This document shows positions 1 through 64,000 of a stretch of DNA of 64,000 nucleotides, piece after piece. Position 1 is the stretch's first letter; every line of letters begins with the position of its first letter. The translations under genes were made by a program, and so were the position numbers. Origin of the DNA: an uncultured Archangium sp. (GTDB taxonomy: Bacteria; Myxococcota; Myxococcia; Myxococcales; Myxococcaceae); the NCBI GenBank assembly GCA_903905455.1, contig CAIVGN010000197.1:1-64000 (forward strand), given 5' to 3'. The notes beneath the pieces are model-generated. The model saw only the letters and a program-made list of their open reading frames with translations, ran no database searches and had not been told where the DNA came from.

Positions 1-1
1 C

Positions 2-772
2 TCGGCCCTCGCCACCTTCACCGGCTCGGCGACCCTGGCGGGGATCCGCTTTCCCTTCGTGGTCGCCGCCTGCCTCACCTTCGCCAACGCCACCTACGGC
101 CTCTTCGTGGTGCCCGAGTCGCTCGCCCCTGAGCACCGGCGCTCCTTCTCGTGGGCCCGGGCCAACCCCGTGGGCACGCTCACCGCGCTGGCGAAGTACC
201 CGGTGGTGCGCGGCCTGGCCCTGGCCTACTTCCTCGTCGGCGTGGCGCAGCGCAGCCTCGAGAGCACCTGGGTGCTCTACACCGAGCACCGCTTCCACTG
301 GGACCTGAAGGCCACCGGCATCTCGCTGGGGGTGGTCGGCGTGACCGCGGCCATCGTGCAGGGCGGGCTGGTGCGGCGGATCATCCCGAAGCTCGGCGAG
401 CGCATGGCGATCACCGTGGGCATCCTCATCACCACCACGGCCTTCGTGCTCTACGGCGTCGCGCCCGCGGGCTGGGTGTTCTACGTGGCCATCGTCGTCG
501 GCGCGCTCGGCGGCATGACCGGCCCGGCGACCCAGGGCCTGATGTCCAAGGCGGTGCCCCCCAGCGAGCAGGGCATGCTCCAGGGCGGGCTCGCGAGCCT
601 CACCAGCATCACCAGCATCGTGGGCCCCCCGCTGGCCACCAACCTCTTCGGCTTCTTCATCAGCGATCGCGCCCCGGTGAAGGTGCCCGGGGCCGCGTTC
701 TTCGCCGGCGCGGTGCTCCTGCTGCTGGGGCTGGCCGCCGCGCGAAGGACGTTCCGCGCCATTCCCGCGTAA
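2..772 (+). CDS. MFS drug/tetracycline-type efflux transporter, C-terminal part
   Basis: The frame is open from the first complete codon at base 2 and ends with TAA, so the 5' part lies outside the window. About 257 residues are visible. They contain roughly seven hydrophobic segments separated by short basic loops, as in the C-terminal half of a major facilitator superfamily transporter. A loop with VPESLAPEHRR followed by a break between two helix blocks resembles the central cytoplasmic loop of the Tet/multidrug subgroup. The likely role is proton-driven export of small molecules across the inner membrane, but the substrate cannot be told. Family assignment is by general pattern only, because the diagnostic N-terminal loop motif is missing. 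Confidence 0.75.
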   Translation, partial: SALATFTGSATLAGIRFPFVVAACLTFANATYGLFVVPESLAPEHRRSFSWARANPVGTLTALAKYPVVRGLALAYFLVGVAQRSLESTWVLYTEHRFHWDLKATGISLGVVGVTAAIVQGGLVRRIIPKLGERMAITVGILITTTAFVLYGVAPAGWVFYVAIVVGALGGMTGPATQGLMSKAVPPSEQGMLQGGLASLTSITSIVGPPLATNLFGFFISDRAPVKVPGAAFFAGAVLLLLGLAAARRTFRAIPA

Positions 773-843
773 CCCCTGCATGAATTGCGGGGCCTGCCCT
801 CTGTTGCGTTGGCGACGGGTGCTCGGTTAGGAGGCCGCTCATC

Positions 844-1449
844 ATGAGCGACTCCTTCAAGGACTACGTGCGGAACACCCGCGGCCGCATGTTCGAGAGC
901 AACTTCCTCGAGTTCTTCTCGAAGGTGCACCCCACGATGCCCTTCATCTTCTGGATCCCGGTGATCACCGGCACCGTGGGCTACGCGCTCCTCAACGGCG
1001 TGACCACGGCGGTGCTGTGCCTGGCGATGATCCCGGTGGGCTTCCTGACCTGGCAGTTCCTCGAGTACTTCATCCACGGAAAGCTCTTCCACTGGCTGCC
1101 CGGCCCCACCGGCCACGGCTTCCACCACAAGTACCCCGATGACGACACGCGGCTGGTGATGCCCCTGCCGGTGAGCATCACGCTCGCCTCGCTCATCGCC
1201 GCGGGCCTGTGGCTGGTGCAGCGCCCCGACCTGATGATCCCCTACTGGGTGGGCATCGTGGTCGGCTACCTCTGGTACGACTTCCTCCACTGGTCCACGC
1301 ACCACGGAGAGATGCGCACCGACTGGGGCAAGGCCCTGCGCGCGCACCACATGGCGCACCACTTCGCCGACTACGAGAAGAACTACGGCATCAGCCACAT
1401 GTGGATGGATCGCCTGCTGGGCACGCTGCTCAAGCGCGACACCAAGTGA
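844..1449 (+). CDS. Fatty acid hydroxylase/sterol desaturase-family membrane enzyme
   Basis: This 201-residue protein has four hydrophobic segments and the clustered histidine motifs of the fatty-acid-hydroxylase superfamily: EYFIHGKLFH, GHGFHHKYP, HWSTHHGE and RAHHMAHH. In this family the histidines bind a di-iron centre on the cytoplasmic face and the enzyme uses O2 to hydroxylate or desaturate lipids. The ATG at 844 is preceded by a strong AGGAGG at about 829-834, which fixes the start. The stop overlaps the GTG start of the SCO1-like gene, so the two are probably co-transcribed. The small size fits the bacterial Scs7-like subgroup; the exact substrate (fatty acid, carotenoid or sterol) is unknown. 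Confidence 0.85.
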   Translation: MSDSFKDYVRNTRGRMFESNFLEFFSKVHPTMPFIFWIPVITGTVGYALLNGVTTAVLCLAMIPVGFLTWQFLEYFIHGKLFHWLPGPTGHGFHHKYPDDDTRLVMPLPVSITLASLIAAGLWLVQRPDLMIPYWVGIVVGYLWYDFLHWSTHHGEMRTDWGKALRAHHMAHHFADYEKNYGISHMWMDRLLGTLLKRDTK

Positions 1450-2069
1450 GCCTCGCGGCCCTCGTGCGGAAGCCGGCCCTGTGGGTCGGCCTGTTGGGGG
1501 TCTTTCTCGTGGGCCTCGTCGGGTGGCGCGTCATGGCGCCCCGCCAGTCCACCCGGGTCGAGCTGCCGGTGCTCTCGACCGTGCCCGCCTTCACCTTCGT
1601 CGATCAATCCGGCGCCTCGTTCTCTTCGGGCGCGATGACCGGCAAGGTCTGGGTGGCGAACTTCATCTTCACCCGCTGCCCCAACATCTGCCCCAAGTTC
1701 ACCGCGAAGATGGGCGCGCTGCAGGACAAGAGCGCGAAGGACCTGGAGTCCCTCCAGCTGGTGAGCTTCACCGTCGACCCCGAGCACGACACCCCCGAGG
1801 TGCTGCTGGCCTACGGGCAGAAGCACAAGGCCGACTTCACGCGCTGGCACTTCGCGCGCGGCCCCCGGCCCGAGCTCGAGAAGGTCATCCGCGAAGGCAT
1901 GATGCAGCCCATGGAGCCCGGTGACGGCGTCGACCTCAACACCGTCGTCCACGGCAGCTACTTCGCCCTCGTCGACGCCCAGCTGCGCGTGCGCGGCGTG
2001 TACCGCTTCAGCGAGCCCGGCGCGGTCGATGAAGTACTGCGCGATGCCCGCATTCTTTTGACCCCGTAA
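1446..2069 (+). CDS. SCO1/SenC family copper-binding thioredoxin-fold protein
   Basis: Translation from the GTG at 1446, which overlaps the preceding stop (GTGA), gives 207 residues. A single N-terminal membrane anchor at about residues 10-30 is followed by a thioredoxin-like domain. The SCO copper ligands are present: CPNIC (Cys78 and Cys82) and a His in VVHGSYF (His169). Members of this family deliver copper to the CuA site of cytochrome c oxidase or act as thiol-disulfide reductases at the outer face of the inner membrane. Pairing with a membrane fatty acid hydroxylase is not an obvious oxidase operon, so a more general copper or redox role is possible. Confidence 0.88.
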   Translation: MSLAALVRKPALWVGLLGVFLVGLVGWRVMAPRQSTRVELPVLSTVPAFTFVDQSGASFSSGAMTGKVWVANFIFTRCPNICPKFTAKMGALQDKSAKDLESLQLVSFTVDPEHDTPEVLLAYGQKHKADFTRWHFARGPRPELEKVIREGMMQPMEPGDGVDLNTVVHGSYFALVDAQLRVRGVYRFSEPGAVDEVLRDARILLTP

Positions 2070-2103
2070 TTTCAGCCACAGCGAAAGAAATCGCAGGCTT
2101 ACA

Positions 2104-2127
2104 TCGGGTGTCGATAGAGACACCCGA
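2104..2127. promoter_or_regulatory. Perfect 9-bp inverted repeat just before a start codon
   Basis: TCGGGTGTC (2104-2112) and GACACCCGA (2119-2127) are perfect complements separated by GATAGA. The right arm ends two bases before the ATG at 2130. The element could be an operator, or an RNA hairpin that covers the ribosome-binding region. No good Shine-Dalgarno sequence is visible outside it. Confidence 0.5.
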
Positions 2128-2129
2128 CC

Positions 2130-3071
2130 ATGGAAGCGGAGCGGCGGGAACACGTTCGACAGAAGGTGTCGCGGGTTGAGGTTCGGGTGGCCAGCCGGGA
2201 GTCGCTCAAGGCGAGCTACCTGCGCGACCTCTCGTTGGGTGGGCTCTTCGTGCGCAGCCGTCACCCGCTGGCGCTGGGCACGCCGGTGGTGGTGGAGCTG
2301 ACGGTGGATACCCAGCCCTCGGTGCGCCTGCGCGGCGACGTGGTGCGCCAGGAAGCCGCGGCCGACGGCACGCCCAGGGGCTTCGGGGTGCGCTTCTCGA
2401 TGGTCGATCCGGAGACCCGCGAGGCCCTCGAGCAGATCATCGCCGCGCACAGCGAGCCTGCGCCCGCCGACGATCGCGCCGCCCTCGAGACCCAGCTCTC
2501 CGAGTCGCGCGGCATGCTCGAGGCCTACGAGCAGGGCATGGCGCTGCTGCGCGAGAGCGAGATGGATCTCGCCCAGCGCCTCGAGACCACCGAGGCCGAG
2601 CGTGGGGTGCTGACCAGCGTGGCCCAGGAACTCCAGGCCCGCGTGCAGGGGCTCGAGGGCGAACGCACCACCCTGCGCGCCAGCGTCGAGGCGCTCATGC
2701 AGCGGCTGGCCACCAGCGAGACCGAGGCGAAGGGGCTGCGCGAGGCGTCGGCGCGCATCACCGCCGAGCTCAAGGCCGCCCGCGCCCAGGTCGCCGAGGC
2801 CGCCAGCAGCCACGAGGCGCTGGTGAAGCGCCTGGCCCACGAGCTCGAGCTCGAGACCGAGAAGTCCGCCGCGCTCCAGGGCTCCTTCGAGGCGGAGGTG
2901 CAGTCGCTCCGCGCCCAGCTCGAGGGGAACCAGGACGACACGGGCTTGCGCAGCGAGCTCAACGAGCTCACCGGTCAGCTCGACGCCGAGCGGCTCAAGT
3001 CCATGGCCCTGGAGCGCGCGCTGCAGCGCTTCGTGGAGCTCGGTGGTTCGGGCGCGACGAACAACGCCTGA
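2130..3071 (+). CDS. PilZ-domain protein with long coiled coil
   Basis: The 313-residue protein starts with a PilZ domain (about 1-110). Its c-di-GMP-binding signature is recognisable: an RxxxR near the N-terminus (within RREHVRQ) and DLSLGG. The rest, from about residue 115 to 300, is Glu/Leu/Arg-rich with heptad spacing and almost no Pro or Gly, so a long coiled coil is expected. There is no signal peptide or membrane segment, so it is cytoplasmic. The design suggests a c-di-GMP receptor that works by oligomerising or by binding a partner through the coil. It stands alone, convergent with the next gene, and has an inverted repeat directly upstream of the start. Confidence 0.82.
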   Translation: MEAERREHVRQKVSRVEVRVASRESLKASYLRDLSLGGLFVRSRHPLALGTPVVVELTVDTQPSVRLRGDVVRQEAAADGTPRGFGVRFSMVDPETREALEQIIAAHSEPAPADDRAALETQLSESRGMLEAYEQGMALLRESEMDLAQRLETTEAERGVLTSVAQELQARVQGLEGERTTLRASVEALMQRLATSETEAKGLREASARITAELKAARAQVAEAASSHEALVKRLAHELELETEKSAALQGSFEAEVQSLRAQLEGNQDDTGLRSELNELTGQLDAERLKSMALERALQRFVELGGSGATNNA

Positions 3072-3080
3072 GCCGGCGCT

Positions 3081-3917
3081 TCAGAGCTGGAGCTTGAGGG
3101 TCAGCGAGATGAGCCGGCCTTCCTGTCCGCCCAGCTCGTGGCGGTACGAGAAGTCGATGCCGCTGCCGTCGGAGAACCAGCCGATGCCACCCGAGAGGTA
3201 CTGGTGGTTGGCGATGCCGTCGAACTGGTAGCCGATGCGCACCGGGAAGCTCTGGGCGATCAACCACTCGATGCCCGCGCAGTACGCCAGCCGCACCACG
3301 GGCTGGTTGAAGTCCATGCGCAGGTCGAAGGCCGGCGTGAGCTGACCGAGGATCTGCGACGAGATCGAGGCCACGAAGTAGCGGCTGATGTCCTTCTGGT
3401 AGACCGAGATGAGGTTGTGGCCCGAGAAGCCCAGCGAGAGCCACGAGGCCGGCTTGGCCACGACCCCCGCGTTCATCGAGACCGAGTTGGTGTTCGCCGC
3501 GCCCACCAGCACGTGGTGCCGCACCGCGATGCCGATGTGGATCAGGTCACCGAAGGCGTAGGCCAGGCCCAGCGTGGTGAGGTGCGCCCAGCGCCGCTCG
3601 GTGCCGCCGTAGGTCGCAAAGGTGTAGGTCACCCCGGCCGCCAGCACGTTGGTCGAGTCGGCGATGCCCACCGAGCCGAAGCCGAAACCCTGGGGGATGT
3701 CCCACGAGCCCGACGCTTCGATCTGGTAGCGCTTGAAGAGCGAGAGGGCCGCGGGGTTTCCGCCGATGGCCTCGGCACCGTAGCCCAATGACTCGTAGGC
3801 CCCGCCCATGGCCATGTTCCGCGAGTGCTGGAGATCGCGCAGATCAGGCGTCGACTCGATCTGGGCAGAGGCGGCCGAAGCCAACAGCATGAGCAGGAGC
3901 GCGAAGATTCTTCTCAC
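3081..3917 (-). CDS. Exported outer-membrane beta-barrel-like protein
   Basis: Translation from the GTG at 3917 gives 278 residues with a clean signal peptide (MRRIFALLLMLLASAASA). The mature part has alternating hydrophobic/polar stretches rich in Gly, Ala and aromatic residues, and ends in an amphipathic strand (LISLTLKLQL), as in outer-membrane barrels. An early segment with GGNPAALSLF resembles the start of the PorV/FadL-like 'outer membrane protein' group in which an NPA motif is common. No catalytic motif is seen. The function is unknown; a porin or small structural barrel is most likely. It is divergent from the next gene across a 95-bp spacer. Confidence 0.6.
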   Translation of the reverse strand: MRRIFALLLMLLASAASAQIESTPDLRDLQHSRNMAMGGAYESLGYGAEAIGGNPAALSLFKRYQIEASGSWDIPQGFGFGSVGIADSTNVLAAGVTYTFATYGGTERRWAHLTTLGLAYAFGDLIHIGIAVRHHVLVGAANTNSVSMNAGVVAKPASWLSLGFSGHNLISVYQKDISRYFVASISSQILGQLTPAFDLRMDFNQPVVRLAYCAGIEWLIAQSFPVRIGYQFDGIANHQYLSGGIGWFSDGSGIDFSYRHELGGQEGRLISLTLKLQL

Positions 3918-4012
3918 CGTGGGGTGATCCTCTACTACGGCTTGGGCATGCGTCTGAGTAATGTGCCACGCGTCATGAGCACCGGTTCTCTGAAGAGCCC
4001 GCGGGGTGTGCG

Positions 4013-4741
4013 ATGAAGACCGCGCTCGCGGGGTTGATCCTCGCTTTCATCATGCCGTCCTACGGGGTGCTCAAGCGCTTCGCCAACCAGCGCGACGAGC
4101 TCACCGTCTCTTCGGTCAAGGCCGAGGGCGTGACCGCGGTCTCCCCGGTGCTGGCGAAGGACGTGGCGGCGCTGCTGGGCACGACCTGGAACAGCGGCGA
4201 GCTCAACGTCAACGCCTCGCTGGCCGTCCGATTCCCCGGCCGTTGCCGCCTCGAGCTCACCTCGCCCGAGTCGACGAAGACGCTCGCCGCCACCTGGGCC
4301 AGTGGCAAGAAGCACAGCGAAGGCGGCGACGTGCCGGCCCTCGCCGTGGCCACCGAGCAGGCCTGCGCGCTCCTCTCCATCAAGTCGGGCGACGAGGGCG
4401 CCACCCGCGACGCCCTGGTGCGGCACCTCGCGTCGCTCAAGGTCGACACCAGGGTGGTGTCGCTGGCGCGCTTCAACGGCACCGTGAGCTACCTCGTGGG
4501 CCAGAAGGCCGACGGCCAGGCCCAGCTGTGGGTCTACAAGGACCGGTTCCTCCCCTCGCGCCTCAAGTTCACCGACGAGGGCGGCACCGCCTGGGACGTG
4601 CGCTTCTCCGACTACACCTCTCAGGCCACCGGCGAAGCCTGGCCGCGGGTCATCGAGGTGCTCAAGGGCAACGAGCCGCAGCTGCGGGTGATGATCCTCA
4701 ACGCCGACCTCAAGGCCGACCTCACGAACGTGAAGTTCTGA
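4013..4741 (+). CDS. Hypothetical exported protein, possible LolA-like fold
   Basis: This 242-residue protein begins MKTALAGLILAFIMPSYGVL, a short basic start and hydrophobic stretch that can serve as a signal peptide or anchor. The remainder alternates short strands and turns: an early conserved-looking segment around LNVNASLAVRFPGRC, and later QLWVYKDRFLPSRLKFTDE followed by WDVRFSDY and WPRVIEV. Strand patterns of this kind, with a 'tool to rate conversion' segment near the C-terminus, are typical of LolA/LppX-like lipoprotein-binding folds, but I cannot confirm homology. It lies 10 bases upstream of priA, which may be co-transcribed with it. Confidence 0.5.
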   Translation: MKTALAGLILAFIMPSYGVLKRFANQRDELTVSSVKAEGVTAVSPVLAKDVAALLGTTWNSGELNVNASLAVRFPGRCRLELTSPESTKTLAATWASGKKHSEGGDVPALAVATEQACALLSIKSGDEGATRDALVRHLASLKVDTRVVSLARFNGTVSYLVGQKADGQAQLWVYKDRFLPSRLKFTDEGGTAWDVRFSDYTSQATGEAWPRVIEVLKGNEPQLRVMILNADLKADLTNVKF

Positions 4742-4751
4742 CCGGTCCGGA

Positions 4752-6989
4752 GTGAGCCCGTTCGCCTACGTCGCCGTCGGCCGCCCGGTGCGCGGCGAGT
4801 TCACCTACGCGGTGCCCGAGGCGCTGCGGGGCAAGCTCCAGCCAGGCCAGCGCATCCGCGTGCCCTTCGGCCGCTCGATCTCCCTGGGCTTCTACCTCGC
4901 GCCCGCGCCCGAGCCTTCGCCCGAGGTGATCAAGAAGCTGCGGCCCATCGAGCGCATCCTGGACCCCGAGCCCGCCTTCCCCGCCGACATCGTCGAGCTG
5001 GTGCGCTTCGCCGCGCAGCACTACCGCTACCCGCTGGGCGAGGCGTTGCGGGCCGCCCTGCCCCCCGGCCTCACCAAGGCTGACGACGGCAAGCAAGCCA
5101 AGGCCGACGTCACCGTCTTCGCCCGCGCGCTCCCGGCCGCGAAGCTCGAGGAGCTGACCCGCGCCCCCGCGCAGCACGCCACCTTGAGCTACCTGCTCGC
5201 CGTCGGCGGCCGGGTGCAGGTCGAAGAGGTGGTGCACGCCATTCCCGGGGCGAAGGAGAACCTGAAGAAGCTCGCCGCCCGCGGCTTCGTGGCCCTCGAA
5301 GAGGAGCAGGTGGTCAAGGGCGTGCGCGAAGGCCTGCAGCAGTCGCGGCCCGACGCCCTGACCCCCGAGCAGGCCATCGCGGTGGACACGCTGACGAAGT
5401 CGCTGGACGCGGGGGGCTTCGCGCCCTTCCTGCTCCACGGCGTCACCGGCAGCGGCAAGACCGAGGTGTACCTGCGCCTGGTGGAACGCGCGCTGGAGCT
5501 GGGCAAGGGCGCGCTGATCCTCGTGCCGGAGATCGCGCTGACCCCGCAGCTGGTGGGCCGCTTCAAGAGCCGCTTCGGCCAGGTCGCCCTGTTTCACTCG
5601 GCCATGAAGGACCGCGAGCGGCTGCTGCACTGGCAACGGCTGCGCAAAGGCGAGGTGAAGCTGGCCGTGGGCGTGCGCAGCGCCATCTGGGCCCCGGTGC
5701 CGAACCTGGGCGTGGTGGTCGTCGACGAGGAGCACGACCCCTCGTTCAAGCAGGAAGAGAAGCTGCGCTACCAGGCGCGCGACCTCGCCGTGGTGCGCGC
5801 CAAGCAGGCCGGGGCCCTGGTGGTGCTGGGCAGCGCCACGCCCTCGCTCGAGAGCTGGGAGAACGCGCGCAAGGGCCGCTACGGTCTGGTGACCATGACC
5901 AGGCGGGTCGACGACCGGCCCATGCCCACCCTGGAGCTGGTCGACCTGCGCCTCGAGCGCCCGCGCACCGCCGAGAGCCGGGGCACCGAGCCGCCGATGC
6001 TCTCGCCGTCGCTGCGCACCGCCATCGCCCAGACGCTCGAGCGCAAGCAGCAGGTCATCCTCTTCCTCAACCGCCGCGGCCACTCGACCTTCATCGTGTG
6101 CGAGGTATGCGGGCAGTCGGTGCGTTGCCAGGACTGCGACGTGTGCCTCACCCACCACGCGTCGGCGCGGCAGATGCAGTGCCACTACTGCGGGAAGGCC
6201 AGCCCCATGCCGCGCGCCTGCCCCGAGTGCAGCGGGCCGCTCCTCGAGCTGGGCGTGGGCACCGAGCGCATCGAGGCCGAGGTGGTCGACGCCTTCCCCC
6301 ACGCGCGCATCGCCCGGCTCGACCGGGACGCCGCGTCGTCGGCCGAGAAGCTCACCGAGATGCTCGCCGCCTTCGCGCGCCGCGAGCTCGACATCCTCGT
6401 GGGCACGCAGATGGTGGCCAAGGGCCACGACTTCCCCGGGGTGACCCTGGTGTGCGTGGTGATGGCCGACTCGGCGCTCACCCTGCCCGACTTCCGCGCG
6501 GGCGAGCGCACCTTCCACCTCCTCACCCAGGTCGCCGGGCGCGCCGGCCGTGGCAAGGACCCCGGCCGCGTGCTGGTGCAGAGCTACAACCCCGAGGCCG
6601 CGCCCATCGCGCGCATGCTCACCAACGACTACGCGCGCTTCTCGGAAGAGGAGTTGAAGCGCCGCCAGCAGCTCTCGTGGCCGCCCCACTCGCGCATGGT
6701 GGCCCTGCGCATCGAGGGCGAGTCGGCCGACCTGGTGACCCGCGTCGCCAGGCAGCTGGCCCGGGTCGCCGCCCAGCACCTGCCGCCGGCCTCGCAGGGC
6801 GTGCGCATCCTGGGGCCGGCCCCGGCGCCCATCGCGCGCATCAAGGGCAAGACGCGGTGGCAGCTGGTCCTCAAGGCGCCCACCCACGCGGCCATGTTCA
6901 GGACCATCGACGCCCTGGAGCGGGCCATCGAAGAGGTCCCCAACGCGGTGCGGGTGATCATCGACGTCGACCCCGCGGCGATGCTCTGA
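4752..6989 (+). CDS. priA: Primosomal protein N' (replication restart helicase PriA)
   Basis: The GTG-started protein has 745 residues, the usual size for PriA. In order it shows an N-terminal 3'-DNA-binding domain (FAYVAVGRPVRGEFTY), a helicase Walker A (HGVTGSGKTEVYLR), Walker B with DEEH (VVVDEEHDPSFKQEE), motif III (GSATPSLES), a zinc-binding insert with eight cysteines (from CEVCGQSVRCQDCDVC to ACPEC), and helicase motifs V and VI (GTQMVAKGHDFPGV, QVAGRAGRG). PriA recognises abandoned replication forks and D-loops and loads DnaB through other primosome proteins. All catalytic motifs are intact. Its stop is 5 bases from the convergent stop of the downstream kinase gene. Confidence 0.97.
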   Translation: MSPFAYVAVGRPVRGEFTYAVPEALRGKLQPGQRIRVPFGRSISLGFYLAPAPEPSPEVIKKLRPIERILDPEPAFPADIVELVRFAAQHYRYPLGEALRAALPPGLTKADDGKQAKADVTVFARALPAAKLEELTRAPAQHATLSYLLAVGGRVQVEEVVHAIPGAKENLKKLAARGFVALEEEQVVKGVREGLQQSRPDALTPEQAIAVDTLTKSLDAGGFAPFLLHGVTGSGKTEVYLRLVERALELGKGALILVPEIALTPQLVGRFKSRFGQVALFHSAMKDRERLLHWQRLRKGEVKLAVGVRSAIWAPVPNLGVVVVDEEHDPSFKQEEKLRYQARDLAVVRAKQAGALVVLGSATPSLESWENARKGRYGLVTMTRRVDDRPMPTLELVDLRLERPRTAESRGTEPPMLSPSLRTAIAQTLERKQQVILFLNRRGHSTFIVCEVCGQSVRCQDCDVCLTHHASARQMQCHYCGKASPMPRACPECSGPLLELGVGTERIEAEVVDAFPHARIARLDRDAASSAEKLTEMLAAFARRELDILVGTQMVAKGHDFPGVTLVCVVMADSALTLPDFRAGERTFHLLTQVAGRAGRGKDPGRVLVQSYNPEAAPIARMLTNDYARFSEEELKRRQQLSWPPHSRMVALRIEGESADLVTRVARQLARVAAQHLPPASQGVRILGPAPAPIARIKGKTRWQLVLKAPTHAAMFRTIDALERAIEEVPNAVRVIIDVDPAAML

Positions 6990-6993
6990 CGCG

Positions 6994-9900
6994 TCACTGG
7001 CCGAGCAGCGCGACCGCGTCGAGGCGGCCCTGTTCCCAGCCCAGCACCACACACAGCTTGCGCGCCTCGAGGGCCACGGCCTTCATCGCCGCCGAGTCCC
7101 CCTGCGCCTTGCGGACCGCCTTGGCCTGCTGCAGCAGCGCCCGCGCCTGGAACAGCAGGTCACCGCACCGCGCCCCGGCCAGCGCCGCCGCGCCGTAGGC
7201 CGAGGCCGCCTCGACGAAGCGCTGCTGAAAGGCCAGCACCGTGCCCTGCGTCGAGAGCACCCGGGCCTCGGCGAAGGCCCAGCCGTTGGCGCGCCACTTC
7301 GAGAGGGACGATTCGAGCAGCCCCCGCGCCTTGCCCACGTCGCGCCGCGCGAAGCACAACGTCGCCAGCCGCGCCTCGAGCCGTGCCGCGAGATCGACGT
7401 CGCCGTGCCAGCGCGCCAGCTCCGCCGCGCCTTCGGCCAGGGCCCGGGCCTCTTCGAAGGCCTTCGTCGCCCCCTCGAGATCGCCTTCCACCTCGCGCGC
7501 CTCGCCCCGCTCCGAGAGCACCAGCGCGCGCACCGCGGAACCTGCCGCCGCCTGCTCCGCCGCGGCCAGCACTTCCGCCGCCTTCACCCGCCGCCCCTCG
7601 GCGCGCAGCACCCGGGCCTCGAGCAACAGGAACTCGGGGGACGGCGCGGCCAGGCCGGCGGCGCCCACCAGCGCCTCGTCGAGCAGCAGCCGGGCCCGCG
7701 CGGTGTCCTCGAGCACCAGGGCCAGGGACGCGGCGCGCGCCAGCGCCTCGACGCGGGTGCGGGCCTGCGCCTCGGACACCGGCATCAACCCCACCGCGGC
7801 CGCGAGGCCCTGCCAGGCCTGCCCGGCCCCGCGGGCGTCGTGGCGCGCGATGGACTGCTCGAGCGCGTGCTTCCACAGCGGCATGGCGCGCACGCCGTCG
7901 CCCGCGGCCGTGAGGTGCCGCGCCAGCAGCCCCGAGTCGACCGAGGCCGGGTTGGCCTTGCCCTGGGCGATGAACACCGCCGAGCACCGGGCCCGCGTCT
8001 CGCGTGCGACCTCGGGGGCCAGCGGGGGCACGACCCCGCGCAGGGCTTCGCTGCGGAAGCGCCCCTTGCGCGGGCCGTCGTTCACCAGCCAGCCCGTGGC
8101 CTGCAACGAAGCCACCACCTGCGCGGTGGCCGGGGCCACGCCGCACAGCACGCCCCAGTCGAAGCGCTCGCCCAGCAGCACCGCGGCCTGCAGGCACCGG
8201 CGCTCCTCGGCCGGCAGCACCTCGAAGGCCGCGCGCGCGGCGCTGCCCCGCGGCGCGCCCAGCGCGGGCTCGGCGAGCTCGACGCTCCCCGTCGCGTCGA
8301 GGAGCAGGCCGCCGTCGTCGAGCCACGCCAACAGCTCGAGCGCCGTGCCCGGCGCGCCGCCCGACTGCTCGAGCACGTACTTCGTCAGCGCCGGCCCCGC
8401 GACGGTGCCCAGGGCGACGCTGAGCAACCGCTGCACCTCGGGCCCCGACAGCGGCGCCAGGGCGATGGCCTGCACCCCCGCGAGCTGCGCGTCGAAGCCC
8501 GAGGGCGCCGCGAAGCCGACGATCAGCTCGCGAGACGCCGGCCGCGAGGCCATGGACACGAAGGCCGCCGCGCTCGCGGGGTCCATCGCGTGGATCCCGT
8601 CGAAGGCGAGCACCATCGGGCGGTCGACGGCCACCGCGCGCAGCACCACCCGCAGCGCGTGCGCCGCCTGGCCAGGGGTCAGCACCACGGGCAGCGGCCG
8701 CACCCCGGCGAGGCACAGCGCCGCCTGTCTCGCGGAGTCGACCAGGGGCAGCGGCTCGAGGGCCGCGTTGAGCTTCGCCATGCGCTCGGCAGGGTCGACC
8801 CCCACGGCGGCGCAGAGGAGATCGACCAGGGCGCCGTTCGGCTCGGCCAGGCCCACGGTGCCGAGCGCCAGGCTGCCGCGCTTGCGGGCGACGTTGATCA
8901 GCAGGTGGGCGAGGCTCGAGTGCCCGCTCGAGGCAGGCCCCCGCACCAGCAACGGCGCGGCGACGCCCTGCTGCAGGCTGCTGAGCCTCCGCTCGAGCGC
9001 CTCCACCAGGGGGCGTCGGCCGATGAGCTCGGGGGCCGCGCGCACCCGCCGTCGCGGCGTGCCGCACGCCACCAGCCCGGGCACCTCGGAAGAAGAGAGC
9101 TCGCACAGGCGCCCCGCGGGCCCCGCGAAGCGCTGCTCCAGCCACAGGGTGTTGGCGCGGCCCCGGGCGAGCTGCTTGCGCGCATTGTCGCCCACCGCGG
9201 GCCCGAAGGGGAACGTGGCGCTGCCCGCGAGCCCCCGAATGGTCGCGGCCACGCCCAGGCGTGCGCTCTCGAGCGACACCGCGTCGCGGGCCGCGAGCAG
9301 CGCCCGGGTGGCGCGGCCGGCCGGGCTCCCGCCGAGCCCCACGAAGCCGAACATCGCGCCCTCTTCGTCGACGGAGGAGAGGAAGCCCCCGGCGCTCGCG
9401 ATGGATTCCAGCACCCGGCCCAGGCACGCCTGCGCAGCCGCGGTGCGCGGCGCGGGCCCCAGCACCTCGACGCGGGCGAAGACGCCCTCGCCCGGGGCCG
9501 AGGGCGCGGCCTGCAGCCGGGCGAGCACCTCGTCGGCGACCACCCCGCGCAACGGGCCGCTGGCCGACGGGGCCTTGCCCTCGCCCTGCAGCGGCATCAG
9601 CGGCGGAGCCCCCACCGACGCGAAGAAGTCGTCGGCCGGCGCGACCACCGCCGAGGGAGTGGAGGAGGACACCGGGACCGGCGCGGGGGCCCACTCCGGG
9701 GCGGGCGGCGGCCACGACGTGGAGGGCGCAGGCACCGGCGTAGGCGCCACCATCGGCACCGGCGTCGCCCCCGGCGCGACGAGCGCGCGCCGCAGCGCCT
9801 CGCTGAAGTCGCCGACGTTCTGAAAGCGGTGCTCCTTCTCCTTCGAGAGCGCCTTGAGCATGGCGGCGATCAGCGCCGGGAACGCCGCGAGGTCGGGGCG

Positions 9901-11004
9901 CAGCTTCACCGGGTCGGGCGGGGCGGAGGTCAGGTGCTGGCTGATGATCTTCCGCAGATCGTTGCCCACGAAGGGCGGCTGGCCGGTCAACAGCTCGAAG
10001 GCCACGCAACCCATGGCGTAGATGTCGGTGCGGTGATCGAGTTCGTCGGCCAGCGCTTGCTCCGGCGCGAGGTAGGCCGGGGTGCCCACCACCACGCCCA
10101 GCTGCGTCAGCTTCGCGTTCTGGGCCGTGGCCACCCCATCGCTGAGCCGGGCGATGCCGAAGTCGAGGATCTTCGCGCGGTCTCCACCGTCGCGGCGGTG
10201 CCCCAGCATGATGTTCGGCGGCTTGAGGTCGCGGTGCACCACGCCCAGCCCGTGCGCCTCGCCCAACCCGTCGAGCACCTGCGAGAGGATCTCCACCGCC
10301 TCGGCCGGCGCGAGCGGGCCGCGCTCGAGGCGATGATCGAGCGTCTCGCCCTCCACGAACTCCATGGCGAGGAACAGCTGGCCGGCACTGGTGCGACCGA
10401 AGTCGAAGACCCGCACCACGTGCGGGTTCTCGAGCCGTGACACGAGCTGCGCCTCGCGCTCGAAACGACTCCACATCTCGGGGTCCGACGAGAGCGAACG
10501 GCGCAACATCTTGAGCGCCACCGGCCGCTTCAGGAGCACGTGCTCGGCCCGGTAGACGTCACCCATGCCGCCGCTGGCGAGGTGCGCCTCGATGCGAAAC
10601 CGCCCGTCGATGAGCGTTCCGGGCTCGAGCAGCTCTCGCACCTCGTCACCCGGCGTCACCACCGGCGCGGGGGCCGCGGTCACCACCGGGGAGATGCGCA
10701 GGCGGGCGGTGTCGAAGAGCGAGGTCTTGCCCTCGGCGAGCGCGACGTCGAGGGCGCGCACCGCCTTCCACGAGGGCTCGTCGAGCATCACCGTCAAGCC
10801 CACGTTGCCCGCTTCGTCGAAGTCGGCGCCGGTCACCTCGCCCTGCACCTCGAGCCGCGCTTCCAGCAAGGTCACGTCGACCTCGATGCGCTCGCCGGCG
10901 GCCACCTCGTCCGGGAAGGGCACGAAACACGACGGGCCGCGCGCGACGAACGCGGCGCGGAACTCCTCAGCCGATGGGAACGCGATGCCGCAGTGAATCG
11001 CCAC
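6994..11004 (-). CDS. PilZ-like / Ser-Thr kinase / cyclase-like / ATPase-like / TPR multidomain protein
   Basis: I place the start at GTG 11004, after an AAGGGGCAGG ribosome site, giving 1336 residues; longer upstream frames have no domain support. Residues 1-95 look like a degenerate PilZ domain. Residues 133-400 form a complete kinase: catalytic Lys in VALKML, VVHRDLKPPN, DFGIARL, and APEQ. A Pro/Ala-rich linker follows. Residues about 500-640 resemble a class III cyclase domain without clear catalytic residues. From about 660 there is a STAND-like ATPase (LIGRRPLVEAL) whose P-loop reads GPASSGHSS, with His where Lys is expected. The C-terminal half is TPR-like. The order kinase-cyclase-ATPase-TPR is familiar in myxobacteria; the substrate is unknown. 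Confidence 0.88.
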   Translation of the reverse strand: MAIHCGIAFPSAEEFRAAFVARGPSCFVPFPDEVAAGERIEVDVTLLEARLEVQGEVTGADFDEAGNVGLTVMLDEPSWKAVRALDVALAEGKTSLFDTARLRISPVVTAAPAPVVTPGDEVRELLEPGTLIDGRFRIEAHLASGGMGDVYRAEHVLLKRPVALKMLRRSLSSDPEMWSRFEREAQLVSRLENPHVVRVFDFGRTSAGQLFLAMEFVEGETLDHRLERGPLAPAEAVEILSQVLDGLGEAHGLGVVHRDLKPPNIMLGHRRDGGDRAKILDFGIARLSDGVATAQNAKLTQLGVVVGTPAYLAPEQALADELDHRTDIYAMGCVAFELLTGQPPFVGNDLRKIISQHLTSAPPDPVKLRPDLAAFPALIAAMLKALSKEKEHRFQNVGDFSEALRRALVAPGATPVPMVAPTPVPAPSTSWPPPAPEWAPAPVPVSSSTPSAVVAPADDFFASVGAPPLMPLQGEGKAPSASGPLRGVVADEVLARLQAAPSAPGEGVFARVEVLGPAPRTAAAQACLGRVLESIASAGGFLSSVDEEGAMFGFVGLGGSPAGRATRALLAARDAVSLESARLGVAATIRGLAGSATFPFGPAVGDNARKQLARGRANTLWLEQRFAGPAGRLCELSSSEVPGLVACGTPRRRVRAAPELIGRRPLVEALERRLSSLQQGVAAPLLVRGPASSGHSSLAHLLINVARKRGSLALGTVGLAEPNGALVDLLCAAVGVDPAERMAKLNAALEPLPLVDSARQAALCLAGVRPLPVVLTPGQAAHALRVVLRAVAVDRPMVLAFDGIHAMDPASAAAFVSMASRPASRELIVGFAAPSGFDAQLAGVQAIALAPLSGPEVQRLLSVALGTVAGPALTKYVLEQSGGAPGTALELLAWLDDGGLLLDATGSVELAEPALGAPRGSAARAAFEVLPAEERRCLQAAVLLGERFDWGVLCGVAPATAQVVASLQATGWLVNDGPRKGRFRSEALRGVVPPLAPEVARETRARCSAVFIAQGKANPASVDSGLLARHLTAAGDGVRAMPLWKHALEQSIARHDARGAGQAWQGLAAAVGLMPVSEAQARTRVEALARAASLALVLEDTARARLLLDEALVGAAGLAAPSPEFLLLEARVLRAEGRRVKAAEVLAAAEQAAAGSAVRALVLSERGEAREVEGDLEGATKAFEEARALAEGAAELARWHGDVDLAARLEARLATLCFARRDVGKARGLLESSLSKWRANGWAFAEARVLSTQGTVLAFQQRFVEAASAYGAAALAGARCGDLLFQARALLQQAKAVRKAQGDSAAMKAVALEARKLCVVLGWEQGRLDAVALLGQ

Positions 11005-11167
11005 GAACCTGCCCCTTGAAGAGGCCCAAGTGTCGCACGACCCTCCCCCTCGTGTAGCGCTGGAATCGAAGCCCGGTCCCCCGCTGGCTGACACCTGTAG
11101 GGCACACCCCGCAAGCCGGCCTGAAATTGGACCCCACCCCAGCCCTGTAGGAACGTGTCGCGACTTC

Positions 11168-14100
11168 ATGGCCGCGCCGCCCCTCCTCCTCGTCGCTGAC
11201 GACCTCTCGGTGATCGCCGCGGTCAAGCGCGTGCTCGCGCGAGAAGGCTACGAGTGCGTGCTGGCCACGAACGCCGCCGACGCGGTCATCGCCTTCGGCC
11301 ACTCGCTGCCCGGCCTGATGCTCCTGCAGCCCTCGGTGGAGAGCGACCGGGGCGGCGTGCTGCTCGAAGAGCTGCAGAACCACCCCGACGCCAAGCTGCT
11401 GCGGGTGGTGCTGCTGGGCGAAGCCGTGCCGGGCTTCAACTGGCCGGTGGAGCCTTCGCCCTTCGACCCGGAACACCTCGCGCGCACCATCGACCAGAAT
11501 GTGCGCACCAGCCTGCAGGCCGGCTGGTCGCTGCTCGAGACCGCGCCGCCCGCGGGGGCACCGCCCGTCGCACCGGGGCCCCACGAGCCCGAGCCGTGGC
11601 GCGCCACCAGCCCCCTCGACGCCGACCCCATCGGGGCCGCCGACCAGGAGGTGCCCGAACCGACGGCCATCGCCCTCGAGCCGGAGCCCCTCACCAACCC
11701 GGTCTCCGAGGCCCTCGAAGAGAAGCTGTTCGGCGACCTCGCCGCCGACGTCGAAGCCGGCGCGATGCAGAGCGTGGAGTCGGCGCTCTCGCCTCCCGAG
11801 GACGACGAACTCCAGCGCCTGGAAGACGACGTGCGCGCCGAGGCCCAGCGCCGCCGGCAGTCGCGTGAGGCCCGCGCGGTCGAGGTCAAACCGTCGCGCC
11901 CCCCGCCCGCGGAAGCCGAGCCGGCCCCGGGGGCGTACGCCGGCGACGAGGCCTCCTTCGGGGACCTGGGCGAGGCGCCGGCCGACCTGCCCTCGCGCGC
12001 CAACGAGGTGCTCGCCCGCGCCGAACAGATGGTGCTCGAGACGCGCGCCCAGGGCGACGCCGCCCACCGCGCCGACGAGGCCGACGCCCGCCGGCACCAG
12101 GCCGAACACGAAGCCTCGACCCGCCGCGCGGACCACGCCCAGGAGCTGGTGCGCACCGAGCGCGAGGCCCGGCACGCCAGCGAAGAGCAGCTCCTCGCGC
12201 TCCAGGACGAGCTCAAGCGCCTCAACGCCTCGCTCGAGACCGACCGCGAAGCGCTGAGGGCCGAGGTCGACGCGGCGCGCGCCGAGGTGCTCGAGCTCGA
12301 GACGAAGCTCGAAGAGGTCACCACCCAGGTCGCGGCCGCCCGCAAGGAAGCCGGCAAGCGCCAGGTCGTCGAGAGCAAGCTCGACGCCGCCGAGCGCACC
12401 GCGGCCCACGAGAAGGTGCGGCGCGAAGCCCTGGAGGCCGAGGTCGCCGCGCAGGCCGCGCGCCTCTCGGAGCTGGAGTTGATCGCCGGCAGCGCGGTGG
12501 AGGAGTCGACGAAGGCGAAGGACCTCGAGGCCGAGCTCGCCGCCCGCACCGCCGAGCTCGCGGTCCAGGCCGACGCCCTGCACCGGGCCCGGGAAGATGC
12601 CGACGCGGCCCTGGCCCTGGCCAGCGAGGTCGAGCTCGAACGGCAGCACCTCGAAGAGACCCGCTCGCACCTCCAGCTCGCCGAACAACACCTCGCCGAA
12701 GCCCGGGCCTCTCGCGACATCGCCCAGGACGAGATGCTGCGCCTCGAAGGCGAGCGCGACGGGCTGCTGGGCCAGCAAGCCGAGCTGCACTCCTCGCTCC
12801 AGCACGCCCAGGCCGACATGACGAGCGCCACGGGGTTGCTCGAAGACACGGCGAAGGAGCGCGACCAGCTGCGCGCGCGCGTGGCGGCGCTCGAGCCGTC
12901 GCAGCCGCTCGCCGAGCGCCTGGGCACCGAGCTCGACGCCGAGCGCCACCAGCGCGAGACGGCCGAGGCGCAGCTCGTGGACGCCACGGCCGCCCGCGAC
13001 GACGCGCGCGCCGAGGTCGAGACGCTCCGCGCACGGCTCGCGCAGGCCGAGGCCGGTCGCGTCGAGGGCACGAACCAGCTCGAGGCGCGGCTCCTCGAGG
13101 TGACCTCGGCCCACGAGGCCTCCCGCACCGAGGCCACAAAGCTCGAGGCACAGGTCCTCGCGGCGACGGCGGCTCACGAGGCCTCCCGCACCGAGGTGAC
13201 GAAGCTCGAAGCGTCGCTCCTCGAGTCGATGGCGGCCCACGAGGCCTCTCTCTCCGAGGCCACGACGCTCCAGTCGCAACTCCTCGAAGCGGCGGCGGCC
13301 CACGAGGCGTCTCGCACCGAGGCCACGACGCTCCAGTCGCAGCTCCTCGAAGCGGCCGCGGCCCACGAGGCCTCTCGCACCCAGACCACGAAGCTCGAAG
13401 CGCAGCTCCTCGAGGCGATGGCGGCCCAGGCTGCCTCGCGCACCGAGGCCACCACGCTCCAGGCGCAGCGCCTCGAAGCGTCGGCGGCCCTCGAGGCCTC
13501 TCGCACCGAGGCCACCACGCTGGGGGTGCAGCTCATCGACCTCGCAGCCGCCCACGACGCCGCGCGCGCCGAGGGGACGAGGCTCGCGGCGCAGCTCGCC
13601 GACGCCACCGCCGCCCACGAGAGCGCCCGCGCCGAGGCCACGAAGCTCGAGGCCCAGCTCACGGACCTGGCGGCGGCCCACGAGGCGACGCGCGTCGAGG
13701 CGCAGCGGCTCGAGGCCCTGCTCACCGACGCCACGGCCACGCACGAGGCCGCCCGCGCCGAGGCCACGCAGCTCGAGTCCCAGCTCGAACTCGAGCGCCA
13801 GCGGCGGGCCACCTTCGAGGTCGAGCTCGCCGAGACCGCGGCCACGCTGGAGTCCACGCGCGACCAGGCCCAGGGCCTCGAGGCCACGGCCCAGCTCGCC
13901 GCCCAGAAGGTGAAGCAGCTCGAGGCCCGGGAGGTGATGTCGCTGACCATTCCCGGGCGCAACGCCATGGGCATCGCGCGGCACGGCGCGGTCGATCTCG
14001 AGGGCCTCTCCCGGGTCGTCTGTCAGCTCGTGCTGGGCAACGCCGAGGTGAAGCTGGAGCTGGGCGGACAGGGCGGCACGCGGTCGCTGTGGTTCAAGCG

Positions 14101-14983
14101 CGGACAGATCATCGCCGCCGAGTCGACCTTCGACGCCGAGGGCCTCATCGGCCGGGCGCGCCGCGACGGCCTCATCGACGCCCGGCAGGACGGCGAGCTG
14201 CGCATGCTGCGCGGAGCCACGGCCCGGGAGCAGCTCGAGGCGCTCAAGGGTCGCGGGTTCATTCGCGACATCGAGTCGGTGCCGCTGGTGCAGCGCTACA
14301 CCGAGCAGGTCGCCCTCGACGCCTTCACCGAAGAGCAGACGCAGTACCGGGTGGTGGAAGAGGCGCCGAAGCCCGAGGTGCTGCTGGCCACCGTGCCCCG
14401 CCCCACCCTGCCCATGCTGGCCGAGTCGCTGCGCCGGGCCGTCACCCCGGACGTGATGCTCGAGCGCCTGGGGGGCGGTGAAGCGGTGCCCCTGGCCACC
14501 GACTCGGAGCTCGACCTGCGAGCGCTGGGCTTCTCGGAGCGCGAGCGCAAGATGCTCACCTGGGTCGACGGCGAGGCGACGGTGGAAGACCTCTGTCTCG
14601 CCTCCGGCCTCAAGCCCGACGTCGCCTTCCGGGCCCTGCTGGTGGCCAAGCTGCTGGGCCTCATCGAGGTCAAGCCGGGCACCCGCAAGGTGGCGGCCCC
14701 CTCGGGACAGCTCGATCTCCAGCGCCTCGAGGCCAAGTTCGACGAGGTGCAGGACGCCGACTACTTCACCATCCTCGGGCTCTCGCGGGCCGCCGGCAGC
14801 GAGGACGTGCGCCGTGCTTTCCAGCGGTTGTCCCAGGAGTTCGACCCGCTGCGCTTCTCCGGACACCCCGACCCGGCGCTCCAGCAGCGGGCCCAGGTGG
14901 TGGCCAAGCTGCTCGAAGAGGCCGCCCGGGCGCTGGAAGACGATCGCCGGCGCGTCGAGTACGCCCGCCACCTGCTCGACTGA
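11168..14983 (+). CDS. Pseudo-receiver / long coiled coil / DUF4388 / J-like protein
   Basis: From ATG 11168 the protein has 1271 residues. Residues 1-118 fold like a response-regulator receiver, but the phosphoacceptor Asp is replaced (LMLLQPSVES) and the Lys near the end is missing, so it should not be phosphorylated normally. An acidic Pro-rich linker follows, then a coiled coil of about 600 residues that includes eleven 21-residue repeats (648-878). Residues 923-1040 match a DUF4388/PATAN domain (SLTIPGRNAMGIARHG start), and 1198-1271 resemble a DnaJ J-domain (YFTILGLSRAAGSEDVRRAF) without HPD. The layout recalls myxobacterial FrzS and AglZ, which have pseudo-receivers and coils and act in polarity and motility. 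A role in cell polarity or protein scaffolding is an inference. Confidence 0.85.
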   Translation: MAAPPLLLVADDLSVIAAVKRVLAREGYECVLATNAADAVIAFGHSLPGLMLLQPSVESDRGGVLLEELQNHPDAKLLRVVLLGEAVPGFNWPVEPSPFDPEHLARTIDQNVRTSLQAGWSLLETAPPAGAPPVAPGPHEPEPWRATSPLDADPIGAADQEVPEPTAIALEPEPLTNPVSEALEEKLFGDLAADVEAGAMQSVESALSPPEDDELQRLEDDVRAEAQRRRQSREARAVEVKPSRPPPAEAEPAPGAYAGDEASFGDLGEAPADLPSRANEVLARAEQMVLETRAQGDAAHRADEADARRHQAEHEASTRRADHAQELVRTEREARHASEEQLLALQDELKRLNASLETDREALRAEVDAARAEVLELETKLEEVTTQVAAARKEAGKRQVVESKLDAAERTAAHEKVRREALEAEVAAQAARLSELELIAGSAVEESTKAKDLEAELAARTAELAVQADALHRAREDADAALALASEVELERQHLEETRSHLQLAEQHLAEARASRDIAQDEMLRLEGERDGLLGQQAELHSSLQHAQADMTSATGLLEDTAKERDQLRARVAALEPSQPLAERLGTELDAERHQRETAEAQLVDATAARDDARAEVETLRARLAQAEAGRVEGTNQLEARLLEVTSAHEASRTEATKLEAQVLAATAAHEASRTEVTKLEASLLESMAAHEASLSEATTLQSQLLEAAAAHEASRTEATTLQSQLLEAAAAHEASRTQTTKLEAQLLEAMAAQAASRTEATTLQAQRLEASAALEASRTEATTLGVQLIDLAAAHDAARAEGTRLAAQLADATAAHESARAEATKLEAQLTDLAAAHEATRVEAQRLEALLTDATATHEAARAEATQLESQLELERQRRATFEVELAETAATLESTRDQAQGLEATAQLAAQKVKQLEAREVMSLTIPGRNAMGIARHGAVDLEGLSRVVCQLVLGNAEVKLELGGQGGTRSLWFKRGQIIAAESTFDAEGLIGRARRDGLIDARQDGELRMLRGATAREQLEALKGRGFIRDIESVPLVQRYTEQVALDAFTEEQTQYRVVEEAPKPEVLLATVPRPTLPMLAESLRRAVTPDVMLERLGGGEAVPLATDSELDLRALGFSERERKMLTWVDGEATVEDLCLASGLKPDVAFRALLVAKLLGLIEVKPGTRKVAAPSGQLDLQRLEAKFDEVQDADYFTILGLSRAAGSEDVRRAFQRLSQEFDPLRFSGHPDPALQQRAQVVAKLLEEAARALEDDRRRVEYARHLLD
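13109..13801 (+). repeat. Eleven tandem 63-bp repeats encoding 21-residue (three-heptad) units
   Basis: Eleven in-frame copies of a 63-bp unit run without gaps from 13109 to 13801. The consensus begins AHEASRTEATKLEAQLLEA and each unit is exactly 21 residues, which is three heptads of a coiled coil. Early copies are nearly identical in DNA, for example units starting at 13298 and neighbours; later copies (from about 13550) have diverged. The pattern points to unequal recombination that extends the coil in whole-heptad steps. Confidence 0.9.
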
Positions 14984-15069
14984 CCGAGGCCTGCAACCGC
15001 TCGGAATGACGCCGGTCCTCGTGCTGCACGGTTTGCGTCTCCGGCGCTGACCCGTTAAGAGAAACGCGC

Positions 15070-15642
15070 ATGGTTCACGAGATCCTGGTGTGGCCGAACC
15101 CAGTTCTGAAGCAGAAGGCGCACCCCGTCGCGAAGGTCGACGACGAGCTCCGCCAGCTCATCAAGGACATGTTCGAATCGATGTACGCGGCTGACGGCGT
15201 GGGCCTGGCCGCCCCGCAGATCGGCGTGCTCAAGAACGTCATCGTGCTCGACACCACGCCCCGGCAGCCCGACTCGCACCCGGTGGCCATGGTGAACCCG
15301 GAGATCCTCACCCTCGAGGGCAAGTGCCTCTACAAGGAGGGCTGCCTCTCGGTGCCCGGGGAAGCCGAAGACGTGGAGCGCGCCGCCATCGTGACCGCGC
15401 GCTACCTCGACGAGCACGGCGACTCGAAGACCATCACCGCCGACGGGCTGCTGGCCATCGCCATCCAGCACGAGTGCGATCACCTCAAGGGCGTGATGTT
15501 CGTGGACCACATCTCGGCGCTCAAGCGCGAGGTCATCCGCAAGCGCATGAAGAAGATCCAGGCGACCATCGAAGAAGACCGCGCCGAAGAGGCCGCCGCC
15601 GCGAAGCCCGAAAAGAAGAAGGCGCGGTCCGAAGCTCGCTGA
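15070..15642 (+). CDS. def: Peptide deformylase
   Basis: The 190-residue protein carries all three deformylase motifs: GVGLAAPQIG (about residues 43-52), EGCLSVPG with the metal-binding Cys, and QHECDHLKG with two metal-binding His and the catalytic Glu. The enzyme removes the formyl group from the N-terminal methionine of nascent proteins and is essential in most bacteria. A Lys/Glu/Ala-rich tail of about 25 residues extends past the conserved core. The ATG at 15070 directly begins the conserved MVHEILVWPNPVL start. It is convergent with nth; a hairpin between the two genes can serve as a shared terminator. Confidence 0.97.
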   Translation: MVHEILVWPNPVLKQKAHPVAKVDDELRQLIKDMFESMYAADGVGLAAPQIGVLKNVIVLDTTPRQPDSHPVAMVNPEILTLEGKCLYKEGCLSVPGEAEDVERAAIVTARYLDEHGDSKTITADGLLAIAIQHECDHLKGVMFVDHISALKREVIRKRMKKIQATIEEDRAEEAAAAKPEKKKARSEAR

Positions 15643-15664
15643 AAGCCCCTCAGGGCTTCTTCTT
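15643..15664. terminator. Bidirectional terminator between def and nth
   Basis: AAGCCC (15643-15648), loop CTCA and GGGCTT (15653-15658) form a perfect stem right after the def stop, followed on the plus strand by a pyrimidine run CTTCTTC. Read from the other strand, the loop contains the TGA stop of nth (15650-15652). One hairpin therefore ends both convergent genes. The T-runs are short, so the strength is uncertain. Confidence 0.6.
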
Positions 15665-16339
15665 CGGAGGCTTGACGCCCGTCTTCGGGCACAGGCCTTC
15701 GAGAACGCAGCGATGACACTCGGGACGCAGCGCGCCGCAGCACCTTCGCCCGTGCCAGATGAGCAGCTGGTGCGCCTTGAACCACAACGCCTCGGGCAAC
15801 ACCCGGCGCAGGTCGGCCTCGACGTCGTCGGGGTCGGTGGTCGTCGACAGGCCCAGGCGCTTCGAGAGCCGCAAGATGTGGGTGTCCACGGGGAACGCGC
15901 GCTCCACGCCGAGGTGAATGGTCACCACGCCCGCGGTCTTGTTGCCCACCCCGGGGAGTTCGCTGAGGGCGGCCCGGCCACCGGGCACCTCGCCACCGTG
16001 GCGCTCGACGAGCACCTGCCCCAGCTTCACCAGGTTCTTCGCCTTGTTGCGAAACAGGCCGACGGTCTTGATGTAGCCCTCGACCTCCAGCGGCGTGGCG
16101 GCGGCATAGTCGGCGGCGGTGGGGAAGCGCGCGAACAACGCGGGCGTCACCAGGTTCACCCGCTTGTCGGTGGTCTGCGCCGAGAGGGACACCGCGACCA
16201 CCAGCTCGAGCGGCGTGCGGTAGTCGAGCTCGATCTTCGCCTCGGGCATGGCGTGGTCGAGGCGCTCGACCAACTCCACCGCGCGGGCCCGCTTCTGCTC
16301 TGCCGACTCGCGGCGCTTGCGCTTCGTGTCCGTCGCCAT
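15650..16339 (-). CDS. nth: Endonuclease III (DNA glycosylase/AP lyase)
   Basis: Translation from ATG 16339 gives 229 residues. The helix-hairpin-helix LPGVGNKTAGVV contains the catalytic Lys134; the catalytic Asp152 lies in VDTHILRLSKRLGL. The 4Fe-4S cluster loop is complete with spacing C-x6-C-x2-C-x5-C (Cys201, 208, 211, 217). The enzyme removes oxidised pyrimidines from DNA and nicks the abasic site in base excision repair. A basic N-terminal extension (about 20 residues) precedes the core and the C-terminus ends in KPPKKKP. The longer open frame upstream lacks any support. Confidence 0.96.
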   Translation of the reverse strand: MATDTKRKRRESAEQKRARAVELVERLDHAMPEAKIELDYRTPLELVVAVSLSAQTTDKRVNLVTPALFARFPTAADYAAATPLEVEGYIKTVGLFRNKAKNLVKLGQVLVERHGGEVPGGRAALSELPGVGNKTAGVVTIHLGVERAFPVDTHILRLSKRLGLSTTTDPDDVEADLRRVLPEALWFKAHQLLIWHGRRCCGALRPECHRCVLEGLCPKTGVKPPKKKP

Positions 16340-16405
16340 GGGCGGGAGCGTGTACCAGCGACGAACGGGGCAACGAAGGGCGGCGTGGTACCGTCGCGCC
16401 CACAG

Positions 16406-17284
16406 ATGACGCGGTGGGTCCCCCTCATGTCGTTGTGCCTGCTGGGCTGCGCCGGGGCGCCGCGCCCGAAGATGAGCTTCGAGGAGGCGATGGCCGAGGG
16501 GCACCCGGCGTCGGCCCGGGAGCCCGCGCTGCCCATGGAGGCCTCCATCGAGCGCTTCGTCACCGCGGCCAGGCAGCTGCGCCTCGCCAGCCGCGTGGGG
16601 GCGCCGATGCCCACGGGCCTCGCCCGCTCGTGGGCGGTGCTGCTCGACGACGCCGAGGCGTTCTGCGCCCGCCGGCCCAACGCCGCCTGGGCCACCGACG
16701 CCATGCGCGTGCGCCTGCAGCTCGAGAGCGAGTTCCAGGCCGACGCGCACGAGTTCGGCGACGTGCCCCCGGAGGTCGCGGAGCGGGTCTCGCGCACGCT
16801 GCGCACGCTCTCCCGGCGCATCACCGGCATCACCGCCCGGGCGCGCACCGTGGACCCGCGGCACTTCGCGTGGCCCGTCGACCCGGTGGTCGTCTCGTCG
16901 CCCTACGGCACGCGCATGCACCCCATCGCCGCCGAGCCCCGCTTCCACGCCGGCATCGACCTCGAGTCCCCGCGCGCCCACCCGGTGCACGCGGCGGAGA
17001 CGGGCACCGTGGTCTTCTCCGCGTGGAACGGCGCGCACGGCAAGCAGATCGAGCTGCAGCACGACGCCCACTGGACCACGCGCTACAGCCACCTCGACGC
17101 GCTGCTGGTGCGCCCGGGCACCGTGGTGAAGCAGGGCCAGGTCATCGGCCTGTCGGGCGAGACGGGCCTGGTCACCGGTCCCCATCTCCACTTCGAGCTG
17201 CGGCAAGACGGCGACGCGCTCGACCCAGAAGCCTTCCTGCGGCTGCCGGCCACCGGCCCCGCCCTCATCTCGGAGTACCCGTGA
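16406..17284 (+). CDS. M23 (LytM-like) peptidase lipoprotein
   Basis: From ATG 16406 the product is 292 residues. A lipoprotein signal peptide ends in CLLGC with the lipidated Cys at 15. The C-terminal domain is an M23 peptidase: HAGIDLESP (His181, Asp185) and GPHLHFELR (His260, His262) are the zinc ligands and catalytic His. All are intact, so it should be an active glycyl/endo-peptidase on peptidoglycan cross-links, held at a membrane facing the periplasm. The middle region (about 45-150) is alpha-helical with no recognised domain. Its stop overlaps the next gene by GTGA, suggesting co-transcription. Confidence 0.9.
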   Translation: MTRWVPLMSLCLLGCAGAPRPKMSFEEAMAEGHPASAREPALPMEASIERFVTAARQLRLASRVGAPMPTGLARSWAVLLDDAEAFCARRPNAAWATDAMRVRLQLESEFQADAHEFGDVPPEVAERVSRTLRTLSRRITGITARARTVDPRHFAWPVDPVVVSSPYGTRMHPIAAEPRFHAGIDLESPRAHPVHAAETGTVVFSAWNGAHGKQIELQHDAHWTTRYSHLDALLVRPGTVVKQGQVIGLSGETGLVTGPHLHFELRQDGDALDPEAFLRLPATGPALISEYP

Positions 17285-17670
17285 GCCCCCTGGTCGAACG
17301 CCTCGTCGCGCTGTCCTTCTCCCGGGCCGACCCGGCCACCGCCAACACCGCCATCGAAGCGGCGCGGCTCGCTCGCTCCGAATACCAGGAGGCGGTGAGC
17401 TACGAGGTCGCCCTGCCCGCCCTGGCGCCGGACGAGTTCCTGATGACGAAGGCGCTGCCGAAGCTGGTGTACTTCCTCGACTGCCGCGGCACGAAGCCAC
17501 CCTCGAGCGGCGCGGTGTTCGTCTCGCTCTTCTGTGCCGAGGGCCTGTTCTTCATCGAGGCTGGCCCGCTGGTGCAGCTGATCACCGAGGCCCGCGGGCT
17601 GACCCTGTACGAAGTGGTGCGCCGCTACGGGCAGGACGGCGCGGGTGACCCGGCCCTGCTGGGGCCCTGA
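17281..17670 (+). CDS. Hypothetical cytoplasmic protein
   Basis: This 129-residue frame begins at GTG 17281, overlapping the M23 peptidase stop (GTGA), which supports translation coupling. The sequence has no signal peptide. It contains an N-terminal helical part (VERLVALSFSRADPATANTA), a central segment with a single Cys in YFLDCRGTKPPSSG, and hydrophobic strands VFVSLFCAEGLFFIEAG. I recognise no family. The compact, unbroken frame and typical codon use argue that it is real. Its job may be linked to cell wall turnover by context only. Confidence 0.6.
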   Translation: MSPLVERLVALSFSRADPATANTAIEAARLARSEYQEAVSYEVALPALAPDEFLMTKALPKLVYFLDCRGTKPPSSGAVFVSLFCAEGLFFIEAGPLVQLITEARGLTLYEVVRRYGQDGAGDPALLGP

Positions 17671-17688
17671 GTGGTGGCCCGCAATGCA

Positions 17689-17718
17689 GAAGGCCCCGAA
17701 CGTGAGCTCGAGGCCTTC
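17689..17718 (-). terminator. Weak hairpin downstream of the HU gene
   Basis: GAAGGCC (17689-17695) and GGCCTTC (17712-17718) are perfect complements with a 16-base loop, about 30 bases beyond the stop of the HU gene on the minus strand. There is no clear T-run, so it may stabilise the transcript end rather than terminate by itself. Confidence 0.35.
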
Positions 17719-17745
17719 AGGGTGCCGCGAAGACTCAAGAGACGC

Positions 17746-18015
17746 TCAGAGCGTGTCCTTGAGCTCCTTCGCCGGGCGGAAGCCGATGGTCTTGGTGGCC
17801 TTCAGCTTCATGATCTCGTTGGTCTGCGGGTTGCGGATCTTGCGCGCCTTGCGGGTGCGGATGCTCCACGTGCCGAAGCCGGGGTAGCTGAAGCGGTTGT
17901 CCTTCTTCACCGCCGTGCCGATGTTGTCGAAAACAACGTCGATGAGCTCCGCGGCCGACTTCTTGGTCAACCGGGTCTGCTCAGCAACCGCCTCAACGAG
18001 CTCTGCCTTGGTCAT
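17746..18015 (-). CDS. HU-family histone-like DNA-binding protein
   Basis: The 89-residue protein has the full length and pattern of HU/IHF: MTKAELVEAVAEQTRLTKK at the N-terminus, the body GFGTWSIRTRKARKIRNPQTN with the Pro-bearing DNA-wrapping arm, and a C-terminal FRPAKELKD. It bends DNA and compacts the nucleoid as a dimer. Usual HU has GxGxF in the GFGTW position; here Trp is used. The ATG is preceded by a good GGGAGG site, and an AT-rich promoter region lies upstream. It is a stand-alone gene. HU and IHF subunits cannot be separated with certainty from sequence inspection. Confidence 0.94.
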   Translation of the reverse strand: MTKAELVEAVAEQTRLTKKSAAELIDVVFDNIGTAVKKDNRFSYPGFGTWSIRTRKARKIRNPQTNEIMKLKATKTIGFRPAKELKDTL

Positions 18016-18061
18016 GTGTGCTCCCTCCCAGTCGCGACGTCCCCATCGCGAACGCGCGACG

Positions 18062-18090
18062 GCTTAGCAAGCCGACCTCGCGCAAGTCAA
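18062..18090 (-). promoter_or_regulatory. Candidate promoter of the HU gene
   Basis: On the minus strand, TTGACT (18090-18085) is a near-consensus -35 box. Sixteen bases on, GCTAAG matches the -10 box only at its central TAA. An unusually AT-rich stretch just upstream (18091-18106, TGTATGTATTACA on the minus strand) could act as an UP element. This AT content stands out in the GC-rich surroundings and fits a strongly expressed gene. Confidence 0.45.
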
Positions 18091-18120
18091 TGTAATACAT
18101 ACAGAATTCGGCAGTCCGCG

Positions 18121-19626
18121 GTGTCTGATCTGAGAGATCGGATCCCCGATCGGCGCGAGGCGCCAACCTCACGAATCAGGCCGGGAAATCGGGATGGGCG
18201 CGATCTGCGGAGCCGGTTCCCCGATCTGCTGTGCGCCCTCGCCGCCCTGCTCGTCGGGTGTGTGCGGACCCCCGCCTCGCCGACGCGCGACGAAGTACAC
18301 CGAGCCGAGGTCTGGGTCGACGCCTTTTCCCCATCCGGTGGAGATGGGAGCCGCACCCACCCGCTCAAGGTCATGCCGGCGCAGTGGCCCGACGGCGCGG
18401 TGCTCCACGTGAACACCGGGCTCTACGCGGGGCCGTTCACCTTCGGGCAGCACGTGCGCGTCGAGGGACACGGGGAGGTGGTGCTCACCGGCGAGGCCGG
18501 CCAGACCGTGGTCACCGCCAGCGACACCGAGCTGGTGGGCGTCAGCGTGCAGGGCGGCGACCTGGGCCTCGAGGCGGGCGCCGGGGTGCGGCTCTCCAAG
18601 GTGCACTTCAGCGGGCAGCGCAAGCGCGTGGCCCGGGTGCACGGCGCGTTGGTGCTCGAAGACAGCGAGATCATCGCCCGGCTCGAGGGCATCGACGGGG
18701 TGGGCGTGGATCGCGGGGCAACCCTCACCGCCCGGCACCTCGCCTTCTCCGGCGGCATCCGGCGCGCGCTCCAGACCGAAGGCGGCAGGCTGGAGCTCGA
18801 GGACGTGCGCGCCGAAGGGGTGAAGACCCTGGTGCACGCCGTGGAGGCCGACGTGGCGCTCGACCAGGCGAGCGCGCGGGCGGGCACCGGGCCGGCCTTC
18901 TTCTTCGCCGCGGGCCGCGCCCACCTGCGGGCGATCACCGTGCAGGGCCACGAATACGGGCTGCAGCTGGCGCGCGGCGCCGAGGTGGACGTCGACGGCC
19001 TCACCGTGGGGGGCACGGCCCAGGGCTGCGTCAGCGTGCTGCACGCGAGGCTCACCCTCGCCCACGCCGAGCTGACCCGCTGCGGGCTGGGCGCGGCCCT
19101 GGAGCTGACCGACAGCGACACCACCGCGACCCTGGTCAACGTCTCGAAGACGCCGGACCTGGGGGTGCTGGTGCGGCAGGGCGCGTTGACCCTCACCGCG
19201 AGCACCTTCTCCTTCATCAGCGGCTCGCGGGAATCCCTGGGCGACGCGGTGCACGTGCGCGACGCGAAGGTGCGCCTCGACGGGCTGCGCGTCACCGACG
19301 TCGAGGGCAGCGGCCTCTTCGTCAGCAGCCTCTCGGAGGTGAGCGTGGGCTCGCTGGAGGTGGAGCGCGCGCGCCAGGCCGCGGTGTTCGTCGAGCGCGG
19401 CTCGCAGGTGCGCCTCGAGAAGCTGCTGGTGCGCGGCGGGGGCGGCCCGGCGGTGGTGGTGCCCGACGGCGCGCGGGTCCAGGTGGTCTCGCTGTCGGTC
19501 GCCGGGGGAAACGACCTGCCGATCTACGCCGAGTGCCGCGCGGACGCCCAGGTGGAGGTCGGCCGCCTGGAGTCGACGGTGCCGCAGCTCGAGAGCCAGT
19601 GCATCACGCCGCTGCGCGCGCGCTGA
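18121..19626 (+). CDS. Beta-helix (pectate-lyase-like) lipoprotein
   Basis: The mature protein is about 450 residues of repeating short strands with turn motifs (for example VTASDTELVGVSVQGGDLGLEAG), the pattern of a right-handed parallel beta-helix. Before it lies a lipoprotein signal peptide ending LAALLVGC. The start is uncertain: the listed GTG 18121 gives about 40 Arg-rich residues before the signal; a CTG at 18205 would give a normal signal length. The opening segment after the Cys (FSPSGGDGSRTHPLK) matches proteins that begin a polysaccharide-lyase-like or adhesin helix. There is no clear catalytic site. It is probably a surface lipoprotein; its function is unknown. Its 3' end overlaps the convergent hydrolase by 23 bases. 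Confidence 0.7.
   Translation: MSDLRDRIPDRREAPTSRIRPGNRDGRDLRSRFPDLLCALAALLVGCVRTPASPTRDEVHRAEVWVDAFSPSGGDGSRTHPLKVMPAQWPDGAVLHVNTGLYAGPFTFGQHVRVEGHGEVVLTGEAGQTVVTASDTELVGVSVQGGDLGLEAGAGVRLSKVHFSGQRKRVARVHGALVLEDSEIIARLEGIDGVGVDRGATLTARHLAFSGGIRRALQTEGGRLELEDVRAEGVKTLVHAVEADVALDQASARAGTGPAFFFAAGRAHLRAITVQGHEYGLQLARGAEVDVDGLTVGGTAQGCVSVLHARLTLAHAELTRCGLGAALELTDSDTTATLVNVSKTPDLGVLVRQGALTLTASTFSFISGSRESLGDAVHVRDAKVRLDGLRVTDVEGSGLFVSSLSEVSVGSLEVERARQAAVFVERGSQVRLEKLLVRGGGGPAVVVPDGARVQVVSLSVAGGNDLPIYAECRADAQVEVGRLESTVPQLESQCITPLRAR
18136..18164. repeat. Two adjacent small inverted repeats upstream of the beta-helix gene
   Basis: GATCGG (18136-18141) pairs with CCGATC (18146-18151), and immediately after GGCGC (18152-18156) pairs with GCGCC (18160-18164). 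They lie between the HU promoter and the beta-helix lipoprotein signal peptide. If the true start of that gene is downstream, these may be operator half-sites or leader hairpins. Confidence 0.35.
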
Positions 19627-20680
19627 GGTTCGCCTCGAGGAACCGGGTGATGACCGGGTACACCTCGTCGTGCGCCTGCTTGCCGACCACCAGGTCGCCG
19701 TGGCCGTAGTCGGCCGAGTAGCCCGCGCTCTTGCCGAAGATCACCAGCTCGCGCACCGGCGCCGTCAGCAGCGAGAAGTACTCGCGCGTCACGTCGGGTG
19801 GCGCGAGCCCATCGGCCGTGCCCCCGAGGACCAGCGTGGGGGCCTGCAGCAGGCGGACGCCGGCGCGGTAGTCGGTGCGCGTGTCGAGCGAACGGAAGGT
19901 GTCGTGCACCATCCAGTCCTCGAGCTGCGCGAGCACGCCCTTCCACATGGGGGCGAAGACGTTGGCCATGAGAAAGCGCTGGGCGCGCGGATCGAGGTTG
20001 CTCAAGTTCGCGGTGGCCGCGGTCAGCTTCGGCGCCGGGGTGCGGCCGGCCAGCGGCGCGAGCAGCCGCACCAGCGTCGAGTCGAACTGCCCCCACACGG
20101 ACAGCGCCCGCGCCAGTTGCATCAGCCACCGCAGCTGCGAAGGAAAGCGGAAGAAGACGGGCGAGCCGATGGTGACCAGGGCAGCGAAGCGGCCCGCAAG
20201 CGTGGTCGACGACGCGGCGAGCGCCACCACCCCACCCAGCGAGTGCCCCACCCAGGCCACCTGGGTCGAGCCTTCGCGGCGGCAGATCTCGTCGACCAGC
20301 GCCGGGAGATCGAAGCGTACGTGGTCGTCGAAGTTGGCGTCGTACGGCCCCTCGTGCGGGGTCCGCGCAGCGCCTGCGCCCCGCAGATCGACCGAGTAGC
20401 ACTCGAAGCCGGCCAGCGAGAGGAAGCGGGCCAGGTTCTGTTCCCCGCGGAATTCCATGAAGGCGTGGTTGTTGGCCAGGCCGTGACACAGCACGACGGG
20501 CACGTCGAAGCGCCGGTTCACGGCGGGGCGATGCCAGGCCACCACCGTCCACCCATCGGCCGTGGGAATGTCCAGCCGCGTGGGACGATCGTCCAGCGCG
20601 TACCTCCACGAGACGAAGGCGATGTCGAGCGCCACCAGCAGGGCTACAACGAAGAGGATGATCAGCCACACGCCGCTCAT
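19604..20680 (-). CDS. Membrane-anchored alpha/beta-hydrolase
   Basis: From ATG 20680 the protein has 358 residues. One N-terminal membrane segment (WLIILFVVALLVALDIAFV) is followed by an alpha/beta-hydrolase fold. The oxyanion strand region reads VVLCHGLANN, the nucleophile elbow GHSLGG contains the Ser, an acid site lies in LGGTADGLAPPD, and the catalytic His is probably in YGHGDLVVG. The pattern resembles lipases and the PhaC-related hydrolases. It should be an active esterase or lipase on the inner membrane, but the substrate is unknown. It is divergent from pssA, with only about 27 bases between starts. Confidence 0.85.
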   Translation of the reverse strand: MSGVWLIILFVVALLVALDIAFVSWRYALDDRPTRLDIPTADGWTVVAWHRPAVNRRFDVPVVLCHGLANNHAFMEFRGEQNLARFLSLAGFECYSVDLRGAGAARTPHEGPYDANFDDHVRFDLPALVDEICRREGSTQVAWVGHSLGGVVALAASSTTLAGRFAALVTIGSPVFFRFPSQLRWLMQLARALSVWGQFDSTLVRLLAPLAGRTPAPKLTAATANLSNLDPRAQRFLMANVFAPMWKGVLAQLEDWMVHDTFRSLDTRTDYRAGVRLLQAPTLVLGGTADGLAPPDVTREYFSLLTAPVRELVIFGKSAGYSADYGHGDLVVGKQAHDEVYPVITRFLEANLSARAAA

Positions 20681-20707
20681 GAGGTTGACTGGTATGGTGC
20701 CGCGCCC

Positions 20708-21550
20708 ATGAAGCTGCGTGACCTGATGTTCGTGCTGCCCAACCTCTTCACGGTGTCGTCCATCTTCTGCGGGTTTTACGCGATGACGCTGTGCGCGGGT
20801 GACGCTTCTCCCACGCAGCTCTACCAGGCCGCCCTGGCCATCTTCTTTGGCATCTTCTTCGACGGCTTCGACGGCCGCGTGGCGCGCCTCACCAAGACCC
20901 AGAGCCTCTTCGGGCAGGAGCTCGACTCGCTGGCCGACGTCATCTCCTTCGGCGCGGCCCCGGCCCTGCTGGTGTGGAAGTGGGCCCTCTCGGACCTGGG
21001 CATCGTGGGCATCGGCGCGTCGTTCCTCTTCGCGGCCTGCGGCGCGCTGCGCCTGGCGCGCTTCAACGTGCTGGCCATCCGCTCGCCCCACGGCGGCGCC
21101 TCGAACTTCTTCGTGGGCATGCCCATTCCCTTCGCGGCCTGCGGGGTGATCTCCATGGTCATCGCCTTCCAGAACGCCCGCGGCGGGGCGCTGCCCGACG
21201 AGGCGCGCTGGCCGGTGCTCGCCGTCGTCGTCTTCCTCGCCCTCCTCATGGTCTCCACGGTGCGCTACCGCACCTTCAAGGACGCCAAGCCCAACGCCAA
21301 GACCGCCGCCGTGCTGCTGGGGGTCATCGTCACCGGCGTGGTCATCGGCGTGCTCTCGCACCCGGCGTGGGTGCTGGTCGCGTACTTCGGCCTCTATCTC
21401 CTCTCGGGCCTGCTGGAGTCGGCGTTCATGCTGCGCAAGTTCCTCGTCACGCGGCGCGCCACCGCCAGCGCCACGGCGTCCCTGGCCGACGTCATCGACG
21501 AAGACGAAGACGCCGACGACACCGCCGACGACGATCAGGAAGTGCTCTGA
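20708..21550 (+). CDS. pssA: CDP-diacylglycerol-serine O-phosphatidyltransferase
   Basis: The 280-residue membrane protein has the CDP-alcohol phosphatidyltransferase signature DG-x2-AR-x8-G-x3-D-x3-D (DGRVARLTKTQ...GQELDSLAD) in the first third, and six or more hydrophobic segments. The start MKLRDLMFVLPNLFTVSSIFCGFYA is typical for PssA of the Gram-negative/Bacillus type. It makes phosphatidylserine, the precursor of phosphatidylethanolamine. A highly acidic tail (about the last 20 residues) is unusual but follows the last helix. The ATG at 20708 is the first in frame with the conserved start. No psd gene is adjacent. Confidence 0.94.
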   Translation: MKLRDLMFVLPNLFTVSSIFCGFYAMTLCAGDASPTQLYQAALAIFFGIFFDGFDGRVARLTKTQSLFGQELDSLADVISFGAAPALLVWKWALSDLGIVGIGASFLFAACGALRLARFNVLAIRSPHGGASNFFVGMPIPFAACGVISMVIAFQNARGGALPDEARWPVLAVVVFLALLMVSTVRYRTFKDAKPNAKTAAVLLGVIVTGVVIGVLSHPAWVLVAYFGLYLLSGLLESAFMLRKFLVTRRATASATASLADVIDEDEDADDTADDDQEVL

Positions 21551-21581
21551 GGCGCCCTCGGGGTGAAGTACACCCCGCGAC

Positions 21582-22832
21582 GTGCGCATCGAGACGATCT
21601 GTACCGGCGACGAGCTCCTCACCGGGCTGACCAGCGACACCAACAGCCGCTTCTTCCAGGGCGCGCTGCTCGACCGCACGGGCTTGACGGTCAAGCGCAG
21701 CGTGGTGGTCGGAGACGATCGCGACGACATCATCGAGGCCCTCGACGCGGCCGCCGCGCGCTGCGACGTGGTGCTCGTGTCTGGCGGCCTCGGCCCCACC
21801 AGCGACGATCTCACCGCCGAGTGCGCCGCGAAGGCCGCGGGCGTGGCCCTGGTCCAGAGCGACCAGGCCCTGCGCCACCTGGTGGAGCGCTTTGAAGCCC
21901 GGGGCATCGTGCTCTCCGAGAACAACCGGCGCCAGGCGATGGTACCCGCGGGCAGCGAGGTGGTGCTCAACGCCGAGGGCAGCGCGCCGATGTTCATCCA
22001 GGTGCGCGGCCGCTGCACCCTGTTCTACGTGCCCGGCGTGCCCCGCGAGTACCGGCACCTCGTGGGCGCCTTCGTGGTGCCGCGCATCGCCGCGCTCAAG
22101 GGCGGCGCCGAGGTGCGCAAGCTGGCCCTGCTCAAGACCGTGGGCCTGCCCGAGTCACACCTCGACGAGCGCGTGCGCCCGCTCGCCGCGAAGTACCCCA
22201 ACGTGACCGTCGGCTTCCGCACCCACCCGCCGGAGAACCACCTCAAGCTGCTCGCCGTGGGCACCGACGAGGCCGCCACCAGCGCGCTGCTGGAGCAGGT
22301 GGTCGCCGAGGCGCGGGTGGTGCTGGGGGCCACGTGCTTCGGGCGCGACGACGAGACCCTCCCGGGCGTGGTGTTGAGGGCGCTCCGCCAGCGCCGCCAG
22401 TTCCTCGCGCTGGCCGAGAGCTGCACCGGGGGCCTCATCTGCGAGCTGCTCACCTCCGTGTCCGGGGCGAGCGACGCGTTCTACGGCGGCGCGTGCACCT
22501 ACCTCGAGGCCGCGAAGACGAAGTGGGCCGACGTGCCCGAAGGGTTGCTCGCCCAGTTCGGCGCCGTGTCGGCCGAGAGCGCCGAGGCCATGGCGCGGGG
22601 CGTGCGCGACGGCACCGGGGTGACCTGGGCCTTGAGCACCACCGGCTGGGCGGGCCCCGCGGGCGGTGACGCGCAGAACCCGGTAGGCACCGTCTACTTC
22701 GGCCTCGCCGGCCCCACGGGCGTGAAGGTCGAGAAGCACCGTTTTCATGGAGACCGGGAACGCGTGCGCAGCTTCGCCGCCTTCGCCGCGCTCGATCTCA
22801 TCCGCCGTAGCCTCGAAGGGAGTCCCTCGTGA
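21582..22832 (+). CDS. cinA: CinA-like protein (MoCF domain plus C-terminal amidase domain)
   Basis: GTG-started, 416 residues, matching full-length CinA. The N-terminal part is a molybdopterin-binding-like domain (TICTGDELLTG, SGGLGPTSDD), which in CinA proteins has ADP-ribose pyrophosphatase activity. The C-terminal 160 residues match the CinA amidase domain (AESCTGGLICELLTSVSG, STTGWAGPAGG, PVGTVYFGLAGP), which deamidates nicotinamide mononucleotide in pyridine-nucleotide recycling. Both catalytic motifs appear intact. Its stop overlaps the GTG start of the next gene (GTGA), so the two are probably transcribed together. Confidence 0.93.
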   Translation: MRIETICTGDELLTGLTSDTNSRFFQGALLDRTGLTVKRSVVVGDDRDDIIEALDAAAARCDVVLVSGGLGPTSDDLTAECAAKAAGVALVQSDQALRHLVERFEARGIVLSENNRRQAMVPAGSEVVLNAEGSAPMFIQVRGRCTLFYVPGVPREYRHLVGAFVVPRIAALKGGAEVRKLALLKTVGLPESHLDERVRPLAAKYPNVTVGFRTHPPENHLKLLAVGTDEAATSALLEQVVAEARVVLGATCFGRDDETLPGVVLRALRQRRQFLALAESCTGGLICELLTSVSGASDAFYGGACTYLEAAKTKWADVPEGLLAQFGAVSAESAEAMARGVRDGTGVTWALSTTGWAGPAGGDAQNPVGTVYFGLAGPTGVKVEKHRFHGDRERVRSFAAFAALDLIRRSLEGSPS

Positions 22833-24376
22833 GTCAGCAACTGTCCGCTCCCGCCAACGTGCCCGGTCCGCAAGCCGCGGGCAGCACCGCCCTGCGCCTG
22901 TGGGTGTCGGCGTACCGCGTGGAGCTCACGCTCTTCGCCATCACCTTCTTGGTGCTCGCGGCCTTCAGCGCCCAGCGCTTCTGGCGCCAGAGCGCCGCGC
23001 CGCACTTCGTGTACCAGGCCCGGGCGCTGCTCGAGGGCCGCTCCGACGTCGACCCCGAGGTGCTGCCCAACTTCGAAGACTGGGCCTGCGTGCGCGAGAC
23101 CGCGGGACAGAAGGTGCGCTGCACCGGCCAGCCCCTGCCGGGCGATCACTGGTACTCGTCCTTCCCCTGGTTCCCCGCGGTGGTGATGCTGCCCTTCGTG
23201 GCCATTCACGGCTACCAGTTCAACGACACCAGCTTCGGGGTGATCGTCGCGGCGCTCGCGGTGGCCTTCTTCTTCGCCCTCCTGCGCGTGCTCAAGGACG
23301 TCGAGGGCACGAAGACCACGGTGATGGACGACGCGCTGACCTCGCTGCTGCTCGCCTTCGGCACCCTGTTCTTCTACGCGTCGATCCGTGGCGAGGTGTG
23401 GTTCTCGGCCGAGGTGATGGGCGTGGCGCTCACCGCGCTCTACCTGCGCAACGCGGTCGGCGCGCGGCGGCCCCTGCTGGCCGGCCTCTTCTGGTCCATG
23501 GCCGTGGTCACGCGCACCCCGCTGTTCTTCACCGGCCTGTTCTTCGCGCTCGAGGTCCTGGCGCCCGAGAAGGGGCAACGCCTCGCGCAACTCAAGGTCT
23601 TCACCGCGCAGAAGAAGCAGGCCCTCGGGCGCTTCCTGGTGGGCGCCGCGCCGCTGGGAGTGCTCGCCGCGCTGTGGAACCTGACCCGCTTCGGCCACCT
23701 CACCGAGTTCGGTCACCGGTTCTTCTTCAACAACCGCGTCAACCACGACATCGACACCTTCGGGCTGTTCAACCTCCACTACCTGACCCGCAACCTCGAC
23801 GCGGCCTTCCTCAAGCTGCCGGTGGTCTCGGCGAACCCGGTGCTGCTCGGCTACGACGCCTGGGGTCTCTCGCTTTTCATCACCCTGCCCCTGCTCGCCC
23901 TGTGCTTCGTGCCCGCAGCCCAGCCCAAGCGCGCGCTGCAGTTGGTCGGCGCGATGGTGGCGGTGCTGGTGGGCTCGGTGCTCTTTCCCCCCGTGGCCCC
24001 TCCCCCCGGCGAGCCGCCCATCGGCTGGCGCCCCGTGGCGCTGTGGCTGATCCTCGCGCTGGTGCTCGCGTTCTTCGCGTGGACCGCCTGGCAGTGGGTC
24101 AGCTCGAAGGACTCACCGCGGCTGCTGGTGCCCACGCTGCTCACGCTGCTGGCGTGCATGCTCCCGGGCCTCGCGTACCAGAACACCGGCTACGCCCAGT
24201 TCGGGTTCCGCTTCAGCATCGACTACTCGGTGTACCTGCTGATGCTCGTCCCGCTCGCGGGCTGGAGCTGGAAGAAGCCGCTGCCCATGACCCTCGCGCT
24301 GCTGTCCATCGCCGCAAACTTCTGGGGCGCGGTGGGCTTCCGCGGGTACACCGAGCTCGTGCGAAACTGGCAGTGA
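22829..24376 (+). CDS. Polytopic membrane protein, GT-C glycosyltransferase-like
   Basis: This 515-residue protein has about ten hydrophobic segments. Between the first and second there is a large extracytoplasmic loop (about 50-105) with two Cys and an acidic patch (DVDPEVLPNFEDW), and motif WYSSFPWFPAVVMLPF just before the next helix. This topology is that of GT-C (PMT/ArnT-like) lipid-linked sugar transferases, where a loop Asp or Glu is catalytic. A second protein with the same plan is encoded at 47020-48624. The sugar donor and acceptor cannot be told. The start overlaps the cinA stop by GTGA. Confidence 0.6.
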   Translation: MSQQLSAPANVPGPQAAGSTALRLWVSAYRVELTLFAITFLVLAAFSAQRFWRQSAAPHFVYQARALLEGRSDVDPEVLPNFEDWACVRETAGQKVRCTGQPLPGDHWYSSFPWFPAVVMLPFVAIHGYQFNDTSFGVIVAALAVAFFFALLRVLKDVEGTKTTVMDDALTSLLLAFGTLFFYASIRGEVWFSAEVMGVALTALYLRNAVGARRPLLAGLFWSMAVVTRTPLFFTGLFFALEVLAPEKGQRLAQLKVFTAQKKQALGRFLVGAAPLGVLAALWNLTRFGHLTEFGHRFFFNNRVNHDIDTFGLFNLHYLTRNLDAAFLKLPVVSANPVLLGYDAWGLSLFITLPLLALCFVPAAQPKRALQLVGAMVAVLVGSVLFPPVAPPPGEPPIGWRPVALWLILALVLAFFAWTAWQWVSSKDSPRLLVPTLLTLLACMLPGLAYQNTGYAQFGFRFSIDYSVYLLMLVPLAGWSWKKPLPMTLALLSIAANFWGAVGFRGYTELVRNWQ

Positions 24377-24377
24377 G

Positions 24378-25499
24378 ATGACCGACGTCACGCGCTGGCA
24401 CACCCGGGAAGACAGTGGCCTGCGCATCGACCGCCAGGGGCGCTGGTGGCACGACGACGCCCCCGTCGAGCACCCGAACATCATCGAGGCCTTCAACCGC
24501 GGCGTGCGGGCGATGGAAGACGGCCGCGTGCAGCTCCACTTCGGCGGTGACTGGTGCTTCGTGCAGGTCGAAGACTGCGCCTTCACCGTGCTCGCCGTGG
24601 ACGCCTCGGAAGACGAGCGCCTCTCGGTGCGCCTGTCGGATCGCACGGCCGAGTGGCTCGCGACGGACAGCCTGGCCCTCGATGACGAAGGAGTTCTCGT
24701 GACACGTGTGAAGAACGGGCTGGCCCGCGCGCGGTTCTCGAGAGAGGCCCAGTTTCAGCTCGCCGAGCACCTCGAAGAACGCGAAGGGGGCATGGTGCTG
24801 AAGGTCGGCTCGAGGAGCTGGCCCACCTCGCTCGTACTCGTCCTCGCGCTGCTGGTGATGGTGCTGGGCTCGGCCTGCGGGAGAACCGAACCGGTGCGCG
24901 GCCTCATCGAAAAGTGGCCGGCGGGCTTCGTCACCGACGCGGGGGTCACCACCACCACGAGGGACGGCGGGGAGATCATCTCCGGGCCCTGCGAAGGCTT
25001 CGCCCAGACGTGCCCCCAGGGCTTCCACTGCGAGTCGGGGGACTGCGTGCTCAACGGTGGCAACGCCGACCTGCAGGTGACCTTGCAGTGGCAGAACACG
25101 CCGCGCACCCCGGAAGACATCGACCTGCACCTGGTCGAGCCCGCCGGCGTCGGGTCGTGCGAGATCTACTACGGCAGCGGGGGCCTCTTCTCGTGCCGCC
25201 CGGTGGGCCAGTTGGACCTCGACGCCAACGTCAGCTGCTTCGACACCTCGACGACAGCGGGCCTCGCCTTCGACACCGAGAACATCATCTACCCCGCCGG
25301 GAGCTCCGCGCCGAAGGGCCACTACATCGTGCGCGTCGACTACTTCCAGGAATGCGGGGGCAACATCGACGTGCCCTTCGTGGTGACCGTGCGCAAGGGC
25401 ACGAGCCTCACCCGGCGCACGGGGGTGTTCCACCCGGGCGAGTCCGACTCCGGGGCCGAAGGATCCGGCATCACCATGATCGAGTTCGACATGCCCTGA
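24378..25499 (+). CDS. DUF1285 domain fused in frame to a YfaP/DUF2135-like lipoprotein
   Basis: One unbroken 373-codon frame encodes two parts. Residues 1-155 match the cytoplasmic DUF1285 family (start LRIDRQGRWWHDDAPVEHP, end FQLAEHLEEREGG...SRSWP). Residues 139-167 then form a complete lipoprotein signal: Met139, basic n-region, the hydrophobic stretch LVLVLALLVMVLG and Cys167 (GSAC). The rest has a Cys-rich segment (CEGFAQTCPQGFHCESGDC) and a domain with LQVTLQWQNTPRTPEDIDLH, as in YfaP/DUF2135-like surface proteins. An ATG at 24792 has GAAGGGGG just before it, so the lipoprotein may be made separately. A real fusion, a lost stop codon or a sequencing error are the alternatives. Confidence 0.7.
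   Translation: MTDVTRWHTREDSGLRIDRQGRWWHDDAPVEHPNIIEAFNRGVRAMEDGRVQLHFGGDWCFVQVEDCAFTVLAVDASEDERLSVRLSDRTAEWLATDSLALDDEGVLVTRVKNGLARARFSREAQFQLAEHLEEREGGMVLKVGSRSWPTSLVLVLALLVMVLGSACGRTEPVRGLIEKWPAGFVTDAGVTTTTRDGGEIISGPCEGFAQTCPQGFHCESGDCVLNGGNADLQVTLQWQNTPRTPEDIDLHLVEPAGVGSCEIYYGSGGLFSCRPVGQLDLDANVSCFDTSTTAGLAFDTENIIYPAGSSAPKGHYIVRVDYFQECGGNIDVPFVVTVRKGTSLTRRTGVFHPGESDSGAEGSGITMIEFDMP
24792..25499 (+). CDS. Candidate internal-start lipoprotein nested in the DUF1285 frame
   Basis: ATG 24792 lies 4-5 bases after GAAGGGGG and is in the same frame as the longer product. It would give 235 residues beginning MVLKVGSRSWPTS, then a 13-residue hydrophobic core and a lipobox-like LGSAC with Cys at 29. 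This is a normal lipoprotein signal length, whereas a signal buried at residue 139 of the long form would be hard to export. The mature part shows six Cys near its start and the DUF2135-like LQWQNTPRTPEDIDLHLVEP segment, suggesting an outer-surface lipoprotein. It is inferred from sequence only. Confidence 0.5.
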   Translation: MVLKVGSRSWPTSLVLVLALLVMVLGSACGRTEPVRGLIEKWPAGFVTDAGVTTTTRDGGEIISGPCEGFAQTCPQGFHCESGDCVLNGGNADLQVTLQWQNTPRTPEDIDLHLVEPAGVGSCEIYYGSGGLFSCRPVGQLDLDANVSCFDTSTTAGLAFDTENIIYPAGSSAPKGHYIVRVDYFQECGGNIDVPFVVTVRKGTSLTRRTGVFHPGESDSGAEGSGITMIEFDMP

Positions 25500-25598
25500 G
25501 GTGGGCCTTCGCCGCGCAAGTGCGTGCGCGAAGTCCACTGGCCGACCTCCCGGGGCCGTGGAATTTCGCCGCGGCGCACCGCTGCTACATTGGGCCCC

Positions 25599-26720
25599 GT
25601 GCTTTCGCTCGTCGTCTTGGCCGTGCTCGCTGCTGATGCTGGGTTCCTCGAGGACGACGCGGGCGTGGTCGATGCGGGCATCCCCGCGCAGGTGCTCAAC
25701 GCCAGGCCCCTCAACCGCAAGGTGAACGACGAGCGCGTGGACCGCGTGCTCCAGTCGTTGAGCACCCGCGAGCGGGCCGGCCAGTTGATCCTCGCCTACC
25801 CGCAGATCGACCGCCTCAAGCCCGTCGAGGTGGGCGGCATCCTCTTCGTGGGCAACTCGCTGAAGAACGTCGTCAAGGCGAAGGAGAAGATCGACGCCTC
25901 GCGCGTCAGGGCCAAGGTGCCGCCCTTCGTGGCCGTGGACATGGAAGGCGGGCCCTCCAACCGCATGAAGAGCGTGCGCTCGCTCAAGGCACTGCCCTCG
26001 GCGCACGAGATGGCGAAGCTCGAAGACGCCGACGTGCGGCGCTGGGGGCGCAAGGTGGGCGAGGCGATGAAGTCTGTCGGGCTCAACCTGAACCTGGCGC
26101 CGGTGCTCGACGTCGCGCCCTCGGGCCACATGGAGCGCAACGGGCGCAGCTTCAGCGGAGAGCAGGACGTGGTGGTCCAGAAGGCGATGGCCTATTCGCG
26201 CGGGCTCCTCGAGGCCGGCGTGGTGCCCATCGGGAAACACTTCCCCGGCTATGGCGACACCGACGGAGACAGCGACCACGCCCTCGTCACCTGCGACTGG
26301 ACGAAGGAGCGCGTCTACGCCGAGGCCGATGCCTTCGTGAAGGCCCGCGACGCCCTGGGCGGGGTGATGCTGGCGAACGTGGTCTACGCCTCGGTCGACG
26401 ACCGGCCCGCGATCCTGAGCCCGAAGCTCGTGGCCCGGGTGCACGAGCACGACTGGCTCGCGGTGACCGATGACGTCTCCATCGCGCTCTTGGCCGACGC
26501 CGTGGGAGGCACCGGGGAGGACGTGCTGGTGCAGGCCTTCCGCGCGGGCAACGATCTCATCCTCACCACCGCCCCGCCCGACTGGAACAAGGGCCTCGAC
26601 TACATCGGCATCCTCACCCGCCTCGCCGACTCCGACGCGAGCGCGAAGAAGCAACTGGAAGAGAGCTGCCGCCGGGTGCTCCGCCTCAAAGACCGCATGG
26701 GTCTTCTCGACGCGCTCTGA
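25599..26720 (+). CDS. nagZ: Glycoside hydrolase family 3 beta-N-acetylglucosaminidase (NagZ-like)
   Basis: Translation from GTG 25599 gives 373 residues with a short signal peptide (LSLVVLAVLAADAG). The GH3 core has VAVDMEGGPSNRMK, the NagZ-type loop KHFPGYGDTDGDSDH carrying the acid/base residues, and the catalytic Asp region AVTDDVSIALLAD. NagZ removes GlcNAc from 1,6-anhydromuramyl peptides in peptidoglycan recycling; most are cytoplasmic, so the export signal suggests action outside the cytoplasm. The 3' end lies in the left copy of a 103-bp direct repeat, of which the last 53 coding bases recur at 31241-31293. Confidence 0.87.
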   Translation: MLSLVVLAVLAADAGFLEDDAGVVDAGIPAQVLNARPLNRKVNDERVDRVLQSLSTRERAGQLILAYPQIDRLKPVEVGGILFVGNSLKNVVKAKEKIDASRVRAKVPPFVAVDMEGGPSNRMKSVRSLKALPSAHEMAKLEDADVRRWGRKVGEAMKSVGLNLNLAPVLDVAPSGHMERNGRSFSGEQDVVVQKAMAYSRGLLEAGVVPIGKHFPGYGDTDGDSDHALVTCDWTKERVYAEADAFVKARDALGGVMLANVVYASVDDRPAILSPKLVARVHEHDWLAVTDDVSIALLADAVGGTGEDVLVQAFRAGNDLILTTAPPDWNKGLDYIGILTRLADSDASAKKQLEESCRRVLRLKDRMGLLDAL

Positions 26721-26770
26721 GGGAGCCGCTCCACGGGCGCCATGCGTTGGCTTCTCCTGCCCCTGGTCGC
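26668..26770 (+). repeat. Left copy of a 103-bp direct repeat flanking an island
   Basis: This segment matches 31241-31343 over 103 bases with 5 mismatches and no gaps. It includes the last 53 coding bases of nagZ, its stop, the 21-base spacer and the first 29 bases of a copy of the aspartic protease gene. Outside these limits the two flanks differ. The unique DNA between the copies is 4470 bp. Confidence 0.95.
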
Positions 26771-26792
26771 ACATCGGACGCAGCGCAGCTGA
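26742..26792 (+). pseudogene. Truncated 5' stub of the aspartic protease lipoprotein gene
   Basis: In the left repeat the protease start is repeated: MRWLLLPLVA, versus MRWLFLPLVA in the intact gene at 31315. The match ends at 26770 and the frame then reads into HRTQRS and a TGA. Only 16 codons remain, so it is a broken copy left by the duplication. Confidence 0.85.
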
Positions 26793-26808
26793 GTTCGTGC
26801 TCAGCTGC
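26785..26808. terminator. Perfect 9-bp hairpin at the left edge of the island
   Basis: GCAGCTGAG (26785-26793) and CTCAGCTGC (26800-26808) are perfect complements around a 6-base loop. It lies 14 bases inside the island, overlapping the stop of the protease stub and ahead of the small exported protein gene. There is no T-run, so it may be a transcript end for nagZ, a regulatory hairpin or a recombination remnant. Confidence 0.4.
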
Positions 26809-26816
26809 AACGACCC

Positions 26817-27185
26817 ATGGTCACCCTGACTGCGAGTGTCCTGATGATGAGCCTCTCTGCCGCCCCGTCGGAGGAACTCGAGCTCAAGTTGCACCAGACC
26901 CTGAAGCTGGGCGACGGCACCGCGCTCACCTTCGCCGACTACACCGTGGAAGACATCGCCGCGTCACCCGAGAACCCCGTCGCGTACCCCGCGGGCAGCG
27001 GCGTCACGTTCTCGTTCAAGCTCGAGAAGGGCAAGACGACCGAGACGCTCGAGCTCACCGAATTGTCGAAGGGCTACACGTCGAAGAAGGTCGGTGAGGC
27101 CCTGGGCTGGAAGGTCACCCTCGTGCTGTTCTCAGGGGCGATGACGCCCAACGCCCGCGCGAGGGTTCGCGTCGAGCGGAAGTGA
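26817..27185 (+). CDS. Small exported hypothetical protein (island)
   Basis: The 122-residue frame starts at ATG 26817. Its first 16 residues (VTLTASVLMMSLSAAPS) can act as a signal peptide. The rest is short beta strands: LKLGDGTALTFADYTVED, VTFSFKLEKGKTTETLELTE and WKVTLVLFSG near the C-terminus; a small beta-sandwich is likely. It ends in a basic RARVRVERK. No family is recognised. It is the first gene inside the island, on the same strand as nagZ, and starts 46 bases after the left repeat. Confidence 0.55.
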   Translation: MVTLTASVLMMSLSAAPSEELELKLHQTLKLGDGTALTFADYTVEDIAASPENPVAYPAGSGVTFSFKLEKGKTTETLELTELSKGYTSKKVGEALGWKVTLVLFSGAMTPNARARVRVERK

Positions 27186-27339
27186 AGACGAGTCTCACGG
27201 AATCGGCGCCAGGCACCCGTCGAGGACTTGGTCGATCGATGAGGGTCGACATTCTGATCCTGAGATGATCTCAGCTGCTGAAGCTGCCGCCTGAAGCGCC
27301 CTGACCGCGCTGCTGTTCACCACGCCGACTGGTGGGGTC
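27186..27339. other. Non-coding island stretch with one palindrome
   Basis: No gene is seen between the small exported protein and the IS21 remnant. The base composition looks lower in GC than the flanks. CTGAGAT (27260-27266) and ATCTCAG (27268-27274) form a 7-bp palindrome with a one-base centre. It could be a protein site or an old element end. Confidence 0.4.
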
Positions 27340-27349
27340 TCATGCCCGA

Positions 27350-27803
27350 ATGGGTCCTCGTGCCTGATTCAGGCTCAGACCGGCGGCCTCGCGGAGGTCG
27401 CGGTTCTGCTTCCACGGCTCGAGTTCCAGGTGGGTCAGTTCGCATGCCATGTGTTGCCGAGCGAGTTGGTTGAGGGACCCGCGGCCAGATCCGATCCAGT
27501 TCGCTGCCGGGTAGAAACCTTGCAGGCGATTTGCCGCATCACTGCCCGCTCCTCGGCCAGTCGGACGCTGCGCAGCGCGATCGACTCCGACACGCAGACC
27601 GTCAGCCATTCCCAGTTCGAGTAGGGCAGGACCACGTGACACAGCAGCGGGTGGTACGGCTCGCCGAGGATGGTGATCCCCAGCTCCCTCGGCGCCCAGA
27701 AGAAATCGGTCTGCAGGGCAGACCCGGGCACGTGCTCCTGCGAAAAGTAGACCTCCTTTTCCGGGCCGTGGCGGGCTCGCCACTCCCGAACGTGGCGCTG
27801 CAA
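27350..27803 (-). pseudogene. Decayed IS21-family transposase (istA) remnant
   Basis: The 122-residue frame 27435-27803 carries the IstA pattern WRARHGPEKEVYFSQEHVPG, then LGITILGEPYHPLLCHVVLP and SNWEWLTVCVSES, the stretch leading into and through the DDE catalytic core of IS21-type transposases. Beyond it the reading shifts frame, and another frame recovers EPWKQNRDLREAAG, which recalls the conserved KEQNGDVEAANG of IstA. No N-terminal helix-turn-helix, no istB and no terminal repeats are visible. The gene is truncated at both ends and frameshifted, so it is inactive. It shows that the island has a mobile-element history. Confidence 0.8.
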
Positions 27804-27883
27804 CGTCCTCAGTTGCCCCGGTCACGGAACTCCTTCGAGATCCGCCGTCCGCACGACGATCGCCCTCAGAAAGGATGGGGAAT

Positions 27884-28063
27884 TCCAATTGTCGCTGAGC
27901 ACACCGTGGGCGTTGCGGTGATGTTGACCAGCATCGCGGGCTTCACGCGCCGACTGTTGGGAACCCGCGAGGCGACGCCACGGCTCGAGCGCTCGTTGCG
28001 CGTCATCTCCTGGTTCAGCGCCGGCTCGGGCCTGCTCGCCCGCGCCAGCCTGACGGCGCGCGA
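27884..28063 (+). pseudogene. Possible relic of a small membrane protein
   Basis: On the plus strand a frame reads VGVAVMLTSIAGFTRRLL, then PRLERSLRVISWFSAGSG and LLARASLT. It has two hydrophobic stretches and natural-looking composition but no start codon or clear end, and its 3' part overlaps the tail of the convergent VanY-like gene. It may be the tail of a lost membrane protein gene, or chance. Confidence 0.22.
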
Positions 28064-29550
28064 CGGCGCCGAGCCCAGAGCAAGAGGCCCAGGAGCCACA
28101 CGCCTGGCGCCGCGCTGCAGCCCCCGCGGACCAGCTCGAGCCGGGTGGGGGCCGCTTCGACGGGGGCCGGCGGTAAGACGTTCGGGTCCACCTCGGTGGG
28201 CCCCGAGTCCCCGGGAAGGACGGGCAGGCCACCATCGTCCGGCGCGGGCATCGGAGCGCCCGCGTCGGGTGTCGCGACCACGGTGCCGGTCTGGGTCACG
28301 CACCGGCCCATGGAGCAGCCCGCGTCGACGTTGCCGCAGTCGAGCGCCTGGCGCGCAGTGCAGCCCGTGCCCTCGCACCAGCCGCCGCGGCACACCTCGT
28401 CGACGCAGCCGCAGCCCTGCGCCGCGCAGTCCGTCGTCTGCTTCCCCGTGCAGCCGGACCCGGGGCAGGACCCGCCGCTGCAGGTGGCGTCGACGCTGTG
28501 ACACCCGAGGCCCCCGCAGTCGGTTGCGTTGCGCGCGGTGCTGCCGCTGCCGCTGCACGCGTTGCCGCCGCTGCAGGCGTGATCCACGCAGCCGCAACCC
28601 TGGGCCGTGCAGTCGGTGGTTTCCTTCGCGGTGCAGCCGTTCCCCGTGCCGAAACCGCCGGCGCACTGGTGATCGACACAGTTCACGCCGAACGCCGCGC
28701 AGTCGTGCGTCTCGCGCCAGGTGCAGCCCGTGCCCGCGCACGCCACGCCGCCGTTGCACTGGTGGTCGACGCAGCCGCAGCCGACGCTGCCGCAGTCGAG
28801 CGTCTCCTTCGCGGTGCATCCCGAGCCGGGCGCGGTCCCTCCGGCGCAGGCGCCATCGGCACAGCCCGCGCCGAAGGCCCCGCAGTCCGCCGCGTGTTGG
28901 GCGCTGCACCCCGTTCCCGGGCAGAAGATGCCGTTGCACTGGTGATCCACGCAGCCGCAGCCGTACTGGCCGCAGCCCGCGGCCTCCGCGCTCGTGCAGT
29001 GGTCCGCCGTGGAGCCGCACGGGCCGCCGCCGGGACCGCCGCCCCACCATTCCCAGTGCCACGCCTCGCTGGGGACGGTGCGGCTGAATCCGAACGCGGC
29101 GCCGTGGGCGCTGAGCCAGTTGAGGACGCCGGGCGCGCTGGTGTTGAGGTCGAGCGCGTGGCCGCTCTGGTGGTTGCTGTAGCCGGGCTGCGCCGCGAGG
29201 TTGCAGCTGTTGCAGCTGCAGTTGATGTAGCAGCCGTAGAGGTGCTGCTGCTCCGCCATGGTGCGGAAGCCGGAGACCACCGCGATGCTGACCCCATCGT
29301 TCGCCGCGGCCTGCTGCATCACGGCGTAGGCATTGGCGGTGTCGCGCTCGGCCGGCTTGCCATCGGCGCTGACCACGGTGATCGCGAAGGCTGCGCCGCT
29401 GCGGTAGCCCGTGTCCTGCCGCTCGGCGCAGGTGACGAGCCCCTGCTCGCTGGAGCTGAAGAACTGCAGGGGTTCGGCCTCGTCAGCCTCGCGGTCGATC
29501 AGAGGCCCGCAGCCGATCAGCGCCAGCACGAGGGGAAGGAAGGTCCGCAC
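28015..29550 (-). CDS. VanY-type D-Ala-D-Ala carboxypeptidase with Cys-rich repeats and MYXO-CTERM tail
   Basis: GTG-started, 511 residues. The signal peptide ends in ALIGC, a lipobox (Cys14). Residues about 40-170 are an M15B peptidase: SGFRTMAEQQHLYG, zinc motif SNHQSGHALDLN and EAWHWEW. Such enzymes remove the last D-Ala of peptidoglycan stems. Next come eight Cys-rich repeats of about 30 residues (GSGCTAKETLDCGSVGCGC type), which should form disulfide-linked modules. A Pro/Asp-rich linker leads to GGCSAAPGVWLLGLLLWARR RR-like end: Cys, hydrophobic helix, Arg cluster, the MYXO-CTERM sorting signal. A lipobox together with MYXO-CTERM is odd. It may act at the cell surface. Confidence 0.85.
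   Translation of the reverse strand: MRTFLPLVLALIGCGPLIDREADEAEPLQFFSSSEQGLVTCAERQDTGYRSGAAFAITVVSADGKPAERDTANAYAVMQQAAANDGVSIAVVSGFRTMAEQQHLYGCYINCSCNSCNLAAQPGYSNHQSGHALDLNTSAPGVLNWLSAHGAAFGFSRTVPSEAWHWEWWGGGPGGGPCGSTADHCTSAEAAGCGQYGCGCVDHQCNGIFCPGTGCSAQHAADCGAFGAGCADGACAGGTAPGSGCTAKETLDCGSVGCGCVDHQCNGGVACAGTGCTWRETHDCAAFGVNCVDHQCAGGFGTGNGCTAKETTDCTAQGCGCVDHACSGGNACSGSGSTARNATDCGGLGCHSVDATCSGGSCPGSGCTGKQTTDCAAQGCGCVDEVCRGGWCEGTGCTARQALDCGNVDAGCSMGRCVTQTGTVVATPDAGAPMPAPDDGGLPVLPGDSGPTEVDPNVLPPAPVEAAPTRLELVRGGCSAAPGVWLLGLLLWARRRRAPSGWRGRAGPSRR
28320..29025 (-). repeat. Eight tandem ~90-bp repeats encoding Cys-rich modules
   Basis: Eight successive units of about 30 residues occur within the VanY-like gene, each with the pattern G-x-G-C-T-x-[KR]-x-T-x-D-C-x(4)-G-C-x-C-V-D-x-x-C-x-G-G. 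Some units lack a cysteine pair (unit 6 has Ser for the first Cys). The DNA copies are diverged but aligned in frame. Confidence 0.8.
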
Positions 29551-29639
29551 CCCTCATCATCGGAGCGGGGCCGCGGTGCGCGCCGGTCGATGCTGTCAAC
29601 GCCGCTGACAGATCGCGGGCAATTCGCTTGCCGGATTTC

Positions 29640-29812
29640 GGCGAGAATAGCCGCCGCGCAGCCCAGCGTCATGTTGGGGTCTTCGAGCGCGCGGATGGCG
29701 GAACCCTGCTGCGCGACGAAGTGGCAGAGCTGCCGCACCCGCTGCAGGTCCAATTCCTGCGCTTGCTTCAGGACAAGCTCGTGACGCGCGTGGGTTCACG
29801 CACGCCCTTAAG
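29640..29812 (+). pseudogene. Fragment of a sigma-54-dependent activator
   Basis: A plus-strand frame reads VGVFERADGGTLLRDEVAEL followed by PHPLQVQFLRLLQDKLVTRV. This is the part of the AAA+ domain of NtrC-type activators after the GAFTGA loop, with the Walker B region GGTLLRDEVAELP. The upstream and downstream parts of the domain are missing: before it only a short AAQRH stub, after it the frame leaves the family at RVGSRTP. It lies between two minus-strand genes and is non-functional. Confidence 0.72.
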
Positions 29813-29827
29813 CGCAGGTGTCGGCCC

Positions 29828-30613
29828 TCAGAGCGAGCAGCACTCGACGGCGAACTGCTCTTCCCACCAGTTGACGCCGCAGCCGTGGTTGAAAACAAAC
29901 CCGCACACGAATTGCCCGTTCGGACAGCGCGAGGTGATGGCGGAGGTGCAGGGCCCGCGGTTCTGAAGTGCGACGGCGGTCGGCCCGCTGCCCCAGGCGT
30001 TGCTGCCGCAGGTCAGATCGCCGGTCATCGACACCGGGCTCAGCAGGTTGATGGTGCCGGCACCCCGGGCCTTGATTTGCACCGCCTGATCCGCCGCGGT
30101 CCCGGTGGCGTAGATGGTGTTGAAGCCAATGCCGATGCCCTGGGTGAGGTTGTCGTGGCGAACCTCGAAGCCTCCGCCTCCCGTCGTGCCGTCACTGATG
30201 ACGCCCGAGATGAACATCGGCTTGCCCGAGGCCGTGGTGGCGTTCGACGTGACACCGGTCTGCACGCGGACCGCTGCGGTGTGCGTGGTGGGGCCCGCGA
30301 TGGTGACGTCAGCGGTCCCCGACGTACCGACCTTCTGCTCCAGCCACTCCTTGAGCTGCAAGAAGTTGTGGTTCACCTGGCTCGCCACCGCCGGCGTGTT
30401 GGGCGCGAAACAGAACGGCAGGCCGTTGGGACAGGTTCCGTTGGCGGCTGCGGCGACACCGCCCACCAACCCGACACACGCGCCAAGCATCAGGGCCACG
30501 CGCGACGCCCGGCGCACAGGGGGGACGGCGGCGCGTGCTTCCAACGCGGCCAGGCGCAACTTCATGCGCTCGAGTTCAGCCCGAAGTGCTTCGTTCGAGG
30601 GGTTCGGTGTCAC
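29828..30613 (-). CDS. Membrane-anchored hypothetical protein A (island paralog pair)
   Basis: From GTG 30613 the product is 261 residues; GGAGG lies 6 bases upstream and decides the start over a TTG at 30625. Residues 5-30 form a short coiled coil, 36-55 a membrane helix, then the segment TCPNGLPFCFAPNTPAVASQ followed by VNHNFLQLKEWLEQKVG. The rest is strand-rich and ends in a Cys-rich part (CPNGQFVCGF, FNHGCGVNWW, ECC). The motif 'FCxAPNxPAxAxxxNxNF' recurs in its truncated neighbour. Such segments are seen in surface or fibre-like proteins of this phylum, but I recognise no defined family. It probably faces the periplasm or outside. Confidence 0.65.
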   Translation of the reverse strand: MTPNPSNEALRAELERMKLRLAALEARAAVPPVRRASRVALMLGACVGLVGGVAAAANGTCPNGLPFCFAPNTPAVASQVNHNFLQLKEWLEQKVGTSGTADVTIAGPTTHTAAVRVQTGVTSNATTASGKPMFISGVISDGTTGGGGFEVRHDNLTQGIGIGFNTIYATGTAADQAVQIKARGAGTINLLSPVSMTGDLTCGSNAWGSGPTAVALQNRGPCTSAITSRCPNGQFVCGFVFNHGCGVNWWEEQFAVECCSL

Positions 30614-30735
30614 TGGGACCTCCAAGGGTAAAGTTCCACCTTATTGCATTTCGTGAGCCGTGGTCGGCTGATCAGCGGCCCACGTCGGCCGCGCAAGACA
30701 CGGGCCGACGCAACCCTGGCGACCAGGTGGTGAGC

Positions 30736-31197
30736 TCAGGCCCGTCGAGGACGAGTCACCAGGGGCTGGCCGCGTTGGCCCAACTCAGCGGCCCCGCCCG
30801 CCCCGACGACGAAGGTGTTCCAGTTCTGGTAGGCCGGTGCGACGCCCGCGGTCACGACGCGGCCCGTGGTGATGTCACCGCTCGGCGTTGCCAGGGTGCC
30901 GGTCGGCCCCACCTTCGCCTCGAGCCAGGTCTTCAGCGCCGCGAAGTTCGAATTGATCTCGCTGGCCAGCGCGGGCTCGTTCGGCGCGAAGCAAAAGGGG
31001 ACGCCGTTGGCGCAGGGCGTGGAGGCGAGCGCGACGCCCGCGAACGCGGCGAGGGCGACGGCCCCCAGCGTGAATGCGCGACGACGAAAGCCAAGGCATG
31101 CTCGGCCCTCGGTGTGACGCTCTGCCTCGAGTTCACCGAGGCGACGGCGCAGGTCCTGGACTTCCTTCACCAGCGGGTCTCGGTCGGCAGTGAGCAC
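30736..31197 (-). CDS. Membrane-anchored hypothetical protein B, shorter paralog
   Basis: From GTG 31197 it encodes 153 residues with the same plan as the neighbour at 29828: a short helical N-terminus (VKEVQDLRRRLGELEAE), a membrane helix (FTLGAVALAAFAGVALA), then PCANGVPFCFAPNEPALASE followed by INSNFAALKTWLEAKVG. After that only a short region remains and the C-terminal Cys-rich part of the paralog is absent, so it may be truncated or a shorter version. Its start lies 44 bases inside the right-hand direct repeat, so any promoter must sit in that gap or in the repeat. Confidence 0.6.
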   Translation of the reverse strand: MLTADRDPLVKEVQDLRRRLGELEAERHTEGRACLGFRRRAFTLGAVALAAFAGVALASTPCANGVPFCFAPNEPALASEINSNFAALKTWLEAKVGPTGTLATPSGDITTGRVVTAGVAPAYQNWNTFVVGAGGAAELGQRGQPLVTRPRRA

Positions 31198-31240
31198 CGG
31201 AGCACGGGAGCAGGAAGGTACCACGCTTCCTTCAGCCAGC

Positions 31241-31343
31241 GCCGCCGCGTGCTCCGCCTCAAAGACCGCATGGGTCTTCTCGACGCGCTCTGAGGGAGCC
31301 GCTACACGGGCGCCATGCGTTGGCTCTTCCTGCCCCTCGTCGC
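31241..31343 (+). repeat. Right copy of the 103-bp direct repeat
   Basis: It matches 26668-26770 at 98 of 103 bases. It begins with a non-functional copy of the last 53 coding bases of nagZ ending in TGA at 31291-31293, then the same 21-base spacer, and the first 29 bases of the intact aspartic protease gene. The distance between equal points in the two copies is 4573 bp. Confidence 0.95.
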
Positions 31344-32106
31344 GCTCGCCGCCTGCCGCACCACGACGCTGCCCGCCCCGCCCCCCGTCGCCGCGTGGGA
31401 GGTGCCGATCCTTCTCGAGCCCGGCAGCCGGCCCCTGGTGCAGGTCACCGTCGGCAGCACGCCCACCCGCTTCGTCGTCGACACCGGCGCCAGTGAGACC
31501 GTGCTCTACGCGTGGTTCGCCAAGTCCATCGGCGCGGATCATGAGCTCCAACTGCAGGTCGGAACCAACGCCCTCGACTCGAAGGTCTGGCCGGTGGTCG
31601 ACGCGCCGGCGGGCCTCGAGGCGCTGGGCATCGGAGGCGTGCTCTCGCCCCAGCAGGCCGCGACGAAGGGCGCCATCGTCCTCGACTTCCCCCACAAGCG
31701 CCTCGTGGCGGTGGGCGAGAAGCTCAACACCTGGCTGCGCTGGCTCGACGAACGGTCCCCCAAGGGCACCACCGAGTCGCTGCCCCGGGTCGGCCCGCGC
31801 GACGGGAAGCTCTACGTGATGAGCCGCGTGGGCGACGGGAAAGAGGTCGTCACCCAGCTCGACACCGGCTCGCTCACCACCGAGTTCGCCACGTCCATCT
31901 TCGACCCCAGCCTGCTGACCGGAAAGCCCCTCGAGGGCCTGCACGTGCGCCTCGGCGACTCCGACTTCGGTCCCCTCTCGGTGACGACCCAGCCGACGCC
32001 CGGCGGCGCCGAGGGGAAGCTGGGCCTCGACGTGCTCGCGGGCGTGGTCGTGCTCGTGCCCATCGTCGGGTACCAGGCGCTGTGGGTGATGACTCCGCGC
32101 GAATGA
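31315..32106 (+). CDS. Aspartic protease-like lipoprotein
   Basis: The 263-residue protein begins MRWLFLPLVALAAC, a lipoprotein signal with Cys14. Two DTG motifs occur: FVVDTGASETVLY (Asp56) and QLDTGSLTTEF (Asp183), each followed by a hydrophobic strand, as in the two lobes of a clan AA (pepsin/retropepsin-like) protease. Both active-site Asp are present, so proteolytic activity is plausible. It should act at a membrane surface facing the periplasm. Its stop overlaps the next start (ATGA), and lpxL-like and modA genes follow at the same strand. Its native upstream neighbour was probably nagZ before the island came in. Confidence 0.82.
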   Translation: MRWLFLPLVALAACRTTTLPAPPPVAAWEVPILLEPGSRPLVQVTVGSTPTRFVVDTGASETVLYAWFAKSIGADHELQLQVGTNALDSKVWPVVDAPAGLEALGIGGVLSPQQAATKGAIVLDFPHKRLVAVGEKLNTWLRWLDERSPKGTTESLPRVGPRDGKLYVMSRVGDGKEVVTQLDTGSLTTEFATSIFDPSLLTGKPLEGLHVRLGDSDFGPLSVTTQPTPGGAEGKLGLDVLAGVVVLVPIVGYQALWVMTPRE

Positions 32107-33017
32107 CGACCCCTCCGCTCCGCAAGCGGGTGAAGCGCCTCGTGCGCTACCTGATCATCCGCGCCTGCCTCGTGCCACTCCAGCTCCTGCCGCTGAGGGC
32201 CGCGTCGTGGCTCGGCGAGCGGCTGGGCGCGATGGCCTTCGTCCTCGCCCCCGGGCAGCGCCGCAAGACGCTGGCCTCCATCTCCACCGCGTACCCCGAG
32301 AAGCCCGAGGCCGAGCGCCTCGCGTTGGCGCGCGCCTGCTTCATCCACATCGGCCGCATGGTGATGGAGATGGTGTGCATCGAGCAGTTCGACGCCCGCC
32401 GCCACGAGCTCGTGGAGTGGATGCCCGAGGCCCGCGCCGCCATGGACGCCGCGCTCGCCCGCGGCAAGGGCGTGGTCTTCGTCACCGGCCACGTCGGCAA
32501 CTGGGAGCTGCTCGCCCGCTACGTCGCGCTGGAGAACTACCCCGCAGCGGTCATCGGGAAAGAGGCCAGCGACCCGCGCACCACCAGGCTCATCGAGCGC
32601 TTCCGGGCCTCGGGGAAGCTGCGCGTCATCTGGCGCGGCCACCAGGGCGCCGCGAAGGACATGCTCCGCGCGCTCAAGGGCAACTCCATCCTGGGCATCC
32701 TCATCGACCAGGACACGAAGGTGCAGTCGGTGTGGGTGCCCTACTTCGGCAAGCTCGCGAAGACGCCCCGGGCCGCTGCCGACCTCGCGTTGAGGACCGG
32801 CGCCGCGCCCCTGCTCGGGTTCTGTACGCGCGTGGGGCCACTCCACTACCGCATCACCATGCGCGAGCTCCCCCTGCCCGAGCTCGAGCGGGAAGCGGCG
32901 GCGGTCGAGCTCACCGCGGCGCTCACGCGCGGCATCGAAGAGCAGGTGAGAGCGCACCCCGAGCAGTGGGTGTGGATGCACCAGCGGTGGAAGTCCCCAC
33001 CCGAAGAGGCGAAGTGA
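32103..33017 (+). CDS. Lipid A acyltransferase of the LpxL/HtrB family
   Basis: From ATG 32103 the product is 304 residues, the usual length. It has an N-terminal membrane/amphipathic segment, the acyltransferase motif HVGNWE (His130, Glu135) and a later region GILIDQDTKVQSVWVPYFG typical of the LpxL/LpxM group. These enzymes transfer a fatty acyl chain from ACP to the lipid A precursor at the inner membrane. It overlaps the preceding protease gene by ATGA, and modA starts at its stop codon. Whether it is the lauroyl or myristoyl transferase cannot be told. Confidence 0.9.
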   Translation: MTTPPLRKRVKRLVRYLIIRACLVPLQLLPLRAASWLGERLGAMAFVLAPGQRRKTLASISTAYPEKPEAERLALARACFIHIGRMVMEMVCIEQFDARRHELVEWMPEARAAMDAALARGKGVVFVTGHVGNWELLARYVALENYPAAVIGKEASDPRTTRLIERFRASGKLRVIWRGHQGAAKDMLRALKGNSILGILIDQDTKVQSVWVPYFGKLAKTPRAAADLALRTGAAPLLGFCTRVGPLHYRITMRELPLPELEREAAAVELTAALTRGIEEQVRAHPEQWVWMHQRWKSPPEEAK

Positions 33018-33736
33018 TGCGTTGGTTGATGCTGTCGTTGGTGGTGCTCAGCGGCTGCAAGGCGAAGCCGGTCGCGCCGGTGAAGGTCGCCGCGGCGTCG
33101 GATCTCACCGAGGTCTTCGCCGAGCTGGGGCAGCGCTTCGAGGCCGAGACGAAGACCCGGGTGGTGTTCTCGTTCGGCTCGTCGGGCCTGCTGGCCAAGC
33201 AGCTCTCTGAGGGCGCGCCCTTCGACGTGTTCGCCTCGGCGAGCGTGGCCTTCGTCAACGACACGGTGAAGGCCGGCGCGTGTGACGGCGCGACGGTGCA
33301 ACACTACGCGCGGGGTCGCCTCGCCCTCGCTGGGCACGCCCCGCTGCCCGCCTTCACCGCGCTGGCCGACGAAGCCAACAAGCGCATCGCCATCGCCAAC
33401 CCGGAGCATGCCCCCTACGGCCGCGCCGCGAAGGAAGCGCTGCAGAAGGCCGGGCTGTGGGACGCCGTGGCCTCGCGCATCGTCTACGCCGAGAACGTGC
33501 GCCAGGCGCTGCAGCTCGCCGACACCGGCAACGTCGAGGTGGCGCTCGTGGCGTGGTCGAACGTGGTGCACCGCGAGGGCGTGGTGCTCGTCGACGACGC
33601 GCTGCACGCGCCCATCGAGCAGTCCCTGGTGCGCTGCCAACGCGGCGAGAACGCCGAGGGCGGGAAGCAGTTCGTCGAGTTCCTCGCGCGGCCGGAGTCG
33701 CGCGCGGTGCTCCTGAAGTCCGGCTTCAGCGAATAG
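33017..33736 (+). CDS. modA: Molybdate ABC transporter substrate-binding protein
   Basis: From ATG 33017, overlapping the previous stop, it encodes 239 residues. A lipoprotein signal ends VVLSGC. The mature part follows ModA: VKVAAASDLTEVFAELG, then VFSFGSSGLLAKQL with the oxyanion-binding Ser pair, GAPFDVFASAS, and IANPEHAPYGRAAKEAL. It should bind molybdate or tungstate in the periplasm and deliver it to a ModBC importer. No modB or modC is in this window, so it is an orphan here. Its last 11 bases overlap the convergent RNB gene. Confidence 0.92.
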   Translation: MRWLMLSLVVLSGCKAKPVAPVKVAAASDLTEVFAELGQRFEAETKTRVVFSFGSSGLLAKQLSEGAPFDVFASASVAFVNDTVKAGACDGATVQHYARGRLALAGHAPLPAFTALADEANKRIAIANPEHAPYGRAAKEALQKAGLWDAVASRIVYAENVRQALQLADTGNVEVALVAWSNVVHREGVVLVDDALHAPIEQSLVRCQRGENAEGGKQFVEFLARPESRAVLLKSGFSE

Positions 33737-35312
33737 TCGGCTCGAACACCCAGCGCTTCGTCTTCTCGTCGCGCCTGGAGAGCACCAGCTCCAACTGCTG
33801 CCCCAGCTGCAGCAGCGGGACGTCCTTCCCCTTGGCCCGCAGGTAAGCCCCTTCTTCCGCGGGCTCGAGCCAGGCGCCCTTGAAGAACGGCGCGAGGTCG
33901 AAGAGGTAGAGCTTCACGTCGAGCGGCGGGGTGTCGAGGCGCACGTGCACCTTGTTGCTCGTCAGCCCCATCACCGTGCCGGAGAACCGGGTCCGCTCCG
34001 CGCGGGACCGGGTGAGCTGCGGGGCGAAGAGCCGGTTCATCACCACTTCGTTCGAGAGGTCCTGCACCCGGCGCTGGGTCGAGCGCGAGCGGTTGGCCAC
34101 CTGGACCACCTCGGCGCGGAGCACCTCGTCCTGGTCCGAAGGCGGGTGCACGCCGGTCATCAACTCCACGGCCTCCTTGTGGAGGAAGACCCCGACCATC
34201 TCGCGCATGGGGGCCGAGAAGCGCGCGTAGGGCTCGGCGCCCACGCCGGTGTGCGGGCCGGGCTCGGTCGAGTATTCGGAGCGCAGGTTCACCATCACCG
34301 CCTGGCGGGTGATCGCCGCGACCAGGCGATCTTCCCGCGAGCCCGGCGCGGCCCGCGGCAGGTGCGCGAGGTACTTGCTCAGCGGCGTCGTCTCGCGGTT
34401 CCACACCCAGGGATCGCTCGCGAGGCCCTGCCGCTGCGCCACGCAGGCGGTCAGCTTCGAGAGCGACTCCAGCCGCTCCGGCTCCGGGCCGCCCTGCACG
34501 CGGTAGATGGGCTGCACCGAGGGGTTGGCGTACTCGCGCAGCAGCCGCCCGCCCTCGGCGTTGCACATCAGGGAGATCTGCTCGTTCCACAGCTCGACCT
34601 CGTCGCGCACCGCCTCCATCACCGCGAACGAGACGCCCTCGCCGTCGAGCTCGATGGTCACCTCTTCCCGCCGATAGCGGATGAGGCCACGGCGCGCCGC
34701 GAGGTCCATGCGCCGCCGGCCCACCTCGCGCAGCAGGCACATGCTGTCCTCGAAGGCCTCGCCCCGCAGCCGGCTCTGCGCCGGCGCGTCGACGAGCCGC
34801 TGCACGTCGCCGAAGGACAGCTTGGCCCGGCTCTGCACCCGCGCGCGCTCGAGCCGCGTGTGGGTCAGCTCTCCAGCCGCGTCGAGGTGGTGGAAGAAGA
34901 TGATCGCCCGGCGTGGCCCGTCGGCGTTGAGCGAGATGAGCCCCTCGGACAACGCCCGGGGCAGCATCGGCACCGAGAAGCCGGGGAAGTAGTAGCTGGC
35001 CCCGCGCTTCATGGCCTCGGCGAACAGGGCCGAGCCCGGTCGCACGTAGAAGGCCGCGTCGGCGATGGCGTAGGCGACGACGAAGCCCGCGCCCTCGCGG
35101 TCGACGAAGATCGCCTGGTCGAGATCCTTCGAGTGCACCCCGTCGATGGTGACGAAGGGCATCGCGGTGCGGTCGACCAGCGCCGGGTCATCGATGTGCG
35201 GCGAGGCGAGCCACGCCTCGGTCTCGGCCAGCACCTCCGGAGGGAAGTCGACGCTCAACTGCAGCGCCTTGACGATGTCCTGCAGCTCTTCCCGGGCCGT
35301 CTGCTTGGTCAT
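33726..35312 (-). CDS. RNB-domain (RNase II/R family) exoribonuclease
   Basis: From ATG 35312 the protein has 528 residues. The RNB catalytic motif reads TIDGVHSKDLDQAIFV (Asp57, Asp63, Asp65, then Gln66 where RNase II has Asp), followed by YAIADAAFYV and GFSVPMLPRALSEGLISLN. The last part (about 420-528) resembles a C-terminal RNA-binding S1-like barrel. The N-terminal cold-shock domains of E. coli RNase II/R are missing, so it belongs to the short subfamily, in which the DQA form is common. It probably degrades RNA 3' to 5'. The start overlaps the end of plsC (ATGA). Confidence 0.87.
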   Translation of the reverse strand: MTKQTAREELQDIVKALQLSVDFPPEVLAETEAWLASPHIDDPALVDRTAMPFVTIDGVHSKDLDQAIFVDREGAGFVVAYAIADAAFYVRPGSALFAEAMKRGASYYFPGFSVPMLPRALSEGLISLNADGPRRAIIFFHHLDAAGELTHTRLERARVQSRAKLSFGDVQRLVDAPAQSRLRGEAFEDSMCLLREVGRRRMDLAARRGLIRYRREEVTIELDGEGVSFAVMEAVRDEVELWNEQISLMCNAEGGRLLREYANPSVQPIYRVQGGPEPERLESLSKLTACVAQRQGLASDPWVWNRETTPLSKYLAHLPRAAPGSREDRLVAAITRQAVMVNLRSEYSTEPGPHTGVGAEPYARFSAPMREMVGVFLHKEAVELMTGVHPPSDQDEVLRAEVVQVANRSRSTQRRVQDLSNEVVMNRLFAPQLTRSRAERTRFSGTVMGLTSNKVHVRLDTPPLDVKLYLFDLAPFFKGAWLEPAEEGAYLRAKGKDVPLLQLGQQLELVLSRRDEKTKRWVFEPTIR

Positions 35313-36052
35313 CGTTCCATCTCGGCCACGATGCGGTTGCCCGCCTCGAGCAACTTCGCCACCTCGGCGTGGGCGCGCAGCGTCAGCTCCTCCCGCGCCT
35401 CCGGGGGCAGCCCCTTCGTCTCGATGGGCGTGCCGATCATCAGCACCGAGGGGCGCGGGCGAATCGCCGCCGAGCCCTTCTCGAGAATGCGGTGCGTGCC
35501 CGCGATGGCCGCGGGGATCAGCGGCACCCCGGCCTCGATGGCCATCATCGCCGCGCCCTTCTTGAAGGGTCGCAGCAGGCCGTCGTCGCTGCGCGTGCCC
35601 TCGGCGAAGAACACCACGCTCACCCGGTCGCGCACCGCCGTCGCCGCGTCGTGGAGCTTGGCCTTGTCCGAAGAGCCGCCGGTGCGCTCGACGAAGATGT
35701 TGCCGGCGCGGCGCAGCGCGGGGCCCAGCAAGGGCACCTTGAGCAACTCCTGCTTCGCCACGTACCGCATGTGCCGGCGGATGTGACGGAACAGCACCAG
35801 CGCGTCGAAGTTCGACTGGTGGTTGGCGCAGAGCACGAAGTTGCCCGCGGGCAGGTTCTCGAGCCCGTGACACACGGTGCGCACCCCGGAGGCCCGCAGG
35901 ATGGAGTCGGCCCACAGGTAGATGGCGCCATCGGGGGCACGTTCATCGACGAAGCTCAGGGCCGAGACGATCGGCGACAAGACGCCCGTGATGCCCACTG
36001 CGGCCGCACCGGAGAACGCGGTGCGAATCAGCTCGGAAGGTTTGGGGAGCAC
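35309..36052 (-). CDS. plsC: 1-acyl-sn-glycerol-3-phosphate acyltransferase (PlsC family)
   Basis: The 247-residue protein carries the acyltransferase motif NHQSNFD (His78, Asp83), FVERTGGSSD, the block FFAEGTRSDDG and VPLIPAAIAGTH. This enzyme adds the second acyl chain to make phosphatidic acid, the parent of phospholipids. The N-terminal hydrophobic region (about 12-32) anchors it in the inner membrane. It overlaps the RNB exoribonuclease gene by 4 bases (ATGA), so one transcript carries both. The functional link is not obvious. Confidence 0.93.
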   Translation of the reverse strand: MLPKPSELIRTAFSGAAAVGITGVLSPIVSALSFVDERAPDGAIYLWADSILRASGVRTVCHGLENLPAGNFVLCANHQSNFDALVLFRHIRRHMRYVAKQELLKVPLLGPALRRAGNIFVERTGGSSDKAKLHDAATAVRDRVSVVFFAEGTRSDDGLLRPFKKGAAMMAIEAGVPLIPAAIAGTHRILEKGSAAIRPRPSVLMIGTPIETKGLPPEAREELTLRAHAEVAKLLEAGNRIVAEMER

Positions 36053-36070
36053 GCGGCGAACGCTACCGCG

Positions 36071-37060
36071 TCAAGCGAAGTCGCGCGCGGGGAAGAGCAG
36101 CACCTGTTCGATCTCGGTGACACCCATCAGCAGCATCAACACCCGGTCCAGGCCCACCGCGATTCCCCCCGAGGGAGGCATGCGGGGCAGCGCCTCGAGG
36201 AAGGGCTCGTCGAGCGCGAAGACCGGCCGCCCCAGGGTGCGCCGCAGCTCCTGCTCTTCGACCAGCCGCGCGCGCTGCTCGGCCGCGTCGGTGAGTTCCG
36301 AGAAGCCGTTCGCGAGCTCGACCCCGTTGGCGTACAGCTCGACGCGCTCGGCCACCCGCGGGTCGCCCGGCTTGAGCCGCGAGAGCGAGGCCATCGACGC
36401 GGGGTACTCGATGAGGAACGTGGGGCGCCCGAAGCCCAGCTTCCGCTCCACCCGCTCGAGGAACACGTGGAAGAAGACGTCGTCGAAGCTGGTCGATGAG
36501 CCCACGTGCACGCCGGCCTCCAATGCCGCCTGGCGCAGTGACGGCCCGTCGGGGTGCGCGAAGAGATCGATGCCCGTGTGCCGCAGCACCGCGTCGCGCA
36601 CCGTCAGCCGCTCGAAGGGCAGCTGGGTAAAGAGCCCCAGGCTGGGCGCCACGGTCCGCTCCACCGCGGCCAGCGCCCCTTCCAGGTCGGCCATGATCGC
36701 GTGGTAGTCCGCGTGCGGCCGGTAGAACTCCAGCATCGTGAACTCGGGGTTGTGCGTGCTGGAGATCTCCCCGTTCCGGTACGTCTTGCAGAGCTGGAAG
36801 ATCGGCGGGCTCCCGTCGGCCAGCAGCCGCTTCATCGCGTACTCGGGGCTGGTGTGGAGCCACAGCGAGCGCTTCGAGCCCACCCCGGTCTGGGGGATGA
36901 ACGGCGCCTCGAAGGGGTCGATGTGGGGCTCGAGCCCGGGCGTGGCGATCAACGTCGGCGTCTCGACCTCGAGGTACTGCTCGCCGCCGAAGAACGCTCG
37001 CAGCGCCCCGTACGTCTGCATGCGCGCACGCGCGGCGCGCCACTGGAGCTGGCTGGGCAC
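36071..37060 (-). CDS. epmA: EF-P--lysine ligase (EpmA/GenX-like)
   Basis: GTG-started, 329 residues, which is the length of EpmA. It is a class II lysyl-tRNA-synthetase-like catalytic core without the anticodon domain: LEVETPTLIATPGLEPHIDP (motif 1 region), YRNGEISSTHNPEFTMLEFY (motif 2) and GGIAVGLDRVLMLLMG (motif 3). EpmA attaches beta-lysine to elongation factor P, which helps the ribosome through polyproline stretches. The start follows the MaoC-like stop with no gap, so the two are co-transcribed. EF-P and EpmB are not in the window. Confidence 0.93.
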   Translation of the reverse strand: MPSQLQWRAARARMQTYGALRAFFGGEQYLEVETPTLIATPGLEPHIDPFEAPFIPQTGVGSKRSLWLHTSPEYAMKRLLADGSPPIFQLCKTYRNGEISSTHNPEFTMLEFYRPHADYHAIMADLEGALAAVERTVAPSLGLFTQLPFERLTVRDAVLRHTGIDLFAHPDGPSLRQAALEAGVHVGSSTSFDDVFFHVFLERVERKLGFGRPTFLIEYPASMASLSRLKPGDPRVAERVELYANGVELANGFSELTDAAEQRARLVEEQELRRTLGRPVFALDEPFLEALPRMPPSGGIAVGLDRVLMLLMGVTEIEQVLLFPARDFA

Positions 37061-37510
37061 TTACGGGGCCCGCTTCTTGAACATGCCCCAGCCGGTCATG
37101 TGCATCACCGGCTCGTCCTTCTGGTTGAACACCTCCCACTTCGAGAGCACGGAGCCCATCTCGGGGCGGCTGCGCGAGGGGCGCTGCTCGAGCACGGTCA
37201 TCTTCCACTTCAGGGTGTCGCCCACGAAGACGGGCCTGGTCCACCGCAGCTCGTCGATGCCCGGGCTGCCGAGGCTCGCCGAGTCGAGCAGGTACGCGTC
37301 GCACATCATGCGCATGCACATCGCCGCGGTGTGCCAGCCGCTCGCGCACAGGGCGCCGAACAGCGAGTCCTTCGCGGCCTCGGGGTCGGTGTGGAAGTAC
37401 TGGGGGTCGTACTTCGTGGCGAACTCGATGATGTCCTCGGTCTTCACCGTGGGACCAGCGGCCTCGAGCACGAAGCCGGGCGTGAAGTCTTCGAAGTACC
37501 AGCGGGGCAT
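37061..37510 (-). CDS. MaoC-like (R)-specific enoyl-CoA hydratase-family protein
   Basis: The 149-residue protein has a hot-dog fold pattern of the MaoC family: an N-terminal FEDFTPGFVLEAAGPTVK, then IIEFATKYDPQYFHTDPEAA with the conserved Asp and His of the hydratase site, and LFGALCASGWHTAAMCMRMM. The C-terminal strands (VFVGDTLKWKMTVLEQ) complete the fold. The enzyme likely hydrates an enoyl thioester. Its stop abuts the EpmA start. The role in fatty-acid or polyketide metabolism is not shown by the neighbours. Confidence 0.85.
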   Translation of the reverse strand: MPRWYFEDFTPGFVLEAAGPTVKTEDIIEFATKYDPQYFHTDPEAAKDSLFGALCASGWHTAAMCMRMMCDAYLLDSASLGSPGIDELRWTRPVFVGDTLKWKMTVLEQRPSRSRPEMGSVLSKWEVFNQKDEPVMHMTGWGMFKKRAP

Positions 37511-37577
37511 GCGCTGCTCTTCCCACAGCCTCGCGTCAGGAAATAGTCGAACGTGGTCCAGCGGTTAAGGTGAACAG

Positions 37578-39050
37578 ATGCGTGCGCAGTGGTTCTCGAT
37601 GGCTGGCGTGGTGTTGCTGCTGACGGCGTGCCCCAGGAGCGCGCCCCCCACCGATCTCGCAGCGCCGCCGGTGGACGCCGGGACCACCGAGGCCGAGCGC
37701 CTCGGGCCGAAGGTCGATGCCCTCGAGCAGGAGGTCGCCCTCGTGGTCCAGCGCGTCGACGAGGCCCTGTGGCAGCACTGGACCGCCGGAGCCCCCCTCG
37801 ATCTCCCCGCCGCCACCAGGGGCCACGAGGCGCTGTTCTCCAAGGAGTCCCTGGCCACGCTGCGCAAGGCGCGCACCCTGCGGCCCCAGGACGACGAGCG
37901 CCTGGAGCACCTCACCCGCTGGCTCGCCGGGGAGCTGCTGGCGCGCGGGGTCGCCGCCGAGTCCGAGGCCCTGGCGAACCTCGAGGCCAGCACCACCTTC
38001 ACCGTCGACGGCAAGGAGTTCGCCTTCCGCGATCTCAACAAGCTGCTGGTCAGCGAGAAGAGCGCCGTCAAGCGACGCGCCCTGTGGACCGCGTCTCACG
38101 CCGCCGCCCTGCGCCTCGACGCGGCCATCGCCCGCCGTGACGAGAAGCTCAAGGAGGTGCTCGCCGCGTACGACCTCGGCGCTCCGCTCGACTTCGAGGC
38201 CTCGACCCGGCAGCTCGACCTCGACGTGCTCCACCAGGAGGCCGACGAGACGCTGACCCGCACCGAGGCCGAGTGGAAGGCGACGCTCCAGGCGCTGGCC
38301 GACGCCGACGTGAAGCTGCCGTTGACCGCGCTGACCCGCGGCGATCTCCCGCGGCTGCTCAAGGTGCCCGCGGCCCTCGACGCCGAGTTCCCCCGGGCGA
38401 AGATCGCCGCCCGCGCGCTGCAGACCCTCGGCACCCTGGGCGGGTATGGCCAGCCGGGCCTCACCCTCGATCTCGCCGAGGCGGCGAAGAAGAACCCGCT
38501 GCCCCTGACCGTGGCGCCCACCCCGCTGGACGTGCGCGTCAGCGTGCGCCCCCTGGGCGGCCTGCGCGATCAACAGCTGGTGCTCAGCGAGCTCGGCGCC
38601 GCCCTCGCGCTGCACCGCGCGCGCGCCCTGCCCTTCGCCCGAGCCCGCCTCGAGAACCCCGTGGTCGCCCTGCGCGGCAGCGAGCTCTTCGCCACCCTGC
38701 TCACCGAGGAGAAGTGGCTCGCCGCCAACGAGGTCGGTCAGCGAGACGCGGTGATCGCCGCGGCCCGGGCCCAGCACCTCTTCGCGCTGCGCCGCGCGGC
38801 CAGCGTGGTACTGGCCAAGCTCGACACCTGGCCGCTCGCCGACGAGGCCGAGGCCCGCGCGAAGTTCGTGGCGGTGATGGCCCGCGCGACGGCGCTCACG
38901 CTGAGCCCCGAGGAGGGCGCGCGCTGGCGGCTGGAGACCGATGACTTCTTGAGGAGCGCCACCCAGCTCCAGGCGATGTTGCGCGCCGAGCAGTGGCAAG
39001 GACAGCTGGGTGAGGAGTGGTGGACGAAGCCACTGCCCTCCTCACCCTGA
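37578..39050 (+). CDS. Large lipoprotein, possibly an M3-peptidase-like fold without HExxH
   Basis: This 490-residue protein begins with a lipoprotein signal (VVLLLTAC, Cys18) and an Ala/Pro/Asp linker. The body is almost all alpha helix: repeated stretches such as AVKRRALWTASHAAALRLDA and EADETLTRTEAEWKATLQAL. The order and spacing resemble M2/M3 oligoendopeptidases or carboxypeptidases, but the HExxH zinc motif is absent, so if related it is inactive. Near the C-terminus WQGQLGEEWWTKPLP recalls the end of such proteins. It is likely anchored in a membrane and facing the periplasm. Assignment is by impression, not by an exact motif. Confidence 0.5.
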   Translation: MRAQWFSMAGVVLLLTACPRSAPPTDLAAPPVDAGTTEAERLGPKVDALEQEVALVVQRVDEALWQHWTAGAPLDLPAATRGHEALFSKESLATLRKARTLRPQDDERLEHLTRWLAGELLARGVAAESEALANLEASTTFTVDGKEFAFRDLNKLLVSEKSAVKRRALWTASHAAALRLDAAIARRDEKLKEVLAAYDLGAPLDFEASTRQLDLDVLHQEADETLTRTEAEWKATLQALADADVKLPLTALTRGDLPRLLKVPAALDAEFPRAKIAARALQTLGTLGGYGQPGLTLDLAEAAKKNPLPLTVAPTPLDVRVSVRPLGGLRDQQLVLSELGAALALHRARALPFARARLENPVVALRGSELFATLLTEEKWLAANEVGQRDAVIAAARAQHLFALRRAASVVLAKLDTWPLADEAEARAKFVAVMARATALTLSPEEGARWRLETDDFLRSATQLQAMLRAEQWQGQLGEEWWTKPLPSSP

Positions 39051-39065
39051 ATCACGACGGCCTGG

Positions 39066-40154
39066 TCAGAGCTGCTTCATCAGGTCGGCCTTCTTGCCGT
39101 TGAACTCGTCTTCGCTGATGAGGCCCGCGCCCTTGAGCTCGGCGAGCTCCTTCAAGCGGTCCATCACCGAGCGCTGCGCCGGGGCCGCCGCCGCTGCGGG
39201 CGCGTTCTGCGCCGCTGCGTGGGCCTGGGCCTGCTGGTTCTGCTGCTGGTTCTGCTGAACCTGGTTCTGGTTCATGAACATCTGGGCCATGCCGAAGCCC
39301 ATGCCCATGCCCATGCCACCCAGGGCCTGGCCGGAGCCACCGCCGCCCTCGCCGCCGCCCTTGGCCATGCCCTCGGCCGCGCCGAGCATCGCCTGGCCCT
39401 GCGCGTACTGCTGGAAGCCGCCGGCCAGCCGCGAGTAGGCCACGTCCTTCGAGAGCTTCTTCAGCGTCGCCTCGTCCTCGGGCTTGATGCTGATGGTGAA
39501 GTTGCCGAAGCGCACGATGCTCACGCCGTAGGTCGACGTGTGCACCCCGAGGCCCGCGATGACCTCGGTCTCGATCTCCTCGGTGTACGCGCCCGACGTC
39601 ACGTCGAGCAGCGGCCACTTCTTCTTCACGATGAGCTCGGCGATGCGGTCGCGCGTCACCTTGAGCACCTGGCTCTTGAACCAGCCGGTGAACTCCTCGT
39701 TGTCCGCCTTGCGCAGGCCGACCATGCCCACCAGCAGCTGCTCGGGGTTGGTCACCTGCATCGAGAAGTCGCCGTAGACCATGGTGCCGATGCCCAGGCC
39801 GGTCTCCGGGTCACGCACGTCGCCGATGGGGCCGCCGAACTTGATCTGCGGGAACTCGCGGGTGGTGACGAAATACACCTCCGCCACGAAGAGGTTGCCG
39901 CCGGTGACCTTCTCGAGCAGCGCCGAGAGGAACGGGATGTTGTTGGTGTCGAGGTTGTGGCGCCCGGGGCCCAGCTTGCCGGCGACGATGCCGTCCTTGA
40001 CGAAGAGCGCGACCTCGTCGGCCTGCACCGTCAGCTGCGTCATCACCCGAATGTTCCGCTCGGGGTACTTGTAGATGATCTGGTTCTTGGCCTCGTCGGC
40101 GCGGGCGATGAAGTTGCGCTGCGCTTCGGACTTCAGCGAGTCGAAGATTCCCAT
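39066..40154 (-). CDS. SPFH-domain protein with C-terminal SHOCT
   Basis: From ATG 40154 the protein is 362 residues. Residues 1-250 form an SPFH/YdjI-like ('virion core') domain (MGIFDSLKSEAQRNFIARAD start; FPQIKFGGPIGDVRDPET). Then comes a low-complexity linker rich in Gly and Met (QALGGMGMGMGFGMAQMFM) and Gln/Asn, and an Ala-rich part. The C-terminus (LKELAELKGAGLISEDEFNG) is a SHOCT module, a short domain for oligomerisation. There is no membrane helix or signal. A scaffold or chaperone-like role at membranes or in protein quality control is inferred. The start faces a methyltransferase gene. Confidence 0.82.
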   Translation of the reverse strand: MGIFDSLKSEAQRNFIARADEAKNQIIYKYPERNIRVMTQLTVQADEVALFVKDGIVAGKLGPGRHNLDTNNIPFLSALLEKVTGGNLFVAEVYFVTTREFPQIKFGGPIGDVRDPETGLGIGTMVYGDFSMQVTNPEQLLVGMVGLRKADNEEFTGWFKSQVLKVTRDRIAELIVKKKWPLLDVTSGAYTEEIETEVIAGLGVHTSTYGVSIVRFGNFTISIKPEDEATLKKLSKDVAYSRLAGGFQQYAQGQAMLGAAEGMAKGGGEGGGGSGQALGGMGMGMGFGMAQMFMNQNQVQQNQQQNQQAQAHAAAQNAPAAAAAPAQRSVMDRLKELAELKGAGLISEDEFNGKKADLMKQL

Positions 40155-40267
40155 TGCTTGAGTTCTCCCAGGAGTCACTGCGGGGTGAAGGTGCACCACG
40201 AGCTGCGGAACGATTGAGCGGCCGCACGATTGCAGAACGCAACCCATTGATCCATGAACTGATTCCC

Positions 40268-40897
40268 ATGGGCGACGAACTCCACAAGCACGGGCGGTTC
40301 TTCGACGGGTGGTCGCGCTTCTACCGGGCCGGTCCCATCGGGTGGCAGCTGCGCCGCGTGCAGCGCCGGGCCCTCGAGCGGCTCCACCTCGCCCCCGGGG
40401 AGCGGGTGCTGGACCTGGGCTGCGGGCCGGGGGACGGCTGCGCGCTCATCGCGCGGGCGGGGGCGACGGCCATCGGCCTGGACTACTCGCCCGGGATGAT
40501 CGGGCAGGCCCGCGCCGAGCCGGCCCTCACCGGCCGCCTCACCCGGGGCGACGCCGGCCACCTGCCCTTCGCCGACGCCAGCTTCGACAAGCTGGTGTGC
40601 ACCAACTCGTTCCACCACTACCCGCACCACCTCGCCGCCCTGCGCGAGATGCACCGCGTGCTCAAGCCCGGGGGCCTGCTGGGCCTCGTCGACCCGCGCC
40701 GAGATCACCTCTTCGGCTGGGCGGCGATCGATCTCGTGGAGAACGCCCTCTTCGGCCTCGAGGAGGTGCGCATCTTCTCGGTGCCCCACTGGTACCGCAT
40801 GCTGGGCGAGGCGGGCTTCACCCTCATCCGCGTCGAGCCGGGATCGCGCTGGAACCCGGCGGAGCGCGCCCTGGTCTTCGTGCAGGCCACCGCCTGA
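40268..40897 (+). CDS. SAM-dependent methyltransferase (class I)
   Basis: I choose ATG 40268 (209 residues), as the frame upstream lacks conservation-like pattern. The SAM-binding motif I reads VLDLGCGPGDGCALIARAG, followed by IGLDYSPGMIGQARAE, GDAGHLPFADASFDKLVCTN and LREMHRVLKPGGLLGLVDPR. This is the UbiE/BioC-like class I pattern. The target could be a lipid, quinone or small molecule. The acidic residue at the end of strand 2 (LDYS) is present, so SAM binding should be intact. It is convergent with the ABC permease gene. Confidence 0.85.
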   Translation: MGDELHKHGRFFDGWSRFYRAGPIGWQLRRVQRRALERLHLAPGERVLDLGCGPGDGCALIARAGATAIGLDYSPGMIGQARAEPALTGRLTRGDAGHLPFADASFDKLVCTNSFHHYPHHLAALREMHRVLKPGGLLGLVDPRRDHLFGWAAIDLVENALFGLEEVRIFSVPHWYRMLGEAGFTLIRVEPGSRWNPAERALVFVQATA

Positions 40898-40901
40898 ACA
40901 G

Positions 40902-41699
40902 TCAGCCCCAGCGCGACATGAGCCGCTCGCGATCGAACAGCCGCCGCGCCGCGAAGAGGATGCCCACGTCGAGCAGCAACACGAAGGCGCCCAACGCCGC
41001 GTAGTACCCGGGCCCGGCCTTGAGCACCCCGCCGAACTGCCCCGCGGCGAGGCCCACCAGCGGGAGCACGAAGAGCCCCGAGAGCTGCTGCGCCAGGCGG
41101 CTGTCTCCCACGCGCGCGCTGATCAACACCGCCACCCCGTTGCCGAAGAAGGCGAACAGCGGCGCGATGACCAGCACCCCGAAGGTCCACATCAGGTTGG
41201 GCAGCACCAGCTCCTTCGTCAGCGACCAGGCCACCGCGTCCACGCCCACGCACAGGCAGGCAAAGGCGATGAGACACACCGCGACGGAAGGAATGAGCGA
41301 GGCGAGGCTCTTGCCGATCACCAGCTCCAGCGGCGTCACCGGGGAGCTGAGCAGCGGCTCGAGGGTGCGCTTCTCCTTCTCGCCGGCCACCGCGTGCGAC
41401 GAGATGAGGATGGGCACGAACACCGGCATCACCAGGTACAGCACGAACCAGTCCGAGAGCACCTTGTCCACGAGGAAGCGGGCCGCGTGATCGGTGTTGA
41501 TGGTGAAGTCGTAATACAGCGCCATGGCGCGCAGGTTCGGGTCGTGGGGGTCGCGCACGTAGGTCCACACGATGCCCAGCGGCACGAGCACGATCACGCT
41601 GGGCAGCGCGAGCATCGACCACAACATGCCCTTGTTCTTGCGCAGCTCCAGCAGGTCCTTCCACAGCACGGCCTTCACCCGCGCGAACGAGAAGCTCAC
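40902..41699 (-). CDS. ABC-2 type transporter permease
   Basis: From GTG 41699, which overlaps the stop of the ATPase gene, the protein has 265 residues and six hydrophobic segments. The N-terminus (VKAVLWKDLLELRKNKGMLW) followed by a large loop and SHAVAGEKEKRTLEPLLSSP is characteristic of ABC-2 permeases such as NatB. With its ATPase partner it forms an exporter; Na+, drug or other substrates are possible. The last residues, DRERLMSRWG, are basic, on the inner side. Confidence 0.88.
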   Translation of the reverse strand: MSFSFARVKAVLWKDLLELRKNKGMLWSMLALPSVIVLVPLGIVWTYVRDPHDPNLRAMALYYDFTINTDHAARFLVDKVLSDWFVLYLVMPVFVPILISSHAVAGEKEKRTLEPLLSSPVTPLELVIGKSLASLIPSVAVCLIAFACLCVGVDAVAWSLTKELVLPNLMWTFGVLVIAPLFAFFGNGVAVLISARVGDSRLAQQLSGLFVLPLVGLAAGQFGGVLKAGPGYYAALGAFVLLLDVGILFAARRLFDRERLMSRWG

Positions 41700-42619
41700 G
41701 GTGCGTCCTCCTCGCGGACCAGCTCCAGGTACGCCTCTTCGAGCGGCCGCGCCGCCCGCGCCACGCTGTGGATCCGCGCCCCGGCGTGCACCAGCGCCGC
41801 CACCACGTCGGGGGCCTGGGCCTCGTCGGCGAGCATCACCTTGAGCCGGGAGCCCTCGTGGTGGGCGGCCGGCTTGAAGGGCAGGCTCGAGAGCGCCGGA
41901 ACCAGCGCCGCGGCCTCGCCCTCCACCACGATCTCCAGGGCCAGCCCTTCGCGCCGCAGCTCGCGCAGCGCCGCCACCGTGCGCAGGTGCGACTTCACCA
42001 CCGCCACCCGCGTGCACAGCCGTTCGACCTCCGCGAGGTTGTGGCTGCACAACACCAGGGTGCGCCCCTCGGCCGAGAGCTCGGCCACCGCGTCGCGCAC
42101 CGTGCGCGCAGACTGCGGGTCGAGGCCCGAGGTGGGCTCGTCGAGGAAGATGACCTCCGGCTCGTGGAGCAGCGTGCGCACGATGGCGAGCTTCTGCCGC
42201 ATGCCCTTGCTGAAGCCGCCCACCGGCTCGTCTTCCCGGCCGTCGAGCCCGAAGCGCCGCAGGTAGCCGTTGGCCCGCTGCCACGCCGCGGTCTCGTCGA
42301 GCTCGTGGAGCCGCATGAAGAAGGTGAGGTTCTCGCGCGCCGTGAGCCGCTCGTAGAGGCCCGGCTGCTCCGTCAGCAGGCCCACCTTCTTGCGCAGCGC
42401 GGTGCCGTCGGACTGCGCGCCCAGCTCGATGCCGCACACCGTGCCCCGGCCGCTGCTGGGCAGGAGCAAACCGGTGAGCATGCGCACCGTGGTCGTCTTG
42501 CCCGCGCCGTTGGGGCCGAGCAGCCCGAAGACCTCGCCCGGCTTGACCTCGAAGGTGAGCCCGGTGACCGCCACCCGCGCCCCGAACCGCTTCTCCAGGC
42601 CCTCGACGACGATGCTCAT
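41696..42619 (-). CDS. ABC transporter ATP-binding protein
   Basis: From ATG 42619 the product is 307 residues; the longer upstream frame is not needed. Walker A GPNGAGKTTT, the Q-loop in LLTEQPGLYERL, signature VGGFSKGMRQKL (a variant of LSGGQ), Walker B VIFLDEPTSGLDP and the H-loop CSHNL are intact. The C-terminal extension (about 220-307) is the regulatory part common in NatA-like and ABC-2 exporters. It ends at the start of the permease (GTGA overlap). Confidence 0.93.
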   Translation of the reverse strand: MSIVVEGLEKRFGARVAVTGLTFEVKPGEVFGLLGPNGAGKTTTVRMLTGLLLPSSGRGTVCGIELGAQSDGTALRKKVGLLTEQPGLYERLTARENLTFFMRLHELDETAAWQRANGYLRRFGLDGREDEPVGGFSKGMRQKLAIVRTLLHEPEVIFLDEPTSGLDPQSARTVRDAVAELSAEGRTLVLCSHNLAEVERLCTRVAVVKSHLRTVAALRELRREGLALEIVVEGEAAALVPALSSLPFKPAAHHEGSRLKVMLADEAQAPDVVAALVHAGARIHSVARAARPLEEAYLELVREEDAP

Positions 42620-42727
42620 CGAGTGCCACTCCGGCGCAGGGGGAAGACGGGCAATTGCCAGACTGTCACGGGGCCCCTTCGCGTCGGTCGCATGGACCGG
42701 CACCGCAAGCAGGCCCCGTGCCGAACG

Positions 42728-45010
42728 CTAGTCGATGGTGACGAGGATGAACTTGTTGTTCAGGTCCTTGTCGATGAGGGTGACGTTCTTGTCCCCCACG
42801 GCGCTCTTCAAGATGCCCAGGCGGGCCTGCTCGACGAGGCTCCATTCGCGGCCCGGCTGGTCGGCGTAGCTCTTCATGCCCACCTGCGGGTTGTCTTTGA
42901 TCTGCTTGACGGTGTTGCGCGAATAGAAGGTCTCGCCGCGCCAGTTCATGAGGAACGAGGCGATGGGCTCGTCGGGCTTGCGCTGCGTGTAGTAGCGCCA
43001 GAACTGGTCGCGCTGCGTCCAGTGGTGCGACAGCTCCACCCAGTGGGACCAGTTGAACCACAGGGCGAAGGTGAGCACCGAGGCGAGGCCCGCGGTGAAC
43101 ATCATGGAGCGCGAGCGCAGCAGCGCGAAGAGGCCGATGATGCCCCCCGCCAGCGCCATGCCCATGCCCATCAACTGCTTGATGTTGTTGCTGCCCAGCA
43201 CCGGCCGCTCGGTGAGGAACGTGGGGTAGGGGCGGTCGTAGTTGTAGACGAAGAGGTCGGTGAAGTTCTTGGGGGTGGCCGCGAGGTCCTTGCCCACCAG
43301 GATGAACAGCGGCACGCCGAAGAGCAGCACCATGCCGTGCACGTCGATGCCCTCGTCCCACAGCTTGTCGAGGAAGAGCCCCATGAGGATCGCCATCGGG
43401 GGCAGCATGGGGAACACGTAGTGGTGGAACTTGGTGGCCGAGCTCCCGATGAGCGCCCAGGACACCGCGAACCACAGCACCGCCACCAGGCCCACGCCGT
43501 CCGCCGTCGACGGTCCACGGATCTTGGTGCGCGCCGCCGCCGCGATCGCCCCGGGGATGATCACCACCCAGGGGAACATCGCGTAGCCACCCTGGAGGAT
43601 GAAGTACGTGAAGTCACCGCCCGGGGTGGTGGTGTGCACGCCGCTGCCGAGCCGCGCGAAGTGGTCGTGAATGATGAAGCGGAACCAGAAGATCTTCGAC
43701 TCGTCGTCCACCCGCCAGAAGGTGAACATCTCGTAGTACCAGGGCAGGCACACCGCGAGGAACAGCAAGAGGCCCGTGCCCAGGCGCATGTCCCAGGCCA
43801 TGGCGATCACCGGGGGCGGCCTGGACTCCGTCGCCTTCTTCGACTGCCCCAGCACCACCGTGGTCACCGCCCAGAACACCAGCGAGCCCCACATGATCGC
43901 CAACCACGAGGGCGCCGAGATGAGCGACTGGTTGTCGATCACCGGAACGGCCATGAACGTGGTGTTCCACTTCTTGCCCAGGCTGTAGGCGATGCCGCCC
44001 GCGATGCCGCCCGCCGCCAGCCCCGCGCCCATCGGCGCCAGGAGGTGCTTGAAGCTCCAGGTGAAGTGCTCGGTGATCGACTTCCACGTCAGCTCGCGCA
44101 GCGCGACGTAGAGAATGAACACCACCATCGGCACGCCGAAGCCCAGCAGGCCCTTGGCCAGGGTGGCGATGGCGAAGAAGACGTAGCTGCCGTACCACCA
44201 CTCGCTCTTGTGCTTCGACGCCTTGTCGAACAGCGCCACCATGGCGCACGAGATGCCCGCGATGGTCGCGCTGACGATCGGGGTGTCGGTGACCGCCTGC
44301 CGCGAGAGCAGGAAGTAGAGCGGCATGGTCACCAGCACCAGGGACGCCGCCATGGCCGCGCGCCCGTTGACCGCGATGGCCAGCGAGTACGCCATGAGCC
44401 CGATGGCCAGGATGGAGAAGCCCGCGAACGGGAGCCGGAACCCCCACTCGGTGAACAGCGGCATGGCGTCAGGCCCGGCGGCCGCGCTCGAGAAGTGCCA
44501 GGGCAGCGTGAGGCTCTTGGCCCAGGCGAAGAGCACCAGGAAGAACGCGCCGAAGACCAGGCCCAGCACGCCCCAGAATTCCTTCACCGCCGAGGCGCCC
44601 TTGAGCTTGCCGGCGTAGAGCGCAAACCCGAGGCCCCCCAGCACCGCCGCGAGCACGAAGGCCAGCACCGGCCCCACATCGGCCGCCTGCAGCCCCAGCG
44701 CCTGCATCCACATGGTGAACGCGGGCTTGCTGAAGAACCACGCGTTTTCCCAGTACGGGTGCACGTAGTCGTTGCGCTGCACCATCTCGCGCGCGACCTC
44801 GCCGTAGTGGGTCTCCCACGGGTCCCACAAGCCCACGGCGCCGAGGTACGGCAGCAGCACCGCCGAGGCCAGCAACACCGACGCCAGCGCCGCCCTCAGC
44901 TCCACGGGCCACGCACGCACCTTGGAAAACGCCGGGGCGTTGATCAGCTCCTTGCCGAAGATGGCTTCGGTCAACGTCGCTGGTTCATTCGTCGCCACCT
45001 GGGTGGACAC
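42728..45010 (-). CDS. ArnT/PMT-like glycosyltransferase (GT39-like)
   Basis: From GTG 45010, preceded by GGAGGT, it encodes 760 residues with about twelve membrane helices. The first loop has LWDPWETHYGEVAREMVQRN, the motif with acidic residues typical of GT-C enzymes (the DxxE-type pair), and WENAWFFSKPAFTMWMQAL. These enzymes take a sugar from a polyprenyl phosphate and attach it to lipid A, protein or a polysaccharide in the periplasm. The C-terminal 200 residues form a large extracytoplasmic domain. The acceptor is unknown. Confidence 0.78.
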   Translation of the reverse strand: MSTQVATNEPATLTEAIFGKELINAPAFSKVRAWPVELRAALASVLLASAVLLPYLGAVGLWDPWETHYGEVAREMVQRNDYVHPYWENAWFFSKPAFTMWMQALGLQAADVGPVLAFVLAAVLGGLGFALYAGKLKGASAVKEFWGVLGLVFGAFFLVLFAWAKSLTLPWHFSSAAAGPDAMPLFTEWGFRLPFAGFSILAIGLMAYSLAIAVNGRAAMAASLVLVTMPLYFLLSRQAVTDTPIVSATIAGISCAMVALFDKASKHKSEWWYGSYVFFAIATLAKGLLGFGVPMVVFILYVALRELTWKSITEHFTWSFKHLLAPMGAGLAAGGIAGGIAYSLGKKWNTTFMAVPVIDNQSLISAPSWLAIMWGSLVFWAVTTVVLGQSKKATESRPPPVIAMAWDMRLGTGLLLFLAVCLPWYYEMFTFWRVDDESKIFWFRFIIHDHFARLGSGVHTTTPGGDFTYFILQGGYAMFPWVVIIPGAIAAAARTKIRGPSTADGVGLVAVLWFAVSWALIGSSATKFHHYVFPMLPPMAILMGLFLDKLWDEGIDVHGMVLLFGVPLFILVGKDLAATPKNFTDLFVYNYDRPYPTFLTERPVLGSNNIKQLMGMGMALAGGIIGLFALLRSRSMMFTAGLASVLTFALWFNWSHWVELSHHWTQRDQFWRYYTQRKPDEPIASFLMNWRGETFYSRNTVKQIKDNPQVGMKSYADQPGREWSLVEQARLGILKSAVGDKNVTLIDKDLNNKFILVTID

Positions 45011-45104
45011 GGGAGACCTCCATAACCTTGGAAATGAGGGCACTTCGAGAGGGGGCCGTACGTCGCATGGTTGCCCGCGTCAGGCAACGAAGACGCGACA
45101 GCCG

Positions 45105-47000
<1,896 letters not shown>

Positions 47001-47019
47001 GGGCTACTGACCTACCACC

Positions 47020-48624
47020 TTACGGGCCGCGAAAGTTCAGCGTCGCGCCACGCGGCGCCACCCACACCGACTCGAGGAACTGGGTCGCGCCCTTGTCCCC
47101 GTCGTCGAAACGGGTCGCCAGGCGCAGCCCACCGAGGTGCAACACCAGCCCCACGGCCAGCATCCACGGCACTGCCCCCGCCCGCCGAAAGGCCAGCAAT
47201 ACCCACGTGGTGACCGCCAGCAGCAGCGCCACCAACAGCGCCCCCGAGGCCGGGTTGGGCACGTATGCCGCCAGCCACGAGACCGGCCAGAAGCCGTCGG
47301 TGAGCACCGGCACCGCGAGGCCCCACACCGACGTCGAGATGGTATCTGGGATGTAGTTGACGAAGCCGACCACGCCCGTGGCCAGCACCGCCGAAGCGCT
47401 CAGCCCCGCGACCAGCCCGGCCTGCAGCGGCGCCGAGCGCTGGAGTCGCTCGAAGAGCATCGCCACCGGCAACAGGAGGAACGGCACCATGCCCGTCAGG
47501 TGCCGGGGCCCCACCGTCCACCCCCACGAGTCGTAGGAGAACGAGGAGGTGAAGTACGAGTGCAGCACCAGCAGCACCACGAAGAAGACGAAGAGCGGCT
47601 TCTCTTTCGCGCGCACGTCCTTGAGGCCGAAGAACGAGGCGGCGAGGAACGGGGAGAGGGCGAACAGGCCCCGCAACGGGGAGAAGTACGAGAGCCCCAG
47701 GGCCTTCGGGTCGGGCACCTTGATGCCCAGGAACCCGCCCTGGTGCCAGTGCATGTACCCGGCGTCGTTGAGGAACTTGTAGCCGCTGACCCACGGGCTC
47801 CCGAAGGTCGCCTGGTGGTACCAGAGCAGCGCGGCCAGCAGCGGCGCGGCGCCGGCCACCACCAACCCCACCGCGCGCAGCAGCTCGGGCCACTGCTTCC
47901 AGCGCACCGCCACCGTGTAGGCCGCGATGCTCACCACGCCCAGGGCCGAGGTGTACTCCGAGACCACCGCCGCGCCCGCCACCAGGCCCGCCAGCGCGTA
48001 GCCCCGCAGGCGCCAGTCACCGCGCTCGACCTTCCACGCGCAGTAGAAGGTGGTGAAGAGCAGCACCGCGGTGAGCTGGTGGCTCATGAACGACTCGGCG
48101 TAGCTGAAGGCCATCGTGCCCAGCGCGTAGACCACGGTGAACACGTCGGCCGTCTCGCTCGCCACGAAGGCCGCGAGGAAGCGCCGCAGCAGCACCAGCA
48201 TCAACAGCGCAGGGATGATGGTGATGAACAGCCGGCTCCACAGGACCTGCGAGAGCTCGCTGACCGGCCCCAGCAGCCGGAGCACCCAGTAGACCGGCGC
48301 CCCGAGGAACGAGAGCAGCGGCGCCTTCGACGGGTAGTAATAGCGCGCCACCACGCCGTCGCGCGGGGCATCGGGGCCGACGCAGGGGGAGAGCTTGTCG
48401 ACGCCGCCTTCGCGCACGGTGGCGGTGCACGACAGGTCGCCCACCATGCCGTGCTGCTGCAGCTCGCCGTTGATGTTCAGCGTGTGGAAGTCGACCAGCG
48501 CCCGCGACTGCCACAGCCGGCACAGCTCGTTGGGCGAGCGCAGCCCCGGGTGGTAGGGGAAAGAAAGCACGTAGAGGGCCGCGACGAGCGCGTAGCCGAC
48601 CTTCGGTGAGAGCCAGCGCTTCAT
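47020..48624 (-). CDS. Polytopic membrane protein, GT-C glycosyltransferase-like (second copy type)
   Basis: The 534-residue protein has about ten membrane helices and a large loop after the first, with Cys pairs (LSCTATVREGGVDKLSPCVG) and a YYPSKAPLLSFLGAPVYWVL motif before the second helix. The plan is the same as that of the protein at 22829-24376, where WYSSFPWFPAVVMLPF takes this place. A lipid-linked sugar transferase is the best guess. The ATG at 48624 starts a clear first helix. It is divergent from the kinase gene, about 48 bases away. Confidence 0.6.
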   Translation of the reverse strand: MKRWLSPKVGYALVAALYVLSFPYHPGLRSPNELCRLWQSRALVDFHTLNINGELQQHGMVGDLSCTATVREGGVDKLSPCVGPDAPRDGVVARYYYPSKAPLLSFLGAPVYWVLRLLGPVSELSQVLWSRLFITIIPALLMLVLLRRFLAAFVASETADVFTVVYALGTMAFSYAESFMSHQLTAVLLFTTFYCAWKVERGDWRLRGYALAGLVAGAAVVSEYTSALGVVSIAAYTVAVRWKQWPELLRAVGLVVAGAAPLLAALLWYHQATFGSPWVSGYKFLNDAGYMHWHQGGFLGIKVPDPKALGLSYFSPLRGLFALSPFLAASFFGLKDVRAKEKPLFVFFVVLLVLHSYFTSSFSYDSWGWTVGPRHLTGMVPFLLLPVAMLFERLQRSAPLQAGLVAGLSASAVLATGVVGFVNYIPDTISTSVWGLAVPVLTDGFWPVSWLAAYVPNPASGALLVALLLAVTTWVLLAFRRAGAVPWMLAVGLVLHLGGLRLATRFDDGDKGATQFLESVWVAPRGATLNFRGP

Positions 48625-48672
48625 GGTTTCGCCGGGCGTGTAGCACTAACGTGCGCGCCCTCAAACGCGACC

Positions 48673-51792
<3,120 letters not shown>

Positions 51793-51801
51793 GCCGCGGC
51801 C

Positions 51802-53319
51802 TCAGAACAGCTCGTAGCGGGCGCCCAGCAACACCCGGTCGTTGCGCCCGAAGTAGCCGAAGGGGCTCCACGGCGTGCCCTCGTAGAACTCGGCGGCCAG
51901 GAAGACCTTGAGCCCCTCGACGGCCTGCCAGGTGCCGCGCGGCGCGACCGAGAAGCTGCGCTGCACCGGCTCGAAGGTGCCGCGAAGCGAGAGCTCGAAG
52001 CGCTTGTTCCACACCGAGACGCCCACGAAGCCGATGAAGAGGTGGAAGAAGGCGGTGTGCGGCGCCCCGGCGGCGGTGGCCGGCTCGAGCAGCGCGAGCT
52101 GCTCCCTCGCGCCGATGTCGGGGATGGCCATGCCCAGGTAGCTCAGCGAGTAGAGCACCGGCGAGTCGGAGGCCTGGCTGTAGCTGGCGACCCAGGTGAC
52201 GGAGGCCTTGTCGGTGGGCGCGAAGTCGGCGTCGTAGAACGTCTGCCGCGGCGAATAGGTGAGGTCGACGTCGAGCTGGCCGGGCCCCAGCAACGCCGAG
52301 GCCTCGAGGGAGAAGAGGTGCTGCCGGCCGTAGAAGCCCCGGTACAGCGTCTCGCCCGCCTGGAAGCGGTTGAGCACCGAGACCGCCGCCGCCTGGTCCA
52401 CCGGGCGGCCCGCGGCCTGCGAGGCGAGCACCTTCGACAGCTCCGGGTCGACGCGCACGCGCGGCATTTTCTCGTTCATCCACACCCAGCTCGCGCCGAG
52501 CTTCACCCGCCCGTCGTTGGCCACGCGCAGGGCGACGTCGCCGGCGAAGGGGACGGGCCGCTGCGTCTCGAGCACCCGGTCCTGGAGGTAGTCTTCCACC
52601 GAGGGGTCGATGCGCGTGTTGTCGAGGGCGGCGCCGAAGGTGGGCTGCAGCAACCCGTCGTCCTGCCCGAAGACGAAGTACCGGTGCGGCTGGAAGAAGG
52701 GCACGTAGGCGGCGAGCCACGAGAGCTTGCCCAGCTCGCCCTGCGCGCGAAGGGCGAAGACCGGCAGCAGCGCGTCTTCGAGGTCCGCGGCGCTCTCGCG
52801 CAGGTCGCGGGGGTTGAGCGCGTCGGCCGGCGCGAGGGCCGCGTTCGCCCCGAGGGGAATGCGCTGGTTGCCCACGCGCACGTCGACCTTCGAGGTGTAG
52901 AGATCGACGAAGGCGTCGCCGAGCATCGGCTCGAAGAAGCCCTTGGCCCGATCGAAGTCCCGCTGCGTCGCCCCGCGCACCTGGGCCCGCCCCTCGAGCA
53001 CCAGGCGCACGTGCTCGCTGATCTTCACGTCCACGCCGAGCACCGCGCGCAGGCGGCCTTCCCACACGTTCTCGGCGAGCGCCGCGCCGCGCTGCGAGTC
53101 GAAGCGGGTGTCGAGGCTGGTGTACGCCGAGGTCCACCCGTAGAGGCGCACCGTCGGGCCCGAGGGCTCGGTCTTGAAGGCCTCGAGCACCGGCGCCGCG
53201 GCCACGCCCGCGTCGACCTCTTCGAAGGGCTCGAAGCCCTCGATGGCCATGACCCCGCCGTCTTCGTCCTGCGCGTGGGCAGGCACGGCCAACAGCACGA
53301 CGAGCGCGAGGCCCCGCAC
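51802..53319 (-). CDS. Outer-membrane beta-barrel protein (DUF1302-like)
   Basis: From GTG 53319 (a CTG start at 53328 is also possible) the product is about 505 residues. A signal peptide ends in VPAHAQ. The mature part has the barrel pattern with a segment RVGNQRIPLGANAALAPADA followed by LNPRDLRESA, close to the GxQxIxWG...PADxLNPxD motif of DUF1302-type barrels. The end (VLLGARYELF) is a typical C-terminal strand with final Phe. Such proteins pair with LolA-like partners, as here, and are thought to take part in export of hydrophobic molecules. No RND exporter is nearby. Confidence 0.75.
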   Translation of the reverse strand: MRGLALVVLLAVPAHAQDEDGGVMAIEGFEPFEEVDAGVAAAPVLEAFKTEPSGPTVRLYGWTSAYTSLDTRFDSQRGAALAENVWEGRLRAVLGVDVKISEHVRLVLEGRAQVRGATQRDFDRAKGFFEPMLGDAFVDLYTSKVDVRVGNQRIPLGANAALAPADALNPRDLRESAADLEDALLPVFALRAQGELGKLSWLAAYVPFFQPHRYFVFGQDDGLLQPTFGAALDNTRIDPSVEDYLQDRVLETQRPVPFAGDVALRVANDGRVKLGASWVWMNEKMPRVRVDPELSKVLASQAAGRPVDQAAAVSVLNRFQAGETLYRGFYGRQHLFSLEASALLGPGQLDVDLTYSPRQTFYDADFAPTDKASVTWVASYSQASDSPVLYSLSYLGMAIPDIGAREQLALLEPATAAGAPHTAFFHLFIGFVGVSVWNKRFELSLRGTFEPVQRSFSVAPRGTWQAVEGLKVFLAAEFYEGTPWSPFGYFGRNDRVLLGARYELF

Positions 53320-53324
53320 CTGGT

Positions 53325-54080
53325 TCAGCCGCGCTCGAGGGCGCGGTCGGTGAAGGCCTCGTCGCCCAGGGTCGAGTCTTCGAGCTTGAGCACCGTCATC
53401 TGGGTCTTGCTGTTGGTCTGGAGGTTCTCCATCACCGACTCGGCGGCCAGCACCCGGTCCTTGAACTGCTTGAGCTTCACGGTGCGGTAGCGCTTGAAGG
53501 GCTTGCCTTCCTTGTCGGCGTACTCGACCTTCATCGGCACCGAGGTCTGCTTGTCGATGAACATCTTCACGGTGCCGTAGGGGCTCAGCTCGTCGCCCTT
53601 GCCCTCGAGCACGAAGCAGTCGCGGCCCTCGATCTTCTCGTCGCCCAGGCGCTTCATCTCCTCGTCGCGCGCGCCGTTCGAGGCGATGTCCGCGTACGAG
53701 AAGTCGGTGTCCATGAAGGCCTTGCCGCGGTCGCTCCTGGCCACCTTGCGCACCCGCTTGAGCTTGGGGAGGTAGAGCGACACGTCGTCGCCCTGCCCCT
53801 GCTCGCCGGCCACGGTGAGCACCGCGACGCCCGACACGCCGGCCGGCAGCGAGAAGCGCGCCAGGGCGTGGCTCTTGCCGCCGATGGTGCGCGCGCTGGA
53901 GCTGAGCTGCTGCTCCTTCGCCTTGCCGTCGGCCCCGGTGGTGACCAGCTTGAGCTCGGCCGTGAGGCCCACGAGGTTGAGCGCCCCGCGCTCCCGTGAC
54001 TTCTTCGCGATCTCCGCGGCCGACTCGTCGGCCAGCACGACCGACGCGCACACCAGCGCGCCCATGAGCATCACTCGCAT
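53325..54080 (-). CDS. Outer-membrane lipoprotein-sorting-like protein (LolA-like)
   Basis: 251 residues with signal peptide MRVMLMGALVCASVVLA. The mature part follows the LolA-like pattern of proteins that accompany RND/DUF1302 systems: DDVSLYLPKLKRVRKVARSD, FMDTDFSYADI, GRDCFVLEGKG and MFIDKQTSVPMKVEYAD. The fold is an open beta barrel that binds lipid groups. It ends inside the possible start of the barrel gene downstream and forms an operon with it. Its partner suggests transfer of a lipid or hydrophobic molecule to the outer membrane; this is an inference from context. Confidence 0.82.
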   Translation of the reverse strand: MRVMLMGALVCASVVLADESAAEIAKKSRERGALNLVGLTAELKLVTTGADGKAKEQQLSSSARTIGGKSHALARFSLPAGVSGVAVLTVAGEQGQGDDVSLYLPKLKRVRKVARSDRGKAFMDTDFSYADIASNGARDEEMKRLGDEKIEGRDCFVLEGKGDELSPYGTVKMFIDKQTSVPMKVEYADKEGKPFKRYRTVKLKQFKDRVLAAESVMENLQTNSKTQMTVLKLEDSTLGDEAFTDRALERG

Positions 54081-54117
54081 CGTGTCTTCTCCTTGAATTC
54101 AGCCCCGCGGCTGGTTG

Positions 54118-55875
54118 CTACCTGAACTCCGGCAACGTCGCGCGCAACTTCGTCTCGGCCTCTTTGAGCCGCTCGTCGGTGGGCGCTGCCGCCCTTGCCT
54201 GGCCGAGCCGCTCGAGCGCCCGACGGGGGTGTCCACGGGCCAATTCACAGCGCGCCTCGGCCTCCAGTGCCTGGGCGTCGTCGGCCGCGTAGGTCAACGC
54301 CGCAAGGCTCGCCTCGCAGGCGCGTTCCACCTCGCCGGCCCCCAGGTACGCCCGGGCCAGCGCCACCCGGTAGGGCACGATGGCCGGCGCGCCGCGCACC
54401 GCGGCCGCCAGCGCCTCGGCCGCCGCCGCCGCTTCCCCCTGCTCCAGCAGCGCCAGGCCCAGGCGGGCCAGCGCGTCCGGCGAGTTGGGGAAGAGCAGCG
54501 CATCGCCCCGCACCAGGCGCAGCGCGCGGGGCTCGGTGAAGCGCAGGCCCTGCACCATCCACTCCGAGACCTGGCCGTAGCGGGGGAACCCCGAGGGCCA
54601 CTCGGCGGCGAGCTGGAAGACGAGGGTGCCGCGGGGCACGAAGTAGACGACGAGGCGCCGGGTGCCGGTGGTCTCGTGCACCGCCACGCGCACCCGCAGC
54701 CCATCCCGATCGCCCACGCGCCACGGCTCGGGGGCGGACGCCTGCACCGACATCACGTCGTCGCCCAGTTCGCGGGGCTTGAGCCGCTCGTCGATGAAGC
54801 GCCGCGCCGCCTCGTGCACGTCGGCACCCTCGGGCATCTCCAGGGCCTGGGCCGCGAGGCTCGCGCGCCCCGAGCTCGACAGGCCGTTGTACCAGGCGAC
54901 CGCGCCCAGGGGGTCGGCGCCGGTGTTCCAGCCCGAGGGCACGGGCATGGTCAGGCCGAACGAGTCGTCGCGCTCGAGGCGCCAGCGCGGCAACACCTGC
55001 CCGAAGAACAGCGTCTGTCCCAGGAAGACGACGGTGAGCACCCCCAGCGAAGGCGCCGCGCGCAGGGCCGGTTCCCACCAGAAGGTCCGCGCCTCGGCCA
55101 GCAGCCGCGGCCGCAGCACCGCGCCGGTGGCGATGCCCGCCCCCAGCCCCCCCAGGTGCGCCCAGTTGTCCACGCCCTGGGAGGTGATGCCAATGAGCAG
55201 CAGGCCCAGCACCGTGGGGATCGCCGCGTCCCCCAGCAGGCTCCTATAGAGAGGAGGGAGCTGGCTGCGGTAGCGCAGGCCGAAAGCGAGCACGCCGCCC
55301 AGGCAGCCGAAGACCATGCCCGAGGCGCCCACGGTCACCGCCTCGTTGAGGAACAGCGAGGTGGTCATGGTGGCGATGCCGGTGAAGACCAGCAGCCAGA
55401 CGTAGTCGAGCGTGCGGTACGTGTTCTCGAGCACGTTGCCCACGTTGAAGAGCACGAACATGTTGAGGCCGATGTGCATCGCGTCGTGGTGCAGGAAGTT
55501 GGCGGTGAACAGCCGCCACACCTCGCCGAGGTCGAAGATCAGCGGCCCGACCTTCGCGCCGTCGCGCACCATGGCGTCGAGGCTCAGCTCGCCGTTCTCG
55601 GCCGTGGCGAGAAAAACGGCCACGTTGATCAAGATGAGGCCCGAGGTCAGCCACGGAAACCGGCTCACCGAGAACGCCCGCCGGAAGTAGGCGCGACGGG
55701 GCTGATGAAGGCGTTGGTAGATTTCCAGCTCACATGCCGGCACGAAGTTCGGGCCGGTCATGGCGGGTAACCGCACGAGACTCTGGGGTGAAACCTCGCC
55801 CCGTTGCACCCGGGCCTCGAAGTCTTCGAGGTCCAGGTCTTCGTCTCCCGCGTCGGTTCGGAGCGTGACGGCCAT
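54118..55875 (-). CDS. Rhomboid-family intramembrane protease with TPR tail
   Basis: From ATG 55875, 585 residues. Residues 1-60 are a soluble N-terminal part (EDFEARVQRGEVSPQSLVRL) that resembles GYF_2-like modules. Residues 85-285 form a rhomboid core: HHDAMHIGLNMFVL, VGASGMVFG with the nucleophilic Ser and NWAHLGGLGAG with the catalytic His. The rest (about 290-585) is soluble with TPR-like helices. Rhomboids cut membrane helices inside the membrane; the extra domain may bring substrates. Both active-site residues are present. Confidence 0.9.
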   Translation of the reverse strand: MAVTLRTDAGDEDLDLEDFEARVQRGEVSPQSLVRLPAMTGPNFVPACELEIYQRLHQPRRAYFRRAFSVSRFPWLTSGLILINVAVFLATAENGELSLDAMVRDGAKVGPLIFDLGEVWRLFTANFLHHDAMHIGLNMFVLFNVGNVLENTYRTLDYVWLLVFTGIATMTTSLFLNEAVTVGASGMVFGCLGGVLAFGLRYRSQLPPLYRSLLGDAAIPTVLGLLLIGITSQGVDNWAHLGGLGAGIATGAVLRPRLLAEARTFWWEPALRAAPSLGVLTVVFLGQTLFFGQVLPRWRLERDDSFGLTMPVPSGWNTGADPLGAVAWYNGLSSSGRASLAAQALEMPEGADVHEAARRFIDERLKPRELGDDVMSVQASAPEPWRVGDRDGLRVRVAVHETTGTRRLVVYFVPRGTLVFQLAAEWPSGFPRYGQVSEWMVQGLRFTEPRALRLVRGDALLFPNSPDALARLGLALLEQGEAAAAAEALAAAVRGAPAIVPYRVALARAYLGAGEVERACEASLAALTYAADDAQALEAEARCELARGHPRRALERLGQARAAAPTDERLKEAETKLRATLPEFR

Positions 55876-56009
55876 TCGTCCGATGGAAGTGTAACCCCGA
55901 ACGCCTGTCATGATCCGGTGTGAGATCGCCAGAACGATGTAGAAACGTTCGGCTTTCGGCAGCAGGGAATGGTGCGTTGCTGGCTACAGTGATGGTAGAA
56001 AGGTTTGGC

Positions 56010-57863
56010 GTGCTGAAGCTCATCATCGAGGACGATGAAGGCCGGAAGACGGTAGTCCCCTTCGTCAGGGACGAGATCACCATCGGCCGTCAGGAGGGGA
56101 ACACCATCCGCCTGACCGAGCGGAACGTGTCTCGTCGCCATGCGCGACTGATGCGGACCAACGGCCATGTGTTGATCGAGGACCTCGGCAGCTACAACGG
56201 GATCCGCATCAACGGCGATCGCATCTCCGGCCAGGTGCAGGTCGCTGACGGCGATCTGATCCAGATCGGCGACTACGATCTCGCGCTCCAGGCCGAAGAA
56301 CAGGCCCAGGCGGCGACGATGCCGCTGGACCCCAGCGGTGGTGCTGGCGCCGTGGCGCCGACCCGCAAGCTCCAGGAGTCCGCGGCCACCATGCCGGCGC
56401 TCCCGTCCATCGAGGCCGCGCAGGAAGCGGCCGACGAAGACGTGAGCGACGCCGACGAGGGTGAAGTCGGCAAGGACGCCCCGCCGTCGATCCCCCGGCA
56501 CCAGTCCACCGCCGTGATCCGCATCGACCAGCTCGACGCGGGCCGCAAGCGCCAGGTCGCCGAGCTCGACGCGACCGAGGCCCCGCGGCTGGTGGTGCTC
56601 AACACCGACTTCGCCGGGCGCGAGTTCAGCTGCAACCGCACCGAGATGAAGATCGGGCGCACCGACGACAACGACATCGCGCTCGATCACCGTTCCCTGT
56701 CCCGCACCCACTGCAAGGTGGTGCGCGAAGAGAGCGGCGAGTGGCGCGTGATCGACATGCAGTCCGCCAACGGGCTGATGGTCAACGGCGAGGCCTACGC
56801 CCAGGTCACCCTGCGCTTTGGCGACGTCATCGAGCTGGGCCACGTGAAGCTGAAGTTCGTGGGCCCCGGCGACCAGGTGAACGTCGCCCCCACGACCTCC
56901 TCGAGCATCACCTCCGAGAGTGACCAGGCGGTCGGCTCGAAGACGCCGCTCATCGCCATCGGCATCGCCCTGCTGGTGCTGCTGGTCGGCGGCGGTGGCT
57001 ACCTCTTCTACAAGAGCGGCCAGGACGGCCCCAAGGACAAGCCGGTGAAGGAGCCGGTGGCCGTCAAGCCGGTCGCCGTCATCCCGCCGCCGGAGCCCCC
57101 CGAGACGCCGGAGACTCCCGAGCCGGTGAAGGTCGACGCCGAGGCCGCGAAGAAGGCGGCGCTGGCGAAGCTCGCCGAGGCCAAGGCCGCCGCGGGCGAC
57201 CTCGAGTGGTCGAAGGCCGAGGCGCTCGCCAGGGAGTGCGTCGTCGACGGCAACCTCGTCCCCGAAGCCAAGAGCTTCCTCAACCTCCTCGACGCCGAGA
57301 AGGGCAACCGCAACGCGCTCGAGCAGGCGGCGAAGTTCCTCGACGCGGGCAACCTCGAGAAGGCCAAGACCCAGCTCGACAGCGCGGCCGGCACCAAGCT
57401 GCTGCGCGCGCGCTACGACGAGCTCGAGGCCCGGCGCGCCAAGGCCGTCGCCGACAAGCTCGCGGCCAAGACCCCCGAGCCGGTGAAGGTGGTCGAGCCG
57501 GTGAAGACCCCCACGCCGATCAAGGTCGTCGAGCCGGTCAAGACGCCCACGCCTCCGGTGGTGAAGAACGACGCCAAGCAGGTCGAGGCCGAGAGTCTCT
57601 TCAAGGAAGGCAACGACGAGAAGAAGGCCAAGAATTTCGAGCGTGCCGCCATCCGCCTCGAGAAGTGCATCAAGGTCGCGCCGGGGTACCACCCCTGCTA
57701 CCGACTGCTGGGCAGCGTCTACGCAAGCATCGCCCAGCGAGACAACAGCCTCAGCGACCGGGAAAAAGCTCGGAAGTACTACGAGCGATTCCTCGAGGTC
57801 GCTCCGCCCGATGATGAGTACGTGCCGAGGGTTCGCAGCATCCTCGAGCAGGCCCCCCAGTAA
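56010..57863 (+). CDS. Double FHA-domain membrane protein with TPR-like tail
   Basis: I place the start at GTG 56010, after a GAAAGG site (617 residues); ATG 55992 is an alternative. Two FHA domains recognise phosphothreonine: the first at about 20-95 (TIGRQEGNTIRLTERNVSRR, GSYNGIRING), the second at about 200-290 (IGRTDDNDIALDHRSLSRTH, SANGLMVNG). Acidic linkers separate them. A membrane helix follows (about 311-333), then a Pro/Val-rich stretch with TPR-like helices at the C-terminus. Because the FHA domains face the cytoplasm, it likely reads Ser/Thr kinase signals. A receiver-HTH gene follows after 24 bases. Confidence 0.88.
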   Translation: MLKLIIEDDEGRKTVVPFVRDEITIGRQEGNTIRLTERNVSRRHARLMRTNGHVLIEDLGSYNGIRINGDRISGQVQVADGDLIQIGDYDLALQAEEQAQAATMPLDPSGGAGAVAPTRKLQESAATMPALPSIEAAQEAADEDVSDADEGEVGKDAPPSIPRHQSTAVIRIDQLDAGRKRQVAELDATEAPRLVVLNTDFAGREFSCNRTEMKIGRTDDNDIALDHRSLSRTHCKVVREESGEWRVIDMQSANGLMVNGEAYAQVTLRFGDVIELGHVKLKFVGPGDQVNVAPTTSSSITSESDQAVGSKTPLIAIGIALLVLLVGGGGYLFYKSGQDGPKDKPVKEPVAVKPVAVIPPPEPPETPETPEPVKVDAEAAKKAALAKLAEAKAAAGDLEWSKAEALARECVVDGNLVPEAKSFLNLLDAEKGNRNALEQAAKFLDAGNLEKAKTQLDSAAGTKLLRARYDELEARRAKAVADKLAAKTPEPVKVVEPVKTPTPIKVVEPVKTPTPPVVKNDAKQVEAESLFKEGNDEKKAKNFERAAIRLEKCIKVAPGYHPCYRLLGSVYASIAQRDNSLSDREKARKYYERFLEVAPPDDEYVPRVRSILEQAPQ

Positions 57864-57887
57864 CTGCGAACAGGTCAGGACCGAACC

Positions 57888-58493
<606 letters not shown>

Positions 58494-59255
58494 TCAGCGA
58501 CCCTCGAAGCGGGGCGCGCGCCTGCCCAGCAGCGCGTCGCGCCCTTCCCTCGCGTCGGCGCTGTTGAACGAAGCCCGGCGCAGCCCCTCGTAAGCCGCCC
58601 GTTGTTCGCCCGACGCCCCGTCGAGCAGGCCCAGGCCCAGCTTGAGGCCCCGCACCGCGAGCGGCGCGTTGAGGGCGAGCTCCTGGCACAGGGCCAGCGC
58701 CTCGGCCGGCGCGTCGTCGGCCAGCACGTCGAGCAGGCCCAGCTGCCGGGCCTCGGCGGCCTCCACCGGGAGCCCCAGCAGGAACATGCGCCGGGCCGCC
58801 TGCTCGCCGACCCGGGAGCGGAGCCGGGCGAGGCCCTTGAGCGCGTAGACCACCCCCAGCTTCGCCGGGGGCATCACGAAGCGCGCGAAGGCGTCGCCCA
58901 CGCGAAAGTCGCAGGCGGCCGCGAGCTCGCAGCCGGCGCCGACCGCGGGCCCGGTCACCAGGGCCACGCTGGGCGCCGGGTGGTGGGTGAGGAGATCGAG
59001 CACCTCGCCCAGGCGCTCGTCGGGCAGCGGCGTGCCCTCGGGGAAGCCGTTGAGCGCGTGGAGATCGTAGCCCGAGCAGAAGATGCGCTCGCCCTGGGCC
59101 CGCACCAGCCAGGCCCGCACGCCCGCGTCGTCGGCCAGCGCCCGCGCGAGGGCGTCGAGCAGCCCGGGGTCGATGGCGTTCTTGCGCGTGGGGTTGGCGA
59201 TGGTGAGCGCGCGCACGCCCTGGGCCAGGTCCGTGACCTCGAGTGAAGCAGGCAT
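58494..59255 (-). CDS. Enoyl-CoA hydratase/isomerase family protein
   Basis: From ATG 59255 the protein is 253 residues, a usual crotonase length. It has the start LTIANPTRKNAIDPGLLDAL, the oxyanion region FCSGYDLHALNG, then GPAVGAGCELAAACDFRVG with the second oxyanion Gly and the Glu/Cys site. The family catalyses hydration, isomerisation or cleavage of acyl-CoA; the catalytic Glu near the C-terminal part of the second loop is not clear. It may serve fatty acid or amino-acid catabolism. The longer upstream frame adds nothing. Confidence 0.88.
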   Translation of the reverse strand: MPASLEVTDLAQGVRALTIANPTRKNAIDPGLLDALARALADDAGVRAWLVRAQGERIFCSGYDLHALNGFPEGTPLPDERLGEVLDLLTHHPAPSVALVTGPAVGAGCELAAACDFRVGDAFARFVMPPAKLGVVYALKGLARLRSRVGEQAARRMFLLGLPVEAAEARQLGLLDVLADDAPAEALALCQELALNAPLAVRGLKLGLGLLDGASGEQRAAYEGLRRASFNSADAREGRDALLGRRAPRFEGR

Positions 59256-59313
59256 GAAGCGGGGCGTAGCAGACTCGATCGATCCCGGCGGTGCTGTTAA
59301 GCGACTGCTCGTG

Positions 59314-59706
59314 ATGTCGAAGCGCCGCGCCATGCTGTCCCTCGTCCCCGCCGCCGAAGTGGTGAACCTGCACGACGCGCGCCTCTCGCGCCGCGTCGAC
59401 GCCTACCGGGCGCGCCTCGACCGCGTGCTCACGGCCAACAAGCGGGCGGTGACCAGGCTGTTCTCCACGGGGCTCATCTTCACCAAGCACGGCACCCGCG
59501 CCGGCCGCGACCTGTTGCTGGCCCACGAGCACCTGCTGCGCGTCGTCTCACTGGTCGACCGCCTCGGCAACGAGGGCGACGTGCCCGCGCCCCGCAAGCC
59601 CGAGGAGGTCGACGCCATCTTCGTGGAGCTCGACACCCTGCTCGACCGGACCTCCGACCTGACGGAGCACACCGCCGATCTCCTCGAGGAGCTCGGGAAG
59701 GACTGA
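59314..59706 (+). CDS. Hypothetical helical protein
   Basis: From ATG 59314 it encodes 130 residues. The sequence is mainly charged helix (LSRRVDAYRARLDRVLTANK, RAGRDLLLAHEHLLRVVSLV, LDTLLDRTSDLTEHTADLLE) with no membrane segment or signal. No family is recognised. The frame has regular codon use and ends exactly where the convergent protease gene ends. A small helical bundle or adaptor is likely. Confidence 0.55.
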   Translation: MSKRRAMLSLVPAAEVVNLHDARLSRRVDAYRARLDRVLTANKRAVTRLFSTGLIFTKHGTRAGRDLLLAHEHLLRVVSLVDRLGNEGDVPAPRKPEEVDAIFVELDTLLDRTSDLTEHTADLLEELGKD

Positions 59707-60357
59707 TCAGCTGCCGGCGATGGTGCGGATCAGCCCGAACAGCCACTGGCTCACCGCGCCGATCGGCCCGGACAGGAACGAGCCCCCGGTGGCGATGACC
59801 GCGAAGAGCACCAGCGGCCCGAAGCGCGAGAAGCTCTCCCAGGCGTTTTCCCACTGCCGGGGCATGAACCGCGTGACGATCCGGCTCCCGTCGAGCGGCG
59901 GCAGGGGCAGCAGGTTGAAGATCGCCAGGCCCACGTTGAGCTGCACCCCGTAGATCAACAGGGTGAAGAGCCCCTTGTCCCCGGCCAGCACCTGCGGCGC
60001 GAAGCGCCGCGTCAGGCCCAGGGCCACCGCGCACAGCACCGCGAGCACGAGGTTGCTCAAGGGGCCGGCGGCGGCCGTCAGCGCCATGCCCGTCGACATG
60101 TTCACGCCCCTGCGGAAGCGCGCGGGGTTGACCGGCACCGGCTTGGCCCACCCGAAGGGCACGCCCAGCAGGGGCAGCAGGATGGTCCCCAGCGGGTCGA
60201 TGTGCACGATGGGGTTGAGCGAGAGGCGCCCTTCGCGGGCCGCGGTGTCGTCACCCAGCTTCCACGCGCTCCAGGCGTGGGCCCACTCGTGCACGGTCAG
60301 CGAGAGCATGGTGGGGATGATGAACAGCGCGCGGAAGGCCAGCGACGAGGGGTCCAT
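59707..60357 (-). CDS. M50 site-2 protease family protein
   Basis: 216 residues with five or six membrane helices. The zinc motif HEWAH is at residues 23-27 and the second metal site NLLPLPPLDGSR near residue 160. These enzymes cut proteins inside the membrane, often releasing anti-sigma factors or sterol-type regulators. The ATG overlaps the end of the sigma factor gene (ATGA), so it is co-translated with it. The short form lacks PDZ domains and is close to the archaeal/FtsH-independent Rip1-like subgroup. Confidence 0.93.
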   Translation of the reverse strand: MDPSSLAFRALFIIPTMLSLTVHEWAHAWSAWKLGDDTAAREGRLSLNPIVHIDPLGTILLPLLGVPFGWAKPVPVNPARFRRGVNMSTGMALTAAAGPLSNLVLAVLCAVALGLTRRFAPQVLAGDKGLFTLLIYGVQLNVGLAIFNLLPLPPLDGSRIVTRFMPRQWENAWESFSRFGPLVLFAVIATGGSFLSGPIGAVSQWLFGLIRTIAGS

Positions 60358-61511
60358 CAGTCACGCTCCGACTCGGCGACGAGATCGAAGTCGGGGATCT
60401 CCTCGCGCATGTACTTGCGCATGCGGTCGATGAGGGCCGCCTCGAGCTGCCGCGCCCGCTCGCGCGACACGCCGTAGTGGGCCCCGATGTCCTGCAGGGT
60501 CATGGGCTCGTCGGAGAGCAGGCGCATGTCGAAGATGTACCGTTCCTTCTCGGTCAGCCCCTCGGAGAACTTGGTGAGCTTGGTACGGAACAGCTCGCGC
60601 AGTTCCTTGTTCCCCAGGGCGTCGTCGGCCCCCTGCTGCCCGCTGGGCAGGAAGCGGTCGGCGCGGGTCTGGCGATCGTCGTCGCTGCCGGCCACCGGCG
60701 CGTCGAGCGACATCTCGTCGTTGCCCAGGCGCTGGTCCATCTCGCGCACGTCCTGCTCGGTGACGTTGAGGCGCTCAGCGAGCAGCTTGGGCGTGACCTC
60801 CACGCCCAGCTTGAGCATCCGTTCCTGCTCCTGGCGCAGCTTGAAGAAGAGCTTTCGCTGGGCTTCCGTCGTGCCCAGCTTCACCATCTTCCAGTTGTCC
60901 ATGATGTAGCGCAGGATGTACGCGCGGATCCACCAGGCGGCGTAGCTCGAGAGCTTCACGCCGCGCTCGGGGTCGAACTTCCGCACCGCCTGCATCAGCC
61001 CGATGTTGCCTTCCTGCACCAGGTCGAGCAGCGAGAGCGGGTTGCGGTGGTACTCGTGGGCGAGCTTGACCACCAGGCGCAGGTTCGAGGCGACCAGCTT
61101 GTAGGCGGCCTTCACGTCGCCGGTGTCGCGGTACCGCTTGGCCAGCGCGACCTCCTCGTCGCGGGTCAACAGGGCGTGCTTGGTGACCTCCGCCATGTAG
61201 GCCGAGAGCGGGTCTGCGCGCGCCAGGCTGCTGCCCGCGGACCGAGACGGCTTCACCTTGACCGCCAGCTCGGCGTTGACCTCCTCGAGTTCGTCGACGG
61301 CCGGCTCGACCTCGTCGACGTCCTTGTCCTCTTCGGCGTCGGCCTCGACGACCTCGCCCTCGACGGCCTGGGCGGCCTGGGCGGCCTTGGGCTCCTTCGC
61401 CTTCCGGGAGCGGGGGGCGACGGGCACCACCGACGTCGCCTCGACGATCTCCGCATCGACCTCTTCTGCGGCGATGACGGGCTTCGAAGACTCCTTCTTC
61501 CGCGCGGCCAT
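60357..61511 (-). CDS. Sigma-32-like (RpoH-type) RNA polymerase sigma factor
   Basis: From ATG 61511, 384 residues. After a long charged N-terminal extension (about 1-95; Glu/Ala/Val-rich) follows a complete sigma-70 family core: DLVQEGNIGLMQAVRKFDPE, FSSYAAWWIRAYILRYIMDN-like region 2.4 (here KLSSYAAWW), the RpoH-box-like QRKLFFKLR, and region 4 with YGVSRERARQLEAALIDRMR. The QRKLFF box identifies the sigma-32 branch that directs heat-shock or developmental genes. Myxococcus has several such factors. Its gene overlaps the M50 protease gene, and the two could form a regulatory pair. Confidence 0.92.
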   Translation of the reverse strand: MAARKKESSKPVIAAEEVDAEIVEATSVVPVAPRSRKAKEPKAAQAAQAVEGEVVEADAEEDKDVDEVEPAVDELEEVNAELAVKVKPSRSAGSSLARADPLSAYMAEVTKHALLTRDEEVALAKRYRDTGDVKAAYKLVASNLRLVVKLAHEYHRNPLSLLDLVQEGNIGLMQAVRKFDPERGVKLSSYAAWWIRAYILRYIMDNWKMVKLGTTEAQRKLFFKLRQEQERMLKLGVEVTPKLLAERLNVTEQDVREMDQRLGNDEMSLDAPVAGSDDDRQTRADRFLPSGQQGADDALGNKELRELFRTKLTKFSEGLTEKERYIFDMRLLSDEPMTLQDIGAHYGVSRERARQLEAALIDRMRKYMREEIPDFDLVAESERD

Positions 61512-61623
61512 GCGAGCATCCTTATTCCGCCCGGGGACATAACGCACGGGGACCGGGAGCCCCCCAGCCCAGCAATATGAGTCGTTGCCACGTGGGGGGG
61601 CCACGACTACACCCGAGCGCGAA

Positions 61624-63771
61624 ATGAGCGAAATACCAGCTGAGCTGCCCACCGGTACGGACGATCGCCCGCAAGAATATCGTGCGGAGGTCAGCTTCGA
61701 CGAGATGGGCCTCTCCCCCGAGCTTCGCCGCGCGATCACCGAGCGCGGATACACCCACCCCACCCCCGTCCAGGCCCGCGCCTTTGCCCCGGCCCGCGCC
61801 GGCAAGGACCTCATCGTTCGCAGCAAGACGGGCACCGGCAAGACCGCGGCGTTCGGCATGCCGGTCATCGACCAGATCCCCATGGGGGCCAAGGGCGTTC
61901 GCGCGCTGATGATGTGCCCCACCCGGGAGCTCGCCATCCAGGTCGCCGCGGAGCTCGAGGAGCTCGGCAAGTACCGGGACATCGAGATCGTCTGCATCTA
62001 CGGCGGCGCGTCGATGTCGCAGCAGGAAGAGGCGCTGCGGCGCGGGGCGGCCATCGTCGTCGGCACCCCCGGCCGCATTCACGACCACATCCGCCGCGGC
62101 AACATGAAGCTCGACCAGTGCGTCCACGCCGTCCTCGACGAGGCCGACGAGATGCTCAACCAGGGCTTCTACGAGGAGGTCACCCGCATCCTCGACTGCC
62201 TCCCCAAGAAGAAGCAGGTGCTGCTCTTCTCGGCCACGGTGCCCGAGGACATTCGCCGGCTGATCTCGCGCTACACCACCGACGCCGAGACGCTGCTGCT
62301 GTCGGGTGACGTGTACACCGTCGACCACATCAACCACGTCCGCTACGAGCTGTCGGACGCGTACCCCAAGCCGCGCAACCTCCTCTACGTGCTGGAGATG
62401 GAAGACCCGACCAGCGCGATCATCTTCTGCAACACCCGCGACGACACCGAGCTGGTGACCGCGGTACTCAACCGCAACGGCTTCGACGCGGAGCTGCTCA
62501 ACGGCGACCTCGCGCAGAAGGAACGCGAGCGCGTCATGGGCCGCGTGAAGCGGGGCGAGCTGGCCTTCATGGTCGCCACCGACATCGCCGCCCGCGGCAT
62601 CGACATCAGCGACCTGAGCCACGTCATCAACTATTCGCTGCCTGAAGACCCGGCGGTGTACCTGCACCGCGTCGGCCGCACCGGCCGCATCGGCAAGAAG
62701 GGCACGGCCCTCAACCTCACCTCCGGGCGCGAGCTCGCGACGCTCACCACGCTCGAGAAGAAGTTCAACGTCAAGTTCGAGAAGAAGCCCATGCCCAACG
62801 CCGAAGAAGCCGCGAAGATGTGGTCCGACCGTCACGTCAAGATGATCAAGGAAGCGGCCCAGGGGAGCATCTACGAGGGCTTCCTCGCCCTCGCCAGCAC
62901 CCTCAAGCTCCGGCCCGACGCCGACGAGATGATCGCCTTCATGCTGCGCTACTTCTTCACCCACCGGCGCATGGAGCAGGCCCAGGTCGTCGACGGCGTC
63001 GAGGTTCCCGCGCCCGTCGAGCAGGAGCACAAGCACTCCCGTGGCGAGAAGCCGCGCGAGGAGCGAGGCCCCCGCCGCGAAGGCGCCCGTGACGGCCGCC
63101 GCGAGCGCGACGCCCGCCCGCCCCGTGAAGAGCGCCCCCGCCGCGAGCGCGGCAGCGTCAGCGTGCACGAAGAGAAGACCGTCTCGGCCGGCACCCCGGC
63201 CGTGGCCCGCGCCGAGGGCTCGACCGACGCCCCGGTGACCGCCGCGCCCGCCGTGGAGACCACCACCGCGCCCGTGGAGTCGAAGCCCCGCGCCCCCGCC
63301 GCCGCGCCCAAGAAGCGCCTGAGCGACCGCGAGCTCTTCGAGCTGATGCAGGCCGGCAAGCCGCTGCCCCCCATCGACGACCCCACCACCGACGGTGGCG
63401 GCGAGTCGTCGTCCGAGCGCCCGCGCCGCGAGCGCGGTGAGCGGCCCGAGCGGGCTGGCCGTGGCGAGCGTCGCGAAGGCAGCGATCGCGGCCCGCGCCG
63501 TGAACGCGGCCCCCGTGAAGAAGTCGCCGTCGCGCCGGGCACCCTGCGCCTGTGGCTGAACCTCGGCAAGGCGGACGGGGTCGACGAGGCGTCGCTGGGC
63601 TCGGCCCTCTCGGCGCTCGGCGCCCCGAGCGACAAGGTCGCGAAGCTCGAGCTGCGCGGCACCTACTCGTACGTGCACGTCGCCGAGAGCGACGCGCCGG
63701 CCTTCGAGACCGCGGTGACCGGCAAGCAGCACGGGGAGAAGGCGCTGAAGATCGAGCGCGCTCGCCGCTGA
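61624..63771 (+). CDS. DEAD-box RNA helicase with Arg/Glu-rich linker and DbpA-type RNA-binding tail
   Basis: From ATG 61624, 715 residues. All helicase motifs are present: SKTGTGKTAA, PTRELA, TPGRI, DEAD, SAT, and HRVGRTGRIG. The helicase core (about 20-370) is followed by a long linker of Arg, Glu and Gly repeats (REERGPRREGARDGRRERD) and a C-terminal DbpA/RRM-like domain (TLRLWLNLGKADGVDEASLG). The RG-rich linker and RNA-binding end resemble CsdA/DeaD and DbpA proteins that unwind structured RNA and assist ribosome assembly, especially in the cold. It stands alone, divergent from the sigma factor gene, and ends at a strong terminator. Confidence 0.94.
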   Translation: MSEIPAELPTGTDDRPQEYRAEVSFDEMGLSPELRRAITERGYTHPTPVQARAFAPARAGKDLIVRSKTGTGKTAAFGMPVIDQIPMGAKGVRALMMCPTRELAIQVAAELEELGKYRDIEIVCIYGGASMSQQEEALRRGAAIVVGTPGRIHDHIRRGNMKLDQCVHAVLDEADEMLNQGFYEEVTRILDCLPKKKQVLLFSATVPEDIRRLISRYTTDAETLLLSGDVYTVDHINHVRYELSDAYPKPRNLLYVLEMEDPTSAIIFCNTRDDTELVTAVLNRNGFDAELLNGDLAQKERERVMGRVKRGELAFMVATDIAARGIDISDLSHVINYSLPEDPAVYLHRVGRTGRIGKKGTALNLTSGRELATLTTLEKKFNVKFEKKPMPNAEEAAKMWSDRHVKMIKEAAQGSIYEGFLALASTLKLRPDADEMIAFMLRYFFTHRRMEQAQVVDGVEVPAPVEQEHKHSRGEKPREERGPRREGARDGRRERDARPPREERPRRERGSVSVHEEKTVSAGTPAVARAEGSTDAPVTAAPAVETTTAPVESKPRAPAAAPKKRLSDRELFELMQAGKPLPPIDDPTTDGGGESSSERPRRERGERPERAGRGERREGSDRGPRRERGPREEVAVAPGTLRLWLNLGKADGVDEASLGSALSALGAPSDKVAKLELRGTYSYVHVAESDAPAFETAVTGKQHGEKALKIERARR

Positions 63772-64000
63772 GCCCACGTCGAGGCCCGTGCGTTCCCTGA
63801 AAGGGGCGCACGCGGTCTCGTTCGCCAGACCGACGCCGCAGCCCTCGTCTTCGAGCGCTGCGGCGTTTTCATGTGCGGAGCGTGCCTCGCGCGCGGGTGC
63901 GAGGCGCGAGGCGCGCGACCGAGAGGCCGCCCCTCGACGGTCTCGCCGGAGCTCCTGATGAACCGCGTCGCGGGCGCCCAACGGCGCTGCGTGGCGTGGC
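63772..64000. other. End of window, no gene seen
   Basis: The last 229 bases carry a strong hairpin (listed separately) and GC-rich sequence. No frame with family features is seen. A start of a further gene beyond the window cannot be excluded. Confidence 0.5.
63833..63869 (+). terminator. Strong intrinsic terminator after the DEAD-box helicase
   Basis: ACGCCGCAGC (63833-63842) and GCTGCGGCGT (63857-63866) are perfect 10-bp complements, and the inner loop contains a further CTCG/CGAG pair around TCTT. The stem runs straight into TTTT (63866-63869). This is the best Rho-independent terminator in the window. Confidence 0.85.

Follow-up and report, generated by a model that had tools for sequence, protein, structure and literature searches.

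A DUF1285 domain and a lipoprotein are encoded by one continuous open reading frame (24378..25499, +; 373 aa) in the 64,000-nucleotide stretch from an uncultured myxobacterium analysed here, referred to as the window. The frame comprises the DUF1285 domain, a signal peptide or transmembrane segment, and a lipoprotein domain. The join is real in the assembly and is unique to one genome among those examined. Judged from its sequence, it appears to be an unusual but small-scale gene fusion. The leading reading, to which we give about even odds, is that a lineage-specific relocation placed the lipoprotein gene between the genes for DUF1285 and a GH3 glycosidase, giving a fusion that also carries an internally started lipoprotein.

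The joined frame and its DUF1285 domain

The frame runs from ATG24378 to TGA25499 through 373 codons with no stop. Third-position G+C was 0.80-0.97 along the whole ORF, indicating that the DUF1285 and lipoprotein halves are both coding in the joined frame. The original prediction of a single frame linking the two was thus confirmed. The upstream gene (22829..24376, +), a conserved neighbour of DUF1285 in relatives, encodes a 515-aa membrane protein, and its stop is 1 nt before ATG24378. The genome is represented by a single metagenome-type assembly (8.6 Mb, 251 contigs). It contained no second copy of either half, only lipoprotein paralogs (36-43%).

The DUF1285 domain occupies residues 1-153 (24378..24836, +) and is complete to its last beta-hairpin according to Pfam, alignment, AlphaFold and Foldseek. 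Residues 5-66 matched DUF1285_N (PF06938) at an E value of 1.7e-5 when the whole ORF was searched and 3.1e-6 when only its first 140 residues were used; the profile score was 25-27 bits against a gathering cut-off of 29.3, and the stand-alone homologs tested were also below this cut-off. When the joined protein was aligned with 11 relatives, DUF1285 homology extended to ~residue 152. The AlphaFold model of residues 1-155 (pLDDT 92) ended in strands 138-143 and 146-153, forming a hairpin (138-153). Its best PDB matches in Foldseek were 2re3 (E 9e-8) and 2ra9 (E 2e-6), followed by a match at E 0.08. Both structures are DUF1285 crystal structures, and the model has the DUF1285 fold. These findings bear out the presence of a whole DUF1285 domain in the long frame. 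They also place Met139 inside the domain, in strand 138-143, with homology and model continuing to ~153; the earlier boundary, which had DUF1285 ending before Met139, was ~14 residues early.

The protein resembles the DUF1285 family in its fold and in the sub-threshold profile match over the first 66 residues, and its DUF1285 part is within the 150-250 residues given for family members (PMC2954208). It differs by the added C-terminal signal or transmembrane segment and lipoprotein domain. A single fusion in the family, to a SixA-like domain in Marinobacter, was reported in 2010, and a nucleotide-type ligand and signalling role were suggested for DUF1285 (PMC2954208). As a side observation, a DUF1285 protein with 59% identity to that of the myxobacterium is encoded on BNCN01000002.1, a contig of 969 kb whose title is Comamonas sp. 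KCTC 72670. Such identity suggests that the record is mislabelled or mixed.

Of 96 family genomes, 91 matched at least one of the two halves, and the DUF1285 half was present in ~86 besides this one; a match over residues 1-373 was found only here. A 93-aa query spanning the junction gave no other match into the lipoprotein part among 147 class genomes. The DUF1285 frame ended 4-34 residues past the match end at the other loci that were read, compared with 223 residues here. At 45 loci from named genomes it ended 2-23 residues past residue 150, and none of these had the joined frame. Across the remaining genomes examined from the family and the order, the DUF1285 stop was no more than ~30 residues away from position 150. 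The suspected loss of this stop thus holds in the assembly: the stop is present in relatives and absent here. As to whether homologs are separate or joined, relatives have separate genes and only this genome has the joined frame.

Signal peptide, junction and candidate internal starts

The hydrophobic segment TSLVLVLALLVMVLGSACG (residues 150-168; 24825..24881, +) includes a lipobox-like LGSAC with Cys167. It is the most hydrophobic 19-residue stretch of the joined ORF (hydropathy maximum 2.34), aligns with LLVLLAAC/LLLVLAAC of the stand-alone orthologs, and is preceded by the positively charged residues Lys142 and Arg146. Read by eye, MVLKVGSRSWPTSLVLVLALLVMVLGSAC has a positive n-region, a hydrophobic region and a lipobox with Cys. 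The lipobox is atypical in having Gly rather than Leu at -3 (GSAC here, LAAC in the stand-alone lipoproteins). The proposal of a complete lipoprotein signal with an internal start upstream therefore holds at the sequence level. A literature search on internal lipoprotein signals returned nothing directly relevant.

The mature lipoprotein part (Cys167-373; 24876..25499, +) belongs to a weakly DUF2135-like family. It is 58-60% identical to stand-alone orthologs in two genomes of the genus, G003 and G004. Like the stand-alone myxobacterial lipoproteins (G003, G004 and G036), it has the shared cysteines and a mature part that opens with CG+R/K. It differs from them in having no start or n-region of its own, its signal peptide beginning inside DUF1285. 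A Pfam search of the joined protein gave no match to DUF2135 (PF09906); the G004 ortholog scored 18.9 bits, below the gathering score of 22. The structure model of the lipoprotein part was poor (pLDDT 61), and this low-confidence model had no PDB match at E <= 0.001.

The junction is between ...GSRSWPTSL and VLVLALLVMVLGSACGRTEP (VLVLALL...), at ~residue 152/153, inside the signal peptide and within the modelled DUF1285 fold. At the corresponding position, DUF1285 of G002 reads ...GEQRWPTSLAASALG followed by a stop. Residues 138-153 (24789..24836, +), delimited by AlphaFold strands 138-143 and 146-153 and by sequence, probably have a dual use: in DUF1285 they form the final hairpin, and a short product would use them as the n-region and the beginning of the h-region of its signal peptide.

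Two candidate internal starts, ATG24792 (Met139) and GTG24795 (Val140) (24792..24797, +), are the last ATG/GTG codons before the hydrophobic segment. Later ATG/GTG codons before Cys167 (24855, 24858 and 24861) are too near Cys167 to leave a signal peptide. Because DUF1285 homology extends to ~152, a free lipoprotein would have to start inside DUF1285. A Shine-Dalgarno-like GAAGGGGG (24783..24790, +) doubles as Glu-Gly-Gly codons of DUF1285; similar codons are also present in DUF1285 of G004, which has no gene behind them. The calculated duplex of GAAGGGGG with the anti-Shine-Dalgarno sequence was -10.1 kcal/mol at 0-1 nt from ATG24792 and -9.5 kcal/mol at 4 nt from GTG24795. Among the 136 internal ATG/GTG codons, 3 besides GTG24795 attained its Shine-Dalgarno score. 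The strong GAAGGGGG site originally assigned to ATG24792 is thus present within the frame, but its 1-nt spacing weakens ATG24792 as a strong start, and the 4-nt spacing serves GTG24795. The short lipoprotein would therefore probably start at GTG24795 in preference to ATG24792.

We rejected a one-base frameshift or the loss of a stop near 24780-24830 as the only cause of the join, because a single unbroken frame carries both the DUF1285 homology and the hydrophobic segment, and starts further along would leave the lipoprotein without a signal peptide. A missing base in that region, named earlier as the finding that would overturn the join, would not restore an ordinary gene pair.

Gene order and origin of the join

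The order pssA-cinA-515-aa protein-DUF1285-GH3 is found in G003, G004 and G005, and partially in G001 and G002. The GH3 glycosidase gene (25599..26720, +; identified by Pfam and synteny) starts at GTG25599 by homology. It is directly downstream of DUF1285 with nothing between in G001, G004 and G005; in this genome the lipoprotein sits between the two. An element upstream of GH3 is kept behind the lipoprotein (GCTGCTACATTG here, GCTGCTAGATTG in G003, ACTGCTAGGTTG in G005 and GCTGGTAGGTTG in G004).

In G003 and G004, the lipoprotein locus is flanked on one side by tmk and a divergent membrane-protein gene and on the other by alpha/beta-hydrolase and Ser/Thr kinase genes. The orthologs at that locus each have a short signal peptide of their own (MIRGLPFLLLVLAAC and MRGPWPLLVLLAAC). 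In the genome studied here, ~0.6 kb separates tmk from the kinase gene. The gap holds an unrelated ORF and no lipoprotein, and the genome has no close counterparts of the flanking membrane-protein and hydrolase genes. Because the two genes are at separate loci in relatives, the DUF1285 stop appears to have been lost together with the move of the lipoprotein gene. The lipoprotein is missing from G001 and G005, so that its original locus is not certain and the move can be given only a presumed direction.

The DUF1285-GH3 gap evidently received genes more than once, as G003 has a different gene there (L034, 6919-7490). This gene has an apparent signal sequence and starts at a GTGA over the DUF1285 stop; a Pfam search with it gave no match. 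In G006, a near-exact second copy of the DUF1285 gene 3' end lies just after position 6685 of L045 and represents a small tandem duplication.

In the relocation reading, the join would have cost DUF1285 a few C-terminal residues together with its stop, and the lipoprotein its own start and n-region, with the frame kept. The lipoprotein would now be started within DUF1285 at GTG24795, or at ATG24792, and the codons of the last DUF1285 hairpin would supply its positively charged n-region. Several points stand against this reading: the single 251-contig assembly, the Gly at -3, the uncertain original locus, the pLDDT of 61 for the lipoprotein part, and the fact that the GAAGGGGG bases may simply be Glu-Gly-Gly codons of DUF1285.

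The fact that the join was seen in one genome only, exactly where DUF1285 of relatives ends, is also what would be expected if the contig lacked a short stretch containing both the stop of DUF1285 and the genuine start of the lipoprotein. Such an assembly or sequence artefact is fairly unlikely. Both flanks are syntenic with relatives, the GH3 upstream element included, which means that two mis-joins would be required to produce a large chimera. Across the join, the reading frame is maintained and the hydrophobic segment is complete, and no single-base error could be reversed to restore two ordinary genes. It is very unlikely that the locus is a decaying remnant in which relocation left one or both halves non-functional. 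The event is lineage-specific and the lipoprotein has lost its own start, as decay would predict; however, the frame has no stops or frameshifts, third-position G+C is high throughout, and the conserved residues of both families are retained. Conservation of DUF1285 relative to its neighbours is about the same here as in relatives, which likewise speaks against decay but does not show when the fusion arose.

We consider it unlikely that the locus makes the long form only, as a true fusion tethering DUF1285 to the inner membrane in type II (N-in) orientation with no functional internal start. The continuous frame, the hydrophobic segment with upstream Lys142 and Arg146, and the position of the long ATG 1 nt after the upstream stop are consistent with such a protein. 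On the other hand, there is no linker, the last DUF1285 strand (146-153) overlapping the hydrophobic segment (150-168); the lipobox region is retained; and a usable, well-spaced internal start is present.

Possible products and their meaning

If the relocation reading is extended to expression, one frame may give two products, a free lipoprotein and a DUF1285 fusion tethered to the inner membrane, with the last-hairpin codons used twice; we put this forward tentatively. The short product would follow the normal lipoprotein route through Lgt and LspA. The long form would arise by translation from ATG24378 coupled to that of the upstream gene; its DUF1285 part would stay cytoplasmic, residues 151-165 would serve as signal anchor, and the lipoprotein domain would lie on the far side of the inner membrane. 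A hydrophobic segment that follows a cytoplasmic domain need not in itself be an obstacle, since such segments can work as type II signal anchors.

Salmonella has documented cases of in-frame alternative starts whose products end up in different locations (PMC11005335). The present locus resembles such genes within genes and alternative N-terminal proteoforms in having one frame with two plausible starts, whose predicted products would reach different compartments. It differs in that its short form would gain an export signal, whereas most examples in PMC11005335 lose one. If expressed as proposed, the locus would be a natural, apparently lineage-specific case in which gene rearrangement led to an export signal being rebuilt out of codons for a cytoplasmic domain unrelated to it, and would offer a possible membrane tether for a DUF1285 protein. 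Unless both products exist, it does not bear on any wider question, and the locus would be ordinary if the join were an assembly deletion.

Elsewhere in the window, a gene on the reverse strand (28015-29550, -) encodes a VanY-type D-Ala-D-Ala carboxypeptidase with a lipobox-like start and a long cysteine-rich repeat region. Its C-terminus has a hydrophobic stretch followed by arginines, resembling a surface-sorting tail.
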